Positions 1 to 56,960 of a DNA stretch of 56,960 nucleotides are shown here, piece by piece. Position 1 is the stretch's first letter, and each line of letters begins with the position of its first letter. Origin of the DNA: Actinomycetes bacterium (lineage in GTDB: Bacteria; Actinomycetota; Acidimicrobiia; Acidimicrobiales; RAAP-2); assembly GCA_021803085.1 (NCBI GenBank), contig JAJZMD010000201.1:1-56960 (forward strand), read 5' to 3'. The notes under the pieces were generated by a model. The model made no database searches. It had not been told where the DNA came from and saw only the letters and a list, made by a program, of their open reading frames with translations. The translations under genes and the position numbers were made by a program.

Positions 1-148
1 TGTCGATGTCCGGGCTGATCTGGAGACCGTGGAGCGTCATGTCGTCGCCGGTGTTCACGATCGCGACGACCGTGGACGGGTCGACCACCCGCACGACTCC
101 GGTGAGGAGGCGCGCGGCACCCACTCCTCCGGCCAGCACTGCGAGCAC
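1..148 (-). CDS. fbiA: FbiA/CofD 2-phospho-L-lactate transferase family, N-terminal part
   Basis: This is the first 49 codons of a gene that runs off the left edge. The minus strand reads LAVLAGGVGAARLLTG and then VVAIVNTGDDMTLHGL, the nucleotide-binding loop and NTGDD motif that open the CofD/FbiA family. The family joins the phospholactate or phosphoenolpyruvate moiety to Fo in coenzyme F420 synthesis in the cytoplasm. The start is taken as GTG at 148 because an in-frame TAG at 160-158 bounds the frame; GTG at 139 is the only close alternative. It is transcribed away from the serine hydrolase gene. An F420-type oxidoreductase at 34-35 kb fits a host that makes F420. Family identity is seen in the motifs; the exact donor substrate is not determinable. 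Confidence 0.85.
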   Translation of the reverse strand, partial: MLAVLAGGVGAARLLTGVVRVVDPSTVVAIVNTGDDMTLHGLQISPDID

Positions 149-163
149 CGCTCCAGCCTACGG

Positions 164-259
164 GTGCAGGGGAGCCGCCATCGAGGAGTGCAGGGGAGCC
201 GCCTTCGAGGAGTGCAGGGGAGCCGCCATCGAGGAGTGCAGGGGAGCCGCCATCGAGGG
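164..259. repeat. 24-bp tandem repeat, 4 copies
   Basis: Four head-to-tail 24-bp units begin at 164, 188, 212 and 236, each opening gtgcaggggagccgcc; copy 2 has one base change and copy 4 differs in its last base. The array fills the gap between the divergent fbiA and serine hydrolase starts. It stays open in the hydrolase frame (it would encode CRGAAIEE units) but lies upstream of the preferred start. There are no spacers, so it is not a CRISPR array. Confidence 0.9.
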
Positions 260-284
260 GAGCCGGCGGTACGCTCGCCTGTCC

Positions 285-1214
285 ATGCGGGCCTTCGACC
301 TCCTCGCCGGCTGGCCCGTGCGCGTCGCGGCGGCCGGGGTCGCCGCGTGTCGGGACGCCGATGGCGGGGCTCTCGCCGGAAAGGACGGCGCCGTCGTGGC
401 ACGCCCTGCGGCGGATGCCGCCGGCCGGCGACGGCCCGAGGTCACCATCCTCGGCACCACGGGCGATGCCGGCCGCACCTACGCCTGGGCGTCGGTCACG
501 AAGCTCTGCACCGCGCTGGCCGTGCTGGTCGCCGTCGAGGAGGGGACCCTCGCCCTGTCGGATCCTGCAGGCCCTCCCGGCGCGACCGTCGCGCACCTGC
601 TCGCGCACGCGTCGGGGCTCGCCCCGGATCGGCGGGAGGCGATCGCGCCGCCGGCGACGAGGAGGATCTACTCGAACGCGGGCTTCGAGGTCCTCGGCGA
701 CCTGCTCGGCGAGCGTGCGTCCATGCCCGTCTCCGAGTACGTGGCAGAGGCGGTCTTCGTCCCGCTCGGGATGGCGGGCGCGCGCCTCGCCCCCGGAGCC
801 TCGCCCGCGCACGGCGCCGAAGGAACGCTCCGGGACCTCCTCGCGCTGGGCGCCGAGCTCCTCGTACCGCGCGTCGTGGCTCCCGAGACGCTCGCCGCGG
901 CGACGAAGGTCGCCTACCCGGGCCTCGCCGGCGTCCTGCCGGGCTTCGGGCCCCAGGACCCGAACGATTGGGGGCTCGGGTTCGAGCTGCGGGACGCGAA
1001 GCGTCCGCACTGGACCGGATCGGGCAACAGCCCGGCGACCTTCGGGCACTTCGGTCGGTCGGGCTCGTTTCTGTGGGTGGACCCCGAGGCGCGGCTCGCG
1101 TGCGCCGTGCTCTCCGATCGCGGCTTCGGGTCGTGGGCCGCCGACGCGTGGCCGGTCCTCTCCGACGCGGTCCTCCGAACAGCAGGCGAACGTGCGCAGG
1201 GGCACCATGGCTGA
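285..1214 (+). CDS. Serine hydrolase, beta-lactamase/esterase family
   Basis: A 309-aa protein of the class C beta-lactamase/EstB-like serine hydrolase superfamily. The SxxK nucleophile motif is SVTK at residues 70-73 within AWASVTKLCTAL, YSN is at about 129-131 (RRIYSNAGFEVLG), and a GHFGRSG segment near residue 255 takes the place of the third KTG/HxG element. No signal peptide is evident, so a cytoplasmic esterase or amidase is more likely than a secreted beta-lactamase. ATG 285 (MRAFDLLAGWP) is chosen because the open frame upstream runs through the 24-bp repeat and the divergent fbiA start. Its 3' end overlaps the next gene by 8 bp. The substrate is unknown. Confidence 0.75.
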   Translation: MRAFDLLAGWPVRVAAAGVAACRDADGGALAGKDGAVVARPAADAAGRRRPEVTILGTTGDAGRTYAWASVTKLCTALAVLVAVEEGTLALSDPAGPPGATVAHLLAHASGLAPDRREAIAPPATRRIYSNAGFEVLGDLLGERASMPVSEYVAEAVFVPLGMAGARLAPGASPAHGAEGTLRDLLALGAELLVPRVVAPETLAAATKVAYPGLAGVLPGFGPQDPNDWGLGFELRDAKRPHWTGSGNSPATFGHFGRSGSFLWVDPEARLACAVLSDRGFGSWAADAWPVLSDAVLRTAGERAQGHHG

Positions 1215-2331
1215 CCGGCTCCGCGTCGCGCTCGACGCCACGCCGCTCATCGGCAGGCCGACCGGCGTCGGCGCCTTCTGCGGGGGGGTCCTCGGGGGCT
1301 TGTCGCGCCGCACCGACGTGACCGCGACGGCGTTCGCGGTGAGCTGGCGGCGCCGCCACGCGATCGACGAACGCGTGCCGCGTGGCGTCGAGATCGCGAG
1401 TCGCGCAATGCCCGCACGCCCACTGCACATGTTGTGGAGGCGCACGGAGTCTCCGCCCCTCGAGTGGTTCGTGGGCGAGATCGACGTGGTCCACGGCACG
1501 AACTACGTGGTCCCTCCCGCCCGGCGCGCCGCGCGGGTCGTCACCGTCCACGACCTCACGACGGTGCGCTACCCGGAGCTGTGCAACAGCGCCACTCTCG
1601 CCTATCCGGCTCTCGTCCGCCGCGCGCTGGCGCACGGGGCGTGGGTGCACACGCACTCGGCGTCGGTGGCGGCAGAGGTGGTGGAGGTGTTCGGCGCGGA
1701 TCCTTCCCGGGTGCGCGCCGTCGCCTCGGGCGTGCCGCCGCTCTCGGCCCCCGACGCCAGCGCCCCGTCGCGGCACCTCCCGCCAGGGACCGGCCGCTAC
1801 GTCCTCGCGGTGGGGACCGCGGAGCCGAGGAAGGACCTGCCCGGTCTCGTCGCCGCCTTCGACGTCCTCGCCCCGGGACGTCCGGACCTCGCCCTCGTGC
1901 TCGCGGGCCAAGCGGGGTGGGGGAGCGCCGAGCTCGCGCGCGCGCTCGACGGGTGCCACGCGCGGGCGCGCATCGTGCGCACCGGATGGGTCGACGACGC
2001 CACGCTCTCGGGGCTGCTCCACGGCGCGGCCGTCCTCGCCTATCCCTCGCTGTACGAAGGGTTCGGCTATCCGCCGCTGCAAGCCATGGCGGCCGGCACG
2101 CCGGTGGTCGCGACGCGTGCCGGCGCGCTCGAAGAGGTGCTGGACGACGCCGCTCTGCTGGTCGAGCCGCGCGACCAGCTCGCGCTCGCCGGAGCCATCG
2201 CTTCGGTGGTCGACTCCGATGAGACGGCGGCCGCACTGGCGGCGCGCGGCCTCGAGCGGGCCGCGACCTTCGACTGGGAGAGGTGCGCAGCAGGGCTCGT
2301 CGACCTCTACCGGGACGCCGCAGCCGGATGA
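1207..2331 (+). CDS. Glycosyltransferase family 4 (first of three)
   Basis: A 374-aa GT-B fold retaining glycosyltransferase. The N-terminal domain starts RVALDATPLIGRPTGVGAF, carries HGTNYVVPP and a VTVHDLTTVRYPE segment, and the C-terminal Rossmann domain has VGTAEPRKD and the donor-binding E-x7-E region SLYEGFGYPPLQAMAAG (about residues 280-296). Such enzymes transfer mannose, rhamnose or related sugars from NDP- or GDP-sugars to lipid-linked glycans at the inner membrane face. The start overlaps the hydrolase stop and the stop overlaps the next start (ATGA), so the hydrolase and three GTs look translationally coupled. Donor and acceptor cannot be read from sequence; GDP-deoxyhexose is suggested by the rmd-like gene downstream. 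Confidence 0.85.
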   Translation: MADRLRVALDATPLIGRPTGVGAFCGGVLGGLSRRTDVTATAFAVSWRRRHAIDERVPRGVEIASRAMPARPLHMLWRRTESPPLEWFVGEIDVVHGTNYVVPPARRAARVVTVHDLTTVRYPELCNSATLAYPALVRRALAHGAWVHTHSASVAAEVVEVFGADPSRVRAVASGVPPLSAPDASAPSRHLPPGTGRYVLAVGTAEPRKDLPGLVAAFDVLAPGRPDLALVLAGQAGWGSAELARALDGCHARARIVRTGWVDDATLSGLLHGAAVLAYPSLYEGFGYPPLQAMAAGTPVVATRAGALEEVLDDAALLVEPRDQLALAGAIASVVDSDETAAALAARGLERAATFDWERCAAGLVDLYRDAAAG

Positions 2332-3473
2332 CCGGGCGTGTCGTCGTCGCCGTCGAGCAGCTGCGCCGGCCGGTCCCAGGCGGCATCGGGCGGTACGCGC
2401 GCGGGCTGCTCGGCGGCCTGCGGGGGCTCGGCGGCCTGCGGGGGCTCGACGGCCCCGACGTCGAGCTGGTGGCGAGCCGCCACCTCGGCGAGACGGTGGA
2501 TCCGCTGTCGGCGTGGGGCTTCCCGGTGCGCGCCTCGGTGCTCCCGGCGCCGTTGCTCACGGCCGCTTGGGACCTCGGCCTCGCGCCGGTGCGTTCGGCG
2601 GAGCTCGTCCACTCGGTGTCCCTGGCCGCGCCGCCGGTGCGCCCGCGACGCGCCCGCGGCGGGCCGCTGCTCGTCGTCACCGTCCACGACCTCGCCTGGC
2701 GCGCGCACCCCGACGCCACCACGCGCCGGGGGCGGCGGTGGCACGAAGCGGCGCTCCGGCGCGCGCTCGAGCGTGCCGACGCGTTCGTCGTTCCGTCGCT
2801 CCCGGTCGCCGAGATCCTCGTCGCGGCCGGCGCGGACCCGGGCCGGGTGCGAGCCATCTCCCACGGCGTCGACCACCTCGAAGAGCCTGACGCCGCAGGC
2901 GCGGCGTCGCTCTTGCGCCGCCTCGGCGTGGCCGACGGGTACCTGCTCACCGTCTCGACGCTCGAGCCGAGGAAGAACCTCGCTCGCCTGGTCGACGCCT
3001 TCGCGCGCGCACAGCCGTCGCTCGGCGGCCCGTGGCCGCTCGTGGTGGTCGGTCCTTCGGGCTGGGGCGACGCGGGAGTCGGCGAGACCCCTGGCGTGGT
3101 CGCAGCCGGCGCCGTCGACGAAGGGGTGCTCACTGCGCTGTACCAAGGCGCCCGCGCCTTCGCCTACGTCCCGTTGGTCGAGGGGTTCGGGCTTCCGGCC
3201 CTCGAGGCGATGGCGTGCGGCGTGCCGGTCGTGGCGAGCGTCACCGTGCCGAGCACCGCCCCGCAGACCGGCGCCCCAGGCGAGGGCGCGCGCGTCGCGG
3301 CGCTGCGGGTCGATCCGACCACAGTCGAGGACATCGCGTCCGCCCTCGTGCGCGCGTCGTGCGACGACCGGCTCCGCTCCTCGCTCGTGGCCCAGGGCAG
3401 GACGCTCGTCGCGCCGCTGACGTGGAGGGCGTCGGCCGAGGCCCACCTCGCATGGTGGGGGTCCCTCTCGTGA
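2328..3473 (+). CDS. Glycosyltransferase family 4 (second of three)
   Basis: A 381-aa GT4-type glycosyltransferase, paralogous to the flanking genes. Visible landmarks are VPGGIGRYARGLLGGL at the N-terminus, VVTVHDLAWRAHPD, ISHGVDHLEEPD, VSTLEPRKNLARLVDAF and the donor-site motif VEGFGLPALEAMACGVPVV near residue 285. ATG 2328 overlaps the previous stop as ATGA; a longer frame from 2283 would overlap the first GT by 49 bp and is not needed. A short GLRGLGGLRGL repeat is present near residue 30. Likely function is sequential sugar addition to a surface polysaccharide; linkage unknown. Confidence 0.85.
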   Translation: MTGRVVVAVEQLRRPVPGGIGRYARGLLGGLRGLGGLRGLDGPDVELVASRHLGETVDPLSAWGFPVRASVLPAPLLTAAWDLGLAPVRSAELVHSVSLAAPPVRPRRARGGPLLVVTVHDLAWRAHPDATTRRGRRWHEAALRRALERADAFVVPSLPVAEILVAAGADPGRVRAISHGVDHLEEPDAAGAASLLRRLGVADGYLLTVSTLEPRKNLARLVDAFARAQPSLGGPWPLVVVGPSGWGDAGVGETPGVVAAGAVDEGVLTALYQGARAFAYVPLVEGFGLPALEAMACGVPVVASVTVPSTAPQTGAPGEGARVAALRVDPTTVEDIASALVRASCDDRLRSSLVAQGRTLVAPLTWRASAEAHLAWWGSLS

Positions 3474-4606
3474 AGGTGTCGCTCGACGTCACCGCCGTCC
3501 CGTCGTCGCCGGCGGGTGCGGGGCGCTACGCGGTCGAGCTTGCCGCAGCGCTCGCCAGGCGCGACGACCCGAGCCTCGTGCTCGTCGCGCGCCGCGACGA
3601 CGCGCTGCGGTGGCAGCGCCTCGCCGGGACGCGGGCAGACGTCGTGGCGTCCTCGCCGTCACCGCGGCCGCTGCGCCTGGCATGGGAGCAGATCGCCCTC
3701 CCTGCGCTCCTGCGCCGCATGCGCCCCGACGTCCATCACGGGCCGCACTACACGATGCCCGAACGCGCTCGCATGCCCGTCGTCGTCACGATCCACGACT
3801 GCACCTTCTTCGACCACCCCGAGTGGCACGAGCCGGCCAAGGTCCGCTTCTTCCGCCGGGCGATCCGCGTCGCGGCGAGCCGCGCGTCTGCGCTCGTCTG
3901 CGTGAGCGAGACGACGGCGCGCCAGCTCGAAGCGGTCTGTCACGTCACCGCCCCGGTGGTGATCGCGCCGCACGGCGTCGACCACCTGCACTTCTCCCCG
4001 GATCCGCTCGACCCGGACGCCGACGCCGCCGCGCTGCGACGGCTCGGGATCGACCCGGAGGCCCGGTTCGTCCTCTTCGTGGGCACGGTAGAGCCCCGCA
4101 AGGACGTCGCGACGCTCGTCCGCGCGTTCTCCGTGCTCGCCGACGCCGAGCGAGACGTGCGCCTCGTGCTCGCGGGGCGGCGCGGTTGGGGGACGCGGCC
4201 GGTGGACGAGGCTCTCGCAGCCACGCGACATCGGGACCGGATCACGTGGACCGGCTACGTGCCCGACGACGCGGTCCCGGCGCTCCTGCGAAGGGCCTCG
4301 GTGGTCGCGTACCCCTCCCTCGCCGAGGGGTACGGCCTTCCCGCCCTCGAGGCGCTCGCGTGCGGGGCCCCCCTCGTCACCACGAGCGGCACCGCGATGG
4401 CCGAGCTCGCGGGCGAGGCCGCGACGCTCGTCACGCCTGGAGACCGAGAGGGTCTCGCGGACACCCTCGCGATGGTGCTCCGGGGGGCTGGCGGCTCCGA
4501 GGCACGCCGGCGCCGTGAGGCCGGGATCGCCCGTGCGGCGACCCTCACGTGGGAGGCGAGCGCCGCGCGCCACGTCGAGGCGTACCGCATCGCGGCGGGC
4601 GCGTAG
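3470..4606 (+). CDS. Glycosyltransferase family 4 (third of three)
   Basis: A 378-aa GT4-type glycosyltransferase. Landmarks are VTAVPSSPAGAGRYAVELA, HGPHYTMPERARMPVVVTIH, HGVDHLHFSPDP, VGTVEPRKDVATLVRAF and the E-x7-E donor motif LAEGYGLPALEALACGAPL near residue 282. GTG 3470 is preferred because it forms a GTGA overlap with the preceding stop, matching the coupling seen upstream; an in-frame ATG at 3452 is the alternative. Its TAG stop at 4604-4606 is also the first half of the TAGGGT box in front of the next gene. It presumably acts with the two preceding transferases on one glycan. Confidence 0.85.
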   Translation: MKVSLDVTAVPSSPAGAGRYAVELAAALARRDDPSLVLVARRDDALRWQRLAGTRADVVASSPSPRPLRLAWEQIALPALLRRMRPDVHHGPHYTMPERARMPVVVTIHDCTFFDHPEWHEPAKVRFFRRAIRVAASRASALVCVSETTARQLEAVCHVTAPVVIAPHGVDHLHFSPDPLDPDADAAALRRLGIDPEARFVLFVGTVEPRKDVATLVRAFSVLADAERDVRLVLAGRRGWGTRPVDEALAATRHRDRITWTGYVPDDAVPALLRRASVVAYPSLAEGYGLPALEALACGAPLVTTSGTAMAELAGEAATLVTPGDREGLADTLAMVLRGAGGSEARRRREAGIARAATLTWEASAARHVEAYRIAAGA

Positions 4607-4609
4607 GGT
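4604..4609 (+). promoter_or_regulatory. -10-like TAGGGT box before rmd-like gene
   Basis: TAGGGT lies 8 nt upstream of the GTG start at 4618, the geometry of an actinobacterial leaderless promoter. Its first three bases are the stop codon of the upstream glycosyltransferase. No clear -35 is seen. Confidence 0.5.
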
Positions 4610-4617
4610 CGTCGATC

Positions 4618-5613
4618 GTGCGGGCGTTGGTCACCGGGGGCCTCGGATTCGTCGGACGCTGGCTCACCGCGCACCTCGCGGACGAAGGCGACGACGTGAC
4701 CGCGATCGACGCGGAGACGGACGTGACCGACGAGGAGGCGGTGGAGCGCGCGATGGAGGCGTCGCAGCCCGACGCCGTCTACCACCTCGCGGCGCGCGCC
4801 CACGTCGGCGAGTCCTGGCGAGATCCGCTCGACGTTCTCCGCGTGAACGTGCTCGGCACCGCCGCGGTCCTCGCAGCCGCGCGACGCGGCGCGCCGGAAG
4901 CGACGGTGCTCGTGGTGAGCTCGGCAGAGGTGTACGGCGCGCTCGCGCCCGAGGAGCTCCCAGTCGGAGAGGGCGCCCGGCTGCGTCCTTCGACGCCGTA
5001 CGCGGCGTCGAAGGCCGCAGCGGAGCAGGTCGCCATCCAGGCCTGGCTCGGCTACGGGCAGCGTGCGGTGGTGGTGCGCCCGTTCAACCACGTCGGTCCC
5101 GGGCAGTCGCCGAACTTCGCGGTGCCGGCGCTCGCACGCCGCGTGCTCGAGGCGCGCAGGGACGGGAGCCGGGAGCTGGTCGTGGGGACCGTCACGACGA
5201 GGCGCGACTTCACCGACGTGCGCGACGTCGTACGCGCCTACCGGCTCCTCGTCGTCCGGGCAGAGCCCGGAGAGGTCTACAACGTCTGCTCGGGCAATGA
5301 CGTGGCCATTGCCGACGTCGTTGCCCGGCTGATGGCTCTGACGGGCGTGGAGCTCCGGATGGTCACGGATCCCGAGCTCGTTCGACCCGTCGACACCCCG
5401 GTTTTGCGGGGCGACCCGTCACGGCTCGTGTCGGCGACCGGTTGGGCTCCTGCCATCCCGTTCGACAAGACGCTGCGCGACGTCCTCTCGGACCTCGAGC
5501 GGGGGGAGGAGGAGGACCTCGAGCGGGGGGAGGAGGAGGACCTCGAGCGGGGGGAGGAGGAGGGGCTCGGGCGGAAGGCCCCCGGGGGTCAGACGCCCGG
5601 CGTGGCCAGGTGA
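4618..5613 (+). CDS. rmd: GDP-6-deoxy-4-keto-D-mannose reductase-like SDR (Rmd family)
   Basis: A 331-aa extended short-chain dehydrogenase/epimerase. It has the NAD(P)-binding TGGLGFVG at residues 6-13, SSAEVYG, the catalytic YAASK (about 128-132), and the RPFNHVGPGQ and VYNVCSG segments that resemble bacterial Rmd, which reduces GDP-4-keto-6-deoxymannose to GDP-D-rhamnose. GDP-mannose 4,6-dehydratase is the close alternative; no separate Gmd is in this window. The C-terminus carries three LERGEEED units from a 24-bp tandem repeat followed by a Gly-rich tail that is not part of the fold. It sits directly after three glycosyltransferases, supporting a deoxyhexose-containing surface glycan. 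Its 3' end overlaps the convergent next gene by 25 bp. Confidence 0.75.
   Translation: MRALVTGGLGFVGRWLTAHLADEGDDVTAIDAETDVTDEEAVERAMEASQPDAVYHLAARAHVGESWRDPLDVLRVNVLGTAAVLAAARRGAPEATVLVVSSAEVYGALAPEELPVGEGARLRPSTPYAASKAAAEQVAIQAWLGYGQRAVVVRPFNHVGPGQSPNFAVPALARRVLEARRDGSRELVVGTVTTRRDFTDVRDVVRAYRLLVVRAEPGEVYNVCSGNDVAIADVVARLMALTGVELRMVTDPELVRPVDTPVLRGDPSRLVSATGWAPAIPFDKTLRDVLSDLERGEEEDLERGEEEDLERGEEEGLGRKAPGGQTPGVAR
5491..5562 (+). repeat. 24-bp tandem repeat, 3 exact copies, in frame
   Basis: Units start at 5491, 5515 and 5539 and begin gacctcgagcggggg. Each adds eight mainly acidic residues to the C-terminus of the rmd-like protein. A multiple-of-three unit keeps the frame. Confidence 0.95.
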
Positions 5614-5960
5614 CGCAGCTGCACGCCGATCGCCTCGAGTCCTCGTCGCGCCCGCTCGGCGAGCTCCCGGGCAGGCTCGGGCAGCTGCGCGCCGATCGGG
5701 CCGATCGGGCCGAACTGCTCGGACACGAACGCGAGCGTGCCCTCGATCCATTCGGCGAGCTGCTGGGAGCCGGCGGCGACCCCGGTGCGCAGCCGTTCGA
5801 CACCCTCGTCGAGGCGTTCGTTGCGCACGAGATCCTGGCGGAGCGCCTGGACCCGCTGGAGGCCCAGCACGCCCAGGCCGACGGCCGTGTACGCCGTGTC
5901 GCGCACGTGCCGGGCCAGCTCTGCCGCGATGTCGTTCGTCTCGTCGCCGTGGTCGGGCAT
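5589..5960 (-). CDS. Small helical protein, phasin-like, function unknown
   Basis: A 123-aa protein with no recognised catalytic motif. The sequence is Ala/Leu/Arg/Glu-rich and predicted mostly helical: an N-terminal segment HVRDTAYTAVGLGVLGLQRV followed by a region that could form amphipathic helices, and a GPIGPIG interruption near residue 88. The pattern resembles small actinobacterial helical surface or granule-associated proteins (phasin or heparin-binding-like), but this is only a resemblance. ATG 5960 is preceded by a good ribosome site (AAGGAG about 8 nt upstream). It is convergent with rmd and has its own AT-rich promoter region upstream. Confidence 0.6.
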   Translation of the reverse strand: MPDHGDETNDIAAELARHVRDTAYTAVGLGVLGLQRVQALRQDLVRNERLDEGVERLRTGVAAGSQQLAEWIEGTLAFVSEQFGPIGPIGAQLPEPARELAERARRGLEAIGVQLRHLATPGV

Positions 5961-6020
5961 GGAGAGCTCCTTCCTCTGACTGCTCGTGATCGCGTTGAGC
6001 GCTCCGGCGCTTGATGCAAC

Positions 6021-6047
6021 AGTATATCACGTTTTCAACACTTGCAA
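6021..6047 (-). promoter_or_regulatory. Candidate promoter for the small helical protein
   Basis: Reading the minus strand, TTGCAA (6047-6042) and TATACT (6026-6021) are separated by 15 bp in the most AT-rich stretch of the neighbourhood. The 5' UTR would be about 55 nt with a clear AAGGAG. Spacing is slightly short, so the -35 assignment is tentative. Confidence 0.45.
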
Positions 6048-6083
6048 GCATTCGGGCCGCCGGTCGCTCGGGCCGCCGGAGCG

Positions 6084-6143
6084 CCCGTCCCGCTGGAGCA
6101 CCTGCCCGTCCCGCCGGAGCACCTGCCCGTCCCGCCGGGGCGC
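6084..6143. repeat. 21-bp imperfect tandem repeat, about 3 copies
   Basis: Three units containing gagcacctgcccgtcccg-like sequence precede the GT2 gene. The third copy is degenerate. It lies between the divergent promoters of the small helical protein and the GT2 gene. Confidence 0.7.
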
Positions 6144-6166
6144 CCGACCCGGGCTGGCAGGGGGAG

Positions 6167-6172
6167 TAGCCT
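6167..6172 (+). promoter_or_regulatory. -10-like TAGCCT box before GT2 gene
   Basis: TAGCCT ends 10 nt before ATG 6183, consistent with a leaderless or near-leaderless transcript. Confidence 0.4.
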
Positions 6173-6182
6173 GCCTGTCCTG

Positions 6183-9100
6183 ATGACGGAGGGGTCGGCG
6201 AGCGCGGCGCGCGCCCCAGCGGTGGTTGCCATATTGGTCACCACCGATCCAGGTCCCTGGTTCGAGGAGACCCTGCAGGCGCTGGCGGCGCAGGACTACG
6301 ACAACCTCTCGGTGCTGGTGCTCGTCGCCGGCGGCTCTTCCGACCCCACTGAGATGGTGGCGCGCGTTCTTCCCGAAGCGTTCGTGCGCCGGCTGCCCGA
6401 GAGCGAGGGGTTCGCCGCTGCGGTCGACGAGGCGCTGTGGATGGTCGAAGGGGCGTCGTTCTTCCTCCTGTGCCACGACGACTGCGCTCCCTCGCCGGAC
6501 GCCGTGCACCTCATGGTCGAAGAGTCGTTCCGCTCCAACGCCGGGATCGTGTGCCCGAAGATGGTCCACTGGGACGAGCCGCGGGCGTTGCTCCATGTCG
6601 GCCAGGGGATCGACAAGACCGGCGCCGTCGTCGAGCGGGTGCAAGTCGGCGAGATGGACGCGGGCCAGCACGACGCGGTCCGAGACGTGTTCGTCGCGCC
6701 GGGAGGCTGCACGCTCGTGCGTGGTGACCTCTTCCGTGCGCTCGGCGGCTACGACGCCGCGATCGTCGCGATGGGGCAGGACCTCGACCTGTCGTGGCGA
6801 GCCCACGTCGCCGGTGCGCGCGTCGTCGTCGCGCCGTCCGCGACGGCGCGCCATCTCGGGCTCGTCGCGGCCGGCTGCAGGCCGCCCCCGCCATCGGACG
6901 CCCCCTCACTCCAAGCGCTCCAGAGGCGCCACGAGCTTGGCGCCGTCCTCACCTGCTATTCGTGGACCCACCTGGTGCGGGTCGTGCCCCAGGCATTCCT
7001 CCTCGCGCTCGGAGAAGCCGTGGTGGCGAGGCTCGCCGGGGACCGGCGGCGGGCACGTGCGGTCGTTCACGCGTGGCGCTGGAACCTCGCCCGGTGGAGG
7101 GAGCTGCGACCCCGGCGAGCAGCCTTGGCCGCCGTGCGCGTCGTCAGCGACGCCGAGGTCCGCAGCCTTCAGGTGCGCGGGAGCGCGCGGCTGTCGACGT
7201 ACGTCTCGCGGCTCACGCACCAAGGCCTCGAGGTCGCGCACGGTCGGCAACCGGGCCGCCCGTCCGAGGTCCTGGCTCCCGATCTGCCAGTGCCGGGCGG
7301 AAACGGGGCTGGGGCCGAGGTCGCCGGCTCGATCGGCCTGGGCTTCGACGACGACGCGGGCTTCGACGATCTCGACGATCTCGGACACAGGGGAAGGCGC
7401 ACGCGCGGGAAGGGGCCGGTGGGCATCTTCGCGTCGCGCCGGTCCCGGGTCTTGGCGTACCTCGTCGCGTCCCTCGTCATCGTCGTGGGCTCCCGCGCGC
7501 TCATCGGATCGTCGGTGCCGCTCGTCGGGCAGTTCGTCCCGTTCCCTCCGTGGACGGACCTCTGGCACCAGCTCTTCGCGTCGTGGCAGCCCGCGGGCAC
7601 CGGCTCGCACGCGCCAGCCAGCCCGGCCTACGGCTTCCTCGCGCTGGCGGGGACGGTGCTCTTCGGGCGGAGCGGCCTCCTCCAGCAAGTAGCGGTCTTC
7701 GCGTGCTTCCCACTGGGGGCGTGGGGAATGTCCCGGCTGCTCGGGCCCTTCCGCTCCGCGCCCGGTCGCCTTGTCGCGACGCTCGCGTACCTCGCGCTGC
7801 CGCTTGCGGTCGACGCACTCGGGCGCGGTCGCTGGGACGGTCTCGTCGCGTACGCAGCGACCCCGTGGGTGGTCCTGCAGCTCGCGCGGGCAACCGGGCT
7901 CGAGCCCTTCAGCTCCCCGGCACCGTCGCCCGTCAAGAACGTTGCCGTCGCTGCCGACCTCGAGGCGACGGAGCCCACCACCGCGGCGGGCACGTGGAGG
8001 CGGCGTCTTGGCGGACGCCTCCTCTGGCTCGGCGCGCTCGAGGCGGTGGCGATGTCGTTCGCGCCGGCGATGGTGGTCGTCGTCCTCGTCGCCGGCCTCG
8101 GACTGGCCTGCGGATCGGTCGTCGCCGGCGGCGCCCGTCGGGGAGCGCGGGCCCTCGTCGTCGCCTCCGGGGGGACGTTGGTCGCCGCGGTGCTGTGCAC
8201 GCCGTGGGTCGTGGGGACGCTGCTCGCCGGTCGCGGCGCGCTGTCGGTCCTCGGGCTCGCCGCAGACCCCGCGTCCGCCCCCGGCTGGGGGGGGCTGTTG
8301 CGGATGGCAGTCGGTCCCGTCGGAGGCTCACCGCTCGCGTGGCTTCTCCCCGGGGCGGCTGCCTGCGCGCTCCTCCTTGCGCGCAACGAGCGCCTCGCGT
8401 GGGTGATCCGGCTGTGGGCAGTCGCTCTGCCCGCGTGGTTCCTCGCGCTCGTCGCGGCGAAAGGCTGGGCGGTCCCGTTCGCGCCGTCGGTGGACGTGCT
8501 CCTCGCTCCCGCCGCGGTGGCGGTGGCCGGCGCGGCGGGCCTCGGCGTCGCCGCGTTCGAGACCGACCTCGCGGGCTACGGGTTCGGCTGGCGACAGGGG
8601 CTCGCAGTGCTCTCGGTCGCGGCCCTCGCGGTCGGGGTCTTGCCGACGGTGGCGGAGGCCACCGACGGCAGGTGGGGGCTGCCCTCGTCTGGGTACCGGG
8701 GCGCGATCGCCTTCCCCGCCTTAAGGAAGGGGTCGCCCGGCTATCGCGTGCTGTGGCTCGGCGACCCGCAGGCGCTTCCGTCCGGCGGCTGGGCGATCGG
8801 ACCCGGGTTGGCCTATGCCACGTCGACGGACGGGACACCGACGCTGCTCGACCTCTGGCCTCCCGCGACACCGGGAAGCGCCGGCCGAATAGCGCCGGCG
8901 CTCCGGGTCGCGATGCGCGGCGAGACGGTGCAGCTCGGTCGTGCGCTGGCCGCTGCACGGATCCGCTACGTGGTCGCAGTGTCCGCGCTCGCGCCGCGCT
9001 CGCCAGGGTCCCCTTCCACATCGACATACCCCTTGGCGCGCGGGCTCGCCGCCGCGCTCGCACGGCAGCCACAGCTGCGCACAGTGCCGGTGGGCCCCAG

Positions 9101-9479
9101 CGGTCTCAGTGTGTTCGAGAACACGGCCTTCACCGCCGGCCCACGCGCGCCGTCGGTGACCTCGGCAGGTGCCGGGGGCATCGCCGGGATGCTCGATCCC
9201 CTGGGTGCTGCGCTGGAGCTGTTCGCGTGGGTGGTCGTGGCTGCCGCGATCGTTGGGCGGCGACGGTGGCTCGACTGGTGGTGGGGACCAGCGGTGCGTG
9301 CCCGCAGGAGACGGCGTGCGCCGCACGATCGGCCCGCCGAGGGGGAGGTCCGGACGTCGTCCGCCGCGATCGGGCGGCTCGACACGCGGACGGGATCGAC
9401 CTCGGAGTCCCTCGGCGTACGTCTCGCGAGCGCCGTGCCGGAAGAGCAGCCCGGCCGAGACGTCGGAGCGGACGGGTGA
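6183..9479 (+). CDS. Large GT2 glycosyltransferase with C-terminal multi-pass membrane domain
   Basis: A 1098-aa two-part protein. Residues about 10-240 form a GT-A (GT2) domain: AILVTTDPGPWFEETLQAL, the metal-binding region LLCHDDCAPSPDAV, and DLDLSWRAHVAGARVVVAP near the acceptor site. From about residue 415 onward there are many hydrophobic segments and Ala/Leu-rich loops, ending with cytoplasmic Arg-rich sequence. The same two-part protein followed by a DUF5719 gene occurs near manB in other actinobacteria, where it is thought to act in cell-wall glycan assembly. ATG 6183 is chosen because of the TAGCCT box; an open frame further upstream runs through a tandem repeat. The stop overlaps the next start (GTGA). 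Confidence 0.8.
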   Translation: MTEGSASAARAPAVVAILVTTDPGPWFEETLQALAAQDYDNLSVLVLVAGGSSDPTEMVARVLPEAFVRRLPESEGFAAAVDEALWMVEGASFFLLCHDDCAPSPDAVHLMVEESFRSNAGIVCPKMVHWDEPRALLHVGQGIDKTGAVVERVQVGEMDAGQHDAVRDVFVAPGGCTLVRGDLFRALGGYDAAIVAMGQDLDLSWRAHVAGARVVVAPSATARHLGLVAAGCRPPPPSDAPSLQALQRRHELGAVLTCYSWTHLVRVVPQAFLLALGEAVVARLAGDRRRARAVVHAWRWNLARWRELRPRRAALAAVRVVSDAEVRSLQVRGSARLSTYVSRLTHQGLEVAHGRQPGRPSEVLAPDLPVPGGNGAGAEVAGSIGLGFDDDAGFDDLDDLGHRGRRTRGKGPVGIFASRRSRVLAYLVASLVIVVGSRALIGSSVPLVGQFVPFPPWTDLWHQLFASWQPAGTGSHAPASPAYGFLALAGTVLFGRSGLLQQVAVFACFPLGAWGMSRLLGPFRSAPGRLVATLAYLALPLAVDALGRGRWDGLVAYAATPWVVLQLARATGLEPFSSPAPSPVKNVAVAADLEATEPTTAAGTWRRRLGGRLLWLGALEAVAMSFAPAMVVVVLVAGLGLACGSVVAGGARRGARALVVASGGTLVAAVLCTPWVVGTLLAGRGALSVLGLAADPASAPGWGGLLRMAVGPVGGSPLAWLLPGAAACALLLARNERLAWVIRLWAVALPAWFLALVAAKGWAVPFAPSVDVLLAPAAVAVAGAAGLGVAAFETDLAGYGFGWRQGLAVLSVAALAVGVLPTVAEATDGRWGLPSSGYRGAIAFPALRKGSPGYRVLWLGDPQALPSGGWAIGPGLAYATSTDGTPTLLDLWPPATPGSAGRIAPALRVAMRGETVQLGRALAAARIRYVVAVSALAPRSPGSPSTSTYPLARGLAAALARQPQLRTVPVGPSGLSVFENTAFTAGPRAPSVTSAGAGGIAGMLDPLGAALELFAWVVVAAAIVGRRRWLDWWWGPAVRARRRRRAPHDRPAEGEVRTSSAAIGRLDTRTGSTSESLGVRLASAVPEEQPGRDVGADG

Positions 9480-10975
9480 CGGTCGCTGCCGCCCGGCGGA
9501 GGGACGGCGGACGCGGCAGGTTTGCCGCGCTCGCGGCCCTCGCGGCCGCGGTCGCCCTGGGCGGGTTCCTCGGCACGGTCGCGGCGCGAAATCCCCCGAG
9601 GACCATGCTGCAGCCGGCGGCGCTCGCGGCGGAAGCGGCACCTGCGGGCTCGGCGTCCTCGAGCTGGTACTGCCCGGCCGCTCCTGGTCCCGCCGCGCGC
9701 GCCGGCAAGACGGAGCTCCTCCTCGTCAACGCCGCACCACGGGCGGTCCAGGTCGACGCGGTGATCGTGGACGCACAGGGTTCCCAGCGCCAGCACGAAC
9801 TCGAGCTGGGGCCGCACGCGGAGGCGGGGCTCGTTCCCTCACAGGTGATCGACGGCGTGTGGCTCGCGGCCCGCATCCTGGTGGCGGGCGGCGCGGTCAG
9901 CGTGACGGAGCTCGTCGACGGCCGCACCGGGCGCTCCGTCACCCCGTGCGCGTCCGAGGTCGCGTCCCGCTGGTACTTCGCCTCAGGCTCGACCCGTGAG
10001 GGGAGCACGCTGCGTGTCACCCTCTTCAATCCGACGCCGAACCTCGCGGTCGTCGACCTCTCGTTCGTGACCGCCTCCGGCTCGACAAACCCGGCGCCGT
10101 TCCAAGGGGTCGTCGTCGCGCCATGGGACCTGCGCGTGCTGACAGTCGGCGCCTACGTGCAGAACCAGGCGTCGATCGCGACGGCCGTCACCGCGCGATC
10201 GGGAGCGGTCGTCGCAGGCGAGCTCCAGCTCTACGGCCCTGACGGGGCCGGCGGCGTCGCGTTCGAGCTCGGGGCACCAGCGATGTCCACCCTCTCGGAC
10301 CTGCCCGCCGTCGAGGACGCGACGGGCGGGTCGTCGGAGCTCGTCGTCTTCAACCCGTCTGCGCGCAGCGAGCGCGTCGACGTCGCGGTGCGGCTCCCGA
10401 GCGGGCCAGTCCACCCCTTCACGCAGGTGCTCGGCCCGAAGAGCGCCTGGACGTTGCCCACGAGCGAGCAGATCCGGATCGCGCTGGAGGAGCGCTACAC
10501 GGTGCAGGTGCGCGCCTTCGGCCCAGGCGTCGTGGTCGCCCGGGTCGGCGCGGGCACGCCCCATGGCCCCGCGCCGTGGTGGGCGCAGGACGTGACCGTC
10601 ACCGGCGCCCAGGCGAGCGCAGCTCGCAGCTGGGTGGTCGTGGCACCCCCCGCCGTCCCACGGGCAGCCGCGGCCACGTCGTCCACGGCCACGTCGTCCA
10701 CGGCCACGTCGTCCACGGCCCACCCGAGCCTGGCTTCGTGGAGGATCGTGCTCGAGAACCCCCGCCGTGGTCCGCTGCGGGTCGAGGTGACCTCGTGGGC
10801 GGGTGCGCGCCGCCACGCCCAGGTCGTGCAGGTGCCGGCGTTCGGCGAGGCGACAGCGGTGGTGCCGGCCGGCCCCGCGTTCGTACGCGCCGACGCCGCT
10901 GTCGCCGTGATGGGTGACGCGTCGCCCTCGGGCTCGGTCGGCGTCGTCGGGATCCCGGCGGTGCCGTTGCGCTGA
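9476..10975 (+). CDS. DUF5719 family protein, membrane-anchored
   Basis: A 499-aa protein that starts GTG 9476 in a GTGA overlap with the GT2 gene. Residues about 15-37 form one hydrophobic signal or anchor segment (FAALAALAAAVALGGFLGTV), followed by SSWYCPAAPG, the Trp-Tyr-Cys signature typical of DUF5719 proteins, then beta-rich extracellular repeats (for example SRWYFASGSTREGSTLRVTL). Near residue 400 is an ATSST triplicate encoded by a 15-bp tandem repeat. DUF5719 proteins are conserved in actinobacteria next to the large GT2 protein and manB; the role is unknown but the exterior location and coupling suggest a partner in envelope glycan assembly. Confidence 0.8.
   Translation: MTVAAARRRDGGRGRFAALAALAAAVALGGFLGTVAARNPPRTMLQPAALAAEAAPAGSASSSWYCPAAPGPAARAGKTELLLVNAAPRAVQVDAVIVDAQGSQRQHELELGPHAEAGLVPSQVIDGVWLAARILVAGGAVSVTELVDGRTGRSVTPCASEVASRWYFASGSTREGSTLRVTLFNPTPNLAVVDLSFVTASGSTNPAPFQGVVVAPWDLRVLTVGAYVQNQASIATAVTARSGAVVAGELQLYGPDGAGGVAFELGAPAMSTLSDLPAVEDATGGSSELVVFNPSARSERVDVAVRLPSGPVHPFTQVLGPKSAWTLPTSEQIRIALEERYTVQVRAFGPGVVVARVGAGTPHGPAPWWAQDVTVTGAQASAARSWVVVAPPAVPRAAAATSSTATSSTATSSTAHPSLASWRIVLENPRRGPLRVEVTSWAGARRHAQVVQVPAFGEATAVVPAGPAFVRADAAVAVMGDASPSGSVGVVGIPAVPLR
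10671..10715 (+). repeat. 15-bp tandem repeat, 3 copies, in frame
   Basis: Units cggccacgtcgtcca start at 10671, 10686 and 10701 and encode repeated Ala-Thr-Ser-Ser-Thr in the DUF5719 protein. Confidence 0.9.
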
Positions 10976-10991
10976 ACGGCGCTAGCCGTTC
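10974..10991. terminator. Hairpin between convergent DUF5719 and ftsH genes
   Basis: GAACGGC-GCTA-GCCGTTC forms a perfect 7-bp stem with a 4-nt loop directly over the DUF5719 stop codon. There is no U-tract, so it is a candidate bidirectional terminator only. Confidence 0.45.
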
Positions 10992-11051
10992 CATCGTCAT
11001 TGAGCCGCAGGGCGGCCTGACGCATCAGCGGGGCCGAGCGCTCCGGCGTCG

Positions 11052-13376
11052 TCAACCCTGGCCGCTCGACGAGCTCCCGTCGTGCGGAACGTCTGGCTGC
11101 TGCTGGGGGGGCTGCTGCTGGGGGGGCTGGTGTTGGGGGGGCTGCTGGGGGGGCTGCTGCTGGGTCCACGGACGGGGCGGCGTGGAGCCGGGGGCCCCGG
11201 GCGGTGCCCAGTGGCCCGGTGTTGGCGACGGCCACTGTTGCGGCATCTGGCCACCTTGCGGCGAGGGCGCCGTTCCTTGCGTCGACCCCGGCCCCTGGGG
11301 CGAGGGCGGCGGCCAGCCCGCCGGCGGCGCCGGATGCGGTCCTGGGAACGGCGCGGCGGCCGTGGCACGCCCGCGCAGCGCCGCCGCGCCGGCGACCCGG
11401 CCACCTGGCGGCAGGGCGCCGGCGGGCTCGTGCCCGTTCGAGCCGTTGGCGCCGTTCTTCTTCGCGCCGTTCGACGCGTTGACGTTGAACTGGACAGTCT
11501 TCGCCTTGCGGCCATCGGTGTGCACCGGCTGCCCGTAGGCCTCGTCGACCAGGCGACTGACCTCCTCGCCGTCGATGCTCTCCTGCTCGAGCAGCGCCTG
11601 GGCAACCTTGCCCAGCCCGTCCCGGTGGCGGGTGAGGAGCTCCATCGCACGCTCTTCTTGGGTGCGGAGGATCCGCTCGACCTCGTCGTCGATGACCCGG
11701 CTCGTGTCCTCGGAGTAGTCGCGCGTGTGCATGAGGTCCTCTCCCAAGAAGACCTGCCCCTGCGAGCCCCAGGCCATCGGACCGATCTCTTCGCTCATGC
11801 CCCACTCGCGCACCATCTTCCTGGCGAGCTCGGTGTTGCCCACCAGGTCGTTCGCAGCGCCGGTCGAGAGGTCGCCGTAGACCAGCATCTCTGCGACGCG
11901 GCCGCCCATGCGCACGCAGAGGGAGTCCTCGATGTCGGCCCTCGGGTGGATGTGGCGCTCCTCGACGGGGAGCTGCATGGTGACGCCGAGGGCCATGCCG
12001 GTGGGCAGGATCGTCACCTTGTGCACGGGATCGGCGTGCTCCAGGACGTAGGCGAGCACCGCGTGGCCGCCCTCGTGGTACGCGACACGCTCCTTCTCCT
12101 CGTCGGAGAGGACGAGGCTCTCACGTCGTTGCCCCATGAGGACGCGATCGCGGGCGGACTCGAAGTCCGCCATCTCGATCGTCCCGCTCCCGCGCCGCAC
12201 GGCGTGGAGGGCTGCCTCGTTGACCAGGTTGGCGAGATCTGCCCCGCTCATCCCCGGCGTGCCGCGGGCCACCACGTCGAGGTCGACGTCGGGAGCGATC
12301 CGCTTGCCGCGGCAGTGCACCTGCAGGATGGGCAGCCGCTCCTCGAGGTCGGGGAGGGGCACGACTATCTGGCGGTCGAAGCGGCCTGGGCGCAGCAGGG
12401 CGGGGTCCAGGATGTCCGGCCGGTTGGTGGCCGCGATGATCACGACGCCCTCCGCCGGGTCGAAGCCGTCCATCTCGCTCAACATCTGGTTCAACGTCTG
12501 CTCGCGCTCGTCATGGCCTCCGCCGAGCCCCGCGCCGCGCTTGCGACCGATCGAGTCGATCTCGTCCACGAAGATGATGGCCGGCGCTTGCTTGCGCGCC
12601 GTCTGGAAGAGGTCCCGGACCCGGCTCGCCCCCACGCCGACGAACATCTCCATGAAGTCCGAACCGCTGACGGAGAGGAACGGGACCCCCGCTTCGCCGG
12701 CGACCGCACGCGCGAGCAGCGTCTTGCCGGTCCCCGGCGGGCCGACCAGGAGGACGCCCTTGGGGATCTTGGCCCCGATGTCGCGGAAGCGTGCTGGAGT
12801 CCGGAGGAAGTCGACGACCTCGCTGATCTCCTGTTTGACGCCGTTGTAGCCGGCCACGTCCTGGAACGTGGTGGTCGGGCGGTCGCTGCTGAAGAGCCGG
12901 GCCTTGGACCGCCCGATCGACATGATGCCAGACATCTGCCCGCGGGCCTGGCGGCTGATGAACAGCATCAGCACCAGGGCGATCCCGATGAAGATGATGT
13001 AGGGGAGCAGGCTGCCCAAGATGTTCGCAGGCGGGTTCGAGTACGTGACCGCCACTGAGTCCCTGCGCATGAGGTCGACTGTCTGCTGGCTCGCCGGGTG
13101 CGGGCCGCTGACCGAGTACGACTGGCCTGTGCTGAGCTTCCCGGTGATCACGCCGGTTGTGTTGTTGATTGTGGCGGTCTTGACGTTCCTCGTCTCTACG
13201 TCGTTGCGGAACTGGTTGTAGTTCATCGACTTCGCCGAGCTGTGGGGCAGGAGCGAAGGGACGATGAGCACCGCGAGGACCGCCAGAATGAGGATCCCCC
13301 AGATCCAACGCCAGCTCTGGTCCGGCCCTTGACCTGGAGAACGCGGCGGCGTGTTGTCGGGCCGTTGCTGGCTCAC
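11052..13376 (-). CDS. ftsH: ATP-dependent zinc metalloprotease FtsH
   Basis: A 774-aa membrane AAA+ protease that degrades membrane and regulatory proteins. TM1 is at about 24-44, a periplasmic domain follows, TM2 about 120-141, Walker A GPPGTGKT 213-219, Walker B IIFVDEID 267-274, second region of homology [19 protein letters not shown] about 317-335, zinc motif HEGGH 434-438 (Gly instead of the usual Ala at position 3) and third zinc ligand Asp near 510. After residue about 650 there is a long low-complexity Gly/Pro/Gln tail with PPQQ-type repeats, much longer than in E. coli FtsH. GTG 13376 is preceded by a TAGCAT box at 6 nt. It is convergent with DUF5719 and divergent from a CPBP protease. 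Confidence 0.97.
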
Positions 13377-13382
13377 CGGACC

Positions 13383-13388
13383 ATGCTA
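13383..13388 (-). promoter_or_regulatory. -10-like TAGCAT box of ftsH
   Basis: On the minus strand TAGCAT is followed by 6 nt and then the GTG start at 13376, matching a leaderless promoter. Confidence 0.5.
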
Positions 13389-13490
13389 TGCGGCCCCTGC
13401 CGCCGACGGTGACCGGGGCCGCGTCGGCGGCACCCATCTCGAGGCTGCGTCGGCCGGCTGGCACGAAGCCGCTGCGATCGGAGCCGGCGA

Positions 13491-13496
13491 TAACGT
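13491..13496 (+). promoter_or_regulatory. -10-like TAACGT box of the CPBP protease gene
   Basis: TAACGT lies 6 nt before ATG 13503. With the ftsH box it makes a short divergent promoter region of about 125 bp. Confidence 0.5.
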
Positions 13497-13502
13497 GGCT
13501 CG

Positions 13503-14606
13503 ATGGCCCGCCACGGCGAGACCGAGCCAGGCTCGGCTGAGCCGAACGGGGATCCGTCGCCCGGAGGGTATCCGCCGCCTCAGGGGTACCCGCCGCCCGG
13601 AGGGTATCCGCCGCCTCAGGGGTACCCGCCTCCGTACCCACCGCCGTACCCGCCGCCTCAGGGGTACCCGCCTCCCTACCCACCGCCGTACCCGCCGCCT
13701 CAGGGGTACCCGCCGCCTCAGGGGTACCCGCCTCCCTACCCACCGCCGTACCCGCCGCCTCAGGGGTACCCGCCGCCTCCAGCCGGCTGGTCCGGCCCGC
13801 CCGAGCAGGACGGCCACCAGCCCCTCGACAGCCCGGGGGCGCTTCCAGCAACGAAGGCAGCCGCCGGCTTCTGGCTCGTCATGGGGCTCCTCGGGTTCGC
13901 CGTCGGCCAGGTGGTCGGCGCGGTCTTCGTCGCCATCGCCGCCGCCGCCGCCGGAGAGGGCGGCCAGCTGGCGAAGTTCGCCACGATGGCCGAGCCGCCG
14001 GAGTGGTACGTCGGCACGTCGCTCGTGGGTCTGTGGGTCGGCTTTCTGGCGGGCCCGTGGGCCGCGAGCAAGATGCGGGGGACGGGCCGGTTCCTCCGCG
14101 ACCTGGGCGTCCGGTTCCGCCTCGTCGACCTTGCTGGCATCGTTGTCGGCGTCGGCGGGCAGCTGGTGCTCGACGCCCTCTACGCGCCGTTCCTCCCGAA
14201 GCTGAAGCACTTCACAGCGCCGACCCAGAAGCTCGTGGGCGCGTCGCACGGATGGGGCTACCTCGTCATCGCGATTCTCACGGTCATCGGCGCACCGTTC
14301 TTCGAGGAGATCCTTTTCCGGGGGCTCGCGTTCAAAGCGCTCGCTCGTCTCTTCGCGCCCTCGGCTCGAGGGTCTGCCCGCCGGAGAACGATCGGGGTCG
14401 CCGCCGCGGTGATCGTGGACGGCGTCCTGTTCGGATTCGCCCATTGGGAGCTGTACCAGTTCGCCGGGCTCGCCGTCTTCGGGATGCTGCTGGCGGTCGT
14501 GAGCTACAAGACGGGCCGCCTAGGGATGAACATGGTCGCGCATGCCTCGTTCAACCTCGTCGCCGTGCTCGCGATCCTCGCCACCTCCAGCAGTGTCGTC
14601 CACTGA
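13503..14606 (+). CDS. CPBP family intramembrane glutamic endopeptidase with GYPPPQ-repeat N-terminus
   Basis: A 367-aa membrane protein. Residues about 15-105 are a Tyr/Pro/Gly/Gln repeat domain (GYPPPQ and YPPPYPPPQ units), presumably cytoplasmic and disordered. The remainder has several TM helices and all three CPBP/Abi motifs: EEILFR in FFEEILFRG (about 267-275), FxxxH in FGFAHWE (about 310-316) and HxxxN in HASFN (about 346-350). CPBP proteins include Rce1-like proteases; the bacterial substrate is usually unknown. It is divergent from ftsH, so two membrane proteases share one promoter region. The repeat domain is encoded by DNA tandem repeats that vary in order, so its length may differ among strains. 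Confidence 0.88.
   Translation: MARHGETEPGSAEPNGDPSPGGYPPPQGYPPPGGYPPPQGYPPPYPPPYPPPQGYPPPYPPPYPPPQGYPPPQGYPPPYPPPYPPPQGYPPPPAGWSGPPEQDGHQPLDSPGALPATKAAAGFWLVMGLLGFAVGQVVGAVFVAIAAAAAGEGGQLAKFATMAEPPEWYVGTSLVGLWVGFLAGPWAASKMRGTGRFLRDLGVRFRLVDLAGIVVGVGGQLVLDALYAPFLPKLKHFTAPTQKLVGASHGWGYLVIAILTVIGAPFFEEILFRGLAFKALARLFAPSARGSARRRTIGVAAAVIVDGVLFGFAHWELYQFAGLAVFGMLLAVVSYKTGRLGMNMVAHASFNLVAVLAILATSSSVVH
13558..13786 (+). repeat. Complex tandem repeats encoding Tyr-Pro-rich domain
   Basis: Mixed units of cctcaggggtacccgcc and ccgtacccgccgcct types recur many times and also form larger duplicated blocks. They encode the GYPPPQ domain of the CPBP protease. Confidence 0.85.
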
Positions 14607-14639
14607 CCCAGGAGCCCCCCGCCAGGGACGGCCGTCCCG

Positions 14640-17306
14640 GTGGGCCGCCTCGCCGTGACCTGGCCACACGGCCACGACGACCGGGAGCCGGGCGTGCAGA
14701 CGGATGCGGGCGCGCCGTTCGACACGGATGCCGTGGCGCCGTCCGAGGGCGAGCCGCGCGTGCAGACGGATGCGGGCGCGCCGTTCGACACGGATGCCGT
14801 GGCGCCGTCCGAGACGGATGCGGGCGCGCAATCCGGCGGGTGGCGATTGGATCCGGAAGCCGTCTCGATGTCCCCAGCGCGCGGGTGGCTCCCTGCCAGC
14901 GCCTCTGCGCTCGCGACGGCAGCAGCCGTACTCGGCGTCGTCGCCGTGGTGCTGTGGCAGATGCACCTGCCGATGCTCTTCACGGACACTGCCACGACGG
15001 GAGGCGACACCGGCGCCCACTTCATGATGCCGTCGCTGTTCAACACGATCCTCTTCCCACATCTCACCGGGTGGGACCCGGGATGGTACGACGGCTATCC
15101 GGCGTACACCTTCTACTTCGTCCTTCCCGACGTGCTCACCGCGCTCGCCTCGCATGTCATCAGCTACGACGTGGCCTTCAAGCTCGCAACGATCCTCGGG
15201 TCCGTCCTCCTGCCGGTCTCCGCGTGGGCGCTCGGCCGGCTGTTCGGGCTGCGAGCTCCGGTTCCCGCGGCGCTCGCCGCCGCCACGCTCCCGTTCCTCT
15301 TCGACTACACGTGGACCATCTACGGGGGCAACCTCTTCTCCACCCTGGCGGGCGAGTACCCGTACTCGCTGTCGGTGGCCCTCCTGCTCGTGTTCCTCGG
15401 CCTCTTCGCCTGCGGGATCCGCACTGGACGCCACCGAGCGTGGGCGGCGATCACGCTCGCACTCTGCATGCTCGCCCATGTCGTGCCGGCGTCGCTCGCG
15501 ATCGCCGGCGCCGTGGTGCTGACGGTCGTGGAGCTGCTCCCGGGTCTCCGCCTGAACGACGACCCCGCGGAGCTCTCACCCCGAGCCTCCGCCTCACCCC
15601 GCACCTCCGCCTCCCCCCGCGGCACCACCTGCCCTCGCACCTCCGCCTCCCCCCGCGGCCGCGCAGCCACGCTGTGGTGGGCTGCCTCGACGGTCGGCGT
15701 CGGGCTGCTCCTCTCCGCATGGTGGCTCGTCCCCTTCGGCTCCCGCAACGCGTTCTCGTCGTCGATGAACTACGCGAAGGTCACCACCTATACGTCGATC
15801 TTCTTCCCGCACGCAGACCTCTGGGCGCTCGCGCTCGCCGGCGTCGCACTGGTCGTCGCCGTGCGCACCCGCAGCCGGTTCGGCCTCGTCGTCGCAGTGC
15901 TCGGCGGCATCTCGGCGCTCGTCGTGGTGGCGGACCCGCTCCGGAGCCTCTACAACGTCAGGTACCTGCCGCTGTGGTTCCTGTGCGTCTACCTGATGGC
16001 GGGGTGGGTCGCCGGCGTGGCGGTCGCGGCCGCAGCCCGCGCGCTGCGCCGGGAGCGCGTGCTGCGCTGGGCCGTCCGGACGACTGGGGGGATCGCGTGG
16101 CGCAGGCCGCCGCGCTCGGTCCCGTGGGCACCTGGCGCGGTCGGCGGCACCCTGGTCGTGATCGCAGCAGCGCTGGCCGCCGTCGTCCCCCCCTTCATCC
16201 CCGCTCTCGCCTCCGAGCTGCCCGGGATCGGCGTCCAACCCGGGCCGAACCAGGTGAGCGTGTGGGCGCAGTGGAACTACTCGGGGTACCAGGGGAAGGC
16301 CGCCTACCCCGAGTACCGGGGCCTGATGCGCCTCATGGGTGCGATCGGGCGCAAGGACGGGTGCGGTCGCGCCATGTGGGAGTACACATCGGACGAGAAC
16401 CGCTTCGGCACCCCCGAGGCGCTGATGCTCCTGCCGTACTGGACGCACGGGTGCGTCGACTCGATGGAAGGCCTCCTCTTCGAGTCCTCCGCCACGATGC
16501 CCTACCACTTCTTGAACCAGGCGGAGCTCTCCGCGTCACCTTCGGAACCGGTGGTCGGGCTGCCCTACGGACCGGTCACAGTGAGCCTCGGCGTCCGGCA
16601 CCTGCAGCTGCTCGGCGTGCGCTACTTCATGGCGTTCAGCACAGAGGTCGTCCAGGAGGCGTCGGCGGACCCCACACTCAGGCTGCTCGCGACGAGCGGA
16701 CCGTGGCGGTCGACATACGAGGGCGACCGCTTGTCGGTGACCTGGAGGATCTACGAGGTGGCGCGTTCTCCCATCGTGACGCCGCTCACGAAGGAGCCCG
16801 CGGTCCTCGCCGGCGTCGGCCAGGGGCAGTCGACATGGCTCGGGCGGATCGGCGCCGGGAGCTCCATGAAAGAGGGCCCGTCGCTCGAGTGGTACCTCGA
16901 CCCCTCGGTGTGGGCGACCGAGCTCGTCGCGGGCGGGCCGGCGCGCTGGCCGCGCATCGCCGCAGATCGTGCCGTCCATCCCCCGTCGGTCTCCGTGCAG
17001 CCCACCCGCGTCTTCGACGTGCGCGTCGGCCCGGAGGCGATCAGCTTCGGCGTCGGGGCGCTCCGACGGCCGGTCCTGGTCAAGGTGTCCTACTTCCCGA
17101 ACTGGCACGCGCTGGGGGCGGAGGGCCCGTGGCGCGCCACGCCCAACCTCATGGTGGTCGTGCCGACGCGCCACCACGTCGTGCTCACCTACGGCACCAC
17201 CACCGTGACAGAGGCCGGCGACGCCGCGACCCTGGCCGGGGCGGCCGCGCTCTTCGCGATGCTCGTCGTGTGGATCCTCCGGAAGCGCCGCACCCGGCTT
17301 GGGTAG
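14640..17306 (+). CDS. Large polytopic membrane protein, PTPS-related/GT-C-like
   Basis: An 888-aa membrane protein. A hydrophilic N-terminus carries two copies of an 18-residue Asp/Ala/Pro-rich unit, then about 10 hydrophobic segments alternate with loops, including GGDTGAHFMMPSLF near residue 120 and WDPGWYDGYPAY, the pattern of large membrane proteins related to 6-pyruvoyl-tetrahydropterin-synthase-like or GT-C glycan enzymes. A soluble domain lies near residues 530-830, and there is a final TM helix followed by an Arg/Lys tail. It follows the CPBP gene and precedes manB, so a role in polyprenyl-linked glycan synthesis or flipping is plausible but unproven. GTG 14640 is used; GTG 14655 is an alternative. 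Confidence 0.7.
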   Translation: MGRLAVTWPHGHDDREPGVQTDAGAPFDTDAVAPSEGEPRVQTDAGAPFDTDAVAPSETDAGAQSGGWRLDPEAVSMSPARGWLPASASALATAAAVLGVVAVVLWQMHLPMLFTDTATTGGDTGAHFMMPSLFNTILFPHLTGWDPGWYDGYPAYTFYFVLPDVLTALASHVISYDVAFKLATILGSVLLPVSAWALGRLFGLRAPVPAALAAATLPFLFDYTWTIYGGNLFSTLAGEYPYSLSVALLLVFLGLFACGIRTGRHRAWAAITLALCMLAHVVPASLAIAGAVVLTVVELLPGLRLNDDPAELSPRASASPRTSASPRGTTCPRTSASPRGRAATLWWAASTVGVGLLLSAWWLVPFGSRNAFSSSMNYAKVTTYTSIFFPHADLWALALAGVALVVAVRTRSRFGLVVAVLGGISALVVVADPLRSLYNVRYLPLWFLCVYLMAGWVAGVAVAAAARALRRERVLRWAVRTTGGIAWRRPPRSVPWAPGAVGGTLVVIAAALAAVVPPFIPALASELPGIGVQPGPNQVSVWAQWNYSGYQGKAAYPEYRGLMRLMGAIGRKDGCGRAMWEYTSDENRFGTPEALMLLPYWTHGCVDSMEGLLFESSATMPYHFLNQAELSASPSEPVVGLPYGPVTVSLGVRHLQLLGVRYFMAFSTEVVQEASADPTLRLLATSGPWRSTYEGDRLSVTWRIYEVARSPIVTPLTKEPAVLAGVGQGQSTWLGRIGAGSSMKEGPSLEWYLDPSVWATELVAGGPARWPRIAADRAVHPPSVSVQPTRVFDVRVGPEAISFGVGALRRPVLVKVSYFPNWHALGAEGPWRATPNLMVVVPTRHHVVLTYGTTTVTEAGDAATLAGAAALFAMLVVWILRKRRTRLG
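14692..14813 (+). repeat. 56-bp repeat, 2 copies at 66-bp period, in frame
   Basis: Copies begin at 14692 and 14758 (gcgtgcagacggatgcgggc). They duplicate part of the hydrophilic N-terminus of the membrane protein. Confidence 0.9.
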
Positions 17307-17309
17307 GCT
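17304..17309 (+). promoter_or_regulatory. -10-like TAGGCT box of manB
   Basis: TAGGCT ends 9 nt before ATG 17319. Its TAG is the stop codon of the preceding membrane protein gene (17304-17306), the second case of this arrangement in the window. Confidence 0.5.
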
Positions 17310-17318
17310 GACCGGCCC

Positions 17319-18680
17319 ATGGGCACGACGGCCGAGGTCTTCAAGGCGTACGACATTCGCGGCATCGTTCCCGACCAGATCGACGCCGCGATGTGCCGCG
17401 CCATCGGTGGTGCGATGGCCCGCTTCACCAAGGCGCCCCGCATCCTCGTCGCAAGGGACATGCGCGACTCGGGCATCGCGCTGTCCGAGGCGTTCTCGAC
17501 GGGGGCCCGCGCCGAGGGCGCCGCGGTCACCGATCTCGGGATGACGTCCACCGACTGCTTGTACTTCGCATCGGGGGAGCTCGACTCGGCGGCCGCGATG
17601 TTCACCGCCTCGCACAACCCGGCGGCATACAACGGCGTGAAGCTCTGCCTCTCCGGCGCGAGGCCGATCGGACGGGACACCGGGCTCGCGGAGATCGAGG
17701 CGCTGACCAACGAGCTCTTGTCGGCGCCCCCGCCTGCCACCACGCCGCTCGCGCCGATCGACCACGAAGACGTGCTGTCCGATTTCGCCGCGCACGTCAG
17801 GTCGTTCGTCGACGTGGGGTCCCTGCGGCCGTTGCGCGTCGTGGCCGACACGGCGAACGGGATGGGCGGGCTCGTCCTCCCCCGCGTCATGGAGGGGCTG
17901 CCGTTCGAGGTCGACGTCCTCTACGGGGACCTCGACGGGACGTTCCCGAACCACCCGGCCGACCCCATCCAGGAAGAGAACCTGCGCGATCTGAAGGCCG
18001 CGGTGCTCGAGTCGGGCGCCGACGTCGGCCTGGCCTTCGACGGCGACGCGGACCGCTGCTTCCTCGTCGACGAGCGGGCAGAGACGGTGTCGGGATCGCT
18101 CACGACCGCGCTGGTCGCGGTCTCCATGCTGGAGAAGCACCCCGGTGCGACGGTGCTCTACAACTGCATCTGCTCGCACGCGGTCCGCGAGGCGGTCGCC
18201 GAGCACGGTGGCACCGGCATCCGCACCCGGGTGGGGCACTCCTTCATCAAGCAGGTGATGGCCGAGACCGGCGCGATCTTCGGCGGCGAGCACTCGGGCC
18301 ACTACTACTACCGGGACAACTACCGGGCCGACTCCGGGGTCATCACCGCGCTGGTCGTGCTCGAGCTCATGAGCGTGAGCGGCAGGCCCCTCTCCGAGCT
18401 CCTCCGGCCCTACCGCCGGTACGCGGACTCCGGGGAGATCAACACCGAGGCCCCCGACCCGGGAAAGACCGTCGAAGCCGTCGCGGACGCCGAAGCGGCC
18501 AATGGGTGCGAGATCGACCGGCTCGACGGCCTCACGGTCGAGCACGGCGACTGGTGGTACAACCTGCGGCCGTCCAACACCGAGCCGCTGTTGCGCTTGA
18601 ACGTGGAGGCGGCAGACGAGGCATCCTGTGCGAGGCACGTGGCCGAGGTCCTCGACCTGGTCCGTGCAGAGATGCCCTGA
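17319..18680 (+). CDS. manB: Phosphomannomutase/phosphoglucomutase
   Basis: A 453-aa alpha-D-phosphohexomutase interconverting mannose-6-phosphate and mannose-1-phosphate (and possibly the glucose pair), feeding GDP-mannose synthesis. The phosphoserine loop TASHN is at 96-100 (Ser98), the metal-binding DGDADR at 241-246, the sugar-binding GEHSGH at 323-328 and the phosphate-binding RPSNTEP at about 417-423. It is full length for the family. The gene order manB - Trm112-like - SIS isomerase-like matches the mycobacterial pmmA-Rv3256c region. The downstream GTG (18706) follows after a short gap with a strong ribosome site. Confidence 0.95.
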   Translation: MGTTAEVFKAYDIRGIVPDQIDAAMCRAIGGAMARFTKAPRILVARDMRDSGIALSEAFSTGARAEGAAVTDLGMTSTDCLYFASGELDSAAAMFTASHNPAAYNGVKLCLSGARPIGRDTGLAEIEALTNELLSAPPPATTPLAPIDHEDVLSDFAAHVRSFVDVGSLRPLRVVADTANGMGGLVLPRVMEGLPFEVDVLYGDLDGTFPNHPADPIQEENLRDLKAAVLESGADVGLAFDGDADRCFLVDERAETVSGSLTTALVAVSMLEKHPGATVLYNCICSHAVREAVAEHGGTGIRTRVGHSFIKQVMAETGAIFGGEHSGHYYYRDNYRADSGVITALVVLELMSVSGRPLSELLRPYRRYADSGEINTEAPDPGKTVEAVADAEAANGCEIDRLDGLTVEHGDWWYNLRPSNTEPLLRLNVEAADEASCARHVAEVLDLVRAEMP

Positions 18681-18705
18681 GGAGATCCACGGGAGAAGGA
18701 GACCG

Positions 18706-18993
18706 GTGCCACTCGACCAACTGCTGATCGACGTCCTCGTGTGCCCTGTCGACAAGGGCCCGCTCCTGTGGTTCGAGGACGAGCAGCTCCTCTACAACCC
18801 GCGGCTGAAGAAGGGCTACGAGGTCCGTGACGACATCCCGGTCCTCCTCGTCGACGAGTCGCGGAGCGTCAGCGACGGCGAGCACGATCGTCTGATGGCC
18901 AAGGCGCAGCGCCAGGGCGTGCCGGAGACCGGCCTGGCGGGCCGCCCGCCCGGGGGGGAGCTCCGGCCTGAGGGCGGTGGAGCGGGCGGGTGA
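18706..18993 (+). CDS. Trm112-like small protein
   Basis: A 95-aa protein: LLIDVLVCPVDKGPLLWFED and YEVRDDIPVLLVDE match the Trm112/UPF0434 fold, a small zinc-ribbon-type domain that in eukaryotes activates methyltransferases. Only one Cys is present (Cys-Pro), so the metal site is probably incomplete. The C-terminus is a Gly-rich tail. GTG 18706 is preceded by GGAGAAGGAG at an ideal distance. The gene sits between manB and the SIS isomerase in many actinobacteria, where its function is unknown. Confidence 0.75.
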   Translation: MPLDQLLIDVLVCPVDKGPLLWFEDEQLLYNPRLKKGYEVRDDIPVLLVDESRSVSDGEHDRLMAKAQRQGVPETGLAGRPPGGELRPEGGGAGG

Positions 18994-20051
18994 CGACCGC
19001 ACCTTCGCCGCTCCCGGTCGACTCGCTCGGCATGTGGGGGGCCACCGCGGCGCTCCCCGAGCAGATGGAGGAAGCGATCGACCGCGCGGCCGAGGTGGAC
19101 CTCGGCGACCTCGCTGCTCGAGGACCGTTCAGCTCGGTCGTGGCCTGCGGCATGGGGGGGAGCGGGATCGCCGGCGACGTGCTCGAGGCCCTCACGTCGC
19201 CGCGCGCGGGCGTCCCCGTGCAGGTGGTGAAGGGCTACCGGCTCCCGGCGCACGTCGGCCCGTCCACGCTCGTCTTCGCGCTCTCCTTCTCCGGCGGCAC
19301 CGAGGAGACGCTCTCGTGCATGCAAGACGCGCGCGCCCGCGGTGCTCCCGTCGTGGCCGTGTCCGGCCCGGGCGCGCTGGCCGACATCGCGACGGCCGCC
19401 GGGTGGCCGCTCGTCGCGGTCCCCGCAGGCATCCCCCAGCCGCGCGCCGGAATCGGCGCGCTCTCGGTCCCCCCGCTCGTGGTGCTCGAGCGGATCGGCC
19501 TGCTCCAGGGGATGGCAGGGCTGCTCCGCGACGCGGCCCGCGTGGTGGGGGAGAGCCGCGACGGCCTCGTCAGGCCCGGCAGCACGGCGCAGGAGCTGGC
19601 GAAGCGGGTCGGCAGGACCATTCCTCTCGTGCACGGGACGCCCGGGCCGACCGGGGTGGCGGCGACGCGGTGGAAGACCCAGGTGAACGAGAACGCGAAG
19701 TCACCGGCCTTCGTCTCCTTCCAGCCCGAGCTGTGCCACAACGAGGTGGCCGGGTGGGGGCAGCACGGAGACGTGACCCGCCAGGCGGTCACGGCGGTCG
19801 TCCTGCGCCATCCCGGTGAGCATCCTCGCGTCGCGCGCCGGTTCCAGCTGGTGGAGGAGCTCATGACAGAAGTCCTTGCGGACGTCCTCGACGTTCGGAC
19901 CGACGCGGTCAGCGACGTCGCCGCGCTCTACGACCTCGTGCTCCTCGGGGACTTCGTCTCGCTCCACCTCGCTGCGGCGGAGGGGGTCGACCCCGGGCCG
20001 GTCCCCGTCCTGAGCGAGCTGAAGGACCGGCTGACCGCATGGACCGGCTGA
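18990..20051 (+). CDS. SIS-domain phosphoglucose/phosphomannose isomerase-like protein
   Basis: A 353-aa SIS sugar isomerase-like protein. Motifs are GMGGSGIAGD (54-63), SFSGGTEET (99-107) and a C-terminal bifunctional PGI/PMI region with WKTQVNENAKSPAF and ELCHNEVAGWG. Relatives interconvert fructose-6-P with glucose-6-P and mannose-6-P, so it could supply mannose-6-phosphate to the adjacent ManB. GTG 18990 overlaps the previous stop (GTGA). The C-terminus lies inside the 17-bp tandem repeat at 20031. Confidence 0.85.
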   Translation: MTTAPSPLPVDSLGMWGATAALPEQMEEAIDRAAEVDLGDLAARGPFSSVVACGMGGSGIAGDVLEALTSPRAGVPVQVVKGYRLPAHVGPSTLVFALSFSGGTEETLSCMQDARARGAPVVAVSGPGALADIATAAGWPLVAVPAGIPQPRAGIGALSVPPLVVLERIGLLQGMAGLLRDAARVVGESRDGLVRPGSTAQELAKRVGRTIPLVHGTPGPTGVAATRWKTQVNENAKSPAFVSFQPELCHNEVAGWGQHGDVTRQAVTAVVLRHPGEHPRVARRFQLVEELMTEVLADVLDVRTDAVSDVAALYDLVLLGDFVSLHLAAAEGVDPGPVPVLSELKDRLTAWTG

Positions 20052-20081
20052 CCGCATGGACCGGCTGACCGCATGGACCGG
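20031..20081 (+). repeat. 17-bp tandem repeat, 3 exact copies, over stop and start codons
   Basis: Units ctgaccgcatggaccgg begin at 20031, 20048 and 20065. Each carries a TGA and an ATG; the ATGs at 20039, 20056 and 20073 fall in three different frames, and only 20073 opens the YceH-like gene. Confidence 0.95.
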
Positions 20082-20801
20082 CTGACCGCGCTCGAGGGGC
20101 GTGTGGTCGCGTCCCTCGTGGAGAAGCACCTGACGATCCCCCAGCACTACCCGCTCACGCTGCACGCGCTGGTGGAGGCCTGCAACCAGTCGTCCAACCG
20201 CGAGCCCGTCACCTCGCTGTCCGAGAGCGAGGTCCTCGGCGCGGTCGAGTCCTTGAAGGCGAAGCGGATGGTCCGAGCGGTGCTCCCTTCGCACGGCCGC
20301 TCCGTCGTGCGCTACCGCCACGTGCTCGACGAGACCCTCGGGCTCGACGCCCCCCAGCTCGCCGTGCTCGCGGTCCTCGAGCTGCGCGGGCCGCAGACCG
20401 CCGCGGAGCTGCGCGCCCGCACCGTGCGCATGGCCGCCGTCGAGTCCGTGGACCACGAGCTCGGACTGCTCGCACAAAGGGAGGAGCCGCTCGCCGTGCT
20501 CCTGGGGCGCCGCCCCGGTCAGAAAGAGGACCGCTGGGCGTCGCTGCTCGCAGAGGATGTTCCGAGTGGTGCGACGGCTGCAGGTCTCGAGACGCCAGCG
20601 AGAGGCACCGGCTCGGCGTACGCGGCCTCCGGTGCGCGATCCGCGGCGCCGCCGACACCGGAGGCCGGCTCCTTCGGCGCCGACGTCGCAGACGTGCGTC
20701 GGGACGTCGCCGCCGTGCGGGCGGAGCTCGAGGCGCTGCGCGGCGCGCTCGAGGCGCTGCGCTCGGGGTTCGAGGACCTCCGGACGAGCCTCGGCGGCTG
20801 A
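20073..20801 (+). CDS. YceH/DUF480 family protein
   Basis: A 242-aa protein. The N-terminal two-thirds match DUF480 (YceH): ALEGRVVASLVEKHLT, QHYPLTLHALVEACNQSSNR and VTSLSESEVLGAVE, a tandem winged-helix fold of unknown function. The C-terminal part (about 190-240) is a heptad-like Ala/Arg/Glu/Leu region suggesting a coiled coil. The ATG is chosen in the third copy of the 17-bp tandem repeat because it is the only copy in this frame. It probably is co-transcribed with the upstream isomerase (21-bp gap), though the repeat makes coupling unclear. Confidence 0.75.
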   Translation: MDRLTALEGRVVASLVEKHLTIPQHYPLTLHALVEACNQSSNREPVTSLSESEVLGAVESLKAKRMVRAVLPSHGRSVVRYRHVLDETLGLDAPQLAVLAVLELRGPQTAAELRARTVRMAAVESVDHELGLLAQREEPLAVLLGRRPGQKEDRWASLLAEDVPSGATAAGLETPARGTGSAYAASGARSAAPPTPEAGSFGADVADVRRDVAAVRAELEALRGALEALRSGFEDLRTSLGG

Positions 20802-20810
20802 GCGGCGCGG

Positions 20811-20849
20811 GAAGCCGGCGCGGGGAGCCGGCGCGGGGAGCCGGCGCGG
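20811..20849. repeat. 13-bp tandem repeat, 3 copies, between convergent genes
   Basis: Units ggagccggcgcgg (first copy gaagcc) sit between the YceH-like stop and the thiolase stop. The repeated GCCGGC palindromes may act as a terminator. Confidence 0.8.
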
Positions 20850-20851
20850 GA

Positions 20852-22057
20852 TCAGCTGAGCCGCTCGACGACCATCGCCATCCCCTGGCCGCCGCCGACG
20901 CACATCGTCTCGAGGCCGACCACCTTGTCCGCGTCCTCGAGGCCGTTCAAGAGCGTCGTCATGATGCGCGCACCCGTCTGCCCGAACGGGTGCCCGAGGG
21001 CGATCGCCCCTCCATGGACGTTCAGCTTGTCCCACTCGATCCCGAGCTCGGCGGCGCACGGGATCACCTGCGCGGCGAAGGCCTCGTTGATCTCCACCAG
21101 ATCGACGTCGTCGATGGTCATCCGCGCGCGCTCGAGCACCCTTCGCACGGCGTCAACCGGCCCGAGCCCCATGATCTCGGGGTTCAGGGCGGAGACGGCG
21201 CTCGCGACGACTCGTGCGAGCGGCGTGATTCCGAGCTCGCGCGCTCGGGTGTCGCTCATCACGACCACCGCCGCCGCGCCGTCGTTCAAGGGGCAGGCGT
21301 TGCCGGCGGTGACGGTCCCGCCCTCACGGAACACGGGCTGCAGCTGGGCCAGCCCTTCCAGGGTGGTGTTGGGTCGCGGACCGTCGTCCTTCAGCACCTG
21401 GGTGCCGTTCGGGGTCGTGACCGGGATGATCTCGCGCTCGAAGAACCCGTTCTCGGCCGACGCGACCGCACGCGCCTGCGACATGAGCGCGTACTCGTCC
21501 TGCGCCGTTCGGCTGACGTTCTTGTGCTCGGCGACGTTCTCGGCGGTCTGGCCCATCGCGATGTACACGTCGTCCAGCCCGCCGTGCGGCTCCCAGGGGT
21601 CGGTCACCTTCGGCGCGCGCGCGGCCGTGCGCGCCTCGGCCTCCTCGAACGCCCCGTTGTGGGGGCCCGAGTCGGCGAAGCCGTTCAGGTATCGGCTCAC
21701 GGTCTCGACGCCCGCGGCCACGAAGATGTCGCCCTCCCCCGCCTTGATGGCGTGAGCCGCCATGCGGATGGTCTGCAGCGACGACGAGCAGTACCGGTTG
21801 ACGGTGACACCCGGTACGTCGTCCAGCCCGGCCATCACCGCGACCACGCGGGCGATGTTGTAGCCCGACTCCCCGGCGGGCTGCGCGCAGCCGACGATGA
21901 GGTCCTCGATCAGATGCGGATCGATCTGCGGCACCTTGTCGAGAACGGCCTTCACGACGTGCGCGGCGAGATCGTCAGGCCTGCAGTCGACGAGCGAGCC
22001 CTTGTTGGCCCTCCCGATGGGCGTCCGGCCGGTGGCGACGATCACGGCTTCAGGCAT
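20852..22057 (-). CDS. Acetyl-CoA acetyltransferase (thiolase)
   Basis: A 401-aa thiolase. The nucleophilic Cys90 is in NRYCSSSLQTI, then NEAFAAQ, GGAIALGHPFGQTGAR and the second catalytic Cys in CVGGGQGMA near the C-terminus. It catalyses reversible condensation or thiolysis of acyl-CoA in the cytoplasm (beta-oxidation or acetoacetyl-CoA synthesis). ATG 22057 is chosen with GAGGAGAGG as ribosome site; an upstream extension through the 34-bp repeat region is unlikely. It stands alone on the minus strand; the acyl-CoA synthetase gene at 26.4 kb is a plausible functional partner. Confidence 0.93.
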   Translation of the reverse strand: MPEAVIVATGRTPIGRANKGSLVDCRPDDLAAHVVKAVLDKVPQIDPHLIEDLIVGCAQPAGESGYNIARVVAVMAGLDDVPGVTVNRYCSSSLQTIRMAAHAIKAGEGDIFVAAGVETVSRYLNGFADSGPHNGAFEEAEARTAARAPKVTDPWEPHGGLDDVYIAMGQTAENVAEHKNVSRTAQDEYALMSQARAVASAENGFFEREIIPVTTPNGTQVLKDDGPRPNTTLEGLAQLQPVFREGGTVTAGNACPLNDGAAAVVVMSDTRARELGITPLARVVASAVSALNPEIMGLGPVDAVRRVLERARMTIDDVDLVEINEAFAAQVIPCAAELGIEWDKLNVHGGAIALGHPFGQTGARIMTTLLNGLEDADKVVGLETMCVGGGQGMAMVVERLS

Positions 22058-22125
22058 TCGACACCTCTCCTCGCTCTCAGGCGCCGCACAGGGGCTCGGA
22101 GACACGATCCAGATCCGGCGTGCCA

Positions 22126-22193
22126 CTTCCGGTCGAGGATCCACCCCGGCCGTGCATCCCTTCCGGTCGAGGATCCACCTCGGCCGTGCATCC
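22126..22193. repeat. 34-bp tandem repeat, 2 copies
   Basis: Copies start at 22126 and 22160 (cttccggtcgaggatccacc) with one substitution. They lie between the thiolase start and the divergent drrA-like gene. Confidence 0.9.
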
Positions 22194-22284
22194 GGTCCGA
22201 GCCCTGAAGTTACCAGCGGGCAATTCGAACGGCGCAATTCTCCGAGGAGAACGTAGCGGGCGCTGTCGCGCGACGACTCCCCGG

Positions 22285-22290
22285 TACGCT
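22285..22290 (+). promoter_or_regulatory. -10-like TACGCT box of drrA-like gene
   Basis: TACGCT ends 6 nt before ATG 22297, consistent with leaderless transcription. Confidence 0.5.
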
Positions 22291-22296
22291 CGACTC

Positions 22297-23409
22297 ATGT
22301 CCCCGCTCACCCGCCGCTCCGGCGCGTCAGCCACGACCGCCAGACCCGCATCCGCCGTTACAAGGACCGTGCCGAACGGCGGCGCAGCGGCCAGCGAGAG
22401 CGGCGGCGCAGCGGCCAGCGAGAGCGGAGAGGGGCAGGCGATCGAGGTCCGAGACCTCGTGCGCCGGTTCGGCACGATCGACGCCGTGCGGGGCGTCAGC
22501 TTCGAGGTGGCGCAGGGTGAGACCTTCGGCTTCCTCGGCCCGAACGGCGCGGGCAAGTCGACGACGATCTCGATGCTGTGCACGCTCCTGAACCCGACGT
22601 CGGGTGTCGCGAAGGTCGCGGGCTACGACGTGGTCGCCCAGCGAGCGGAGGTGCGAAAGCGCATCGGACTCGTCTTCCAGGACACGACCCTGGACGACTA
22701 CCTCACCGCGCAGGAGAACCTCCGATTCCACGCGGAGCTCTATGGCGTCGCGCGGAGCCAGATCGGTCCCAGGATCGAGGACGTCCTCCAGATGGTGGGA
22801 CTCATGGACCGGCGGGACAGCATCGTGCGCACCTTCTCGGGCGGCATGAAACGTCGGCTCGAGATCGCGCGCGGGCTTCTCCACTCGCCTCGTGTCCTCT
22901 TCCTGGACGAGCCGACCGTCGGTCTCGACCCCCAGACCAGAGCCCACATCTGGGGCTACATCGACGAGCTGCGCACGCGCGAGGCGATCACCATCTTCCT
23001 CACGACGCACTACATGGACGAAGCGGAGCACTGCGACCGGATCGCGATCATCGACGAGGGCCGCATCGTGGTCGAGGACTCCCCTGCAAGGCTCAAGGCG
23101 AGCGTCGGTCAGGACCGCGTGGAGATCTCGACGGCAGATGACGCCGCGGCCATCGCCGCGCTGCGGGATCACTTCTCGCTCGACGCCGCGATGAGCGAGG
23201 GGGTCGTCGCCTTCTACGTCGCTCACGGAGAGGTGTTCGTGCCCAGGCTGTTCGCCGAGCTCGGTGTGCCGATCAAGTCGGTCAGCGTCGCCCGGCCGAC
23301 GCTCGACGACGTGTTCATGAACTACACCGGCCGGACGATCCGCGACGCGGAGGCTTCCGGCAGCGAACGCATGGCGGCCAGCGCGTGGATGCGGGCGAGA
23401 AGGAGATGA
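22297..23409 (+). CDS. ABC transporter ATP-binding protein, DrrA type
   Basis: A 370-aa ATPase subunit. A 45-residue N-terminal extension carries two GGAAASES units from a 24-bp repeat. Walker A GPNGAGKST is at 81-89, the signature FSGGMKRRLEIARGLL at about 187-202, Walker B LFLDEPTVGLDP at about 206-217. The YLTAQENLRFHAELYGV segment and the C-terminal domain are typical of daunorubicin-resistance (DrrA) type exporters. Its stop overlaps the permease start (ATGA). Substrate unknown. Confidence 0.92.
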   Translation: MSPLTRRSGASATTARPASAVTRTVPNGGAAASESGGAAASESGEGQAIEVRDLVRRFGTIDAVRGVSFEVAQGETFGFLGPNGAGKSTTISMLCTLLNPTSGVAKVAGYDVVAQRAEVRKRIGLVFQDTTLDDYLTAQENLRFHAELYGVARSQIGPRIEDVLQMVGLMDRRDSIVRTFSGGMKRRLEIARGLLHSPRVLFLDEPTVGLDPQTRAHIWGYIDELRTREAITIFLTTHYMDEAEHCDRIAIIDEGRIVVEDSPARLKASVGQDRVEISTADDAAAIAALRDHFSLDAAMSEGVVAFYVAHGEVFVPRLFAELGVPIKSVSVARPTLDDVFMNYTGRTIRDAEASGSERMAASAWMRARRR

Positions 23410-24431
23410 GCGAGGCCCCGATCCGGGGCGCCCCGGCGCCAGACACCGACGGCGCGCCGGTGCCAGACACCGACGGCGCGCCGGCGCGCCTCTCGCGGGG
23501 CCTGGGATCACCCGAGCCCACGCGTCAGCCCTTCGGGGAGGAGGTCGCGAAGGGGCCCGGAGGACCCGAGCGGCACCGCGCGGCGCCAGCGACGGTGCGC
23601 GTCGCCGGCGGGCGGCTGCAAGACGACCTTCGCGCGGTGGCAATGGTCTGGCGCCGGGAGCTGATCCGCTTCGGTCGGAACCGGCTCCGCATCATCACGT
23701 CCCTCGTGCAGCCGGTCCTGTTCCTCTTCGTCCTGGGGACGGGGCTGTCGTCCCTCATGGGGCGGGGTCTCGGCGCAGGCGTCGACTTTCGGACCTTCAT
23801 GTTCCCGGGAGTCGTCGCGATGACCGTCTTGTTCACCGCGATCTTCTCGTCGGTGTCGATCGTCTGGGACCGCGAGTTCGGCTTTCTCCGGGAGATGCTC
23901 GTGGCACCGGTCCGCAGGGGGGCCCTCGTGATCGGCAAGTGCGCCGGGGGTGCCACCGTGGCGACGTTCCAGGCTTTCATCATGCTGGCACTGGCGGGGT
24001 TCGTCCATGTGCCCTACGCGCCGTCGCTGATCTTCACGCTGCTGGGCGAGATGGTCCTCGCGGCGGTCATGATCACCGCGCTCGGCACCGCGCTCGCGTC
24101 GCGCATGGCACAGGTCGAGTCGTTCCAGGTCGTCATGCAGTTCGTCGTGCTGCCTCTGTTCTTCCTGTCCGGTGCACTGTTCCCGTTGCGCGACCTGCCG
24201 AGCTGGCTCGCGGTGCTCACGAAATTCGACCCTCTCGCCTACGTGGTCGACGCGATGCGCAGGGCGGTGTTCGGCCACGTCCGGACGACTCCGGTTCTGC
24301 GGACCCTGTTCGCAGGGGGCGTCACCTGGAACGGCTGGACGGTGCCCATCGGCCTCGAGCTGGGGATCACCGCGGCCCTCGGAGCCGTGCTCCTGGGGAT
24401 CGCCGTCTACACCTTCGGCAAGACCGACTAG
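23406..24431 (+). CDS. ABC-2 type permease, DrrB type
   Basis: A 341-aa membrane subunit with about six TM helices from residue about 90, for example RIITSLVQPVLFLFVLGTGL, VVAMTVLFTAIFSS and FVVLPLFFLSGALFPL, the classic ABC-2 permease pattern. The N-terminus carries an APDTDGAP duplication encoded by a 24-bp tandem repeat. ATG 23406 is in the ATGA overlap with the ATPase; GTG 23385 is an alternative. The stop TAG overlaps the stop of the convergent moaC-like gene in a CTAG tetranucleotide. It should pair with the upstream ATPase as an exporter. Confidence 0.88.
   Translation: MSEAPIRGAPAPDTDGAPVPDTDGAPARLSRGLGSPEPTRQPFGEEVAKGPGGPERHRAAPATVRVAGGRLQDDLRAVAMVWRRELIRFGRNRLRIITSLVQPVLFLFVLGTGLSSLMGRGLGAGVDFRTFMFPGVVAMTVLFTAIFSSVSIVWDREFGFLREMLVAPVRRGALVIGKCAGGATVATFQAFIMLALAGFVHVPYAPSLIFTLLGEMVLAAVMITALGTALASRMAQVESFQVVMQFVVLPLFFLSGALFPLRDLPSWLAVLTKFDPLAYVVDAMRRAVFGHVRTTPVLRTLFAGGVTWNGWTVPIGLELGITAALGAVLLGIAVYTFGKTD
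23438..23485 (+). repeat. 24-bp tandem repeat, 2 copies, in frame
   Basis: The unit gccagacaccgacggcgcgc-type sequence is repeated once in the 5' part of the permease gene, giving a repeated Pro-Asp-Thr-Asp-Gly-Ala-Pro peptide. Confidence 0.85.
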
Positions 24432-25087
24432 GACCCACCGTCTTGAGCCCAGAGGTCTGGGTTCCCCGCCGGAAGCGGTGGCAGCACCGGCCGGCCCGTT
24501 GTGGTCCGCAGGCCCGACGCTCTCTCCCACGTCCCCGAGCGACCACCGGACTTCTGCCACAGGGCGAGTGTCGTGAGCACCGCGTCCGGGTCGTGGTGAC
24601 GCAGAGCCATGAGCAGGGTGAGGCCGGCGAAGGCGCAGGCGGTCAGGGCCTCGACCTCGATGCCGGTCCTCGCCACCACCGAGGTCGACACCTGCACGCA
24701 GGCGGTGCCGGAGGCAGTGTCGAGCTCGATGCGGATGTCGACGTCGTCGAGGGGGAGCGGATGGCACAACGGGATGAGAGAGGGCGTCCGCTTGGCGCCC
24801 AGGATGCCGGTCGCCTTGGCGAAGGGCACGAAGTCTTCGTCTTTGGCCGCGGCCTCGAGCGCATGGGGGCTCGAACGAAGGACGCAGCGCGCCGTCGCGC
24901 GCCGCTCGGTGACGGGCTTGCCCGTGACGTCCACCATGCGGGCCCGTCCGGTCTCGTCCACGTGCGTGAAGGCACCCCGGGCCGCCCGATGTGGCTCGCG
25001 GCCCCCTGTCACATTGCCCCCTGTCACATCGCCCCCTGTCACATTGCCCCCTGTCACATTGCCCCCTGTCACATTGCCCCCCATCAT
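24428..25087 (-). CDS. moaC: MoaC-like protein with non-canonical active site and GGNVT repeats
   Basis: A 219-aa member of the MoaC family (cyclic pyranopterin monophosphate synthase, molybdopterin pathway). It has FTHVDETGRARMVDV from residue 40, LIPLCHPLPL (His109) and ARTGIEVEALTA (139-150). However, the catalytic helix that in E. coli reads IYDMCKA reads LLMALRH here, so Asp128 and Lys131 of the E. coli enzyme align with Met160 and Arg163. The N-terminus begins with about five GGNVT/GGDVT units from a 15-bp repeat, and about 30 residues follow the family domain. ATG 25087 overlaps the fdhD stop (ATGA). Whether it makes cPMP is uncertain; the residue alignment was made by eye. Confidence 0.8.
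   Translation of the reverse strand: MMGGNVTGGNVTGGNVTGGDVTGGNVTGGREPHRAARGAFTHVDETGRARMVDVTGKPVTERRATARCVLRSSPHALEAAAKDEDFVPFAKATGILGAKRTPSLIPLCHPLPLDDVDIRIELDTASGTACVQVSTSVVARTGIEVEALTACAFAGLTLLMALRHHDPDAVLTTLALWQKSGGRSGTWERASGLRTTTGRPVLPPLPAGNPDLWAQDGGS
25006..25080 (-). repeat. 15-bp tandem repeat, 5 copies, in frame
   Basis: Units of ctgtcacattgcccc start at 25006, 25021, 25036, 25051 and 25066 on the plus strand; the second has a T-to-C change. They encode the repeated Gly-Gly-Asn/Asp-Val-Thr N-terminus of the MoaC-like protein. Confidence 0.95.
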
Positions 25088-25944
25088 GCTGCCGACCCCT
25101 CGATGCGCCACGCTCCCGCATAGAGGTTCGCGCGCCCGTCGCGGACGAAGGCGGCGAGCGTCATGTCGAGCGCGTGGGCCGTGGCGACCGCGAGGCTCGA
25201 AGGCGCCGACACGGCGGCGAGCACAGGGATGCCTGCCACCGCCGCCTTCTGGACGATCTCGTAGCTGACCCGGCCCGAGACGACCAGCACCGAGCTGGCG
25301 AGGGGCAAGCGCTGCTGCATCGCCGCCCAGCCGACGAGCTTGTCGACGGCGTTGTGCCGTCCCACGTCCTCGCGTATCGCCAGGACGGACCCGGACGTGT
25401 CGAAGAGGCCGGCGCCATGGAGCCCTCCCGTCTGGCCGAAGACCCGTTGCCTCTCTCGAAGGCGTCCCGGCAGCGAGGTGAGCACCTCCACCGCGAGCTT
25501 CTCTCCTGCAGGCACAGGAGGGCAGCGGTCCTTCAGCTGTTCGAGCGTCTCGGTGCCGCACACCCCGCAGCTGGCGTTGACGACCACCTGCCGCCGCCTG
25601 CCGCCCACCTCGACGGGTTGTGAGGACGTCACGGTCACGACGTTGAACGCTTGAGGGTCGCCCTCCGGCAGGCCGCAATACCTGACGGCGCGGAGGTCCG
25701 ACGCGGCCGCGAGCAAGCCTTCGGTGAGGAGGAAGCCGACGGCGAGCTCGAAGTCCTGACCCGGCGTGCGCATGGTCACGGCGACCGGCTCTCCTGGCCC
25801 GACGGGCCCGCCGATCCGGATCTCGAGCGGCTCTTCGCCGACGACGAAGTCGGGTCGCTCGACGCGGCCGCTCGCGGACAGCGCAGTCACCATGACCTGC
25901 TCGACCGGAGCGGCCCGGCGGGTCGTGTCCGGCGCACCCGTCAC
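25084..25944 (-). CDS. fdhD: Formate dehydrogenase accessory sulfurtransferase FdhD
   Basis: A 286-aa FdhD. It carries the sulfur-transfer Cys pair SCGVCG (Cys126 and Cys129) and the REDVGRHNAVDK motif, followed by VSGRVSYEIVQKA. FdhD passes sulfur from a desulfurase to the molybdenum cofactor for formate dehydrogenases. GTG 25944 is the start; a TACGGT box lies about 24 nt upstream. It is coupled to the MoaC-like gene and near a DUF6457 gene, a grouping typical of molybdenum-cofactor loci. No formate dehydrogenase subunit is in the window. Confidence 0.95.
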   Translation of the reverse strand: MTGAPDTTRRAAPVEQVMVTALSASGRVERPDFVVGEEPLEIRIGGPVGPGEPVAVTMRTPGQDFELAVGFLLTEGLLAAASDLRAVRYCGLPEGDPQAFNVVTVTSSQPVEVGGRRRQVVVNASCGVCGTETLEQLKDRCPPVPAGEKLAVEVLTSLPGRLRERQRVFGQTGGLHGAGLFDTSGSVLAIREDVGRHNAVDKLVGWAAMQQRLPLASSVLVVSGRVSYEIVQKAAVAGIPVLAAVSAPSSLAVATAHALDMTLAAFVRDGRANLYAGAWRIEGSAA

Positions 25945-26025
25945 GGGAGACGGAGCCTCACGTCGCTGACCGTACCAGCGGCCTGATCGGGGGCCGCGCC
26001 AGAGCCGCGGTCACCGGAGGTCCGC

Positions 26026-26096
26026 CTCATCGCCCGCGCGCCGGCTCATTGCCCGCGCGCCGGCTCATCGCCCGCGCGCCGGCTCATCGCCCGGGC
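26026..26096. repeat. 19-bp tandem repeat, 4 copies, over a stop codon
   Basis: Units ctcatcgcccgcgcgccgg start at 26026, 26045, 26064 and 26083 (last copy partly changed). The TGA stop of the DUF6457 gene is in the final copy, so the repeat duplicates the stop-codon context. Confidence 0.9.
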
Positions 26097-26341
26097 CCGA
26101 ACGTCGCCGCGAGCCGCTCGACAGCGGCTCTCGCCGCGCTCGGCGCCGCCCCTGCCCGCCCTGCGAGCCAGGTGGACAGCGGAGCCGCGGTGCGCTCCGA
26201 CGCGTGCGCGGCCACGCCGGCGATGGCCAGAAGGTCTGCCACCTCGTCGTCGGTCGGAGGCGTCACGCCGAGTGCCTCGGCGAAGCGGCGAACCCACTCG
26301 GTGGCGGAGGACTCGGAGCCGGACTCGGATGCAGTGGTCAC
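26084..26341 (-). CDS. DUF6457 domain protein
   Basis: An 85-aa protein whose body (TEWVRRFAEALGVTPPTDDE, VADLLAIAGVAAHASERTAA and PLSTWLAGRAG) matches DUF6457, a small actinobacterial family that is often fused to or next to molybdopterin-guanine-dinucleotide genes. Function unknown; context with fdhD and moaC supports a molybdenum-cofactor link. The stop codon lies in the last copy of a 19-bp tandem repeat. No clear -10 box; the 61-bp gap to the acyl-CoA synthetase stop leaves operon membership open. Confidence 0.65.
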   Translation of the reverse strand: MTTASESGSESSATEWVRRFAEALGVTPPTDDEVADLLAIAGVAAHASERTAAPLSTWLAGRAGAAPSAARAAVERLAATFGPGR

Positions 26342-26402
26342 GCCTCCGGTCTACCGCTTCGCGGCTTGGCGCGCGCCGGCCGCGCCCGAGACGCCGTCGA
26401 GA

Positions 26403-28055
26403 TCAGGGACTGTCGGGAGGTGCCGGCTCCGAGCCCGACAGCCACAGCGCCGCCTCTTCGCGGTGGCGCCGGTAGTCGAGCTTCCCGCTCGGCGAACGGC
26501 CGACGGAGCGGACCACCCGCACCCTGCGCGGCGCCTTGAAACCGGCAAGCCGCGACTTCACGTGCTCGATCAGCTCCTCTTCGGTGGGCATCGCCTCGCC
26601 CTCCGGCTCGACGGCTGCGACGACCATCTCCCCCAAGCGGGCGTCGGGCACGCCCACGACGGCCGCATCCCGCACGGCGGGGTGCGTCTTCAGCGCTTCC
26701 TCCACCTCTTCGGGGAACACCTTCTCGCCTCCCGTGTTGATGGAGCTCGCGCCCCTTCCGAGGACGTGGACCGTGCCGTCTGGGAGCACCTGCGCGAAGT
26801 CGCCCGGCACCGAGTAGCGGACTCCGTCCAGCACGACGAAGGTGGAGGCGGTCTTCTCCTCGTCTTTGTAGTACCCGATCGGGTTGCGTCCCGCGAGGGC
26901 GAGCATGCCCACGTCCTCAGCGCCGCGCTCGACGGGTCGGCCGTCCGGTCCGAGCACCTTGACGTCTGGCCCGAGCACGAAGTCGGCGGTCTTCGATGCG
27001 GAGGACCCTGACGACAGCGACGTACCGATGCCGACGGCCTCGGTCGAGGAGAGGAAATCGAAGAGCACCATCTCCGGGCGGTGGCGCAGCAGGCCCTCTT
27101 TCACCGCTTCGCTCCACATCGCGCCCGACGACAGGATGCCGAGGAGCGAGGAGAGGTCCCAGCGGTCCGGCTCCGCGTCGAGTGCTGCCAGCAGCGGGCG
27201 CGCGAACGGGTCCCCGACGATCACGATGCCGTTGACCTGCTCCCGCTCCACCGTGTCGAAGAGCTCCGCCGGGTCCAAGTGGCGCTCCTCCAAGAGCACC
27301 ACCTTGCCGCCCTCGCTCAGGCACTCCATCGTGATGAACCCACCGGTGCCGTGCATGAGCGGGCACGCAGGGAGCACGGACATGCCAGGACCGTTCGCCT
27401 CGAGTGTGGCGACGATCCCCGAGAGCCCTTTCGCCTCGTCGTAGCGGCGGAACCCCGACGCGTTGGCGCGAGCGAACAGGTCGTCCTGGCGCCACATGAC
27501 GCCCTTGGGCATCCCCGTCGTGCCGCCGGTGTAGAGGATGACGAGGTCGTCTCCGCTGCGCCCCCACGGAGCTCGGACCCTGCTCGCAGCCGACTTCGCC
27601 GCGTCCTCGTAGCGACTCGCCCACGACGGGCACGCAGCGGTGCCGTCGTCGACCCACAGCCAGGTGCGCACGGTCGGGAGCCGCTCTCGGATGCGCTCGA
27701 TGCGGCCGGCGAACGTGCCGTGAAACACCACGGCCACGGCATCTGCGTTGCTCCAGAGGTAGACGAGCTCGTCGTCCACGTACCGGTAGTTCGTGTTCAC
27801 CGGCACGGCCGCGACCTTCACGATGCCGAAGAGGGCTTCCAGGTACTCAGGGCAGTTGTACAGGTAGAGCGCCACCTTGTCCTGGCGCCCGATCCCCTGG
27901 TCGAGCAGGCATCTCCCGACGCCGTCCGCACGGTGGTCCATCTCCTCCCAGCTGAGTCGCCGCTCGCCTTGCACCAACGCCGGCGCGGCGGGCTGGGTGT
28001 CGGCGACCGTCTCCCAGACGTCCGCGTAGTTCCAGCTGGTCTCCCTCGTCGCCAT
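26403..28055 (-). CDS. Acyl-CoA synthetase (AMP-forming), FadD-like
   Basis: A 550-aa ANL superfamily enzyme that adenylates a carboxylate and transfers it to CoA. The P-loop-like motif YTGGTTGMPKG is at about residues 176-186, followed by STEAVG, the YSVPGDF hinge region (A7-type motif), GRGASSINTGGEKVFPEEVE and the C-terminal catalytic Lys region SPSGKLDYRR. The length is normal. ATG 28055 is preceded by TAGGCT at 9 nt. The substrate (fatty or other acid) cannot be assigned. Confidence 0.92.
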   Translation of the reverse strand: MATRETSWNYADVWETVADTQPAAPALVQGERRLSWEEMDHRADGVGRCLLDQGIGRQDKVALYLYNCPEYLEALFGIVKVAAVPVNTNYRYVDDELVYLWSNADAVAVVFHGTFAGRIERIRERLPTVRTWLWVDDGTAACPSWASRYEDAAKSAASRVRAPWGRSGDDLVILYTGGTTGMPKGVMWRQDDLFARANASGFRRYDEAKGLSGIVATLEANGPGMSVLPACPLMHGTGGFITMECLSEGGKVVLLEERHLDPAELFDTVEREQVNGIVIVGDPFARPLLAALDAEPDRWDLSSLLGILSSGAMWSEAVKEGLLRHRPEMVLFDFLSSTEAVGIGTSLSSGSSASKTADFVLGPDVKVLGPDGRPVERGAEDVGMLALAGRNPIGYYKDEEKTASTFVVLDGVRYSVPGDFAQVLPDGTVHVLGRGASSINTGGEKVFPEEVEEALKTHPAVRDAAVVGVPDARLGEMVVAAVEPEGEAMPTEEELIEHVKSRLAGFKAPRRVRVVRSVGRSPSGKLDYRRHREEAALWLSGSEPAPPDSP

Positions 28056-28064
28056 CTTCGGGCG

Positions 28065-28070
28065 AGCCTA
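28065..28070 (-). promoter_or_regulatory. -10-like TAGGCT box of the acyl-CoA synthetase
   Basis: On the minus strand TAGGCT is followed by 9 nt and ATG 28055. Confidence 0.5.
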
Positions 28071-28152
28071 TGTCCCCTGCCGTGCCGTGCCGTGCCGAAG
28101 CCGGAAGGCAAACCGGAATGTCGCACCGTGCTTGGTAGGCTCCACGGCACTC

Positions 28153-29364
28153 GTGGTGCTCTCCCGCCAACCGGATTCTGCGCTCGCGAGCCCCCATGTT
28201 CGCCCTGCCGGCGGCCTGGCGGCCCGGGCCGACCGGCCTCTCGTGACCGCTTCCGTCGCTGCCGTCGCCGGGACGCTCTTCGTCCTCGTGCGGCTTCTCG
28301 TCGCGGCGAAGGGCGACATCAGCCGGTTCGTGATGGCAGGGCGTGACTTCGTGAACCCGGCCAGCGCGCCGAAGGGGCTCTACGTCTTCCCGGGCTCGGG
28401 CTACGACGGGCAGTTCTACTACCGGCTCGCGCTGGATCCCGTGGACCTCGCCAAGACGGCGTTCGGCATCACCGTCGACGCGGGGTTCCGGTTGCAGCGC
28501 ATCGGCATGTCGGCGCTCGCCTGGCTCGCGTCGGGAGGACAGCACCAGGCGGTGCCCGAGGCCTTGGTGGCGGTCAACCTCGCCGCGCTCGTGGCTCTTG
28601 CCTGGCTCGGCGCGCTGATCGCCAGCGACGCGGGCCGCCACGCCGCCTGGGGGCTCCTCGTCGCGGGGTACTGGGGCTTCCTCTTCAGCATCGGGCGGGA
28701 CCTGCCCGAGGTCCTCGCCAGCTGCTTCCTCGTCGGTGGACTGGTCGCGCTCCGCAGGGCGCGCCCGGTGCTCGCAGGCCTCGTCCTTTCGTGCGCGGTG
28801 CTCACGCTGGAGACGACCCTCGACGTCGTCATCGCCGTCGGCGTGGTCGCGCTGGTCCAGATCCTCCGCCGCACCCGCCGCCCCGGGCGCCAGGACCTCG
28901 CTTGGGTGATGCCAGGGCTTGCCTTCGCCGGGTGGCAGGTCACCGGGCTCGCGATGACCGGTGCCCTGCCCATGCGCGCCGACACGGGGGACAACCTCGG
29001 CGTACCGGCCGTGAACATGGTCGGTGCAGCCGTTCACTACCTCACCAGCATCTCCTCTGCCTCGTCGCTCCTGTGGCTCGCCGAATTCTTCGTGCTCGCG
29101 ATCGTGACCCTCTTCGCGGCATGGTCGTTGCCGCGCTCCAGGGTGCCCGCGTGGGAGAAGGCGGCGTGGGTCCTTGCGTCGCTCGTCGCGCTCTCGCTCT
29201 CGCGGGGCGTGTGGTACGGGCATGCCACATTCCGGGGCTTCGAGGACGTCTACCTCCTGTCCGCCATCGTCCTCGTCGGCTCTCGCCATCGCCTGTGGCT
29301 GCCGGCGGCGCTCGTCGCGGTGGCGTGGGCCGTGACCTTCGCGCACCACGTGGTCGACCTCTGA
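28153..29364 (+). CDS. Polytopic membrane protein, function unknown
   Basis: About 403 aa with roughly nine hydrophobic segments; the first cytoplasmic-side loop contains GLYVFPGSGYDGQFYYR, a motif seen in actinobacterial membrane proteins that resemble GT-C glycosyltransferases, but no catalytic motif can be fixed. The start is uncertain: GTG 28153 is used because a TAGGCT box (28137-28142 area) precedes it, while the frame is open from ATG 28087. It is divergent from the acyl-CoA synthetase and convergent with ribC. Confidence 0.6.
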   Translation: MVLSRQPDSALASPHVRPAGGLAARADRPLVTASVAAVAGTLFVLVRLLVAAKGDISRFVMAGRDFVNPASAPKGLYVFPGSGYDGQFYYRLALDPVDLAKTAFGITVDAGFRLQRIGMSALAWLASGGQHQAVPEALVAVNLAALVALAWLGALIASDAGRHAAWGLLVAGYWGFLFSIGRDLPEVLASCFLVGGLVALRRARPVLAGLVLSCAVLTLETTLDVVIAVGVVALVQILRRTRRPGRQDLAWVMPGLAFAGWQVTGLAMTGALPMRADTGDNLGVPAVNMVGAAVHYLTSISSASSLLWLAEFFVLAIVTLFAAWSLPRSRVPAWEKAAWVLASLVALSLSRGVWYGHATFRGFEDVYLLSAIVLVGSRHRLWLPAALVAVAWAVTFAHHVVDL

Positions 29365-29391
29365 CGGCCGGCGACGCGCAGGATCGACCCT

Positions 29392-29874
29392 CTACGCCTG
29401 GCTCGCGATGGGCCCCGCGTCCGCGTACCCCTGACGCACGCCCTGCCCCGCACGGCGCGAGAGCTGCTCGGGCTCGTAGAGCATCCAGTAGGCGTTCCTC
29501 GCGTGCTTGCGCGACCGCTCCTCGAACACCGCGACGAGGTCGGCGGGGTCCTCCTCTTCGTCCTCGTGGACGAAGACCTCCAGGATCGGGGTGCTCGTCA
29601 TGAGCTGCGCCAGCATGATCCCCGTCGACGCCTCGTGGGCGCACGCCTTGTCGATCGGCGCCTTGCCGGGCATCCCGAGGGCCACCACGATCCGACAGCC
29701 CTCGATCTCGATCAACTGCTTCGCCGCGACCGCGAGGTCCTTGAACCCGGGTACCGTCCGGCGCACGATCTCGAACCGCTCGCCGTACCCGGGGCACTCC
29801 CGAAGCTCGCCGACGGCCTCCGCGCCCATGTCGAAGCGGGCGAACATCGTGTCCACGATCCCGATCTTGTCCAC
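29392..29874 (-). CDS. ribC: Archaeal-type riboflavin synthase
   Basis: A 160-aa protein matching the archaeal riboflavin synthase RibC (lumazine-synthase-related), which dismutates two 6,7-dimethyl-8-ribityllumazine molecules to riboflavin. Diagnostic segments are IGIVDTMFARFDMG, RRTVPGFKDLAVAAKQL, CRIVVALGMPGKAPIDKACA, HEASTGIMLAQLM and ILEVFVHEDEEEDP, in the same order and length as the archaeal enzyme (about 155 aa). It is not related to the usual bacterial trimeric RibE/RibC. GTG 29874 starts the protein. It stands alone between a membrane protein gene and mptB, with no other riboflavin gene nearby. Base composition matches its neighbours, so any transfer is old or ameliorated. Confidence 0.9.
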   Translation of the reverse strand: MDKIGIVDTMFARFDMGAEAVGELRECPGYGERFEIVRRTVPGFKDLAVAAKQLIEIEGCRIVVALGMPGKAPIDKACAHEASTGIMLAQLMTSTPILEVFVHEDEEEDPADLVAVFEERSRKHARNAYWMLYEPEQLSRRAGQGVRQGYADAGPIASQA

Positions 29875-30165
29875 GCCGACATTCTCGCGTGGAGCGCGCT
29901 CGAGCGGGTCGCCGGCGCGCTGTCGATCCGTCGCGCCGGCGGCATCCCTCTGTTGGGCCGACGCGCACGTGCGATGAGCCCTCCGGGATCGGTCGCCGCC
30001 GGGCGCGGCCAAGCCCGCACGATCGGCCGGCGGTCGGGGAGATCCGCGGTGCCCGACGAGGGTCGGGAAGGCCCTTCCGGCCCCGACCCGCGGCCTTCGT
30101 CGGGCGGGCACGGGGCGAGGTCGTTGCTGGCACGGAGCCGCTGCATTCGGCAAAAATGGGCTGCC

Positions 30166-31761
30166 ATGCTTGTAGCATTGAAGCATCGCGTCGCGGCCGA
30201 GCTCAGCCGTCAAGACGTCGAGATGCCGTCCCTGCGTCGCTTGGGCGTCGCCGGCGCGCTCGCGGGCGCGGCCGTCGTCGCGGGCGCGGTCGCGGGCGGC
30301 CCGAGCTTCGTCTCTCACCTGCCCGGCGCATGGTTCTTCGGGACGCCCGGTGGTCCGCTCGGGTTCCTCGGGACGGGCTCGACGCGGGCTCCCGCGCTGA
30401 GCATCCTCGGCGTGTACGGGGGATTGGCGGCGCTGAGCGCGCTCTGGTGGCGCCTGCTGCGGGCACTCTGGCGCAATCCCGGCGTCCCGGTGCGGTCCGT
30501 CGTGCGTGTGCTCGTCATGTGGGCCGTTCCCTTCGCGCTGGCCCCACCGCTGTTCAGCAGGGACGTCTACAGCTATGCCGGTCAGGGGGCGATGGTCTCG
30601 TTCCACATCAACCCCTACCTCTACGGCCCCGCAGTGCTCGGCGCGACCCGCTTCAACCTCCTCGCCGACCCTTTGTGGGCCCACACCCCTTCGCCGTACG
30701 GCCCGACGTTCCTCTCGCTCGACGGGCTCGTCGCGCAGCTCTCGGGCCACCAGGTGCTCCCCGACATCGTCTTGCTGCGGCTGCTCTCGGTCGTCGGCGT
30801 CGCGCTCATCGCCGCCGGGCTGCCGACCCTCGCGCGCAGCGTGGGCCGCGACCCTGCCGCAGCCGTGGTGCTCGGCGCGGGCAGCCCGATCGTGCTCTCG
30901 ACGCTCATCGGCGGCGCGCACAACGACGGGCTCATGGTCGGGCTCCTCGTCGCCGGTCTGGCGGCGTGGAAACGCTACGGCCCCGTCTCCGGGATCGTCC
31001 TGTGCGCCCTCGCCACCGGGGTCAAGGCGCCTGCGGCGCTGGGCATCGTGCTGATCGGGTGGAACTGGGCGGGGAGCCGTGCACGCGTCCGCGAACGCGT
31101 CGTCCGGACGCTCGGCGCCGGTGCCATCGGCGCCGCCGTGCTGGCTGGGCTCTCGGCAGTGTCAGGCGTCGGCTGGGGCTGGGTGCTCACCATCACGGCG
31201 GAGGACAAGGTCTCCACCGGCGTGACCCCGGTGGACGCCGCCGCGCACGTGCTGGCGGGGATGCTGCACCTGGTCGGCATCCCGGTCCACCTGTCCACGC
31301 TGCGGACGGTCACGTCCGCCACGGGGCTCGTCGTCGCGGTCGTCGTCGGGACCTGGCTGCTCTGGCAGTCGCCGCGCCTCGGCGAGCTGCGCGCGCTCGG
31401 CCTCACCCTCCTCCTGCTCGCGCTCTTGGGCCCCGTCCTGTGGGCGTGGTACCTCACCTGGGGTCTCGTGGCGCTGGCGCCGGTCGCCACGGGCTCGCTC
31501 CGGCGCGCGCTCGTGTGGCTCACCATCGCCGAGACGGTGGTGGGGGCGTCGTCGGTTCTGGGCATCGTCCACGCGCTCGGCCGCTTCCACGCGCTGACCG
31601 ACGCGATGGTGGTGCTGGGGATCGCGGCCGTGACGTACTCGGTGGTGTTTGCGAGGTTCCGGGCGGACCGGGGGCGCTGGGCGAGGCTGTCTCTCGCTCG
31701 GCCCGTCGCTCGGCCCGCCACGGTGACGATCGGCTCGTCCGGGCCCGTGCGGGAGGGCTGA
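30166..31761 (+). CDS. mptB: MptB-like alpha-1,6-mannosyltransferase (GT-C)
   Basis: A 531-aa membrane protein with about 12-13 hydrophobic segments. The loop PPLFSRDVYSYAGQGAMVSF near residue 135 is the hallmark of the polyprenol-phosphomannose-dependent alpha-1,6-mannosyltransferase MptB/MptA family, which builds the lipomannan backbone from polyprenyl-P-mannose outside the membrane. Also visible are HTPSPYGPTFLSLDGL and GGAHNDGLMVGLL. ATG 30166 is chosen; the 285 bp before it carry no gene. The mannan link fits manB and the isomerase upstream. Confidence 0.8.
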   Translation: MLVALKHRVAAELSRQDVEMPSLRRLGVAGALAGAAVVAGAVAGGPSFVSHLPGAWFFGTPGGPLGFLGTGSTRAPALSILGVYGGLAALSALWWRLLRALWRNPGVPVRSVVRVLVMWAVPFALAPPLFSRDVYSYAGQGAMVSFHINPYLYGPAVLGATRFNLLADPLWAHTPSPYGPTFLSLDGLVAQLSGHQVLPDIVLLRLLSVVGVALIAAGLPTLARSVGRDPAAAVVLGAGSPIVLSTLIGGAHNDGLMVGLLVAGLAAWKRYGPVSGIVLCALATGVKAPAALGIVLIGWNWAGSRARVRERVVRTLGAGAIGAAVLAGLSAVSGVGWGWVLTITAEDKVSTGVTPVDAAAHVLAGMLHLVGIPVHLSTLRTVTSATGLVVAVVVGTWLLWQSPRLGELRALGLTLLLLALLGPVLWAWYLTWGLVALAPVATGSLRRALVWLTIAETVVGASSVLGIVHALGRFHALTDAMVVLGIAAVTYSVVFARFRADRGRWARLSLARPVARPATVTIGSSGPVREG

Positions 31762-31797
31762 GCGGTCCGCGACGGCTGTTCGGCACGCCCGGGCCCG

Positions 31798-32637
31798 TCA
31801 GCGCAACAGGCGCGAGAGCCTCCGGTCGGCGAGCACGGTCCCGCCCGTCTGGCACGTGCAGTAGGCGACCTCGTAGGACTCGAACGAGACGCGGCGGATC
31901 GTCGCGCCGCAGCGCGGGCAGGGATCGCCCGCCCGCCCGTGGACGCGGAAGTGCGCACCGAGCCGCCCTTCGGACAGCCCGCCCGTGCGCTGTCGTTCGG
32001 CCTCGAGCCCTTCGGCGAGCACGTCTCCGATCGCTGCGAGCAGCCGCTCCCTCGCATCGGCGTCGAGGGAGCCCACCGCGGCGAACGGAGAGAGCTGCGC
32101 CCGGTGGAGCGCGTCGTCGGTGCACCCCCGCCCGATCCCCGCGACCACGTGCTGGTCGCGCAGCCACGTGTACAGCCGGCGCGGGCTCTGGTCGTGGCGG
32201 AGCAGCTCGGCGAATTCCTCGCTGTCCGCTTCCGGCCCGAGGGTCGCGAGCGGGCCGTCGTCGCCCGGACCGATCACCCACCATCCTGCCTTGCGCTGCG
32301 TGCCGTGCTCGCGGACGAGGATCGCAGCCGGGGGATCCGAGAACATCAGGCGTGCGAGCGCCCCGCGCGGGCGCGTCACCTTGGGCGGAGCCTCGAGATC
32401 GACCCGTCCTGCCTGGGAGAGATGCAGCGCGATGCGGTACCCGCCCTCGAAACACATGAGCGCGTACTTCCCGCGCCTGCCCACCCGCTCGATCCGCCGC
32501 CCGACGAGCACGTCGGGCGCGGGCTCGGCGGTCTTCAGGCTCGCGAACCCGAGAAAGTCGGCCCGCTCGAGGACCGATCCCCCGAGCGCAGCGTCGAGCC
32601 GTTCGGCCAACGCCTGCATCTGCGGCATCTCGGGCAC
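31798..32637 (-). CDS. Fpg/Nei family DNA glycosylase
   Basis: A 279-aa base-excision glycosylase of the Fpg/Nei family that removes oxidised bases. The N-terminus starts MPEMPQMQALAERLD (catalytic Pro2 and Glu3 after Met removal), a helix-two-turn-helix region lies near residues 165-215, and the zinc finger has Cys240, Cys243, Cys260 and Cys262 (CPRCG and CTCQ). The MPEMPQ start resembles an actinobacterial Nei-like subgroup rather than classic MPELPE Fpg. ATG 32637. It faces the mptB gene tail to tail. Confidence 0.88.
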   Translation of the reverse strand: MPEMPQMQALAERLDAALGGSVLERADFLGFASLKTAEPAPDVLVGRRIERVGRRGKYALMCFEGGYRIALHLSQAGRVDLEAPPKVTRPRGALARLMFSDPPAAILVREHGTQRKAGWWVIGPGDDGPLATLGPEADSEEFAELLRHDQSPRRLYTWLRDQHVVAGIGRGCTDDALHRAQLSPFAAVGSLDADARERLLAAIGDVLAEGLEAERQRTGGLSEGRLGAHFRVHGRAGDPCPRCGATIRRVSFESYEVAYCTCQTGGTVLADRRLSRLLR

Positions 32638-32669
32638 CGCGGCGCGCTCTCGGTGTGTCCCGGGACGAG

Positions 32670-34073
32670 CTAGACCGGAGCGGTCGCCCGGAAGCCGATC
32701 GCCTGCTCGAGCGCCGCGGCGGACCGCAGCACCACGAGGTCCGCGTGCTGGGGGCCGATCAGCTGCACGCCGATCGGGAGGCCCTCATCGGTCAACCCCG
32801 CGCACACCGTGGCGACGGGAGAGCGCGTCATGTTGAACGGGTAGGTGAGCCGTACCCAGTTCGGGTCCACGACGCCGTTCACGACGCCCTTCCCGCCGAG
32901 GGAGTTGGGTGGCGGCGAGCCCGCCGTCGTCGGGGTCACGAGCAGCCGGACGTCCCTGAAGAGCTCGACCAGGCGGAAGTTCATCTCGTGGCAGCGATCG
33001 AGCGCGCGCACGAGCCTCGAGGCCGAAAGCGTGCGCGCGCGCTCGGCCGTGGACACGAGCACCGGTGTCACCGACGCCCAGCGCGCTTCGTAGGGCTCCA
33101 GTGTCCGCAACAGGCACGGGCTCACGATGGTGAGCCAGTCTTCCAGGGGGTCCTCGTCGAAGACCGTGCCCACCTCCGCCACGTCGGCACCGAGCGTGTC
33201 GAGCGTGCCGAGCACCCGCTCGGCGACCGCCATGACCGAACGGTCCACCTCGGTGTAGCCCAGCGCGGGCGACCAGGCGACGCGCACCGGCACTCGGGGC
33301 TCGACGATCGCGTCGCGCCAACTGGCCTCGGGGAGGGGCAGGGACTGCAGGTCGGTCGGTTCGGGGCCGACGACGGCGTCCAGGGCGACGACCGCGTCTT
33401 CGACCGTGCGGCCGAGCACCCCTTTCGAGGAGAGCCCCAGCCAACCGGCAGCACGGTGTCCCCCCGCGGGGACCCGGTCGTGGGACGGCTTGAACCCTGA
33501 CAACGCGCAGCACGCAGAGGGGATCCGGATCGAGCCGCCTCCGTCGCTGCCGGTGGCGAGCGGGACCATCCCCGCGGCGACCGCGGCAGCCGATCCCCCC
33601 GAGGAGCCTCCCGCGCTGTGGTCGCGCGCCCACGGGTTGCGCGTGGTGCCGAAGAGCGAATTCGAGGTGTGCGCGGTCCACGCGAACTCAGGGAGGTTGG
33701 TCTTGCCGACGACGACCGCGCCCGCCGCTCGAAGGCGGGCGACGAGCACCGAGTCGTGGACGGCCGCCGGAGCGTCGGCGAGCAGCTCCGACCCGAAGGT
33801 CGTCGGGTAGCCGGCGGCGTCTTCGCTGTCCTTCACCCCGATCGGCACGCCCGCGAGAGGCCCGGGATCCCCCCCGGCCGCGACGATCTGGTCCACCGCT
33901 CCTGCCTGCTCGAGCGCCCGCTGCGCGTCCACGGCTACGAACGCGAGGATGCCGGGATTGAGCGCCTCGATCCGCTCGAGCGACGCCGTCACGACCTCGC
34001 GGGCTGAGACCTGCCTGTCGCGGACGCGTCGGGCGAGCTCGGCAACCGGGACGGAGCGGAAGTCCACGGTCAT
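32670..34073 (-). CDS. Amidase, amidase-signature family
   Basis: A 467-aa amidase-signature enzyme. The catalytic Lys81 (VPIGVKDSEDAAG), cis-Ser in GGSSGGS (155-161) and nucleophile Ser181 in GSDGGGSIR give the Ser-cisSer-Lys triad. The substrate amide is unknown; relatives include GatA, but no GatB/C is nearby and the N-terminus lacks GatA-specific features. ATG 34073 overlaps the upstream LLM oxidoreductase stop (ATGA), so the two are probably co-translated. Confidence 0.88.
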   Translation of the reverse strand: MTVDFRSVPVAELARRVRDRQVSAREVVTASLERIEALNPGILAFVAVDAQRALEQAGAVDQIVAAGGDPGPLAGVPIGVKDSEDAAGYPTTFGSELLADAPAAVHDSVLVARLRAAGAVVVGKTNLPEFAWTAHTSNSLFGTTRNPWARDHSAGGSSGGSAAAVAAGMVPLATGSDGGGSIRIPSACCALSGFKPSHDRVPAGGHRAAGWLGLSSKGVLGRTVEDAVVALDAVVGPEPTDLQSLPLPEASWRDAIVEPRVPVRVAWSPALGYTEVDRSVMAVAERVLGTLDTLGADVAEVGTVFDEDPLEDWLTIVSPCLLRTLEPYEARWASVTPVLVSTAERARTLSASRLVRALDRCHEMNFRLVELFRDVRLLVTPTTAGSPPPNSLGGKGVVNGVVDPNWVRLTYPFNMTRSPVATVCAGLTDEGLPIGVQLIGPQHADLVVLRSAAALEQAIGFRATAPV

Positions 34074-35044
34074 GCGCCGAGCGCGACAACCGCGTCGCGC
34101 AGGTCGCGCTCCGCCGTCACCACCATCAGCACCGGCAGCGTGACCCCCCGCTCCACGTAGCGCGCGACGTGGGCGCGGCACTCCTGGGGATCGCCGTGGA
34201 CCACGAGCGCGTCGACGACCTCGTCGGGGATCGCCGCGAGCGCGGCCTTGCGGTCCCCCGCTTCCCAGGCTTCCCACATGCCCTGGAGCATCGGGGCGCG
34301 CCCGAGCCAGCGGTGGAAGGCGGCGTACGCCGGGACCGTGAGGTAGCCGGCGATCATCCGACGGGCGAGCGATCGTGCGACGGCGGCATCCGGCTCCGGC
34401 ACCACGAAGATCCGCGTCACGACCTCGAAGGCGCCGTCCGCGGACCGCGCGCGGGCGCCGGCGCGCACCTCCGCGAGCGACGTCGCGACGTCGTCTGCGG
34501 ACAGCCAGTTCAGGATCACCCCGTCCGCTTCGCTGCCGGCGAGCCGGAGCATGCCGGGACGGAGCGCCGCGAGGTAGAGCGGCGGTGGAGCCGGGAGGGG
34601 GCGGGAGAGGCAGAACTCCCGGACCGAGAACGTCTCGAAGTCGCACGTGACCCTCTCCCCGGCCAGCGCGAGCCGTAGGAACGCGAGCGTGTCCCGCACC
34701 CGCTCGTAGGGGCGGTCGAAGGGGATGCCGTTCCATTTCTCGACGATCACCTCGGAGGAGGTCCCGAGGCCGAAGGCGAACCGGCCCGGCGCCGCCTCCG
34801 CCATCGCGGCGACGCTCTGGGCGAGGAGGGCCGGGCCCCGGGTGAACGCCGGGACGATCGCAACGCCCAGGCGCAGACCCGGCTCCCAGGCCGCAGCGAG
34901 GGCGAGCGGCGTGAAGCCGTCGGTGCCCGCCACCTCGGCGGACCACGCGTCGGTGTACCCGGCTGCTACCGAGGCGGCGAACCAGCTGCGGTGCTCTGCG
35001 AGCGGGACGCCCGGAAAGGGCACGGTGATTCCGAGTCGGTCCAC
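34070..35044 (-). CDS. LLM class F420-dependent oxidoreductase
   Basis: A 324-aa luciferase-like monooxygenase fold protein: RLGITVPFPGVPLAEHRSW, GRFAFGLGTSSEVIVEKWNG and a short LPVLMVV C-terminal segment. The family uses F420H2 or FMNH2; in this host the fbiA gene makes F420 the likely cofactor. GTG 35044 is the start; the frame is open far upstream but only this part matches the family. Coupled to the downstream amidase. Substrate unknown. Confidence 0.8.
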   Translation of the reverse strand: MDRLGITVPFPGVPLAEHRSWFAASVAAGYTDAWSAEVAGTDGFTPLALAAAWEPGLRLGVAIVPAFTRGPALLAQSVAAMAEAAPGRFAFGLGTSSEVIVEKWNGIPFDRPYERVRDTLAFLRLALAGERVTCDFETFSVREFCLSRPLPAPPPLYLAALRPGMLRLAGSEADGVILNWLSADDVATSLAEVRAGARARSADGAFEVVTRIFVVPEPDAAVARSLARRMIAGYLTVPAYAAFHRWLGRAPMLQGMWEAWEAGDRKAALAAIPDEVVDALVVHGDPQECRAHVARYVERGVTLPVLMVVTAERDLRDAVVALGA

Positions 35045-35088
35045 GCCCTGCACGTTATCTGTGCGGAGGTGCTCGGTCCCGGGGCGGC

Positions 35089-36210
35089 CTAGCGACGACG
35101 TTGCGACGCGCGCGCCCGAAGCGGTGCCGAGGACCCAAGCGCGGGGTGGACCTTCCCCGCCGCGGCCACGGCGCCCCGCACCACCGTCACCTCCCCGGCG
35201 ATCACCAGGTACTCCCGGTTGTAGAGGTGGGAGACGGTTCCGACCTTCACGCCGCGGGGATCGTGGATGCCGATGCGCGCGCCGACGTAGCGCGCGGAAT
35301 CGAAGGAGAGCGTCACGACCTCGCGGTGATGAGAGCACATCCGCTCGAGCTCGTCGACGGCCACCCATGACTCGTCGTTGTAGGAGAGAAGGAGGAGACC
35401 GCAGTCCACCGACGCCACCGTGTCGGCGAGGGCGGCGGGCATGGTGCGCTTGGAGTTGAACTCGCTTCTCGTCGCAGGGTCCCTGGCGTCGATCCTCTTG
35501 CACGCCACGCCGTAGTGCGCCGGGGCGTCCCACGCGACGAGCGTTTCCCACACGTGGTAGTTCGTGAAGTAGCGGTGCTGGTTGTACGGCGGGTCGAGGT
35601 ATGCCAGGTCGAAGCTCCCGAGGCCGCCCGCAATCGTCCGGGCATCGCCGCGCACCGCGCGACCGGTGCCGGCCAGGAGGGACGGCCGGACGAGCTCGAG
35701 CCGCCTGGACGAACGCGGCGCCCACTGCTTCACGAAGGCCATCTGCACGCCCACGGTGGAGTCGACCCGGTCGGCGGCTTCGATGAGGCTCGTGAGGAGC
35801 ACCGGCTCGAGCGGCGTCCCTGCGTAGTCCGATTCGATCGCGTCGCGTATCGCGTCGATGCGCTCGCCGTTGAACGGCTGGAAGAACCGTGCACGCCGGC
35901 AGAACGTGTCGGTGACGTACCCCGCCGAACCGGGCAGTGCGTTCAGGCGTGCGAGCGCGTCCTCCAGCTCGCGCTGGCAGATGGCGTCGCCGTCCGTCTC
36001 CACGTAACAGCGGGCGAAGACCTCGGCGTAGCGAGCGAAGTCGACCGCGGTCACGAGCAGCCCGAGGCGTTTGAAGGCCTGCGCGACGCGGGTCGTGCCG
36101 GTGAACAGGTCGAGCGCGCTGCGGGCGCCGCTCGAAGCGGCGATCGCCTCGAGCACCGGGATCAGGCGTCGTTTCGAGCCCAGGTACTTGATCACCGGCC
36201 CGGCCCCCAT
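35089..36210 (-). CDS. D12-class DNA adenine N6-methyltransferase
   Basis: A 373-aa Dam-type methyltransferase. The N-terminus has KYLGSKRRLIPVL, motif I DLFTGTTRVAQAF (about 34-46) binds AdoMet, and DPPYNQHRYFTNY (206-218) is the catalytic motif IV. No restriction endonuclease or specificity subunit adjoins it, so it is an orphan modification enzyme or acts on phage or regulatory sites. ATG 36210 lies in the first copy of a 34-bp tandem duplication; ATG 36244 in the second copy is in another frame. Target sequence is not predictable by eye. Confidence 0.85.
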   Translation of the reverse strand: MGAGPVIKYLGSKRRLIPVLEAIAASSGARSALDLFTGTTRVAQAFKRLGLLVTAVDFARYAEVFARCYVETDGDAICQRELEDALARLNALPGSAGYVTDTFCRRARFFQPFNGERIDAIRDAIESDYAGTPLEPVLLTSLIEAADRVDSTVGVQMAFVKQWAPRSSRRLELVRPSLLAGTGRAVRGDARTIAGGLGSFDLAYLDPPYNQHRYFTNYHVWETLVAWDAPAHYGVACKRIDARDPATRSEFNSKRTMPAALADTVASVDCGLLLLSYNDESWVAVDELERMCSHHREVVTLSFDSARYVGARIGIHDPRGVKVGTVSHLYNREYLVIAGEVTVVRGAVAAAGKVHPALGSSAPLRARASQRRR

Positions 36211-36263
36211 GCCACCTGGCGCTCGCCGGCGGCCCGGCCCCCATGCCACCTGGCGCTCGCCGC
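36196..36263. repeat. 34-bp tandem duplication spanning a start codon
   Basis: Copies begin at 36196 and 36230 (cggcccggcccccatgccac) and each contains the minus-strand ATG used by the methyltransferase. Because 34 is not a multiple of three the second ATG is out of frame. Confidence 0.9.
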
Positions 36264-36319
36264 CTCCTCGGTGCGCACGGCGCGACGTTAGGCCGGACCC
36301 CGGGTCCCGCCGGCGATGG

Positions 36320-38356
36320 TCATCGCGTCGTGCCGCGGATCCGCCATCGCACCGCCCCCCCTTTTTCGCCGGCGGGCGGGCCGAGCACCTCGCGCAGTGC
36401 CCGCCGCACCGCCCGAGATCCGCCGGCCCCCCCGAGCACGACGACGTCGTCGACTCCGAGGGCGCGCAGGTCGGCGAGCACCGCGGCGCGCGTCGCGCGG
36501 GTGAGCGGGAGGCGCAGCTCGTGGAGGCTCCCGGCGGCGAAGACGAGCCACAGCGCGTCGAGCGGCGGGGACTCGACTGCGTGCGAACCGGCTCCCGGCA
36601 CGATCGCGTACCCGTCGGCGAGCGAGAAGGAGAAGCCGTCCTCCGCCTGCCAGACCATCTCGTCGGCTGCCCACGCGGGCGTGGCGGGGTAGATCGCGAC
36701 CAGCGGTGCTGTCCGTGCGCCACGGTCCTGGGCGACCGCGGGCGCCAGGTGCTCGACCGCTGGGCGGCGGACGGCGGTCACGGCGTAGGGCCGGCGCCCG
36801 AGCGCGGCGAAGGGGACGAGCGCGAACGCGCAGACGGCGAGCGAGAGGGCGACGAGGAGCGGGGCCGCCGGCTTCGCGGACGTCGAATGCGTCGGGGCGC
36901 GCGGAACTGTGGGGCCGTCGGCCGCACCGTCCGTCTCGGGCTGCGCCCGTGGCCGCTCCCAGCGCCCGAGAGGGAGCGCGGCGGCGTTCTCCTCGTGTAC
37001 CCGTGGCCGCTCCCAGCGCCGGAGGTGGTCGGCGATCACCGCGAGCGCCAGCCCGCAGAAGAGGTCGACCATCGCGGCGAACCGCTCCGGCACGATCGAG
37101 TCGAGGAGCGGGGCGTGGCCGAGTGCCGCGGCGGGAAGGGTGACGCCGAGCGCCCGATGTCCGACGTGGAGCGTGTAACCGAGCGACGCGACGTACGCCG
37201 CGAGCGCCGTGAGAAGGAGGACCCGCAGGAGGGCGGAGCGCCAGAGGGCCGCCGCGCCGGCGATCAGCACCGCGAGGAGCGCGATCCCGAGGTAGCTGCC
37301 GTTCGAGCCGGAGATGAACGCGACGCCGGCGAGCTCCGCGTGCGGCTCCACGGCGGCGGCGAGCGAGGCGGCGATCGTGCCGACGTGGTGCCACACTGGC
37401 CCGACGAAGTGGCGCGGGCCCGCGACGACGTACCAGAAGGGGTACGCGAGCGCCGCGGCGACGATCACCGTTGCGATCAGGAGCCCCCGCCAAGCGCCGG
37501 CGAGGCTCGGCACCACCGACCTGGGCCACCCGAGCGACATGACGATCGCCGAGAGCAGGGCCGTCAACGCGGTGATCGCGAGCATCTCGGTGGAGACGAA
37601 GAATTGCGCGACGACGAGGATCCCCAGCACGGCGCCCGTGAGCACCGGGCGGCGAGTGCCGCGTACGAGCAGGGCATCGAGGCACCAGAAGATCAACGGT
37701 GGCAGGACCAGCCACGTGAGATCGAGGTGACCGTAGCGCAGGTCACCGGTGAGGAACGGGCCGAACCCGTAGCAGAGCCCACCACAGAACGCCGCCGGGA
37801 GCCACGTCACGTGGCGGCGGCACAGCGTGAAGGCGCCGAGCGCGCTCAGGGCAGGCGCGAGGAGCACCGCCACATCGAAAGAGGCGACAGGGCCCGCCGT
37901 CACCGTCACCGGTGCGAGCAGGAGGCCGAGGAGCTCCATGGACGTGTTGTCGAGCAGGTTCACACCCGACGGCGCGAAGACGGCGTGGCTGAAGAAGGGG
38001 TCCAGGCCGGCGCCGAGGGCGTGGGACACCCACGCGAGGAACCACACCTCCTGAGCCGGGTCGGCCGAGCCAGCCGGGAGCGCGGCGCCGAAGCCGTGCG
38101 CGAGCAGCTGCCACCAGGCGGCGGTCGAGATCGCGAGGTAGACGGCGAACGCCGAGAGGGAGGGCCATGCCCGGCGTGGCCGGCCGGGCCGCGGCGCGTC
38201 GCTCGTGCGTGCGCCCTCGAGCCCGGGTCCCCGCACCGTAGGCGGTGCCGCGCTCCGCGGGGCGAGAACCGTCGCGGCCCGGCTCACAGGTCGCGAGGAT
38301 AGGTCGACGATGGGGAGAGGACGAGCGGCCGTCGGCTGGCTCTTCCTGCGGTCCAT
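36320..38356 (-). CDS. Large polytopic membrane protein, GT-C-like, function unknown
   Basis: A 678-aa protein. Residues 1-65 are hydrophilic and Arg/Pro-rich, then about ten TM helices, with a loop SADPAQEVWFLAWVSHAL between the first two that resembles the acidic first loop of GT-C glycosyltransferases and LTGDLRYGHLDLTWLVLPP. A soluble C-terminal domain of about 170 residues contains WERPRVHEENAAALPLG and WERPRAQPETD from a repeated DNA segment near 36946-37020. No donor or acceptor can be assigned. ATG 38356. It lies upstream of the D12 methylase with an 109-bp gap. Confidence 0.65.
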   Translation of the reverse strand: MDRRKSQPTAARPLPIVDLSSRPVSRAATVLAPRSAAPPTVRGPGLEGARTSDAPRPGRPRRAWPSLSAFAVYLAISTAAWWQLLAHGFGAALPAGSADPAQEVWFLAWVSHALGAGLDPFFSHAVFAPSGVNLLDNTSMELLGLLLAPVTVTAGPVASFDVAVLLAPALSALGAFTLCRRHVTWLPAAFCGGLCYGFGPFLTGDLRYGHLDLTWLVLPPLIFWCLDALLVRGTRRPVLTGAVLGILVVAQFFVSTEMLAITALTALLSAIVMSLGWPRSVVPSLAGAWRGLLIATVIVAAALAYPFWYVVAGPRHFVGPVWHHVGTIAASLAAAVEPHAELAGVAFISGSNGSYLGIALLAVLIAGAAALWRSALLRVLLLTALAAYVASLGYTLHVGHRALGVTLPAAALGHAPLLDSIVPERFAAMVDLFCGLALAVIADHLRRWERPRVHEENAAALPLGRWERPRAQPETDGAADGPTVPRAPTHSTSAKPAAPLLVALSLAVCAFALVPFAALGRRPYAVTAVRRPAVEHLAPAVAQDRGARTAPLVAIYPATPAWAADEMVWQAEDGFSFSLADGYAIVPGAGSHAVESPPLDALWLVFAAGSLHELRLPLTRATRAAVLADLRALGVDDVVVLGGAGGSRAVRRALREVLGPPAGEKGGAVRWRIRGTTR

Positions 38357-38643
38357 GTCCGAGGGGTCACTCGACCCTGCCGGTCTCGCACCGACAATGT
38401 CGGCTGTGAAGGGAGTGACCAGTATCTCGGCCTCCCTGGCCGAGTGGAACCTTCTGACCCACGGTACGAAAGGATGCGTGCTTCCACCCCCTCGCCCGTA
38501 GAGGGTGCGAAGCCGGTGAGGACGCCTTTCAGATGACGGTCATGAGGACTGGGGGCCAGTCCGAGCCGTCCCTGCACCGGCCGTCGGTGCAGGGGTAACC
38601 GGTAGAGCGACGGGCCGGTAGCCGCCCGCTGACCTGCCTTGCC
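38357..38643 (+). other. Gene-free stretch with strong hairpin, possible structured RNA
   Basis: No convincing gene. The most structured part is CCCTGCACCG-loop-CGGTGCAGGG (38570-38594), a 10-bp stem with a 5-nt loop, preceded by GACTGGGGGCCAGTC-like short palindromes and followed by ggggtaaccggtagagcgac. The dense short palindromes suggest a folded RNA or a mobile-element end. No known riboswitch or RNase P motif is matched with confidence. It sits directly upstream of a DUF6788 remnant. Confidence 0.4.
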
Positions 38644-38940
38644 ATGGTGTCGCTCGATCGCCGGGGGGAGCCTCCGCAGCTGCACGGTCCCTGCGCGTTC
38701 TGGACGCGCAAGATCGACGGCAAGACCGTCACGCGCATGCTGTCAGAGGAAGAAGTCGCCGATCACCAGCCGCTGTTCGACAACGCCCGCAAGCTCCGCG
38801 AGCTGATGAGCGAGCTTCACGAGCTCAGCCTCCAGCTTGTCGAGCGCGCTCCACCGCGCACGCTGCGCAAGCCGGTCACTGAGCCCTCTGGCGCCGCCAA
38901 TTGCCCTCGCCGGCCCAAGGCTGCCGGACCCCTCGGGTAG
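38644..38940 (+). CDS. DUF6788-like small protein, probably truncated
   Basis: A 98-aa open frame. PQLHGPCAFWTRKIDGKTVT and RMLSEEEVADHQ match DUF6788, a small family seen in actinobacterial mobile or accessory regions. The usual upstream Cys-rich part (CGKPGCRC-type) is absent, so the N-terminus has probably decayed. Residues 50-75 form a helix with Glu/Leu heptads. Start ATG 38644 is not supported by a ribosome site. It may be a remnant of an integrated element together with the structured region before it. Confidence 0.5.
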   Translation: MVSLDRRGEPPQLHGPCAFWTRKIDGKTVTRMLSEEEVADHQPLFDNARKLRELMSELHELSLQLVERAPPRTLRKPVTEPSGAANCPRRPKAAGPLG

Positions 38941-39051
38941 TGCCGAGGAGCGTCGAAACTGAGAAAGTCGAGTTGTCTGCACAGCTGCGAAACGTGGGCG
39001 CATGGCCTGTCATCCCGAGCTGTGTCACACCTTCGACGTTGGGTCACGACG

Positions 39052-39311
39052 GTGCCGAGGTTGTCCGCGTTCTACGGGATCGTCGTGTACGTGCACCCGG
39101 GTGATCACTCACCTCCTCACTTCACGCTGAGTACGGCGATCGTCAGGCGGTGATCGTGATCAACGACGGCTCAGTCCTGGCCGGAACGCTCCCGAGGCGA
39201 GCTTTGCGACTGGTGCGGAATTGGCAGCGATTGCACCAGGCCGAGCTCGAGCGTGCCTGGGAGCGAGCATCGAGGCACGAGGATCCAGGTAGCATCGAGC
39301 CACTGCCATGA
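39052..39311 (+). pseudogene. DUF4160 gene, frameshifted
   Basis: Translation from GTG 39052 gives PRLSAFYGIVVYVHPGDHSP and then PHF, matching DUF4160, but the frame breaks at about 39121-39126. The rest (AEYGDRQAVIVINDGSVLAG and LPRRALRLVRNWQRLHQAEL) continues in the next frame to a TGA at 39309-39311. One missing base (a C before the ACG of the expected His-Ala) explains it. DUF4160 proteins are small and commonly paired with DUF2442 in toxin-antitoxin-like operons; here the following DUF2442 gene overlaps the stop (ATGA). A sequencing error is possible. Confidence 0.75.
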
Positions 39312-39586
39312 GGAAGATCACGAGGATCCCGAAAGTGACGGGCGCCGAGGTCATCGCGCCCCATGGACTGCGGCTGACCTTCGACGATGGCGTCGTGCGG
39401 GACGTGGACCTAAGCAGCGAACTGTGGGGACCGATGTTCGAACCGCTTCGCGACCCTGCGTACTTCGCCCAGGTTGTTGTCGATCACGGCACTGTGTCCT
39501 GGCCGAACGGTGCCGATCTTGACCCGCTCGTCCTGCATGGCGACTTCGAAACCATGTCGGCGCCGACCCGCCGGCACTCCGCGTAG
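39308..39586 (+). CDS. DUF2442 family protein, antitoxin-like partner
   Basis: A 92-aa protein with RLTFDDGVVRDVDLSSELWG, FEPLRDPAYFAQVVVDHGTV and SWPNGADLDP, the conserved core of DUF2442. The family pairs with DUF4160 and is regarded as part of toxin-antitoxin or type II-like modules, mainly from genomic context. The gene is intact, unlike its upstream partner, with an ATGA overlap to it. No HTH or cognate toxin motif is visible. Confidence 0.75.
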   Translation: MRKITRIPKVTGAEVIAPHGLRLTFDDGVVRDVDLSSELWGPMFEPLRDPAYFAQVVVDHGTVSWPNGADLDPLVLHGDFETMSAPTRRHSA

Positions 39587-39909
39587 ACCGCCGCCCGAAG
39601 AGGGTTCCACGGATCGATTGGCGAACGGGGTCATCTGGCCGATGCCGCGACGACGTCCATCCGCTCGCTGGGATCCGCAGAGACTCACACCGTGAGCCCG
39701 GCAGTCGCTCGAGGGTGTGCTCGGCACTGCTTCCACGGAGACGAAGCGAACGGCGGCGGGCACGCGCAGGTGCCTCACCGAGACACGTACCGGTCGATGT
39801 CGACGGTCTCCGACGACGGTGCGGGCAAGGACAACGAAGCCAGCGCGTCATCACGAGGCGAGCGGCCCGATGACGCGAATCCACTTGCCACCCCCTCCCG
39901 GAGCGGGGA
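39587..39909. other. Gene-free spacer before the mutasome
   Basis: About 320 bp with no recognisable gene or RNA on either strand. It leads into the imuA promoter and LexA site. Confidence 0.4.
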
Positions 39910-39931
39910 TATGGTAGCGAACGTATGTTCG
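39910..39931 (+). promoter_or_regulatory. LexA SOS box and -10 of imuA, over the start codon
   Basis: CGAAC-GTAT-GTTCG at 39918-39931 is a perfect-arm actinobacterial LexA box (CGAAC N4 GTTCG). It contains the imuA ATG (39925). A TATGGT -10 box lies at 39910-39915, 9 nt before the ATG, and a possible TTGCCA -35 at 39885-39890. LexA bound here would cover the transcription start and the start codon. Confidence 0.9.
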
Positions 39932-40563
39932 CCACACCGAGGATCGGGGCGCTCGCCCGGCGGGTGCGGCCCACCGCCGCGAGCAGGACGCGTCTCCTCC
40001 CGGCGCTGCCCCCGATCGCCGCCTTGCTGCCCGAGGGCGGCCTGCGGCGGGGGACCGTCGTCCGGTGCACCGGGAGCGGCGCGCCGAGCCTGGCCATGGC
40101 CGTGGCGGCGGGCCCGTCCGCCGCGGGGTCGTGGTGCGGGACGGTAGGGCTGGACGAGCTGGGTGTCCTCGCTGCCGCCGGCTACGGCCTGGACCTCGAG
40201 CGGTTGGTGGTCGTGCGCGCGGCGCCCGCCGAGTGGGCCGTCGCGGCCTCGGTCCTCCTCGACGGCGTCGATCTCGTGGTGCTGGCGCCGCCACGTCATG
40301 TGAGGCACGCCGCGGCCCAGACGCTCGCCGCCCGGGCCCGTGACCGCGGCGCCGTGGTCCTCGTGGTCGGGGAGCGGCCCGGCTTCCCCGCCGAGCTCGA
40401 GCTCGCAGTGGAGGCCGCGCGGTGGTACGGGCTTGCCGAGGGAGCTGGGCGTCTCCAGTCGCGACGCGTCACCGTGGTGGCTTGCGGACGCGGCTCGGCG
40501 GTCCGGCCGGTCCGCCAGGAGCTCTGGTTGCCTGCCGCGACCGGGAAGGTGGCTGCCGCGTGA
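39925..40563 (+). CDS. imuA: ImuA-like RecA-fold mutasome protein
   Basis: A 212-aa protein in the position and size of ImuA/ImuA' (a RecA-like accessory factor). ALLPEGGLRRGTVVRCTGSG resembles the P-loop region but a canonical GxxxxGKT is not present, as in mycobacterial ImuA'. It should interact with ImuB and RecA during translesion synthesis. ATG 39925 is inside the LexA box; the stop overlaps imuB (GTGA). The N-terminus and length match the family; the low sequence conservation of ImuA makes the call context-dependent. Confidence 0.8.
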   Translation: MFATPRIGALARRVRPTAASRTRLLPALPPIAALLPEGGLRRGTVVRCTGSGAPSLAMAVAAGPSAAGSWCGTVGLDELGVLAAAGYGLDLERLVVVRAAPAEWAVAASVLLDGVDLVVLAPPRHVRHAAAQTLAARARDRGAVVLVVGERPGFPAELELAVEAARWYGLAEGAGRLQSRRVTVVACGRGSAVRPVRQELWLPAATGKVAAA

Positions 40564-41870
40564 CCGGTCGCCCCGATGCCGGCTTGCCCCGCCTTCTCCT
40601 CGTCGAGTGCCCTGGGCTCGAGGTTCCCGACGGGGCGAGTCGGGCCGGCGGGGACGGCGAGACCGACGGGGCGGGTGGGGACGAGCGCCTTCGCAGGTTC
40701 GGCCGGGTGGTCGAGGCGCTGTCGTCGGTGTGCCCTTGGGTGGACGCGGTCCGCCCGGGGGTGTGCACGCTCCCGATCAAGGGGCCGACCCGTTATTTCG
40801 GCACCGAAGAGGCCGTGCTGGCCCAGGTGACGGAGACGGTGGCGGCGGCGCTCGACGCCGTCCCCGCCGTCGCTCCCGGGACCCCCGGCGGCACGTCCGG
40901 GGCGCGCGGGGCGTCCGGCCACACGTCCGGGACCCCCGGTGGCACGTCCGGGGCGCGCGGGGCGTCCGGCCCGACGTCCGGGGAAGCCGCCGGGGTCCGG
41001 CTCGGCGTGGCCGAGGGGGTGTTCGCCGCAGCGCTGGCGGCGAGGGCGGGCCTGGTGGTGCCGGTGGGGGAGACCGCCGGGTTCCTGGCCCCCTGGCCCG
41101 TCGACGTGCTCGGCGACCCCGAGCTCGCCGACGTGCTCGTCCGACTGGGGCTGTCGACGCTCGGGCGATTCGCCGCCGTCCCCGCCGCCGACGTGCTCGC
41201 TCGTTTCGGCGCCTCAGGGGTCCGGGGTCACCGGATCGCACGTGGCCTCGAGGGCGAGCTGCCCGGCTACCGGGTCGCGGGTACGGGCGCGCGGCTCGTC
41301 GCGGTCCTCGGACGCGCGCTGGCGCTGCAGGACCGCCAGCCGGGGTTCTGGGGAGGGGCGAGCGCGGCCGACGAGCGCGCCGGCGAGGTGCTGGTCGCGC
41401 TCCAGCGGCGGCTGGGTGTCGAGGCGGTCATGGTTCCCGTGCTCGAGGGCGGTCGCGGGCCGGCGGACCGCTGCCGGCTCGTGCCCTGGAGCCCCCCGGC
41501 CGCGGCGCGCGAGCCGAAGACAGCGCGCCGGAGGTCTCCCCCTGAGCCGCCCTGGCCGGGACGGCTCCCTCCGCCGGCCCCTGCACGGGTGACGGCGGGA
41601 GCGCCCCCCGTCGAGATGGCCGACGGCGCCGGAGCCCCCGTCGGGGTCACCGCCAGGGGGTTGCTCACGGGAGCACCGGTGCGGCTCTCGGTCGCCGGCG
41701 ACCGGTGGACGCCCGTCACCGCGTGGAGCGCGCCGTGGCCGGTGGAGGAGCGGTGGTGGTCGAGGGCCCGCCGTCGTGTGGCGCGACTGCAGGTCCTGAC
41801 GGCTGACGGCACGGGGTGGCTCCTCGTGACCGAGCGGGGCCGCTGGCGGGTCGAGGCCGTCTACGACTGA
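40560..41870 (+). CDS. imuB: ImuB, inactive Y-family polymerase-like mutasome hub
   Basis: A 436-aa ImuB. Y-family fold elements are LLLVECPGLEV, VEALSSVCPWVDAVRPGVCT and LADVLVRLGLSTLGRFAAVP, but the catalytic acidic pairs of Y-family polymerases are missing, as expected for ImuB, which bridges DnaE2 to the sliding clamp. A 17-residue segment (TPGGTSGARGASGHTSG) is duplicated in the middle by a 51-bp tandem repeat. The C-terminal VSVAGDRWTPV-type region and RWRVEAVYD end match ImuB. GTG 40560 overlaps imuA. A hairpin-rich array follows before dnaE2. Confidence 0.85.
   Translation: MTGRPDAGLPRLLLVECPGLEVPDGASRAGGDGETDGAGGDERLRRFGRVVEALSSVCPWVDAVRPGVCTLPIKGPTRYFGTEEAVLAQVTETVAAALDAVPAVAPGTPGGTSGARGASGHTSGTPGGTSGARGASGPTSGEAAGVRLGVAEGVFAAALAARAGLVVPVGETAGFLAPWPVDVLGDPELADVLVRLGLSTLGRFAAVPAADVLARFGASGVRGHRIARGLEGELPGYRVAGTGARLVAVLGRALALQDRQPGFWGGASAADERAGEVLVALQRRLGVEAVMVPVLEGGRGPADRCRLVPWSPPAAAREPKTARRRSPPEPPWPGRLPPPAPARVTAGAPPVEMADGAGAPVGVTARGLLTGAPVRLSVAGDRWTPVTAWSAPWPVEERWWSRARRRVARLQVLTADGTGWLLVTERGRWRVEAVYD
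40876..40977 (+). repeat. 51-bp tandem repeat, 2 copies, in frame
   Basis: Copies begin at 40876 and 40927 (ccgggacccccggcggcacg) and duplicate a 17-residue Gly/Ser/Thr-rich segment of ImuB. Confidence 0.92.
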
Positions 41871-41881
41871 CCGGTCTGCGA

Positions 41882-42036
41882 CCGAGACCGGGGAGAGACC
41901 CGGGAGAGACCCCGGGAAGAGAGACCGGGGAGAGACCCCGGGAAGAGAGACCGGGCAGAGACCCCGGGAAGAGAGACCGGGGAGAGACCGGGGAAGAGAG
42001 ACCGGGGAGAGACCGGGGAAGAGAGACCGGGGACCC
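41882..42036 (+). repeat. Hairpin-rich tandem array, about 26-bp units
   Basis: Five to six imperfect units of gagaccggggagagacccc-type sequence fill the imuB-dnaE2 gap. Within units CCGGGG-AGAGA-CCCCGG makes a 6-bp stem and 5-nt loop, and other registers also pair, so the transcript would fold into a series of alternative hairpins. No gene is coded here. Confidence 0.85.
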
Positions 42037-42042
42037 AAGTCC

Positions 42043-45000
42043 GTGCGCCCGACGACGCCCTACGCAGAGCTGCACTGCCATTCGAACTTCTCGTTCCTCG
42101 ACGGCGCCTCCCATCCCGAGGAGCTCGCGGTCGCCGCCGCCGCCCTGGGGCTCACCGCGCTCGCGCTCACCGACCACAACGGGCTCTACGGCGTCGTGCG
42201 CTTCAGCGAGGCGGCGCGACGCGCCGGCCTGCCCACGGTCTTCGGTGCGGAGCTCACCTACGGCCCCGCCCCAGCCGAGCAGGGGCCGGCGGTCTCACCC
42301 GCCCCCACCCCCGCCCCCCCCCCCACCCCCGCTCCTGCCCCCGGCCGCACCGGCGCGCCCGATCCCGGCGGCACCCACCTGGTGGTGCTCGCCCGCGACC
42401 CGCAGGGCTACGCGCGCCTCAGCCGCACCATCGCCGACGCTGGGCTCGGCGGCGGCGGGAAGGGACGCCCCGCGCTCACGCTTGCGGCGCTCGCCGACGC
42501 GCACGAGGGACACTGGCAGGTCCTCACGGGGTGCAGGAAGGGGGCGGTGGCCGCCGCGTTGACCGAGGAGGGGCCGCGCGCGGCACGCCGCCGCCTCGAC
42601 GAGCTCGTGGCCGCGTTCGGGAGGGGCAACGTCGCGGTCGAGCTGTGGGACCACGGGGACCCGCTCGATTCCACGCGCAACGACGCGCTCGCGCAGCTCG
42701 CAGTTCACGCCGGCTGCGCGCTCGTCGCCACCAACAACGTCCACTACGCGTCACCGGCCAGGTTCCCGCTCGCCACGGCGCTCGCGGCCGTGCGATCGCG
42801 TCGCAGGCTCGAGGAGCTGTGCGGCTGGCTCCCGGCCTCGGCCGCCGCGTGCCTGCGCACGGGCGGGGAGCAGGAGCGACGCTTCGCGCGCTGGCCGGGC
42901 GCGGTGGCCCAGGCGGCGGAGATCGGCGCCGCCTGCGCCTTCGACCTCCGGCTGGTCGCCCCGAGGCTGCCGGACTTCCCGGTCCCGCCGGGGCACGACG
43001 AGGACAGCTGGCTGCGCCACCTCGTGGAGGAGGGCGCGACCCGCCGCTACGGCCCCCGCGGCGCCGAGCGCGTCGACGGCGCGTGGGAACGGCTCGATCA
43101 CGAGCTCTCTGTCATCGCGACGCTCGGCTACGCGGGGTACTTCCTCACCGTCTGGGACATCGTGGAGCAGTGCCGGCGCACCGGCGTCTACTGCCAGGGG
43201 CGCGGCTCGGCGGCGACCTCGGCGGTCTGCTACGTGCTCGGCATCACCCTCGTCGACGCGGTCTCGCTCGGCCTGCTCTTCGAGCGGTTCCTGTCACCCG
43301 CACGGGACGGGCCGCCCGACATCGATCTCGACATCGAGTCCACCCGGCGCGAGGAGATCATCCAGTATGTCTACGAGCGCTACGGCCGCCGCCATGCCGC
43401 GCAGGTGGCGAACGTGATCACGTACCGGCCCCGCTCCGCCTTGCGAGACATGGGCAAGGTGCTGGGCTGCGACGCAGAGGACGTGGACCGGTGGGCCAAG
43501 CGGACCGAGCGCGCCGACGCGCTCCCGGCGCGTGCGGACGTGCCGGCGACGTTGCGACGCCTGGCCACCGAGGTGCTCGACTTCCCGCGCCATCTCGGCA
43601 TCCACTCGGGCGGCATGGTGATCTGCGACCGCCCGGTGGTGGACGTCTGCCCCGTCGAGCCTGCGCGCATGCCCGCACGCACGGTGCTGCAATGGGACAA
43701 GGACGATTGCGCGGCCGCAGGCCTCGTGAAGTTCGACCTCCTCGGCCTCGGGATGCTGGAGGCCCTCCACCACATGGTCGACCTCGTCGCAGCGCACCAC
43801 GGCGTGGCGGTCGACCTCGCAGCGCTCCCTCAAGAGGACGAGGTCTACGACCTGTTGTGCCGGGCGGACACGGTCGGGGTCTTCCAGGTGGAGAGCCGCG
43901 CGCAGATGGGGACCCTGCCGCGCGTCCAGCCGCGCTGCTTCTACGACCTCGCAGTCGAGGTCGCGCTCGTCCGGCCCGGCCCGATCCAGGGGCACGCGGT
44001 GCACCCCTACATCCGGCGGCGCCGCGGCGAAGAGCCCGTCGCCTACCTGCACCCGCTGCTCGAGCCCGCGCTGCGCCGCACCCTCGGCGTCCCGCTCTTC
44101 CAGGAGCAGCTCATGCAGATCGCGGTCGACGTCGCCGGGTTCACGCCCTCCGACGCGGACGAGCTGCGGCAGGCGATGAGCCACAAGCGCTCCGACGAGC
44201 GGATGGAGGGGCTGCGCGGGCGGCTCTTCTCGGGAATGGCCGCGCGCGGGGTGCCCGACGACGTGGCGCAGAAGGTCTACGAGAGCCTCTCGGCCTTCGC
44301 CAACTTCGGCTTCCCCGAGAGCCACTCCTTGTCGTTCGCCTCGCTCGTGTACGCCTCTGCGTGGATGAAGCTGCACCACCCGGCGGCCTTCACCGCCGGA
44401 CTCCTGAACGCCCAGCCCATGGGGTTCTGGTCGCCGCAGAGCCTTCTCGCCGACGCCAAGCGCCACGGGATCTCGGTGCTGCGGCCCGACGTGAACGTGG
44501 GCCGGGCCGGCGCGGCCCCGGTCGGCGCGGCGGCGTTGCGCCTGGGGCTCGCCTCCGTCCGCTTCGTCGGGAAGGAGACCGCCGGCCGCCTGGCGCGCGG
44601 CCAGCCCTGGGCGAGCCAGGAGGACCTCGTGCGCCGCGGAAAGCTGAGCCGGGCGCAGCTCGAGGCGCTCGCGCTGGCGGGCGCGCTCGACGGGCTCCGC
44701 GACGGGCGCCGCGACGGACCTGCCGACGGGCGCCGCGACGGGCTCCGCGACGGGCTCCGCGACGGGCCTGTCGGCGCGGCGGACCGCCGCGCGCTCGTCT
44801 GGACGGCGGGCGCGGCCGCACAGGCGACCCCCGGACGCCTCCCGGGAGTCGTGACCGGCGCGGTCGCCCCCCCGCTCCCCCCGCGCTCGGCTGTAGAGGA
44901 GGTGAGGGACGACCTGTGGTCGATCGGGGTGACCCCGGAGCGCACCGCCATCGAGCTCGCCCGCCCCGAGCTCACGCGCCGCGGCGTGGCGACGATCGCA

Positions 45001-45309
45001 CAGGCAGTGGAGAGCGCCTCCTCGTCCTCGCCTTCTCCCAAGGTGGTCGTGGCCGGGGTGGTGACCCACCGCCAGCAGCCCGAGACCGCACGCGGCGCGG
45101 TCTTCTTGAACCTGGAGGACGAGACCGGGATGGTGAACGTCGTGTGCTCGACGGGCGCGTGGGCGCGTTGGCGCGCCGTTGCGAGGACCTCGCCTGCGCT
45201 GATCGTGAAGGGGCGCATGGAACGCGCGCAAGGTGCGGTGAACGTCGTGGCCGAGCGGTTCGAACCGATCGCGCTCGGGCCGGTCCCCGGGTCCCGCGAC
45301 TTCCGGTAG
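42043..45309 (+). CDS. dnaE2: Error-prone DNA polymerase DnaE2
   Basis: A 1088-aa C-family polymerase. PHP domain HCHSNFSFLDGA (about 11-22) and LTDHNGLYGVV; catalytic region with GRGSAATSAV, PDIDLDIES (about 425-433), QWDKDDCAAAG (about 549-559), then VFQVESRAQMGTLPR and SGGMVICDRPV; C-terminal OB-fold VAGVVTHRQQPETARGAVF near residue 1003. DnaE2 performs mutagenic translesion synthesis with ImuA and ImuB. An Arg/Gly/Asp linker near residue 883-910 (DGLRDGRRDG units) is coded by 12-bp repeats. GTG 42043 is after the hairpin array, so its ribosome access may be affected. Part of the LexA-controlled operon. Confidence 0.95.
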   Translation: MRPTTPYAELHCHSNFSFLDGASHPEELAVAAAALGLTALALTDHNGLYGVVRFSEAARRAGLPTVFGAELTYGPAPAEQGPAVSPAPTPAPPPTPAPAPGRTGAPDPGGTHLVVLARDPQGYARLSRTIADAGLGGGGKGRPALTLAALADAHEGHWQVLTGCRKGAVAAALTEEGPRAARRRLDELVAAFGRGNVAVELWDHGDPLDSTRNDALAQLAVHAGCALVATNNVHYASPARFPLATALAAVRSRRRLEELCGWLPASAAACLRTGGEQERRFARWPGAVAQAAEIGAACAFDLRLVAPRLPDFPVPPGHDEDSWLRHLVEEGATRRYGPRGAERVDGAWERLDHELSVIATLGYAGYFLTVWDIVEQCRRTGVYCQGRGSAATSAVCYVLGITLVDAVSLGLLFERFLSPARDGPPDIDLDIESTRREEIIQYVYERYGRRHAAQVANVITYRPRSALRDMGKVLGCDAEDVDRWAKRTERADALPARADVPATLRRLATEVLDFPRHLGIHSGGMVICDRPVVDVCPVEPARMPARTVLQWDKDDCAAAGLVKFDLLGLGMLEALHHMVDLVAAHHGVAVDLAALPQEDEVYDLLCRADTVGVFQVESRAQMGTLPRVQPRCFYDLAVEVALVRPGPIQGHAVHPYIRRRRGEEPVAYLHPLLEPALRRTLGVPLFQEQLMQIAVDVAGFTPSDADELRQAMSHKRSDERMEGLRGRLFSGMAARGVPDDVAQKVYESLSAFANFGFPESHSLSFASLVYASAWMKLHHPAAFTAGLLNAQPMGFWSPQSLLADAKRHGISVLRPDVNVGRAGAAPVGAAALRLGLASVRFVGKETAGRLARGQPWASQEDLVRRGKLSRAQLEALALAGALDGLRDGRRDGPADGRRDGLRDGLRDGPVGAADRRALVWTAGAAAQATPGRLPGVVTGAVAPPLPPRSAVEEVRDDLWSIGVTPERTAIELARPELTRRGVATIAQAVESASSSSPSPKVVVAGVVTHRQQPETARGAVFLNLEDETGMVNVVCSTGAWARWRAVARTSPALIVKGRMERAQGAVNVVAERFEPIALGPVPGSRDFR
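44690..44770 (+). repeat. 12-bp tandem repeats, about 6 copies, in frame
   Basis: Units gacgggctccgc and gacgggcgccgc alternate, coding Asp-Gly-Leu-Arg and Asp-Gly-Arg-Arg in a linker of DnaE2. Confidence 0.85.
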
Positions 45310-45331
45310 AGGGCTCCAGCCGGTGAACGCC

Positions 45332-45769
45332 TCAGTTGCGGGTCCGGGGGATGCTCGCCTTCTCGAGCACCTGCGCACTGACGCCGACCGCGCGCCACGC
45401 CGAGTACGAGAGCCCCTTACGGGCGCTGTAGTCCTTCGCCACCCTGATGAAGTCCTTCTCCAGCGCGGCCACGTCCACGGACTGCCCGGAGTGCGCGAGC
45501 TCGGCCTCGAGGTCGCGCTGCTCCTGCACCAGGTGGAGCCGGCTCAGGGGGCTCGCCGAGGCGAGCTCCTTTTCGATCGCTGCGAGCTTCTTGCGGATCG
45601 ACTCGACCGTGCGCTTCCGCCCTCGGCGCGGCTTGGTGGTCTCCAAGGCTTCGAGGTAGGCGCGGACGATCCGGCCTTCTTCACGGCCCTTTGCCAGCGC
45701 CGCCTTGTGCGAATCGGACATCGGACCCGGCCTGCGGGTCCTTCTCTTGCTAGCAGTGGGGGTCGCCAT
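45332..45769 (-). CDS. Conserved small basic protein, function unknown
   Basis: A 145-aa protein of a widespread actinobacterial family whose hallmark N-terminus is SKRRTRRPGPMSDSHKAALA. Basic residues dominate the first 60 positions; a heptad-rich helical region (RKKLAAIEKELASASPLSRL) follows and the C-terminus has YSARKGLSYSAWRAVGVSAQ, a short winged or DNA-associated-looking motif. Function unknown; nucleoid or DNA-associated activity is only suggested by charge. ATG 45769 is preceded by TAGAGT at 8 nt. It is convergent with dnaE2. Confidence 0.7.
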   Translation of the reverse strand: MATPTASKRRTRRPGPMSDSHKAALAKGREEGRIVRAYLEALETTKPRRGRKRTVESIRKKLAAIEKELASASPLSRLHLVQEQRDLEAELAHSGQSVDVAALEKDFIRVAKDYSARKGLSYSAWRAVGVSAQVLEKASIPRTRN

Positions 45770-45777
45770 ACCCCATA

Positions 45778-45783
45778 ACTCTA
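45778..45783 (-). promoter_or_regulatory. -10-like TAGAGT box of the small basic protein
   Basis: TAGAGT on the minus strand is followed by 8 nt and ATG 45769, the same leaderless spacing as elsewhere in the window. Confidence 0.5.
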
Positions 45784-45789
45784 CACGCG

Positions 45790-46559
45790 CATGCGGACTT
45801 TCGCCGCATCCCCTCATATTTGCTGTCGAAGAGCTGTAGGTGAGCATTGTGCCCCCGTAGGACGGATCCGACGCTTGGTGGACCCACGTCGAGGCAAGCC
45901 AGCCACGCGTGCATTGGGCGCCGCCCTGCTTCGCCGTCGGCGTCCTTTGAGCCGGATCGGGTCATCCCGAGCTCCAGGTCGAGCCGAACGGCGGGACCCG
46001 GCGGGCCCGGTGCCCGGATCATCATCCCTTGTCATCGGCCCTGGGCGGGGGATCGCTGAGCCGACCTTGCCCGAATACGTTGCACCCTTTCCTCTTATGG
46101 TCGATGGCCAACCTGCGTGAGAACGTGATGTCGTCCCTGTCCGCGCAAGGACGGTGGCGACCGCTTGGTGGATCTGCCGCCCCGCCGGAGCCGCGCAGCC
46201 GCATGGTCGCGTCCACGACTGCATCTCTAGTGCGAGCATCGATCGACCGCCCGATTTCCAGGTGTCATGGCGGGTGAATTCCGAATCGGCAGTACGCACC
46301 AGCCTGCCGCAGGTCCCAAGATGCTCGGCGAGCATCTGGGAATGGTCAGGCAAACGATCCGTCAGCCATCGGGCGAAGCATCCTGCGGCCGATCGTGGCG
46401 GCCGGACGCCCCGATGAAGCGCGAAGACGGCACCGGGAGACCGGGCAGGACCGTCACCGCCTCGTCGCAAGGCGAGGCTGCCTGACCATGCTCACGTTTG
46501 CGCACGGGTTGGGTGACGGTCCATGGAAGAGCGGGCGGTCAGCCTGCCGGCCCGGCTCG
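45790..46559. other. Gene-free stretch
   Basis: About 770 bp without a recognisable gene. Two copies of gcttggtgga occur (near 45880 and 46159) and the composition is slightly lower in GC than neighbours, so decayed accessory DNA is possible. I see no RNA motif. Confidence 0.4.
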
Positions 46560-46565
46560 TACGCT
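46560..46565 (+). promoter_or_regulatory. -10-like TACGCT box of csaA
   Basis: TACGCT ends 9 nt before ATG 46575. Confidence 0.5.
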
Positions 46566-46574
46566 CTCCTCTCG

Positions 46575-46901
46575 ATGATCGAGTGGGAGGACTTCGCGAA
46601 GGTCGACGTGCGGGTCGGGCGGATCGTCGAGGTGCTGGACTTCCCCGAGGCCCGCAAGCCGGCGTGGAAGCTCCGGATCGAATTCGGTCCGGAGATCGGC
46701 GAGAGGTTCTCTTCCGCCCAGATCACGAACTATGCGAGAGAGGACCTCATCGGGAGGCTCGTGCTCGCCGTCGTCAACTTCCCGCCGCGCCAGATCGGCC
46801 CGTTCCGTTCCGAGGTGCTGACGCTGGGCACCTATCGCGGAGACGCCGTGCTGCTGGTCGATCCCGACGCGTCTGCACAGCCAGGAGACAGGCTCGGCTG
46901 A
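46575..46901 (+). CDS. csaA: CsaA-like tRNA-binding domain protein
   Basis: A 108-aa stand-alone OB-fold tRNA-binding-domain protein (CsaA family): WEDFAKVDVRVGRIVEVLDF, SSAQITNYAREDLIGR and VVNFPPRQIGPFRSEVLTLG. CsaA is reported as an export chaperone-like or RNA-binding protein; its exact role is unclear. ATG 46575 is supported by the TACGCT box at 9 nt. It stands alone between gene-free stretches. Confidence 0.9.
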   Translation: MIEWEDFAKVDVRVGRIVEVLDFPEARKPAWKLRIEFGPEIGERFSSAQITNYAREDLIGRLVLAVVNFPPRQIGPFRSEVLTLGTYRGDAVLLVDPDASAQPGDRLG

Positions 46902-46913
46902 TCAGCCCGTTGG

Positions 46914-46919
46914 TAGCGT
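46914..46919 (+). promoter_or_regulatory. -10-like TAGCGT box
   Basis: TAGCGT ends 6 nt before GTG 46926 and supports the existence of a gene there despite the frame break downstream. Confidence 0.45.
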
Positions 46920-46925
46920 GCTGAG

Positions 46926-47203
46926 GTGCCGGATCAACTCGTGATCCGCGCGGTGACCGCAGTCGTCCTCGTGGGCCTCGGGATCGCGGGCTACGTGTTC
47001 TGGATCCCGGTCCACCGCCCGGACCCCCGGAAAGGCGCGGCCTGGCACTCGCGAGCCCGATCGTCCACCTGCGCGCGCACCCGGCCTCCTCTGCCGTTGA
47101 CCCTGCGACGGCGGCCTCGATCGCGGCGGTGAAGGCGGCCGTGGTCGCGACACCGGGAGAGGCCGCCGTGTACTCGGTGCAAAGGGGCTCGCGCCGGTCG
47201 TAG
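46926..47203 (+). pseudogene. Possible frameshifted small membrane protein
   Basis: GTG 46926 opens with LVIRAVTAVVLVGLGIAGYV, one clear TM helix, then HRPDPRKG. After about residue 38 the frame becomes Arg-rich and unnatural, while the adjacent frame continues in a protein-like way (LALASPIVHLRAHPASSAVD, then AVVATPGEAAVYSV) to a TAG at 47201-47203. This looks like one frameshift in a protein of about 90 aa. No family is recognised. The call rests on the promoter-like box and the codon pattern, so it is weak. Confidence 0.35.
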
Positions 47204-47209
47204 CAGGGT

Positions 47210-47500
47210 CGATCGAGCTGATCGCGGTGCCCACGCTCGAGTCCGCCCGGTCGGCCCAGCAAGAGATGCTCGCCACTGCGCTCTCGCAGACTGGGCTTGC
47301 TGCCGTCGTCGCCCACACCGGTACGGCCCAACCGGTTGCGAGGATGGCGCGGGTCGAGGTTCCACGCCGAGTTGCGGTCGCGCTCGATCACGAGCCCGCA
47401 CGCGTGGCACCGATAGACCCGGTCCGAGAGCTCGATGCGGGGCTTGGCTTTCGCACCGCATCTCGAGCACTCCTGGGTCGTGCCCCCGGCGGGGAGCACG
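47210..47500 (-). pseudogene. TnpB (IS605 OrfB) C-terminal remnant
   Basis: The minus strand reads GTTQECSRCGAKAKPRIEL and CHACGLVIERDRNSAWNL, the C-terminal zinc ribbon of IS200/IS605-type TnpB: CSRCG and CHACG as the two Cys pairs, followed by the conserved D-R-N. The rest of TnpB (RuvC and N-terminal domains) is absent: the reading continues upstream only into the 5' end of the adjacent plus-strand gene. There is no transposase tnpA or ends in sight. It is a degraded insertion sequence tail. Confidence 0.75.
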
Positions 47501-47530
47501 GACGTGCAAGACGCGGGCCGGTTGGCAAAG

Positions 47531-47896
47531 ATGGGCTGCGTGAGCGACGACCCTGCCACCTACCTCGATGCCGTCGACGAGCGCCTGGTCGGCTTTCTCG
47601 GCGACGACGGAGACCTGTCGTCGGAGACCGTGTGGCGGCTCCAGCGCTTCGCGGTGGCGTTGTCGGAGGGCTCCATGACGCCCGCTCTCGCGCTCCAGGA
47701 CTGGGCGGACTTCTACCCGCTCGCGGCAGCGTTCGTCGTGGTGCATGGCAGCGACGAGCTCCGCGGGCTCTACGACCAAGCCACCGTCTTCAGCGCGGTG
47801 GTCGGGCGCGACGTCCAGTTCACCGACGCAGACCGCGTCTTTCTGGTCGCGTTGTCCGAGGAGCTCGAGGGCTACGCGCGCGCTCACCGCCCGTAG
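47531..47896 (+). CDS. Small protein of an unrecognised family (copy A)
   Basis: A 121-aa acidic, Leu-rich, probably all-helical protein with no known domain. It is clearly paralogous to the gene at 52730-53113: both share YLxxxDxRLxGxL, AVAL..G, DWxDF..LA, FV..HGS, GRD and DR..LV.L..EL. No signal peptide or Cys. ATG 47531 (alternative GTG 47540) lies within the remnant TnpB region on the other strand. Function unknown; the second copy is coupled to membrane proteins, so an adaptor or regulator is possible. Confidence 0.6.
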   Translation: MGCVSDDPATYLDAVDERLVGFLGDDGDLSSETVWRLQRFAVALSEGSMTPALALQDWADFYPLAAAFVVVHGSDELRGLYDQATVFSAVVGRDVQFTDADRVFLVALSEELEGYARAHRP

Positions 47897-48172
47897 ACGC
47901 CCATAGACCCCATTGACGATGGTTGGCGGGCGGCGCCCGAGCACGCACTTCTCCCGCGGAGCTCGTGCGTCAGTGAGGTTCGTCCTCGCCGCGCCCGCTC
48001 GTCCGTGACCGTCTGACGCCTCGAGACGCAGCGCCGCCATGCGGAGCTGATCTCGGCAGTCCCGGGGGCCCTGCGGCCAGTTGAGCAGGACATACTCGAG
48101 ACGATCGGCGCGACCGAATGCCGTTCCCCGAGGTGCGCTACCGTCTTCTGTGGGTCAGAGGGGGTGACGCCG

Positions 48173-49258
48173 ATGAAGGGGCGCACAGGCACGCTGGCCA
48201 CGCTGGCGTGCGGGTTCGTCGCATTCGGTCTCGCAGGGAGCACCGCGGCGGTCTTGTGGGCGTCGGGGTCCTCCACACGTGTCCCGCGGCTTCCCGCATG
48301 TCGGACACTCGGCATCTCCTGCGCGCCTGGGCACCTCGGTCCCGGATTTGCTCAGGGGAATTCCGCACACGACGCAGGTGCGGGTGTCGGGCCAGGGTCG
48401 AGGGCCCTCGCGGCGCAGCAGGGTGTGCGCCCGTCCGAGGCGGTGGGCACCACCGCTCCGTCCACCGCAGGACGCCCGGAGCGGCAGGGCGCCGAGAACG
48501 TGGTCTTGACGGACAAGAGCACGCCGCGCACGTCCTCGGGCTCCCACCCGGCGTCTGCCACCCTCACGTCGCAGGACTCGCCTCTTCCCCGCGCGCCTGG
48601 GTCGGCCACCACCACGTCCTCGGGCTCCCACCCGGCGTCCGCCACCCTCACGTCGCAGGACTCGCCTGCACCGTCGGCTCACGCAGGCGCACACCCCGCT
48701 GCCACCTCGGCACGGACTCCTCGACCTCTCGCACCGCCGGCAGGGGAGCACGGCACGGCGGGCACCATTGCGTTGTCACACCGGCACGTCATCGATCGGC
48801 ATCGTTCTCGCTCACACGGGACCGGGGTAGCCGTTGCCGGCCCGGTCTCGCGTCGGGAGGTCGTGGCAGCGCCTCCTCCACCTCCTCCACCTCTGCCCCG
48901 GCACGTCGTGACGCCGGCGACTCGAGGCCGGGTTGTCTCCGAGCTCGGCGTTCGCGCTGGTCGTCCGGGGCCGTCATCGCGAGGCGTGGGTGCCGCGCGT
49001 CTCGGCCGGGTTCCGGTGCATCCGTCGACGCCTCCTCAGCGGCACCCGGCACGGCGAGGGCCGCCCGCAACCGGCGTCACGGCCGGCGTCACGGCCGGAG
49101 TCACGGCCGGCGCCGCCGGGAACGTGATCGCCGGGAACGCGATCGCCGGGAACGCGATCGCCGGGAACGCGATCACCGGGAACGCGATCACCGGGAACTC
49201 GGGCGGCGGAAGAGCGATCGGCCGGAACGTGATCGCCGGGAACGCGAGCGGCGGCTGA
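48173..49258 (+). CDS. Secreted low-complexity repeat protein
   Basis: A 361-aa protein. Residues about 7-32 form a signal peptide or anchor (LATLACGFVAFGLAGSTAAV). The rest is low complexity: a TSSGSHPASATLTSQDSP segment twice, a Pro-rich stretch, and a C-terminal VTAGVTAGVTAG and NAIAGNAI repeat domain (12- and 15-bp units). No folded domain is recognised. ATG 48173 is preceded by GAGGGGGTGACG. The protein may be a surface-exposed disordered or repeat protein. An unusual reading of frame is possible because low-complexity GC-rich DNA can look open in any frame. Confidence 0.5.
   Translation: MKGRTGTLATLACGFVAFGLAGSTAAVLWASGSSTRVPRLPACRTLGISCAPGHLGPGFAQGNSAHDAGAGVGPGSRALAAQQGVRPSEAVGTTAPSTAGRPERQGAENVVLTDKSTPRTSSGSHPASATLTSQDSPLPRAPGSATTTSSGSHPASATLTSQDSPAPSAHAGAHPAATSARTPRPLAPPAGEHGTAGTIALSHRHVIDRHRSRSHGTGVAVAGPVSRREVVAAPPPPPPPLPRHVVTPATRGRVVSELGVRAGRPGPSSRGVGAARLGRVPVHPSTPPQRHPARRGPPATGVTAGVTAGVTAGAAGNVIAGNAIAGNAIAGNAITGNAITGNSGGGRAIGRNVIAGNASGG
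48529..48670 (+). repeat. 55-bp repeat, 2 copies at 84-bp period, in frame
   Basis: Copies begin at about 48529 and 48613 (cacgtcctcgggctccca) and encode repeated Ser/Thr/Ala-rich peptide in the secreted low-complexity protein. Confidence 0.85.
49070..49255 (+). repeat. 12- and 15-bp tandem repeats, in frame
   Basis: About three 12-bp ggcgtcacggcc units are followed by five 15-bp gaacgcgatcgccgg-type units coding Gly-Asn-Ala-Ile-Ala and variants. Confidence 0.85.
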
Positions 49259-49306
49259 GTCCGTTGCTGGACGGGGGCCCCGCGTGCTGGAGCCCGTCCG
49301 AGGAGC

Positions 49307-51685
49307 TCAGGTGCAGTGGAACGTGTAGCCGTGCGGCGGCTCGGTTCCCGACGCGACCTTCATCTCACGGCCGTTGAAGCTGTAGACCCAACGCAACGTC
49401 ACGGACGCGACGGCGTCGGCGCACACCTGGGGCGCCGGCGGCGGGCGGAGCTTGAACGCCACGTAGCTCACGGCGAACCGTGCGGTGCCGGCCTCGCCCA
49501 GCAGCACGTCGTGCCCGTCCGCGCCCGGTGCGAGCGCGGCGTTCTCGGTCAGCAGCCGTCGCCCGTCGAAGAAGTAGATCGGTTTCGCGCTGTCAGAGGT
49601 CGGAGCTGCCCAGAGCTGGATCGCGTAGAGCGTCCCGTGACGGCCGTCCGGCGTCTCGGCACGCGTCGGGAAGTCGCCGCAGGCCGGCTGACCGCCGATC
49701 GTGGGGATCGGACGCTTCGGCCCGCACAGGGCGGTGAGGGCGATCTGCTCGTCGGCCGCGGCGTCGTTCGAAGCGACGGGCGGGCAGGCGGGCTCGGTGA
49801 CGCGGACCTTGCTCGCGGCGCTTCCCTGCGGGGCGGTGGCCCGGCACGGCCCGAGGCTCACCACGCTCGTCAGGACACCTGCAGGTGAGAGCCGGTAGAG
49901 GGCGCGGGCTCGGTAGGGCGTGGCGCACGCGTTGCATGCGTCGTTGAGGGGGAACTGGACCCAGAGCTCCTCGGTGCCGCCTGGGAGCGTGCGCGCCAGC
50001 TCGAGGTCGGGGGGCTGGAGGACGAGCAGCGGGTCGAATCCGGGGCGGTAGCCGCTGGCCAGGCGGTAGGCGCGCTGGAGGGGCGCGTAGACAGGGGTCG
50101 TGAGCGACGGCGCATTGGGGCGCACGTCGGGGGGCCGGCCGTTCAGGAGGATCCAGTCGACGCAGCCGCAGTCCGTCGGGAGCTCCGAGAGCGTGTAGCC
50201 GATGTCCACCCGACCGGTGTCGAGGAATCGGATGAGGTAGGTCTGGGTGGTCTCGAAGAACGCGATGGCGGCGGCGGAGGCGCCGTGGGCGGCCATGTAG
50301 CGGGCCATGCACGCCCGGACCACGCTCGCCGGGGCGGTCGCGGAGAAGCACGCCTGGAAGACGCCCAGCTGGCCCCCCTTCGTCGCGTCCCGCCAGACGG
50401 CGCCCGGACCGACGCGCCCTGCAGAATGCGGCGCGGACGCCGTGCTGACGGGGACCACCGACCAGGTGAGACCGCCGTCGCGGGTCATGAGGAGGCGGTC
50501 GGGCGACGGCCCGGCCGTGGGGCGCCCGTCGACGACGACGCCGACGGAGGGGCTGACGAAGGAGAGCCCCGACAACCCGGCGCCCCCGTCGTCGAGGGTG
50601 GTGACCTTCCAGTGCGATCCGCCGTCGGCGGAGCGGTCGAGGAACCCGGCGCCCGAGCTGGCCGCCAGCACGAGCAACGAGGGGCTCGGGGCCGCCAACC
50701 CCGCGACGAGCCCTTCGAGCGGGCCGGCGGCGACCGGACGGGCGGCGGTCCCGCCGTCGGTCGAGACGAGGAGCTGTTTCATCTCCTGGCCGGCTCCGGG
50801 GTTGCCGGCGCACAGCTCGAAGAGGGTGGAGCCCCCAGGGGAGGCCAGCGCGGCGAGGTCGACCGCCTCGGACGGCCGGTAGCAGGGGTCGGGGATCCGG
50901 CGCCAGGAGGCGCCGGCATCGGTGGTGCGCCAGATCGTCACCGGAGAGGGGAGCCGGCGCGGCCACGTCGCCACCCAGCCGTTTCTTCCCTTGAGGAGAA
51001 GCTGGGCGTCGTCGAAGCCGAAGACGCCTGGCACCGCCCGCCAGGTGTCGGTGCCCACCGGGGCGCGTGCGAGATGGAGCGACGGCGTCGCGCAGCCGGG
51101 GTCCTGCGACCAGCAGCTGGCGACGACCGCCCAGACGGTGCCGGCGTCCACGGCGAGATCGAGCACCGGTCCCCCCGGGTGCAACGCCACCCAGCGGCCA
51201 GGCGTGGCGGCGACCCACAGACCCGGCCCGTAGGCGTAGCTGTGGGTCCGGGTGAGCAGGATCGTGCCGACGGCGTCGGACGGGACGGCGGCAGCCCCGC
51301 TCGGAGGGCCGGCGAGGGGGGCGGGCGGAGCCGGCACGCCGGCCCAGCTGCGTCCCCCGTCGGAGGTGGTGGCAAGGGCGGTGCACGTCGCCGACCCGCA
51401 CGGCGCCGCGCCGAGCACCGCGCCCTCGGTGGCAGATACGAAGCTCACCGACATCGGCTCGACGCGCGCCGAGGCGCCCCGTTCCGGCCCGACCGACGAC
51501 GCGGAGCCCGTCGTCACCCAGGCGGTGAGAAGGCCGAGGACGAGCAGTGCCGCGGCCACGACCGGTCCCGCCGCGCCGAAGCGTCGCGTCACGGCCCGGT
51601 CCTCATCCGCCGCCCGGTCCTCATCCGCCGCCCGGTCCCCGGGCACGAGCGTGGAGGGCTTCCGCGCGGACGGACGGAGGTCCAC
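49307..51685 (-). CDS. Secreted or membrane-anchored BNR/sialidase-like repeat protein
   Basis: A 792-aa protein. N-terminal cytoplasmic tail with repeated RAADEDRAADED (18-bp DNA repeat), one TM anchor (about residues 40-58, VVAAALLVLGLLTAWVT), then a large extracellular part with BNR/Asp-box-like features: TTSDGGRSWAGVP, TTDAGASWRRIP, RSADGGSHWKV and TRDGGLTWSV. This resembles beta-propeller photosystem-assembly or sialidase-like folds. The C-terminal region (about 490-792) has many Cys and an LppP/LprE-like feel (YFFDGRRLLTEN, VYSFNGREMKV), but this is tentative. Function unknown; envelope location is inferred from the anchor. Confidence 0.65.
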   Translation of the reverse strand: MDLRPSARKPSTLVPGDRAADEDRAADEDRAVTRRFGAAGPVVAAALLVLGLLTAWVTTGSASSVGPERGASARVEPMSVSFVSATEGAVLGAAPCGSATCTALATTSDGGRSWAGVPAPPAPLAGPPSGAAAVPSDAVGTILLTRTHSYAYGPGLWVAATPGRWVALHPGGPVLDLAVDAGTVWAVVASCWSQDPGCATPSLHLARAPVGTDTWRAVPGVFGFDDAQLLLKGRNGWVATWPRRLPSPVTIWRTTDAGASWRRIPDPCYRPSEAVDLAALASPGGSTLFELCAGNPGAGQEMKQLLVSTDGGTAARPVAAGPLEGLVAGLAAPSPSLLVLAASSGAGFLDRSADGGSHWKVTTLDDGGAGLSGLSFVSPSVGVVVDGRPTAGPSPDRLLMTRDGGLTWSVVPVSTASAPHSAGRVGPGAVWRDATKGGQLGVFQACFSATAPASVVRACMARYMAAHGASAAAIAFFETTQTYLIRFLDTGRVDIGYTLSELPTDCGCVDWILLNGRPPDVRPNAPSLTTPVYAPLQRAYRLASGYRPGFDPLLVLQPPDLELARTLPGGTEELWVQFPLNDACNACATPYRARALYRLSPAGVLTSVVSLGPCRATAPQGSAASKVRVTEPACPPVASNDAAADEQIALTALCGPKRPIPTIGGQPACGDFPTRAETPDGRHGTLYAIQLWAAPTSDSAKPIYFFDGRRLLTENAALAPGADGHDVLLGEAGTARFAVSYVAFKLRPPPAPQVCADAVASVTLRWVYSFNGREMKVASGTEPPHGYTFHCT
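51595..51640 (-). repeat. 18-bp tandem repeat, about 2.5 copies, in frame
   Basis: cggtcctcatccgccgcc is repeated in the 5' part of the BNR-like gene, coding the Asp/Glu/Arg/Ala repeat in the cytoplasmic tail. Confidence 0.85.
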
Positions 51686-51691
51686 ACGCCG

Positions 51692-52375
51692 TCATCCGAT
51701 GTTGGCGAGGGACGACACGTACCAGCGGTGGCGGATCATCGACACGACGTAGGCGTCCGTGGAGGAGTTGGAGGCCGCCTCGACCATGTGGGTGATGACC
51801 GCGACCTTGGCGGTGCTCCCCGAACGCGAGACGACGCGGACCGAGTCGACCACCGTCTTCGGGAAGCCTCCGTGGGAGGAGCCGCTGAGCGTGGGCGGCT
51901 TGCCGTCGAGGATCGCCTGCTCGACGGCCCTCTTCTTCGCAGCCGGGAGCGCGTCCCAGGCCTTGTGCAGCTGGGCAAACCCGTTCTTGCCACCCAGCGC
52001 GCCGAAGGCGGCGAGGATCGCGACGGACTGGGCGATGAACGAGCTGGTCTCGTACCCGCAGGAAGACGGCGCGAAGCCGGTGCTGGACGCCACGATGCGC
52101 GCCGCTGCCTGCGGGCTCTTCGCACCCTCACCCGGCGGCAGGGGCACGCCGGGGGGCCGCTCGTGCTCGAAGTAGGTCGCCCCCTTGTCGATGACGTCGA
52201 GGAAGATCGTGAGCACCGCCCGCCCGCAGGGGGACGGAGCGGTGCGGCTCACCAGGAGCGCGCCCTCAGATGAGCTTCCCGCACTCGAGCCCGCCGCGGC
52301 GACCGTCGGTCCTGCCGTCCCGGCCATGACAAGAAGGGCCGCAACAGCCCAGCGACGTGCACATCCCTTGCCCAT
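51692..52375 (-). CDS. Secreted protein of unknown function
   Basis: A 227-aa protein with a Sec-type signal peptide (residues about 1-31, RRWAVAALLVMAGTAGPTVA then AAG as a likely cleavage site). The mature part has two Cys (CGRAVLTIF, SSCGYETSS), helical regions ILAAFGALGGKNGFAQLHKA and a C-terminal beta part VITHMVEAASNSSTDAYVVS. No family recognised. ATG 52375 is preceded by AGGGGGGTGACGAC, the same leader pattern as the secreted gene at 48173. It follows the BNR-like gene on the same strand with a small gap, so both may be expressed together. Confidence 0.6.
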   Translation of the reverse strand: MGKGCARRWAVAALLVMAGTAGPTVAAAGSSAGSSSEGALLVSRTAPSPCGRAVLTIFLDVIDKGATYFEHERPPGVPLPPGEGAKSPQAAARIVASSTGFAPSSCGYETSSFIAQSVAILAAFGALGGKNGFAQLHKAWDALPAAKKRAVEQAILDGKPPTLSGSSHGGFPKTVVDSVRVVSRSGSTAKVAVITHMVEAASNSSTDAYVVSMIRHRWYVSSLANIG

Positions 52376-52704
52376 GTCGTCACCCCCCTGCATCGATGCA
52401 GCACGCCGGCATCTCGTGCTCGGGCGTGACCAGCCCCACGAGACAGGGACTCTCGTCAGGGCGTACCGCACGGCCGGACGACGTGGGAGTGCCGACGTAC
52501 CATCTGCACCTCTCGCACCAGCGTACCGCTGTGGTGCGCGTCCGGCGTGCCCGACGCGCGTCCGGCGTGCCCGGGTGCCCGGGTGCCCGGGCGCTGCTCG
52601 GGCTTGATCAGGCGGGGAGCGGGTGCTCGTGGAGGCAGAGGCGAGCCCCTGCGACGAGGTGCCGCCGCTCGCGTCGCTGCACGTCGCCCACCGTCGTCGT
52701 CGCC
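52376..52704. other. Gene-free stretch
   Basis: About 330 bp with no gene recognised; it contains short repeats of cgtgcccg- and ggtgcccg-type sequence around 52550-52600. Confidence 0.4.
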
Positions 52705-52734
52705 GTCACCGTCACCGTCACCGTCACCGTCACC
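52705..52734. repeat. Hexamer tandem repeat, 5 copies, over a stop codon
   Basis: gtcacc repeats from 52705 to 52734. The minus-strand TGA of the next gene (52732-52730) lies in the last copy. Confidence 0.95.
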
Positions 52735-53113
52735 GCGTGGGCGCGTCGCCCTTCCGGCGCGTCCGCGCGCAGACAGCCTCTCCCAGCTCGCGGGTGAGCT
52801 CGACGAGGAGCATCCGGTCGCTCTCGCTCAGCGGGCCTTGGTCGCGGCCTACCCAGAGGACCGACGACACGCGGGCCAGTGTGGTGAGGCGCGTGGACCC
52901 GTGTGCGAACACGAATCCCCCTGCCAGGTAGAAGAAGTCCTCCCAGTCCTCCATGACGTCCTCTGGGCGGATGAGCCCCTGGAGGAGGGCGACCGCGTAG
53001 CGGTAGAGGTGCTCGAGCGACGGGAGGGCGAGGCTGGACGTCTCGTCGAGGTAGCCGAGGAGGCGCGCGTCGATCGGCCCAAGGTAGGCGGTCAGGTCGG
53101 CGTCCACGCTCAC
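52730..53113 (-). CDS. Small protein of an unrecognised family (copy B)
   Basis: A 127-aa protein, paralog of 47531-47896. Shared positions include YLxxxDxRLLGYLD, YAVALLQG, EDWEDFFYLAGGFVFAHGS and SESDRMLLVELTREL. GTG 53113 overlaps the stop of the 2-TM gene (GTGA), so it is the last cistron of a three-gene minus-strand operon (54359, 53322, 53113). No signal or TM: presumably cytoplasmic. The hexamer repeat over the stop could lengthen or shorten the C-terminus by slippage. Confidence 0.65.
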   Translation of the reverse strand: MSVDADLTAYLGPIDARLLGYLDETSSLALPSLEHLYRYAVALLQGLIRPEDVMEDWEDFFYLAGGFVFAHGSTRLTTLARVSSVLWVGRDQGPLSESDRMLLVELTRELGEAVCARTRRKGDAPTR

Positions 53114-53322
53114 GCTGGTGCGCGTGGCGGCGCGAACAGCCCGATGAGGACACCGACGATCGCGCACCCGCCGACGATCACGGCGAAGGGCCACCACGCG
53201 CTGAACGCGGCGACCCCTGAGACGGCGAGGAGGATCACCGCCCCCAACCCGAGGAACAGCCCGCCGAGGAACCCCTGGATCGGGTGACGGCGGAGCCTGC
53301 GCGACTGGGCCACGAAGCTCAC
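53110..53322 (-). CDS. Small 2-TM membrane protein
   Basis: A 70-aa protein: cytoplasmic N-terminus SFVAQSRRLRRHPIQGF, two TM helices GGLFLGLGAVILLAVSGVAA and WWPFAVIVGGCAIVGVLIGL. GTG 53322 overlaps the previous stop and is preceded by AAAGGAGG. Middle gene of a three-gene operon with a larger membrane protein and copy B of the small helical family. No family recognised. Confidence 0.7.
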   Translation of the reverse strand: MSFVAQSRRLRRHPIQGFLGGLFLGLGAVILLAVSGVAAFSAWWPFAVIVGGCAIVGVLIGLFAPPRAPA

Positions 53323-54359
53323 GGCCCGGTCCCTCCTTTGCCTCCCGCCGGCGGCGCAGCGTCGGCTCGGCCCGACCCCGGAGGCGGGCCGGTTGCGGGT
53401 CCATGCCGCGGGGCACGTGTCTCCGCCACCGACCCCGTGGGCACTGTCGTGGCCGGATCGTGCGAAGGTCGTGTCTTCACCACCGACCCGGTGGGCATCG
53501 TTGTGGCCGGCTTTCGCGGGGGGCGTGTCGCGACCACCGACCCCGTGGGGACGACCCGGAACCGGGCGAGCCAGCTCGGGCGCGCACCTGCCAAGAGTGC
53601 GAGGCCAAAGAGCACGAAGACGATCCCTGCCCACATCGCAAGCCCGGTCGCAGGGTCCCCTGTCAACGAGACGTAGACCGCCCCGGTGCAGGCGCCCCCG
53701 GCCCCGCTGATCTGGCCGCTCACGTAGTACAGGCCGGTCAGCCCGAGCCAGGACGGGAGGTACGAGCCGATGTGCAGGACCCCTGCGGCGCTCGTGGCGT
53801 GCGAGCCGTTGGCCGAGCTGCCGGAGAGGGCCGGGAAGCCGTCGATGTGCACCCACCAGTTGTGGTCGCTGAAGGCGACCGGCGTCGACCCCGACCAGCT
53901 GATCGTCCCGCCCCGCGCGACGTGGAGCGGGTCGGCCGAAGTCGCTCCGGGTGCCTCCGGACCGCTCGCCGTGTCGAGGACCTTCCCCTTCGGCTGGTGG
54001 GAGGTCGCCTGTCCTCTGCAGCCTCCGGCGAGCGTCACCCCGACGGGAGTCGGCCGGTGCGCCGCGCCAGACGCGAGCCCGACAGGCGCTGCGAGCGCGA
54101 CCAGCACCGCAGCGCCGGAGACGAGAGCGCCCACGACGAGGGTGCTTCCGGGCGCGGTCGCCCGGGGTGCCCTCCACCGCGCCGATGGCACGGGCTCTCG
54201 GCTGCCGATCCCTCGACCCGAGGTCCTCTTCACGTGGTCGCCCGTCCTCGCGGGATCGCCCGTCTTCGCGGGATCGCCCGTCCTCGCGGGATCGCCCGTC
54301 CTCGCGGGATCGCCCGTCCCTGCTCGGCCGGTCACGCGGCACCAAGAACTGAGGGCCAC
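53319..54359 (-). CDS. Membrane protein with extracellular domain and repeats at both ends
   Basis: A 346-aa protein. An N-terminal stretch has four TGDPAR/TGDPAK units from 18-bp repeats, TM1 is about 70-96 (LVVGALVSGAAVLVALAAPV), an extracellular domain follows (GGTISWSGSTPVAFSDHNWW and LSGSSANGSHATSAAGVLH), TM2 is about 232-255 (WAGIVFVLFGLALLAG), and a cytoplasmic tail has three PTGSVV-TRP-PATT-type repeats. GTG 54359 is uncertain; GTG 54233 after the first repeats is an alternative. First gene of the operon with the 2-TM protein and copy B. No family recognised. Confidence 0.6.
   Translation of the reverse strand: MALSSWCRVTGRAGTGDPARTGDPARTGDPAKTGDPARTGDHVKRTSGRGIGSREPVPSARWRAPRATAPGSTLVVGALVSGAAVLVALAAPVGLASGAAHRPTPVGVTLAGGCRGQATSHQPKGKVLDTASGPEAPGATSADPLHVARGGTISWSGSTPVAFSDHNWWVHIDGFPALSGSSANGSHATSAAGVLHIGSYLPSWLGLTGLYYVSGQISGAGGACTGAVYVSLTGDPATGLAMWAGIVFVLFGLALLAGARPSWLARFRVVPTGSVVATRPPRKPATTMPTGSVVKTRPSHDPATTVPTGSVAETRAPRHGPATGPPPGSGRADAAPPAGGKGGTGP
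54247..54322 (-). repeat. 18-bp tandem repeat, about 4 copies, in frame
   Basis: cgggatcgcccgtcctcg units (one variant cttcg) encode the TGDPAR repeat of the membrane protein. No spacers, so not CRISPR. Confidence 0.9.
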
Positions 54360-55356
54360 GAGGCCGCAGCGCGACGGATGGGAACGACGGTCTCGGCGGG
54401 CACGCTCGGAGTCGCAGTCGTCCGTCCGTCCGGGGGGCCTCGCCGGCCACGCGGATGGCCCGTGCGGAGAGACCGATCGACCCGCCGCCCGGAGAGACCG
54501 CTCGTGCCGGCTCCCGGCGATGCGCCCGGCGATGCGCCCGGCGAAAAGGCGCGATCGCCGGCTCCCCCCTGGAGCGAGGAGGCGGTTCTCGTCTCCACCT
54601 CCGCACCCCGAGATGGAGGTGGCCGGTGGAGTGGGGTGCCTGCCCGGTAACCCGCTCGCGCGGGCGCTCCCTCGGCGGCACGCCGACCAGCCCCACCGGC
54701 CACCTTCGTCGGTCCCTCCGCATACCGGCGACGGCGCGAAGTCCGCCTGCTGGAACCGACCGATCGAGAACCCACCAGAGATCTCCCGTCGACCACGTGT
54801 GCACCGTCGGGCTCGCCAATCCGGCAGACGGTCCGGGTCTCACGGAGTGGCGCGTCCGTGCGCGACGCGGCGAGCGACCGAGCAGGGGAGCGCTCCGATA
54901 TCCCCGGCCCAACCGCCCTCGGGAACCGCTCAGACGTGGATCCGCGACGCACGGAAACAGGAGGCGCGTGGCGACCATGCCCGTTCACCTCGAGCGCCCG
55001 ACGTCGCTCTTCCATGGCCCGCCCTCTCCGGGCACGCGATCCAGCAACTGCCGGCTCCCGCGATGATCCTCTCCACCCGCGGTGGCCAAAGACCACCGCC
55101 AATCAACAGCCAGATTGTTCGACGGCCATGTCACGCCGCCCACTATGCGCGCTCAATTCTTCATCAACACTGGAAACTCCAGGACAGACCCGGGTTCCGA
55201 GGCGCAGCGGTCGACGAAAGCCGCGTCCGCCCATGTGCGGGGCGGGGCTGACTCGCGTCCGGGGCCACGAGAACCGAGAGCGCGTCGGCAGCAGCGCTCC
55301 TCTGCTGGAGCAGCGGCCAGTCCGTCGGAGCAGCGGCCAGTCCGTCGGAGCAGAGT
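54360..55356. other. Gene-free stretch of about 1 kb
   Basis: No recognisable gene on either strand. It contains the left copy of a 17-bp direct repeat (54839-54855), an 18-bp duplication near 55311-55345 (gcggccagtccgtcgg) and ends at the VapC-like gene. Accessory or decayed DNA is likely. Confidence 0.4.
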
Positions 55357-55749
55357 TCAGGGATCGAAGAACTGAAGGGTGGGCAGGACGGACCGGACCC
55401 GCTTGAAGTCCGAATCGCGAGTCCAGAGCCGGGCGGACGAGTCGACAGCCGCAACCGCGATCTCGACATCGGTGAGAGCGACGGTATGGCCGCGCTCGCG
55501 TAGACGCGCCGCCGTCTCGCCGACGCTCTGCCACTGGACTGGGCCCAAGTCCGCCCACGGCAAGCCGGTTAGCAGAAGCCAGAGCCTCCGTCTGTCGGGA
55601 GACTTCGCGCCGGCCAGCAATTCGGTCACGACCGGGCCACAGACCAAGACCTCCCCGGCGACGAGAAGGTCGTCCAATCGGGCAGACTTCGATCCCTTGC
55701 CGCGCCGCAGGTACTCGATCCAGACCGACGTGTCGGCGAGAACCGTCAC
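55357..55749 (-). CDS. PIN-domain toxin, VapC-like
   Basis: A 130-aa PIN ribonuclease of the VapC type. Acidic metal-site residues are Asp6 in LADTSVWIEYL, Glu in VVTELLAG, Asp in ALTDVEIAVAAVD, and Asp in RDSDFKRV. Such toxins cleave initiator tRNA, other tRNAs or rRNA. GTG 55749 overlaps the upstream antitoxin-like stop (GTGA), a typical vapBC coupling. Confidence 0.85.
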   Translation of the reverse strand: MTVLADTSVWIEYLRRGKGSKSARLDDLLVAGEVLVCGPVVTELLAGAKSPDRRRLWLLLTGLPWADLGPVQWQSVGETAARLRERGHTVALTDVEIAVAAVDSSARLWTRDSDFKRVRSVLPTLQFFDP

Positions 55750-55985
55750 GTCGTTCGGTCGGCGGCACGCAGGTGTCGCGAAACATCCTCGATGTCCATC
55801 ATGCCCGCGACTTGCCGAAGCTGGTCGACCGCGTCGTGCGTGAGGTAGAAGCGCACCGCGCGCTGGATCGCCTGGCAGATTCTTGCAATGGAGGTGATGG
55901 GACTTTGTTCGAACCCCGGATGGGGCCGCGAGAGATGCTCGCGGCAGTAAGCACGTGGCGCTGCTGTCCCCGCGATGTGCCACAC
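55746..55985 (-). CDS. VapB-like antitoxin, N-terminus doubtful
   Basis: A 79-aa frame upstream of the PIN toxin. The C-terminal half AIQRAVRFYLTHDAVDQLRQ followed by VAGMMDIEDVSRHLRA resembles the toxin-binding half of MazE/AbrB- or DUF2191-type VapB antitoxins. The first 35 residues (MWHIAGTAAPRAYCREHLSR) look unnatural and the expected N-terminal DNA-binding part (TTIDIDDALL-type) is not seen in any frame. It may be truncated or frameshifted. The overlap with vapC keeps it as the partner. Confidence 0.55.
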   Translation of the reverse strand: MWHIAGTAAPRAYCREHLSRPHPGFEQSPITSIARICQAIQRAVRFYLTHDAVDQLRQVAGMMDIEDVSRHLRAADRTT

Positions 55986-56114
55986 CGTGCCGGCGATAGA
56001 GGGTGCCCTCTGGCGGAAGGCATGCCGACGTTCGAGGGCGCCCGATGGGTGTTGCCACCGACGCCGCCTCCCTCGTCACTGCGCGTCGAGAACGCCTCGC
56101 CGAGTGATGCTCTG

Positions 56115-56142
56115 GTGTAGCACCTTGTGCGCGGTGCTACAC
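56115..56142. promoter_or_regulatory. Palindromic operator before the second TA module
   Basis: GTGTAGCACC (56115-56124) and GGTGCTACAC (56133-56142) form a perfect 10-bp inverted repeat separated by 8 bp. It overlaps TACACT (56138-56143), a -10-like box 7 nt before GTG 56151. This is the expected site for a VapB-type autorepressor. It lies about 130 bp upstream of the first antitoxin's start at 55985, in the same divergent region. Confidence 0.8.
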
Positions 56143-56150
56143 TTACCTGG

Positions 56151-56420
56151 GTGCCCACCACCCGTCCCCGTCATGTCATCACCGAGACCGACGAGGTCGC
56201 TCGAGCGCTCGACGCCGCAGCGAAGCGTTGGCCAGAGGACCGGGACAGCCGGGCCAAGCTGGTGCTCCGGTTGCTCAGTGAGGGCTACCGGGCTTTGGGC
56301 GAGACCGCCGGTGAGGTGGCGGCCGCACGAAGAGAGACCCTCCGGCGCACGAGCGGCCTGCTCACCGGTGTCTACGGCCCCGGCTACCTGGAGGAGCTGC
56401 GGCGGGATTGGCCCGAGTGA
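56151..56420 (+). CDS. Antitoxin-like protein, VapB type
   Basis: An 89-aa protein: TRPRHVITETDEVARALDAA and LRLLSEGYRALGET, a small DNA-binding antitoxin pattern (ribbon-helix-helix-like) with no family fixed. GTG 56151 follows the palindrome and TACACT box. Stop overlaps the PIN toxin start (GTGA). It should neutralise the downstream toxin and repress the operon via the palindrome. Confidence 0.7.
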   Translation: MPTTRPRHVITETDEVARALDAAAKRWPEDRDSRAKLVLRLLSEGYRALGETAGEVAAARRETLRRTSGLLTGVYGPGYLEELRRDWPE

Positions 56421-56803
56421 TCGTCATCGACGCATCGGTTCTGATCGCCCACCTCGACGCCGACGACGGCCATCACACCCGGGCCGAGGTCCTCCTCGAG
56501 GCAGCTGGATCAACCCCTCTGGCGGCCAGCCGACTTACGTTGGCAGAAGTGCTCGTCGGGCCGAACCGAGTTGGCAAGCTCGAGTTGGCGATGGCCGCTC
56601 TGGCGCAGCTCGGCATCGATGGTGTCGGTCTGCACGCGGACTCCCCTGTGCGCCTTGCCGGCCTGCGGGCCTCGACCCGTCTCAGGATGCCGGACTGCTG
56701 CGTGCTCCTCGCGGCCGAGCAGGTGAACGGACAGGTGGCCACCTTCGATGCCTCGCTGGCCGCTGCCGCTCGAGCACTGGGATTGGGCGTCGTGGAGACG
56801 TAG
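56417..56803 (+). CDS. PIN-domain toxin, VapC-like
   Basis: A 128-aa PIN nuclease: IVIDASVLIAHLDADDG (first Asp), LTLAEVLVGP (Glu), RMPDCCVLLAAEQ (third acidic) and ATFDASLAAAA (fourth). It is the toxin of a vapBC pair with the upstream antitoxin. GTG 56417 in the GTGA overlap is chosen; TTG 56408 is an alternative. The sequence differs from the VapC at 55357, so the two are not recent duplicates. Confidence 0.85.
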   Translation: MIVIDASVLIAHLDADDGHHTRAEVLLEAAGSTPLAASRLTLAEVLVGPNRVGKLELAMAALAQLGIDGVGLHADSPVRLAGLRASTRLRMPDCCVLLAAEQVNGQVATFDASLAAAARALGLGVVET

Positions 56804-56960
56804 GGGTGGCCAGACAGCTCGACTGACTCGAAGTGCAGCGCCCGCCGACCCGGTCGGGGGCACCTTCGATCCCTCACGGAGTGGCGCGTGTGGGGACACC
56901 CGATGGGCTCGCGCTTCTCGCTTGCCAGGCTCACCCGCATGGGGTGCGGGGCGGGAAGCC

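Follow-up and report, generated by a model that had tools for sequence, protein, structure and literature searches.

The ribC locus and its surroundings

The window, which is the whole stretch of DNA analysed here, is a single 57-kb contig of a metagenome-assembled genome (MAG; 4.25 Mb in 296 contigs, 93.35% complete, 3.58% contamination) from the order Acidimicrobiales of the Actinomycetota, an actinobacterial host as the sequence-only reading had proposed. On its minus strand lies a gene for a protein with four conserved motifs:

29392..29874, minus strand: ribC, encoding a 160-aa riboflavin synthase of archaeal type (lumazine synthase family) from a GTG start; match to TIGR01506
29824..29865, minus strand: N-terminal motif IGIVDTMFARFDMG, in which 23 aligned RibC all share D, T, F, A and the second M
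29734..29763, minus strand: motif RRTVPGFKDL, with VPG and KDL invariant in the 23 aligned RibC
29626..29685, minus strand: motif VALGMPGKAPIDKACAHEAS, in which the 23 aligned RibC all share A, G, M, G, D, CAH and A
29557..29580, minus strand: motif EVFVHEDE, in which the 23 aligned RibC all share EVFVH and the last E

The frame is open from its GTG start (29874-29872) to the stop codon (29394-29392) and contains all four motifs from which the archaeal RibC family had initially been recognised. The alignment of 23 RibC sequences, M. jannaschii and a Streptomyces copy among them, had 43 invariant columns. Profile searches bore out the family assignment, as the protein matched the NCBIfam equivalog TIGR01506 (ribC_arch) over the complete model (1-151 of 151) with 190.7 bits and an E-value of 1.3e-56 against a cut-off of 100.55 bits. 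Its membership of the lumazine synthase family was confirmed with the Pfam model PF00885 (54.9 bits against a cut-off of 26.7). The best solved structure found by phmmer was that of M. jannaschii (2b98, E-value 1.8e-53, residues 3-156 of 160 aligned), to which the window RibC is about 58% identical in alignment. Given these three scores, the match to archaeal RibC is beyond chance. The protein remained below the cut-off of the lumazine synthase model TIGR00114 (23.5 against 84.6 bits) and gave no match to PF00677 (Lum_binding, bacterial RibE) at E-values up to 1. Judged by its identity to the solved homologue, the product would be a pentamer with riboflavin synthase activity. Codon comparison of the window ribC with 23 named relatives (L037-L059) gave dN/dS values of about 0.10-0.32 in the 19 of 23 comparisons that yielded a value, and the gene is under purifying selection. 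The enzyme itself is ordinary and well recognised; what is unusual is where it occurs.

The ribC gene stands alone, with one flanking frame convergent and the other divergent. The five neighbouring frames that were scanned comprised an acyl-CoA synthetase, FdhD, an F420 oxidoreductase and two weaker or unmatched frames, of which one scored 149.5 bits with a surface-glycopolymer model, just short of the 150 bits required, and the other had no match; no riboflavin gene and no roseoflavin-type gene (rosB/ribX) was present among the five. The description of ribC as solitary therefore holds for these frames, and ribD, ribBA and ribH were located together on another contig (C152). No riboflavin gene was recognised by eye in the 14 most recurrent flanking clusters across 89 ribC loci, several of these clusters being antisense shadow frames. 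Elsewhere in the window, a 15-bp tandem repeat (25001-25081, 5.4 copies, 96% matches) encodes repeated NVTGG-like units within a MoaC-domain frame, next to fdhD, and an Rfam Transposase-2 RNA (RF03015, 46416-46482, 63.4 bits) suggests a mobile element nearby. None of 50,697 phage records matched RibC, nine pattern matches in viral contigs included no relative, and one of 72,556 plasmid records gave a match, that of Streptomyces camelliae.

The F420-type LLM oxidoreductase gene (TIGR03841, 305.7 bits, cut-off 213.65) extends from 34070 to about 35044 on the same minus strand as ribC, 4.2 kb upstream. Of the 89 compared loci, 35 have a luciferase-like PF00296 gene no more than 4.5 kb upstream of RibC, a count that excludes the TIGR03841 gene of the window itself, which is only partly inside 4.5 kb, and that takes its PF00296 assignment from one scanned representative of the recurrent gene. 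F420-type oxidoreductase genes are common in Actinobacteria, and both kinds of riboflavin synthase regenerate a precursor on which F420 synthesis also draws. The proposed link to F420 chemistry was not sustained, the TIGR03841 neighbour and the PF00296 gene in 35 loci being its sole hint. Apart from RibC there is nothing non-canonical about the flavin route, the ribD, ribBA and ribH of the host being ordinary bacterial genes.

Distribution of RibC and RibE

Whether RibC replaces or supplements the bacterial enzyme had been left undecided by the sequence-only reading, which proposed a genome search for a bacterial-type ribE. No PF00677 match was found in the host genome by a search that was positive for 11 of 14 controls. 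Besides RibC the genome encodes one true lumazine synthase, RibH (C152:7232-7633, 158.2 bits). As the MAG is fragmented, one absent gene says little and it is the family-wide pattern that bears weight. RibC is conserved across the family of the host (f1), where it scored over the cut-off in 147 of 172 genomes and RibE in 1 of 172. The remaining 25 were below the RibC cut-off and 21 of them lacked any match, including 6 of the 101 high-quality genomes; the other 95 high-quality genomes matched RibC at an E-value of 0.001.

A sample of the class (n=198) contained 14 genomes with RibC over the cut-off (12 from f1 and one each from f5 and f13) and 155 with RibE. There was no RibE match in 13 of these 14, the other (G106) having one weak match below the cut-off, and all 14 encoded a second PF00885 protein of RibH type. 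In the order sample (n=198), RibC and RibE were mutually exclusive: 30 genomes encoded RibC over the cut-off, 126 RibE, none both and 42 neither (Fisher p 5.6e-16, related genomes being counted as independent). The 30 RibC genomes, every one of which encodes RibBA, belong to the families f1, f5, f13, f113, f131, f135, f137, f140, f150 and f151. Family f13 is mixed, with RibC in G173 and RibE in G803, G830 and G853. Across the phylum, 9 of 396 sampled Actinomycetota carried RibC over the cut-off, each of them a member of the Acidimicrobiales.

A few genomes departed from this pattern. The host-family genome G264 carries both enzymes, its RibE, the single one over the cut-off in the 172 family genomes, being the N-terminal part of a 451-aa frame (L120 8712-10067, G264:C65) on an 18.8-kb contig, in which PF00677 is fused to a DHBP synthase domain (PF00926). 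This DHBP synthase part is 45% identical to the RibBA of the host, as against 71-79% for the other f1 operons, and the gene may be either that of a contaminant contig or a genuine second gene and hence an exception. Genome G102 (97% complete) encodes RibH and RibBA and neither RibC nor RibE. Two Acidimicrobiales genomes, G002 and G157 (4.8 and 5.0 Mb, each in one contig and 99% complete), had no match to PF00677, TIGR01506 or PF00885, and these organisms may be riboflavin auxotrophs or may use other enzymes.

The rib operon of the RibC clade

The genes on the minus strand of the host contig C152 are arranged in the order fmt, rpe, ribD, ribBA, ribH and hisG, with the start of ribBA on the last base of ribD. 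We examined the ribBA region of 36 RibC-clade genomes: all 30 with RibC from the order sample, a further five from the class sample, and G102, in which both synthases are missing. With two RibE queries (tblastn, E-values up to 1e-5), no ribE was detected in any of the 36 ribBA regions. In 35 of them ribD adjoins ribBA, and in the last (L124) the contig starts too late to show ribD. The RibE control loci had the order ribD-ribE-ribBA-ribH in 24 of 24; as these were chosen for the presence of RibE and partly for RibBA similarity, the new information they hold is gene position alone. Their exceptions were in spacing, with 1.8 kb from ribD to ribE in L206 and 0.6 kb from ribE to ribBA in L208. As ribE is gone from an otherwise retained operon, the solitary ribC elsewhere in the genome appears to have taken over its role. 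The absence of ribE from both the genome and the operon supports replacement over supplementation, and there is good evidence that full replacement of ribE is fixed across a bacterial clade.

Neither the window nor the host operon locus (L028) contained an FMN riboswitch at the gathering score. The riboswitch was found in none of the 23 loci scanned among the 36 of the RibC clade and in 3 of the 22 scanned among the 24 control loci (L137, L138 and L204), numbers too few to carry meaning.

Origin of RibC and comparison with known systems

A tree of 45 RibC proteins (43 from Acidimicrobiales, one from Streptomyces and that of M. jannaschii as root) recovered f131, f113, f5, f135 and, weakly, f151 each as one group, with f135 nested in f137. 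The f1 rows stood together among rows known by record title alone, the base of the tree was unresolved, and the branches of M. jannaschii and Streptomyces were long. The best RibBA tree of 60 operons, on which G102 was counted as having the RibC state, required three changes between RibC and RibE, as RibE rows of f119, f141 and f142 fell among the RibC rows. A single RibC clade was nevertheless not rejected (p-AU 0.18), so that one ancestral swap or a few swaps both fit.

The 116 Acidimicrobiales copies of RibC are 55-100% identical to one another and 50-59% identical to that of M. jannaschii, the one archaeal sequence compared, which indicates deep divergence. The S. camelliae plasmid RibC is 58-68% identical to these copies and 50% to M. 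jannaschii, which hints, with one archaeon in the comparison, that the Streptomyces and Acidimicrobiales enzymes may have a nearer common source. Among the best 80 of 566 relatives in named genomes, 76 were by title some form of Actinobacteria and four Acidobacteria or Acidobacteriota, with identities to the window RibC of up to 97%. With one archaeal sequence compared, the origin and direction of transfer rest on distribution. The occurrence of RibC in one order of the sampled phylum fits transfer, and transfer from an archaeon into the Acidimicrobiales is plausible.

We consider it highly probable (about 0.88) that RibC is the only riboflavin synthase of the host, an archaeal-type enzyme having entered the Acidimicrobiales before ribE was lost. 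The normal bacterial RibD, RibBA and RibH would make 6,7-dimethyl-8-ribityllumazine, and a pentamer of RibC, itself related to RibH, would dismutate two of these molecules to riboflavin and 5-amino-6-ribitylaminouracil, the step that the unrelated trimeric RibE performs in most bacteria. The Acidimicrobiales may have acquired RibC once or a few times, most likely from an archaeal donor, and ribE would then have dropped out from between ribD and ribBA. The ribC gene would be expected to be essential to its host and archaeal in ancestry. Its age in bacteria could be greater: RibC may be old there and shared with archaea by descent or through transfer out of bacteria, a view of the origin that is compatible with replacement and to which we give a low probability. 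The single archaeal sequence compared and the deep divergence of the copies leave room for it, but the restriction to 9 of 396 Actinomycetota in one order speaks against it, as do the ribE families that surround the RibC clade on the RibBA tree and the three branches inside that clade.

The function could be read differently. RibC might be an accessory second riboflavin synthase beside a normal RibE, as RibE2 is in roseoflavin-producing Streptomyces, where a 2024 paper describes it as an additional synthase that closely resembles the archaeal ones (PMC11039241); the S. camelliae plasmid RibC, 63.5% identical to that of the window, does adjoin ribX and rosB, and G264 has both kinds of enzyme. 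This is nevertheless very unlikely here, with no RibE over the cut-off in the host or in 171 of the 172 family genomes, an operon without ribE and five neighbours without a roseoflavin-type gene. The shared Pfam family and the description of the archaeal enzyme as a lumazine synthase paralogue (PMC7369331) would allow RibC to be a divergent second lumazine synthase and not a riboflavin synthase. That possibility, of similarly slight probability, was rejected on the scores with TIGR00114 and TIGR01506; the host moreover has a real RibH, and it would have to keep the upstream pathway yet possess no known riboflavin synthase. An archaeal contaminant or a chimeric contig, conceivable for a fragmented MAG, has next to no likelihood and was ruled out by the conservation of RibC across the family, and the best 80 of the 566 named relatives are all bacterial by title. 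A further conjecture, which we regard as improbable, extends replacement by RibC in two directions at once: the final two reactions of the riboflavin pathway would be carried out by RibH and RibC as sister paralogues of one fold, which might co-assemble, as mixed pentamers or with RibC on a RibH shell, in place of the known RibE inside RibH, and Streptomyces RibE2 might stem directly from the same source as these bacterial enzymes and have no separate archaeal origin.

Replacement by RibC would amount to a clean natural swap of a vitamin-making step for an unrelated archaeal-type enzyme across a bacterial clade, the old gene having gone from its operon. The organisms concerned are mostly uncultured actinobacteria, in which the final step of vitamin B2 synthesis is affected and the rest of the pathway is normally bacterial. 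A missing ribE alone is therefore poor ground for calling such genomes riboflavin auxotrophs, and inhibitors of RibE would not be expected to affect these bacteria. The roseoflavin enzyme RibE2 also gains a wider bacterial context.

The structure of archaeal riboflavin synthase is reportedly the subject of Ramsperger 2006, and Jankowitsch 2012 and Kissling 2020 are cited within the literature used here. The archaeal enzyme has been described as a pentameric paralogue of lumazine synthase (PMC7369331, PMC10366380), completely different in sequence from the bacterial RibE (PMC10366380). Roseoflavin-producing Streptomyces possess the archaeal-like RibE2 in addition to the normal enzyme, and horizontal transfer has been proposed for that of S. 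davaonensis (PMC11039241). As RibE2 has been reported, an archaeal-type RibC in an actinobacterium is already known as such and is not new. In searches of mostly open-access papers we found no account of a large Acidimicrobiales clade that has RibC as its only riboflavin synthase; the literature consulted further included PMC12855090 and PMC12051542, and the main text of PMC10117117 has nothing on archaeal riboflavin synthase.

The window RibC resembles the archaeal RibC (TIGR01506; M. jannaschii 2b98/2b99) in its full-length match over the family cut-off, in all its motifs and in its level of identity, and differs in its bacterial host and in its bacterial-type partners RibD, RibBA and RibH. 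With RibH (PF00885, TIGR00114) it shares the Pfam family as a paralogue, but it falls below the TIGR00114 cut-off and the host has a separate RibH. It would catalyse the same reaction as RibE (PF00677), from which it is completely different in sequence and which had no match in the host genome. A region of the S. camelliae plasmid (L150 12324-18496) encodes ribA, a gamma-glutamyltransferase, ribC, ribX and rosB, and looks like a roseoflavin rosB cluster on a linear plasmid. The RibE2 of such clusters is likewise an archaeal-type synthase in an actinobacterium, but it is an additional enzyme placed in an antibiotic cluster by ribX and rosB, whereas the window RibC, with neither rosB nor ribX among its five neighbours and no RibE in its genome, is the only synthase found, stands solitary, and belongs to an enzyme that most of the family carries.
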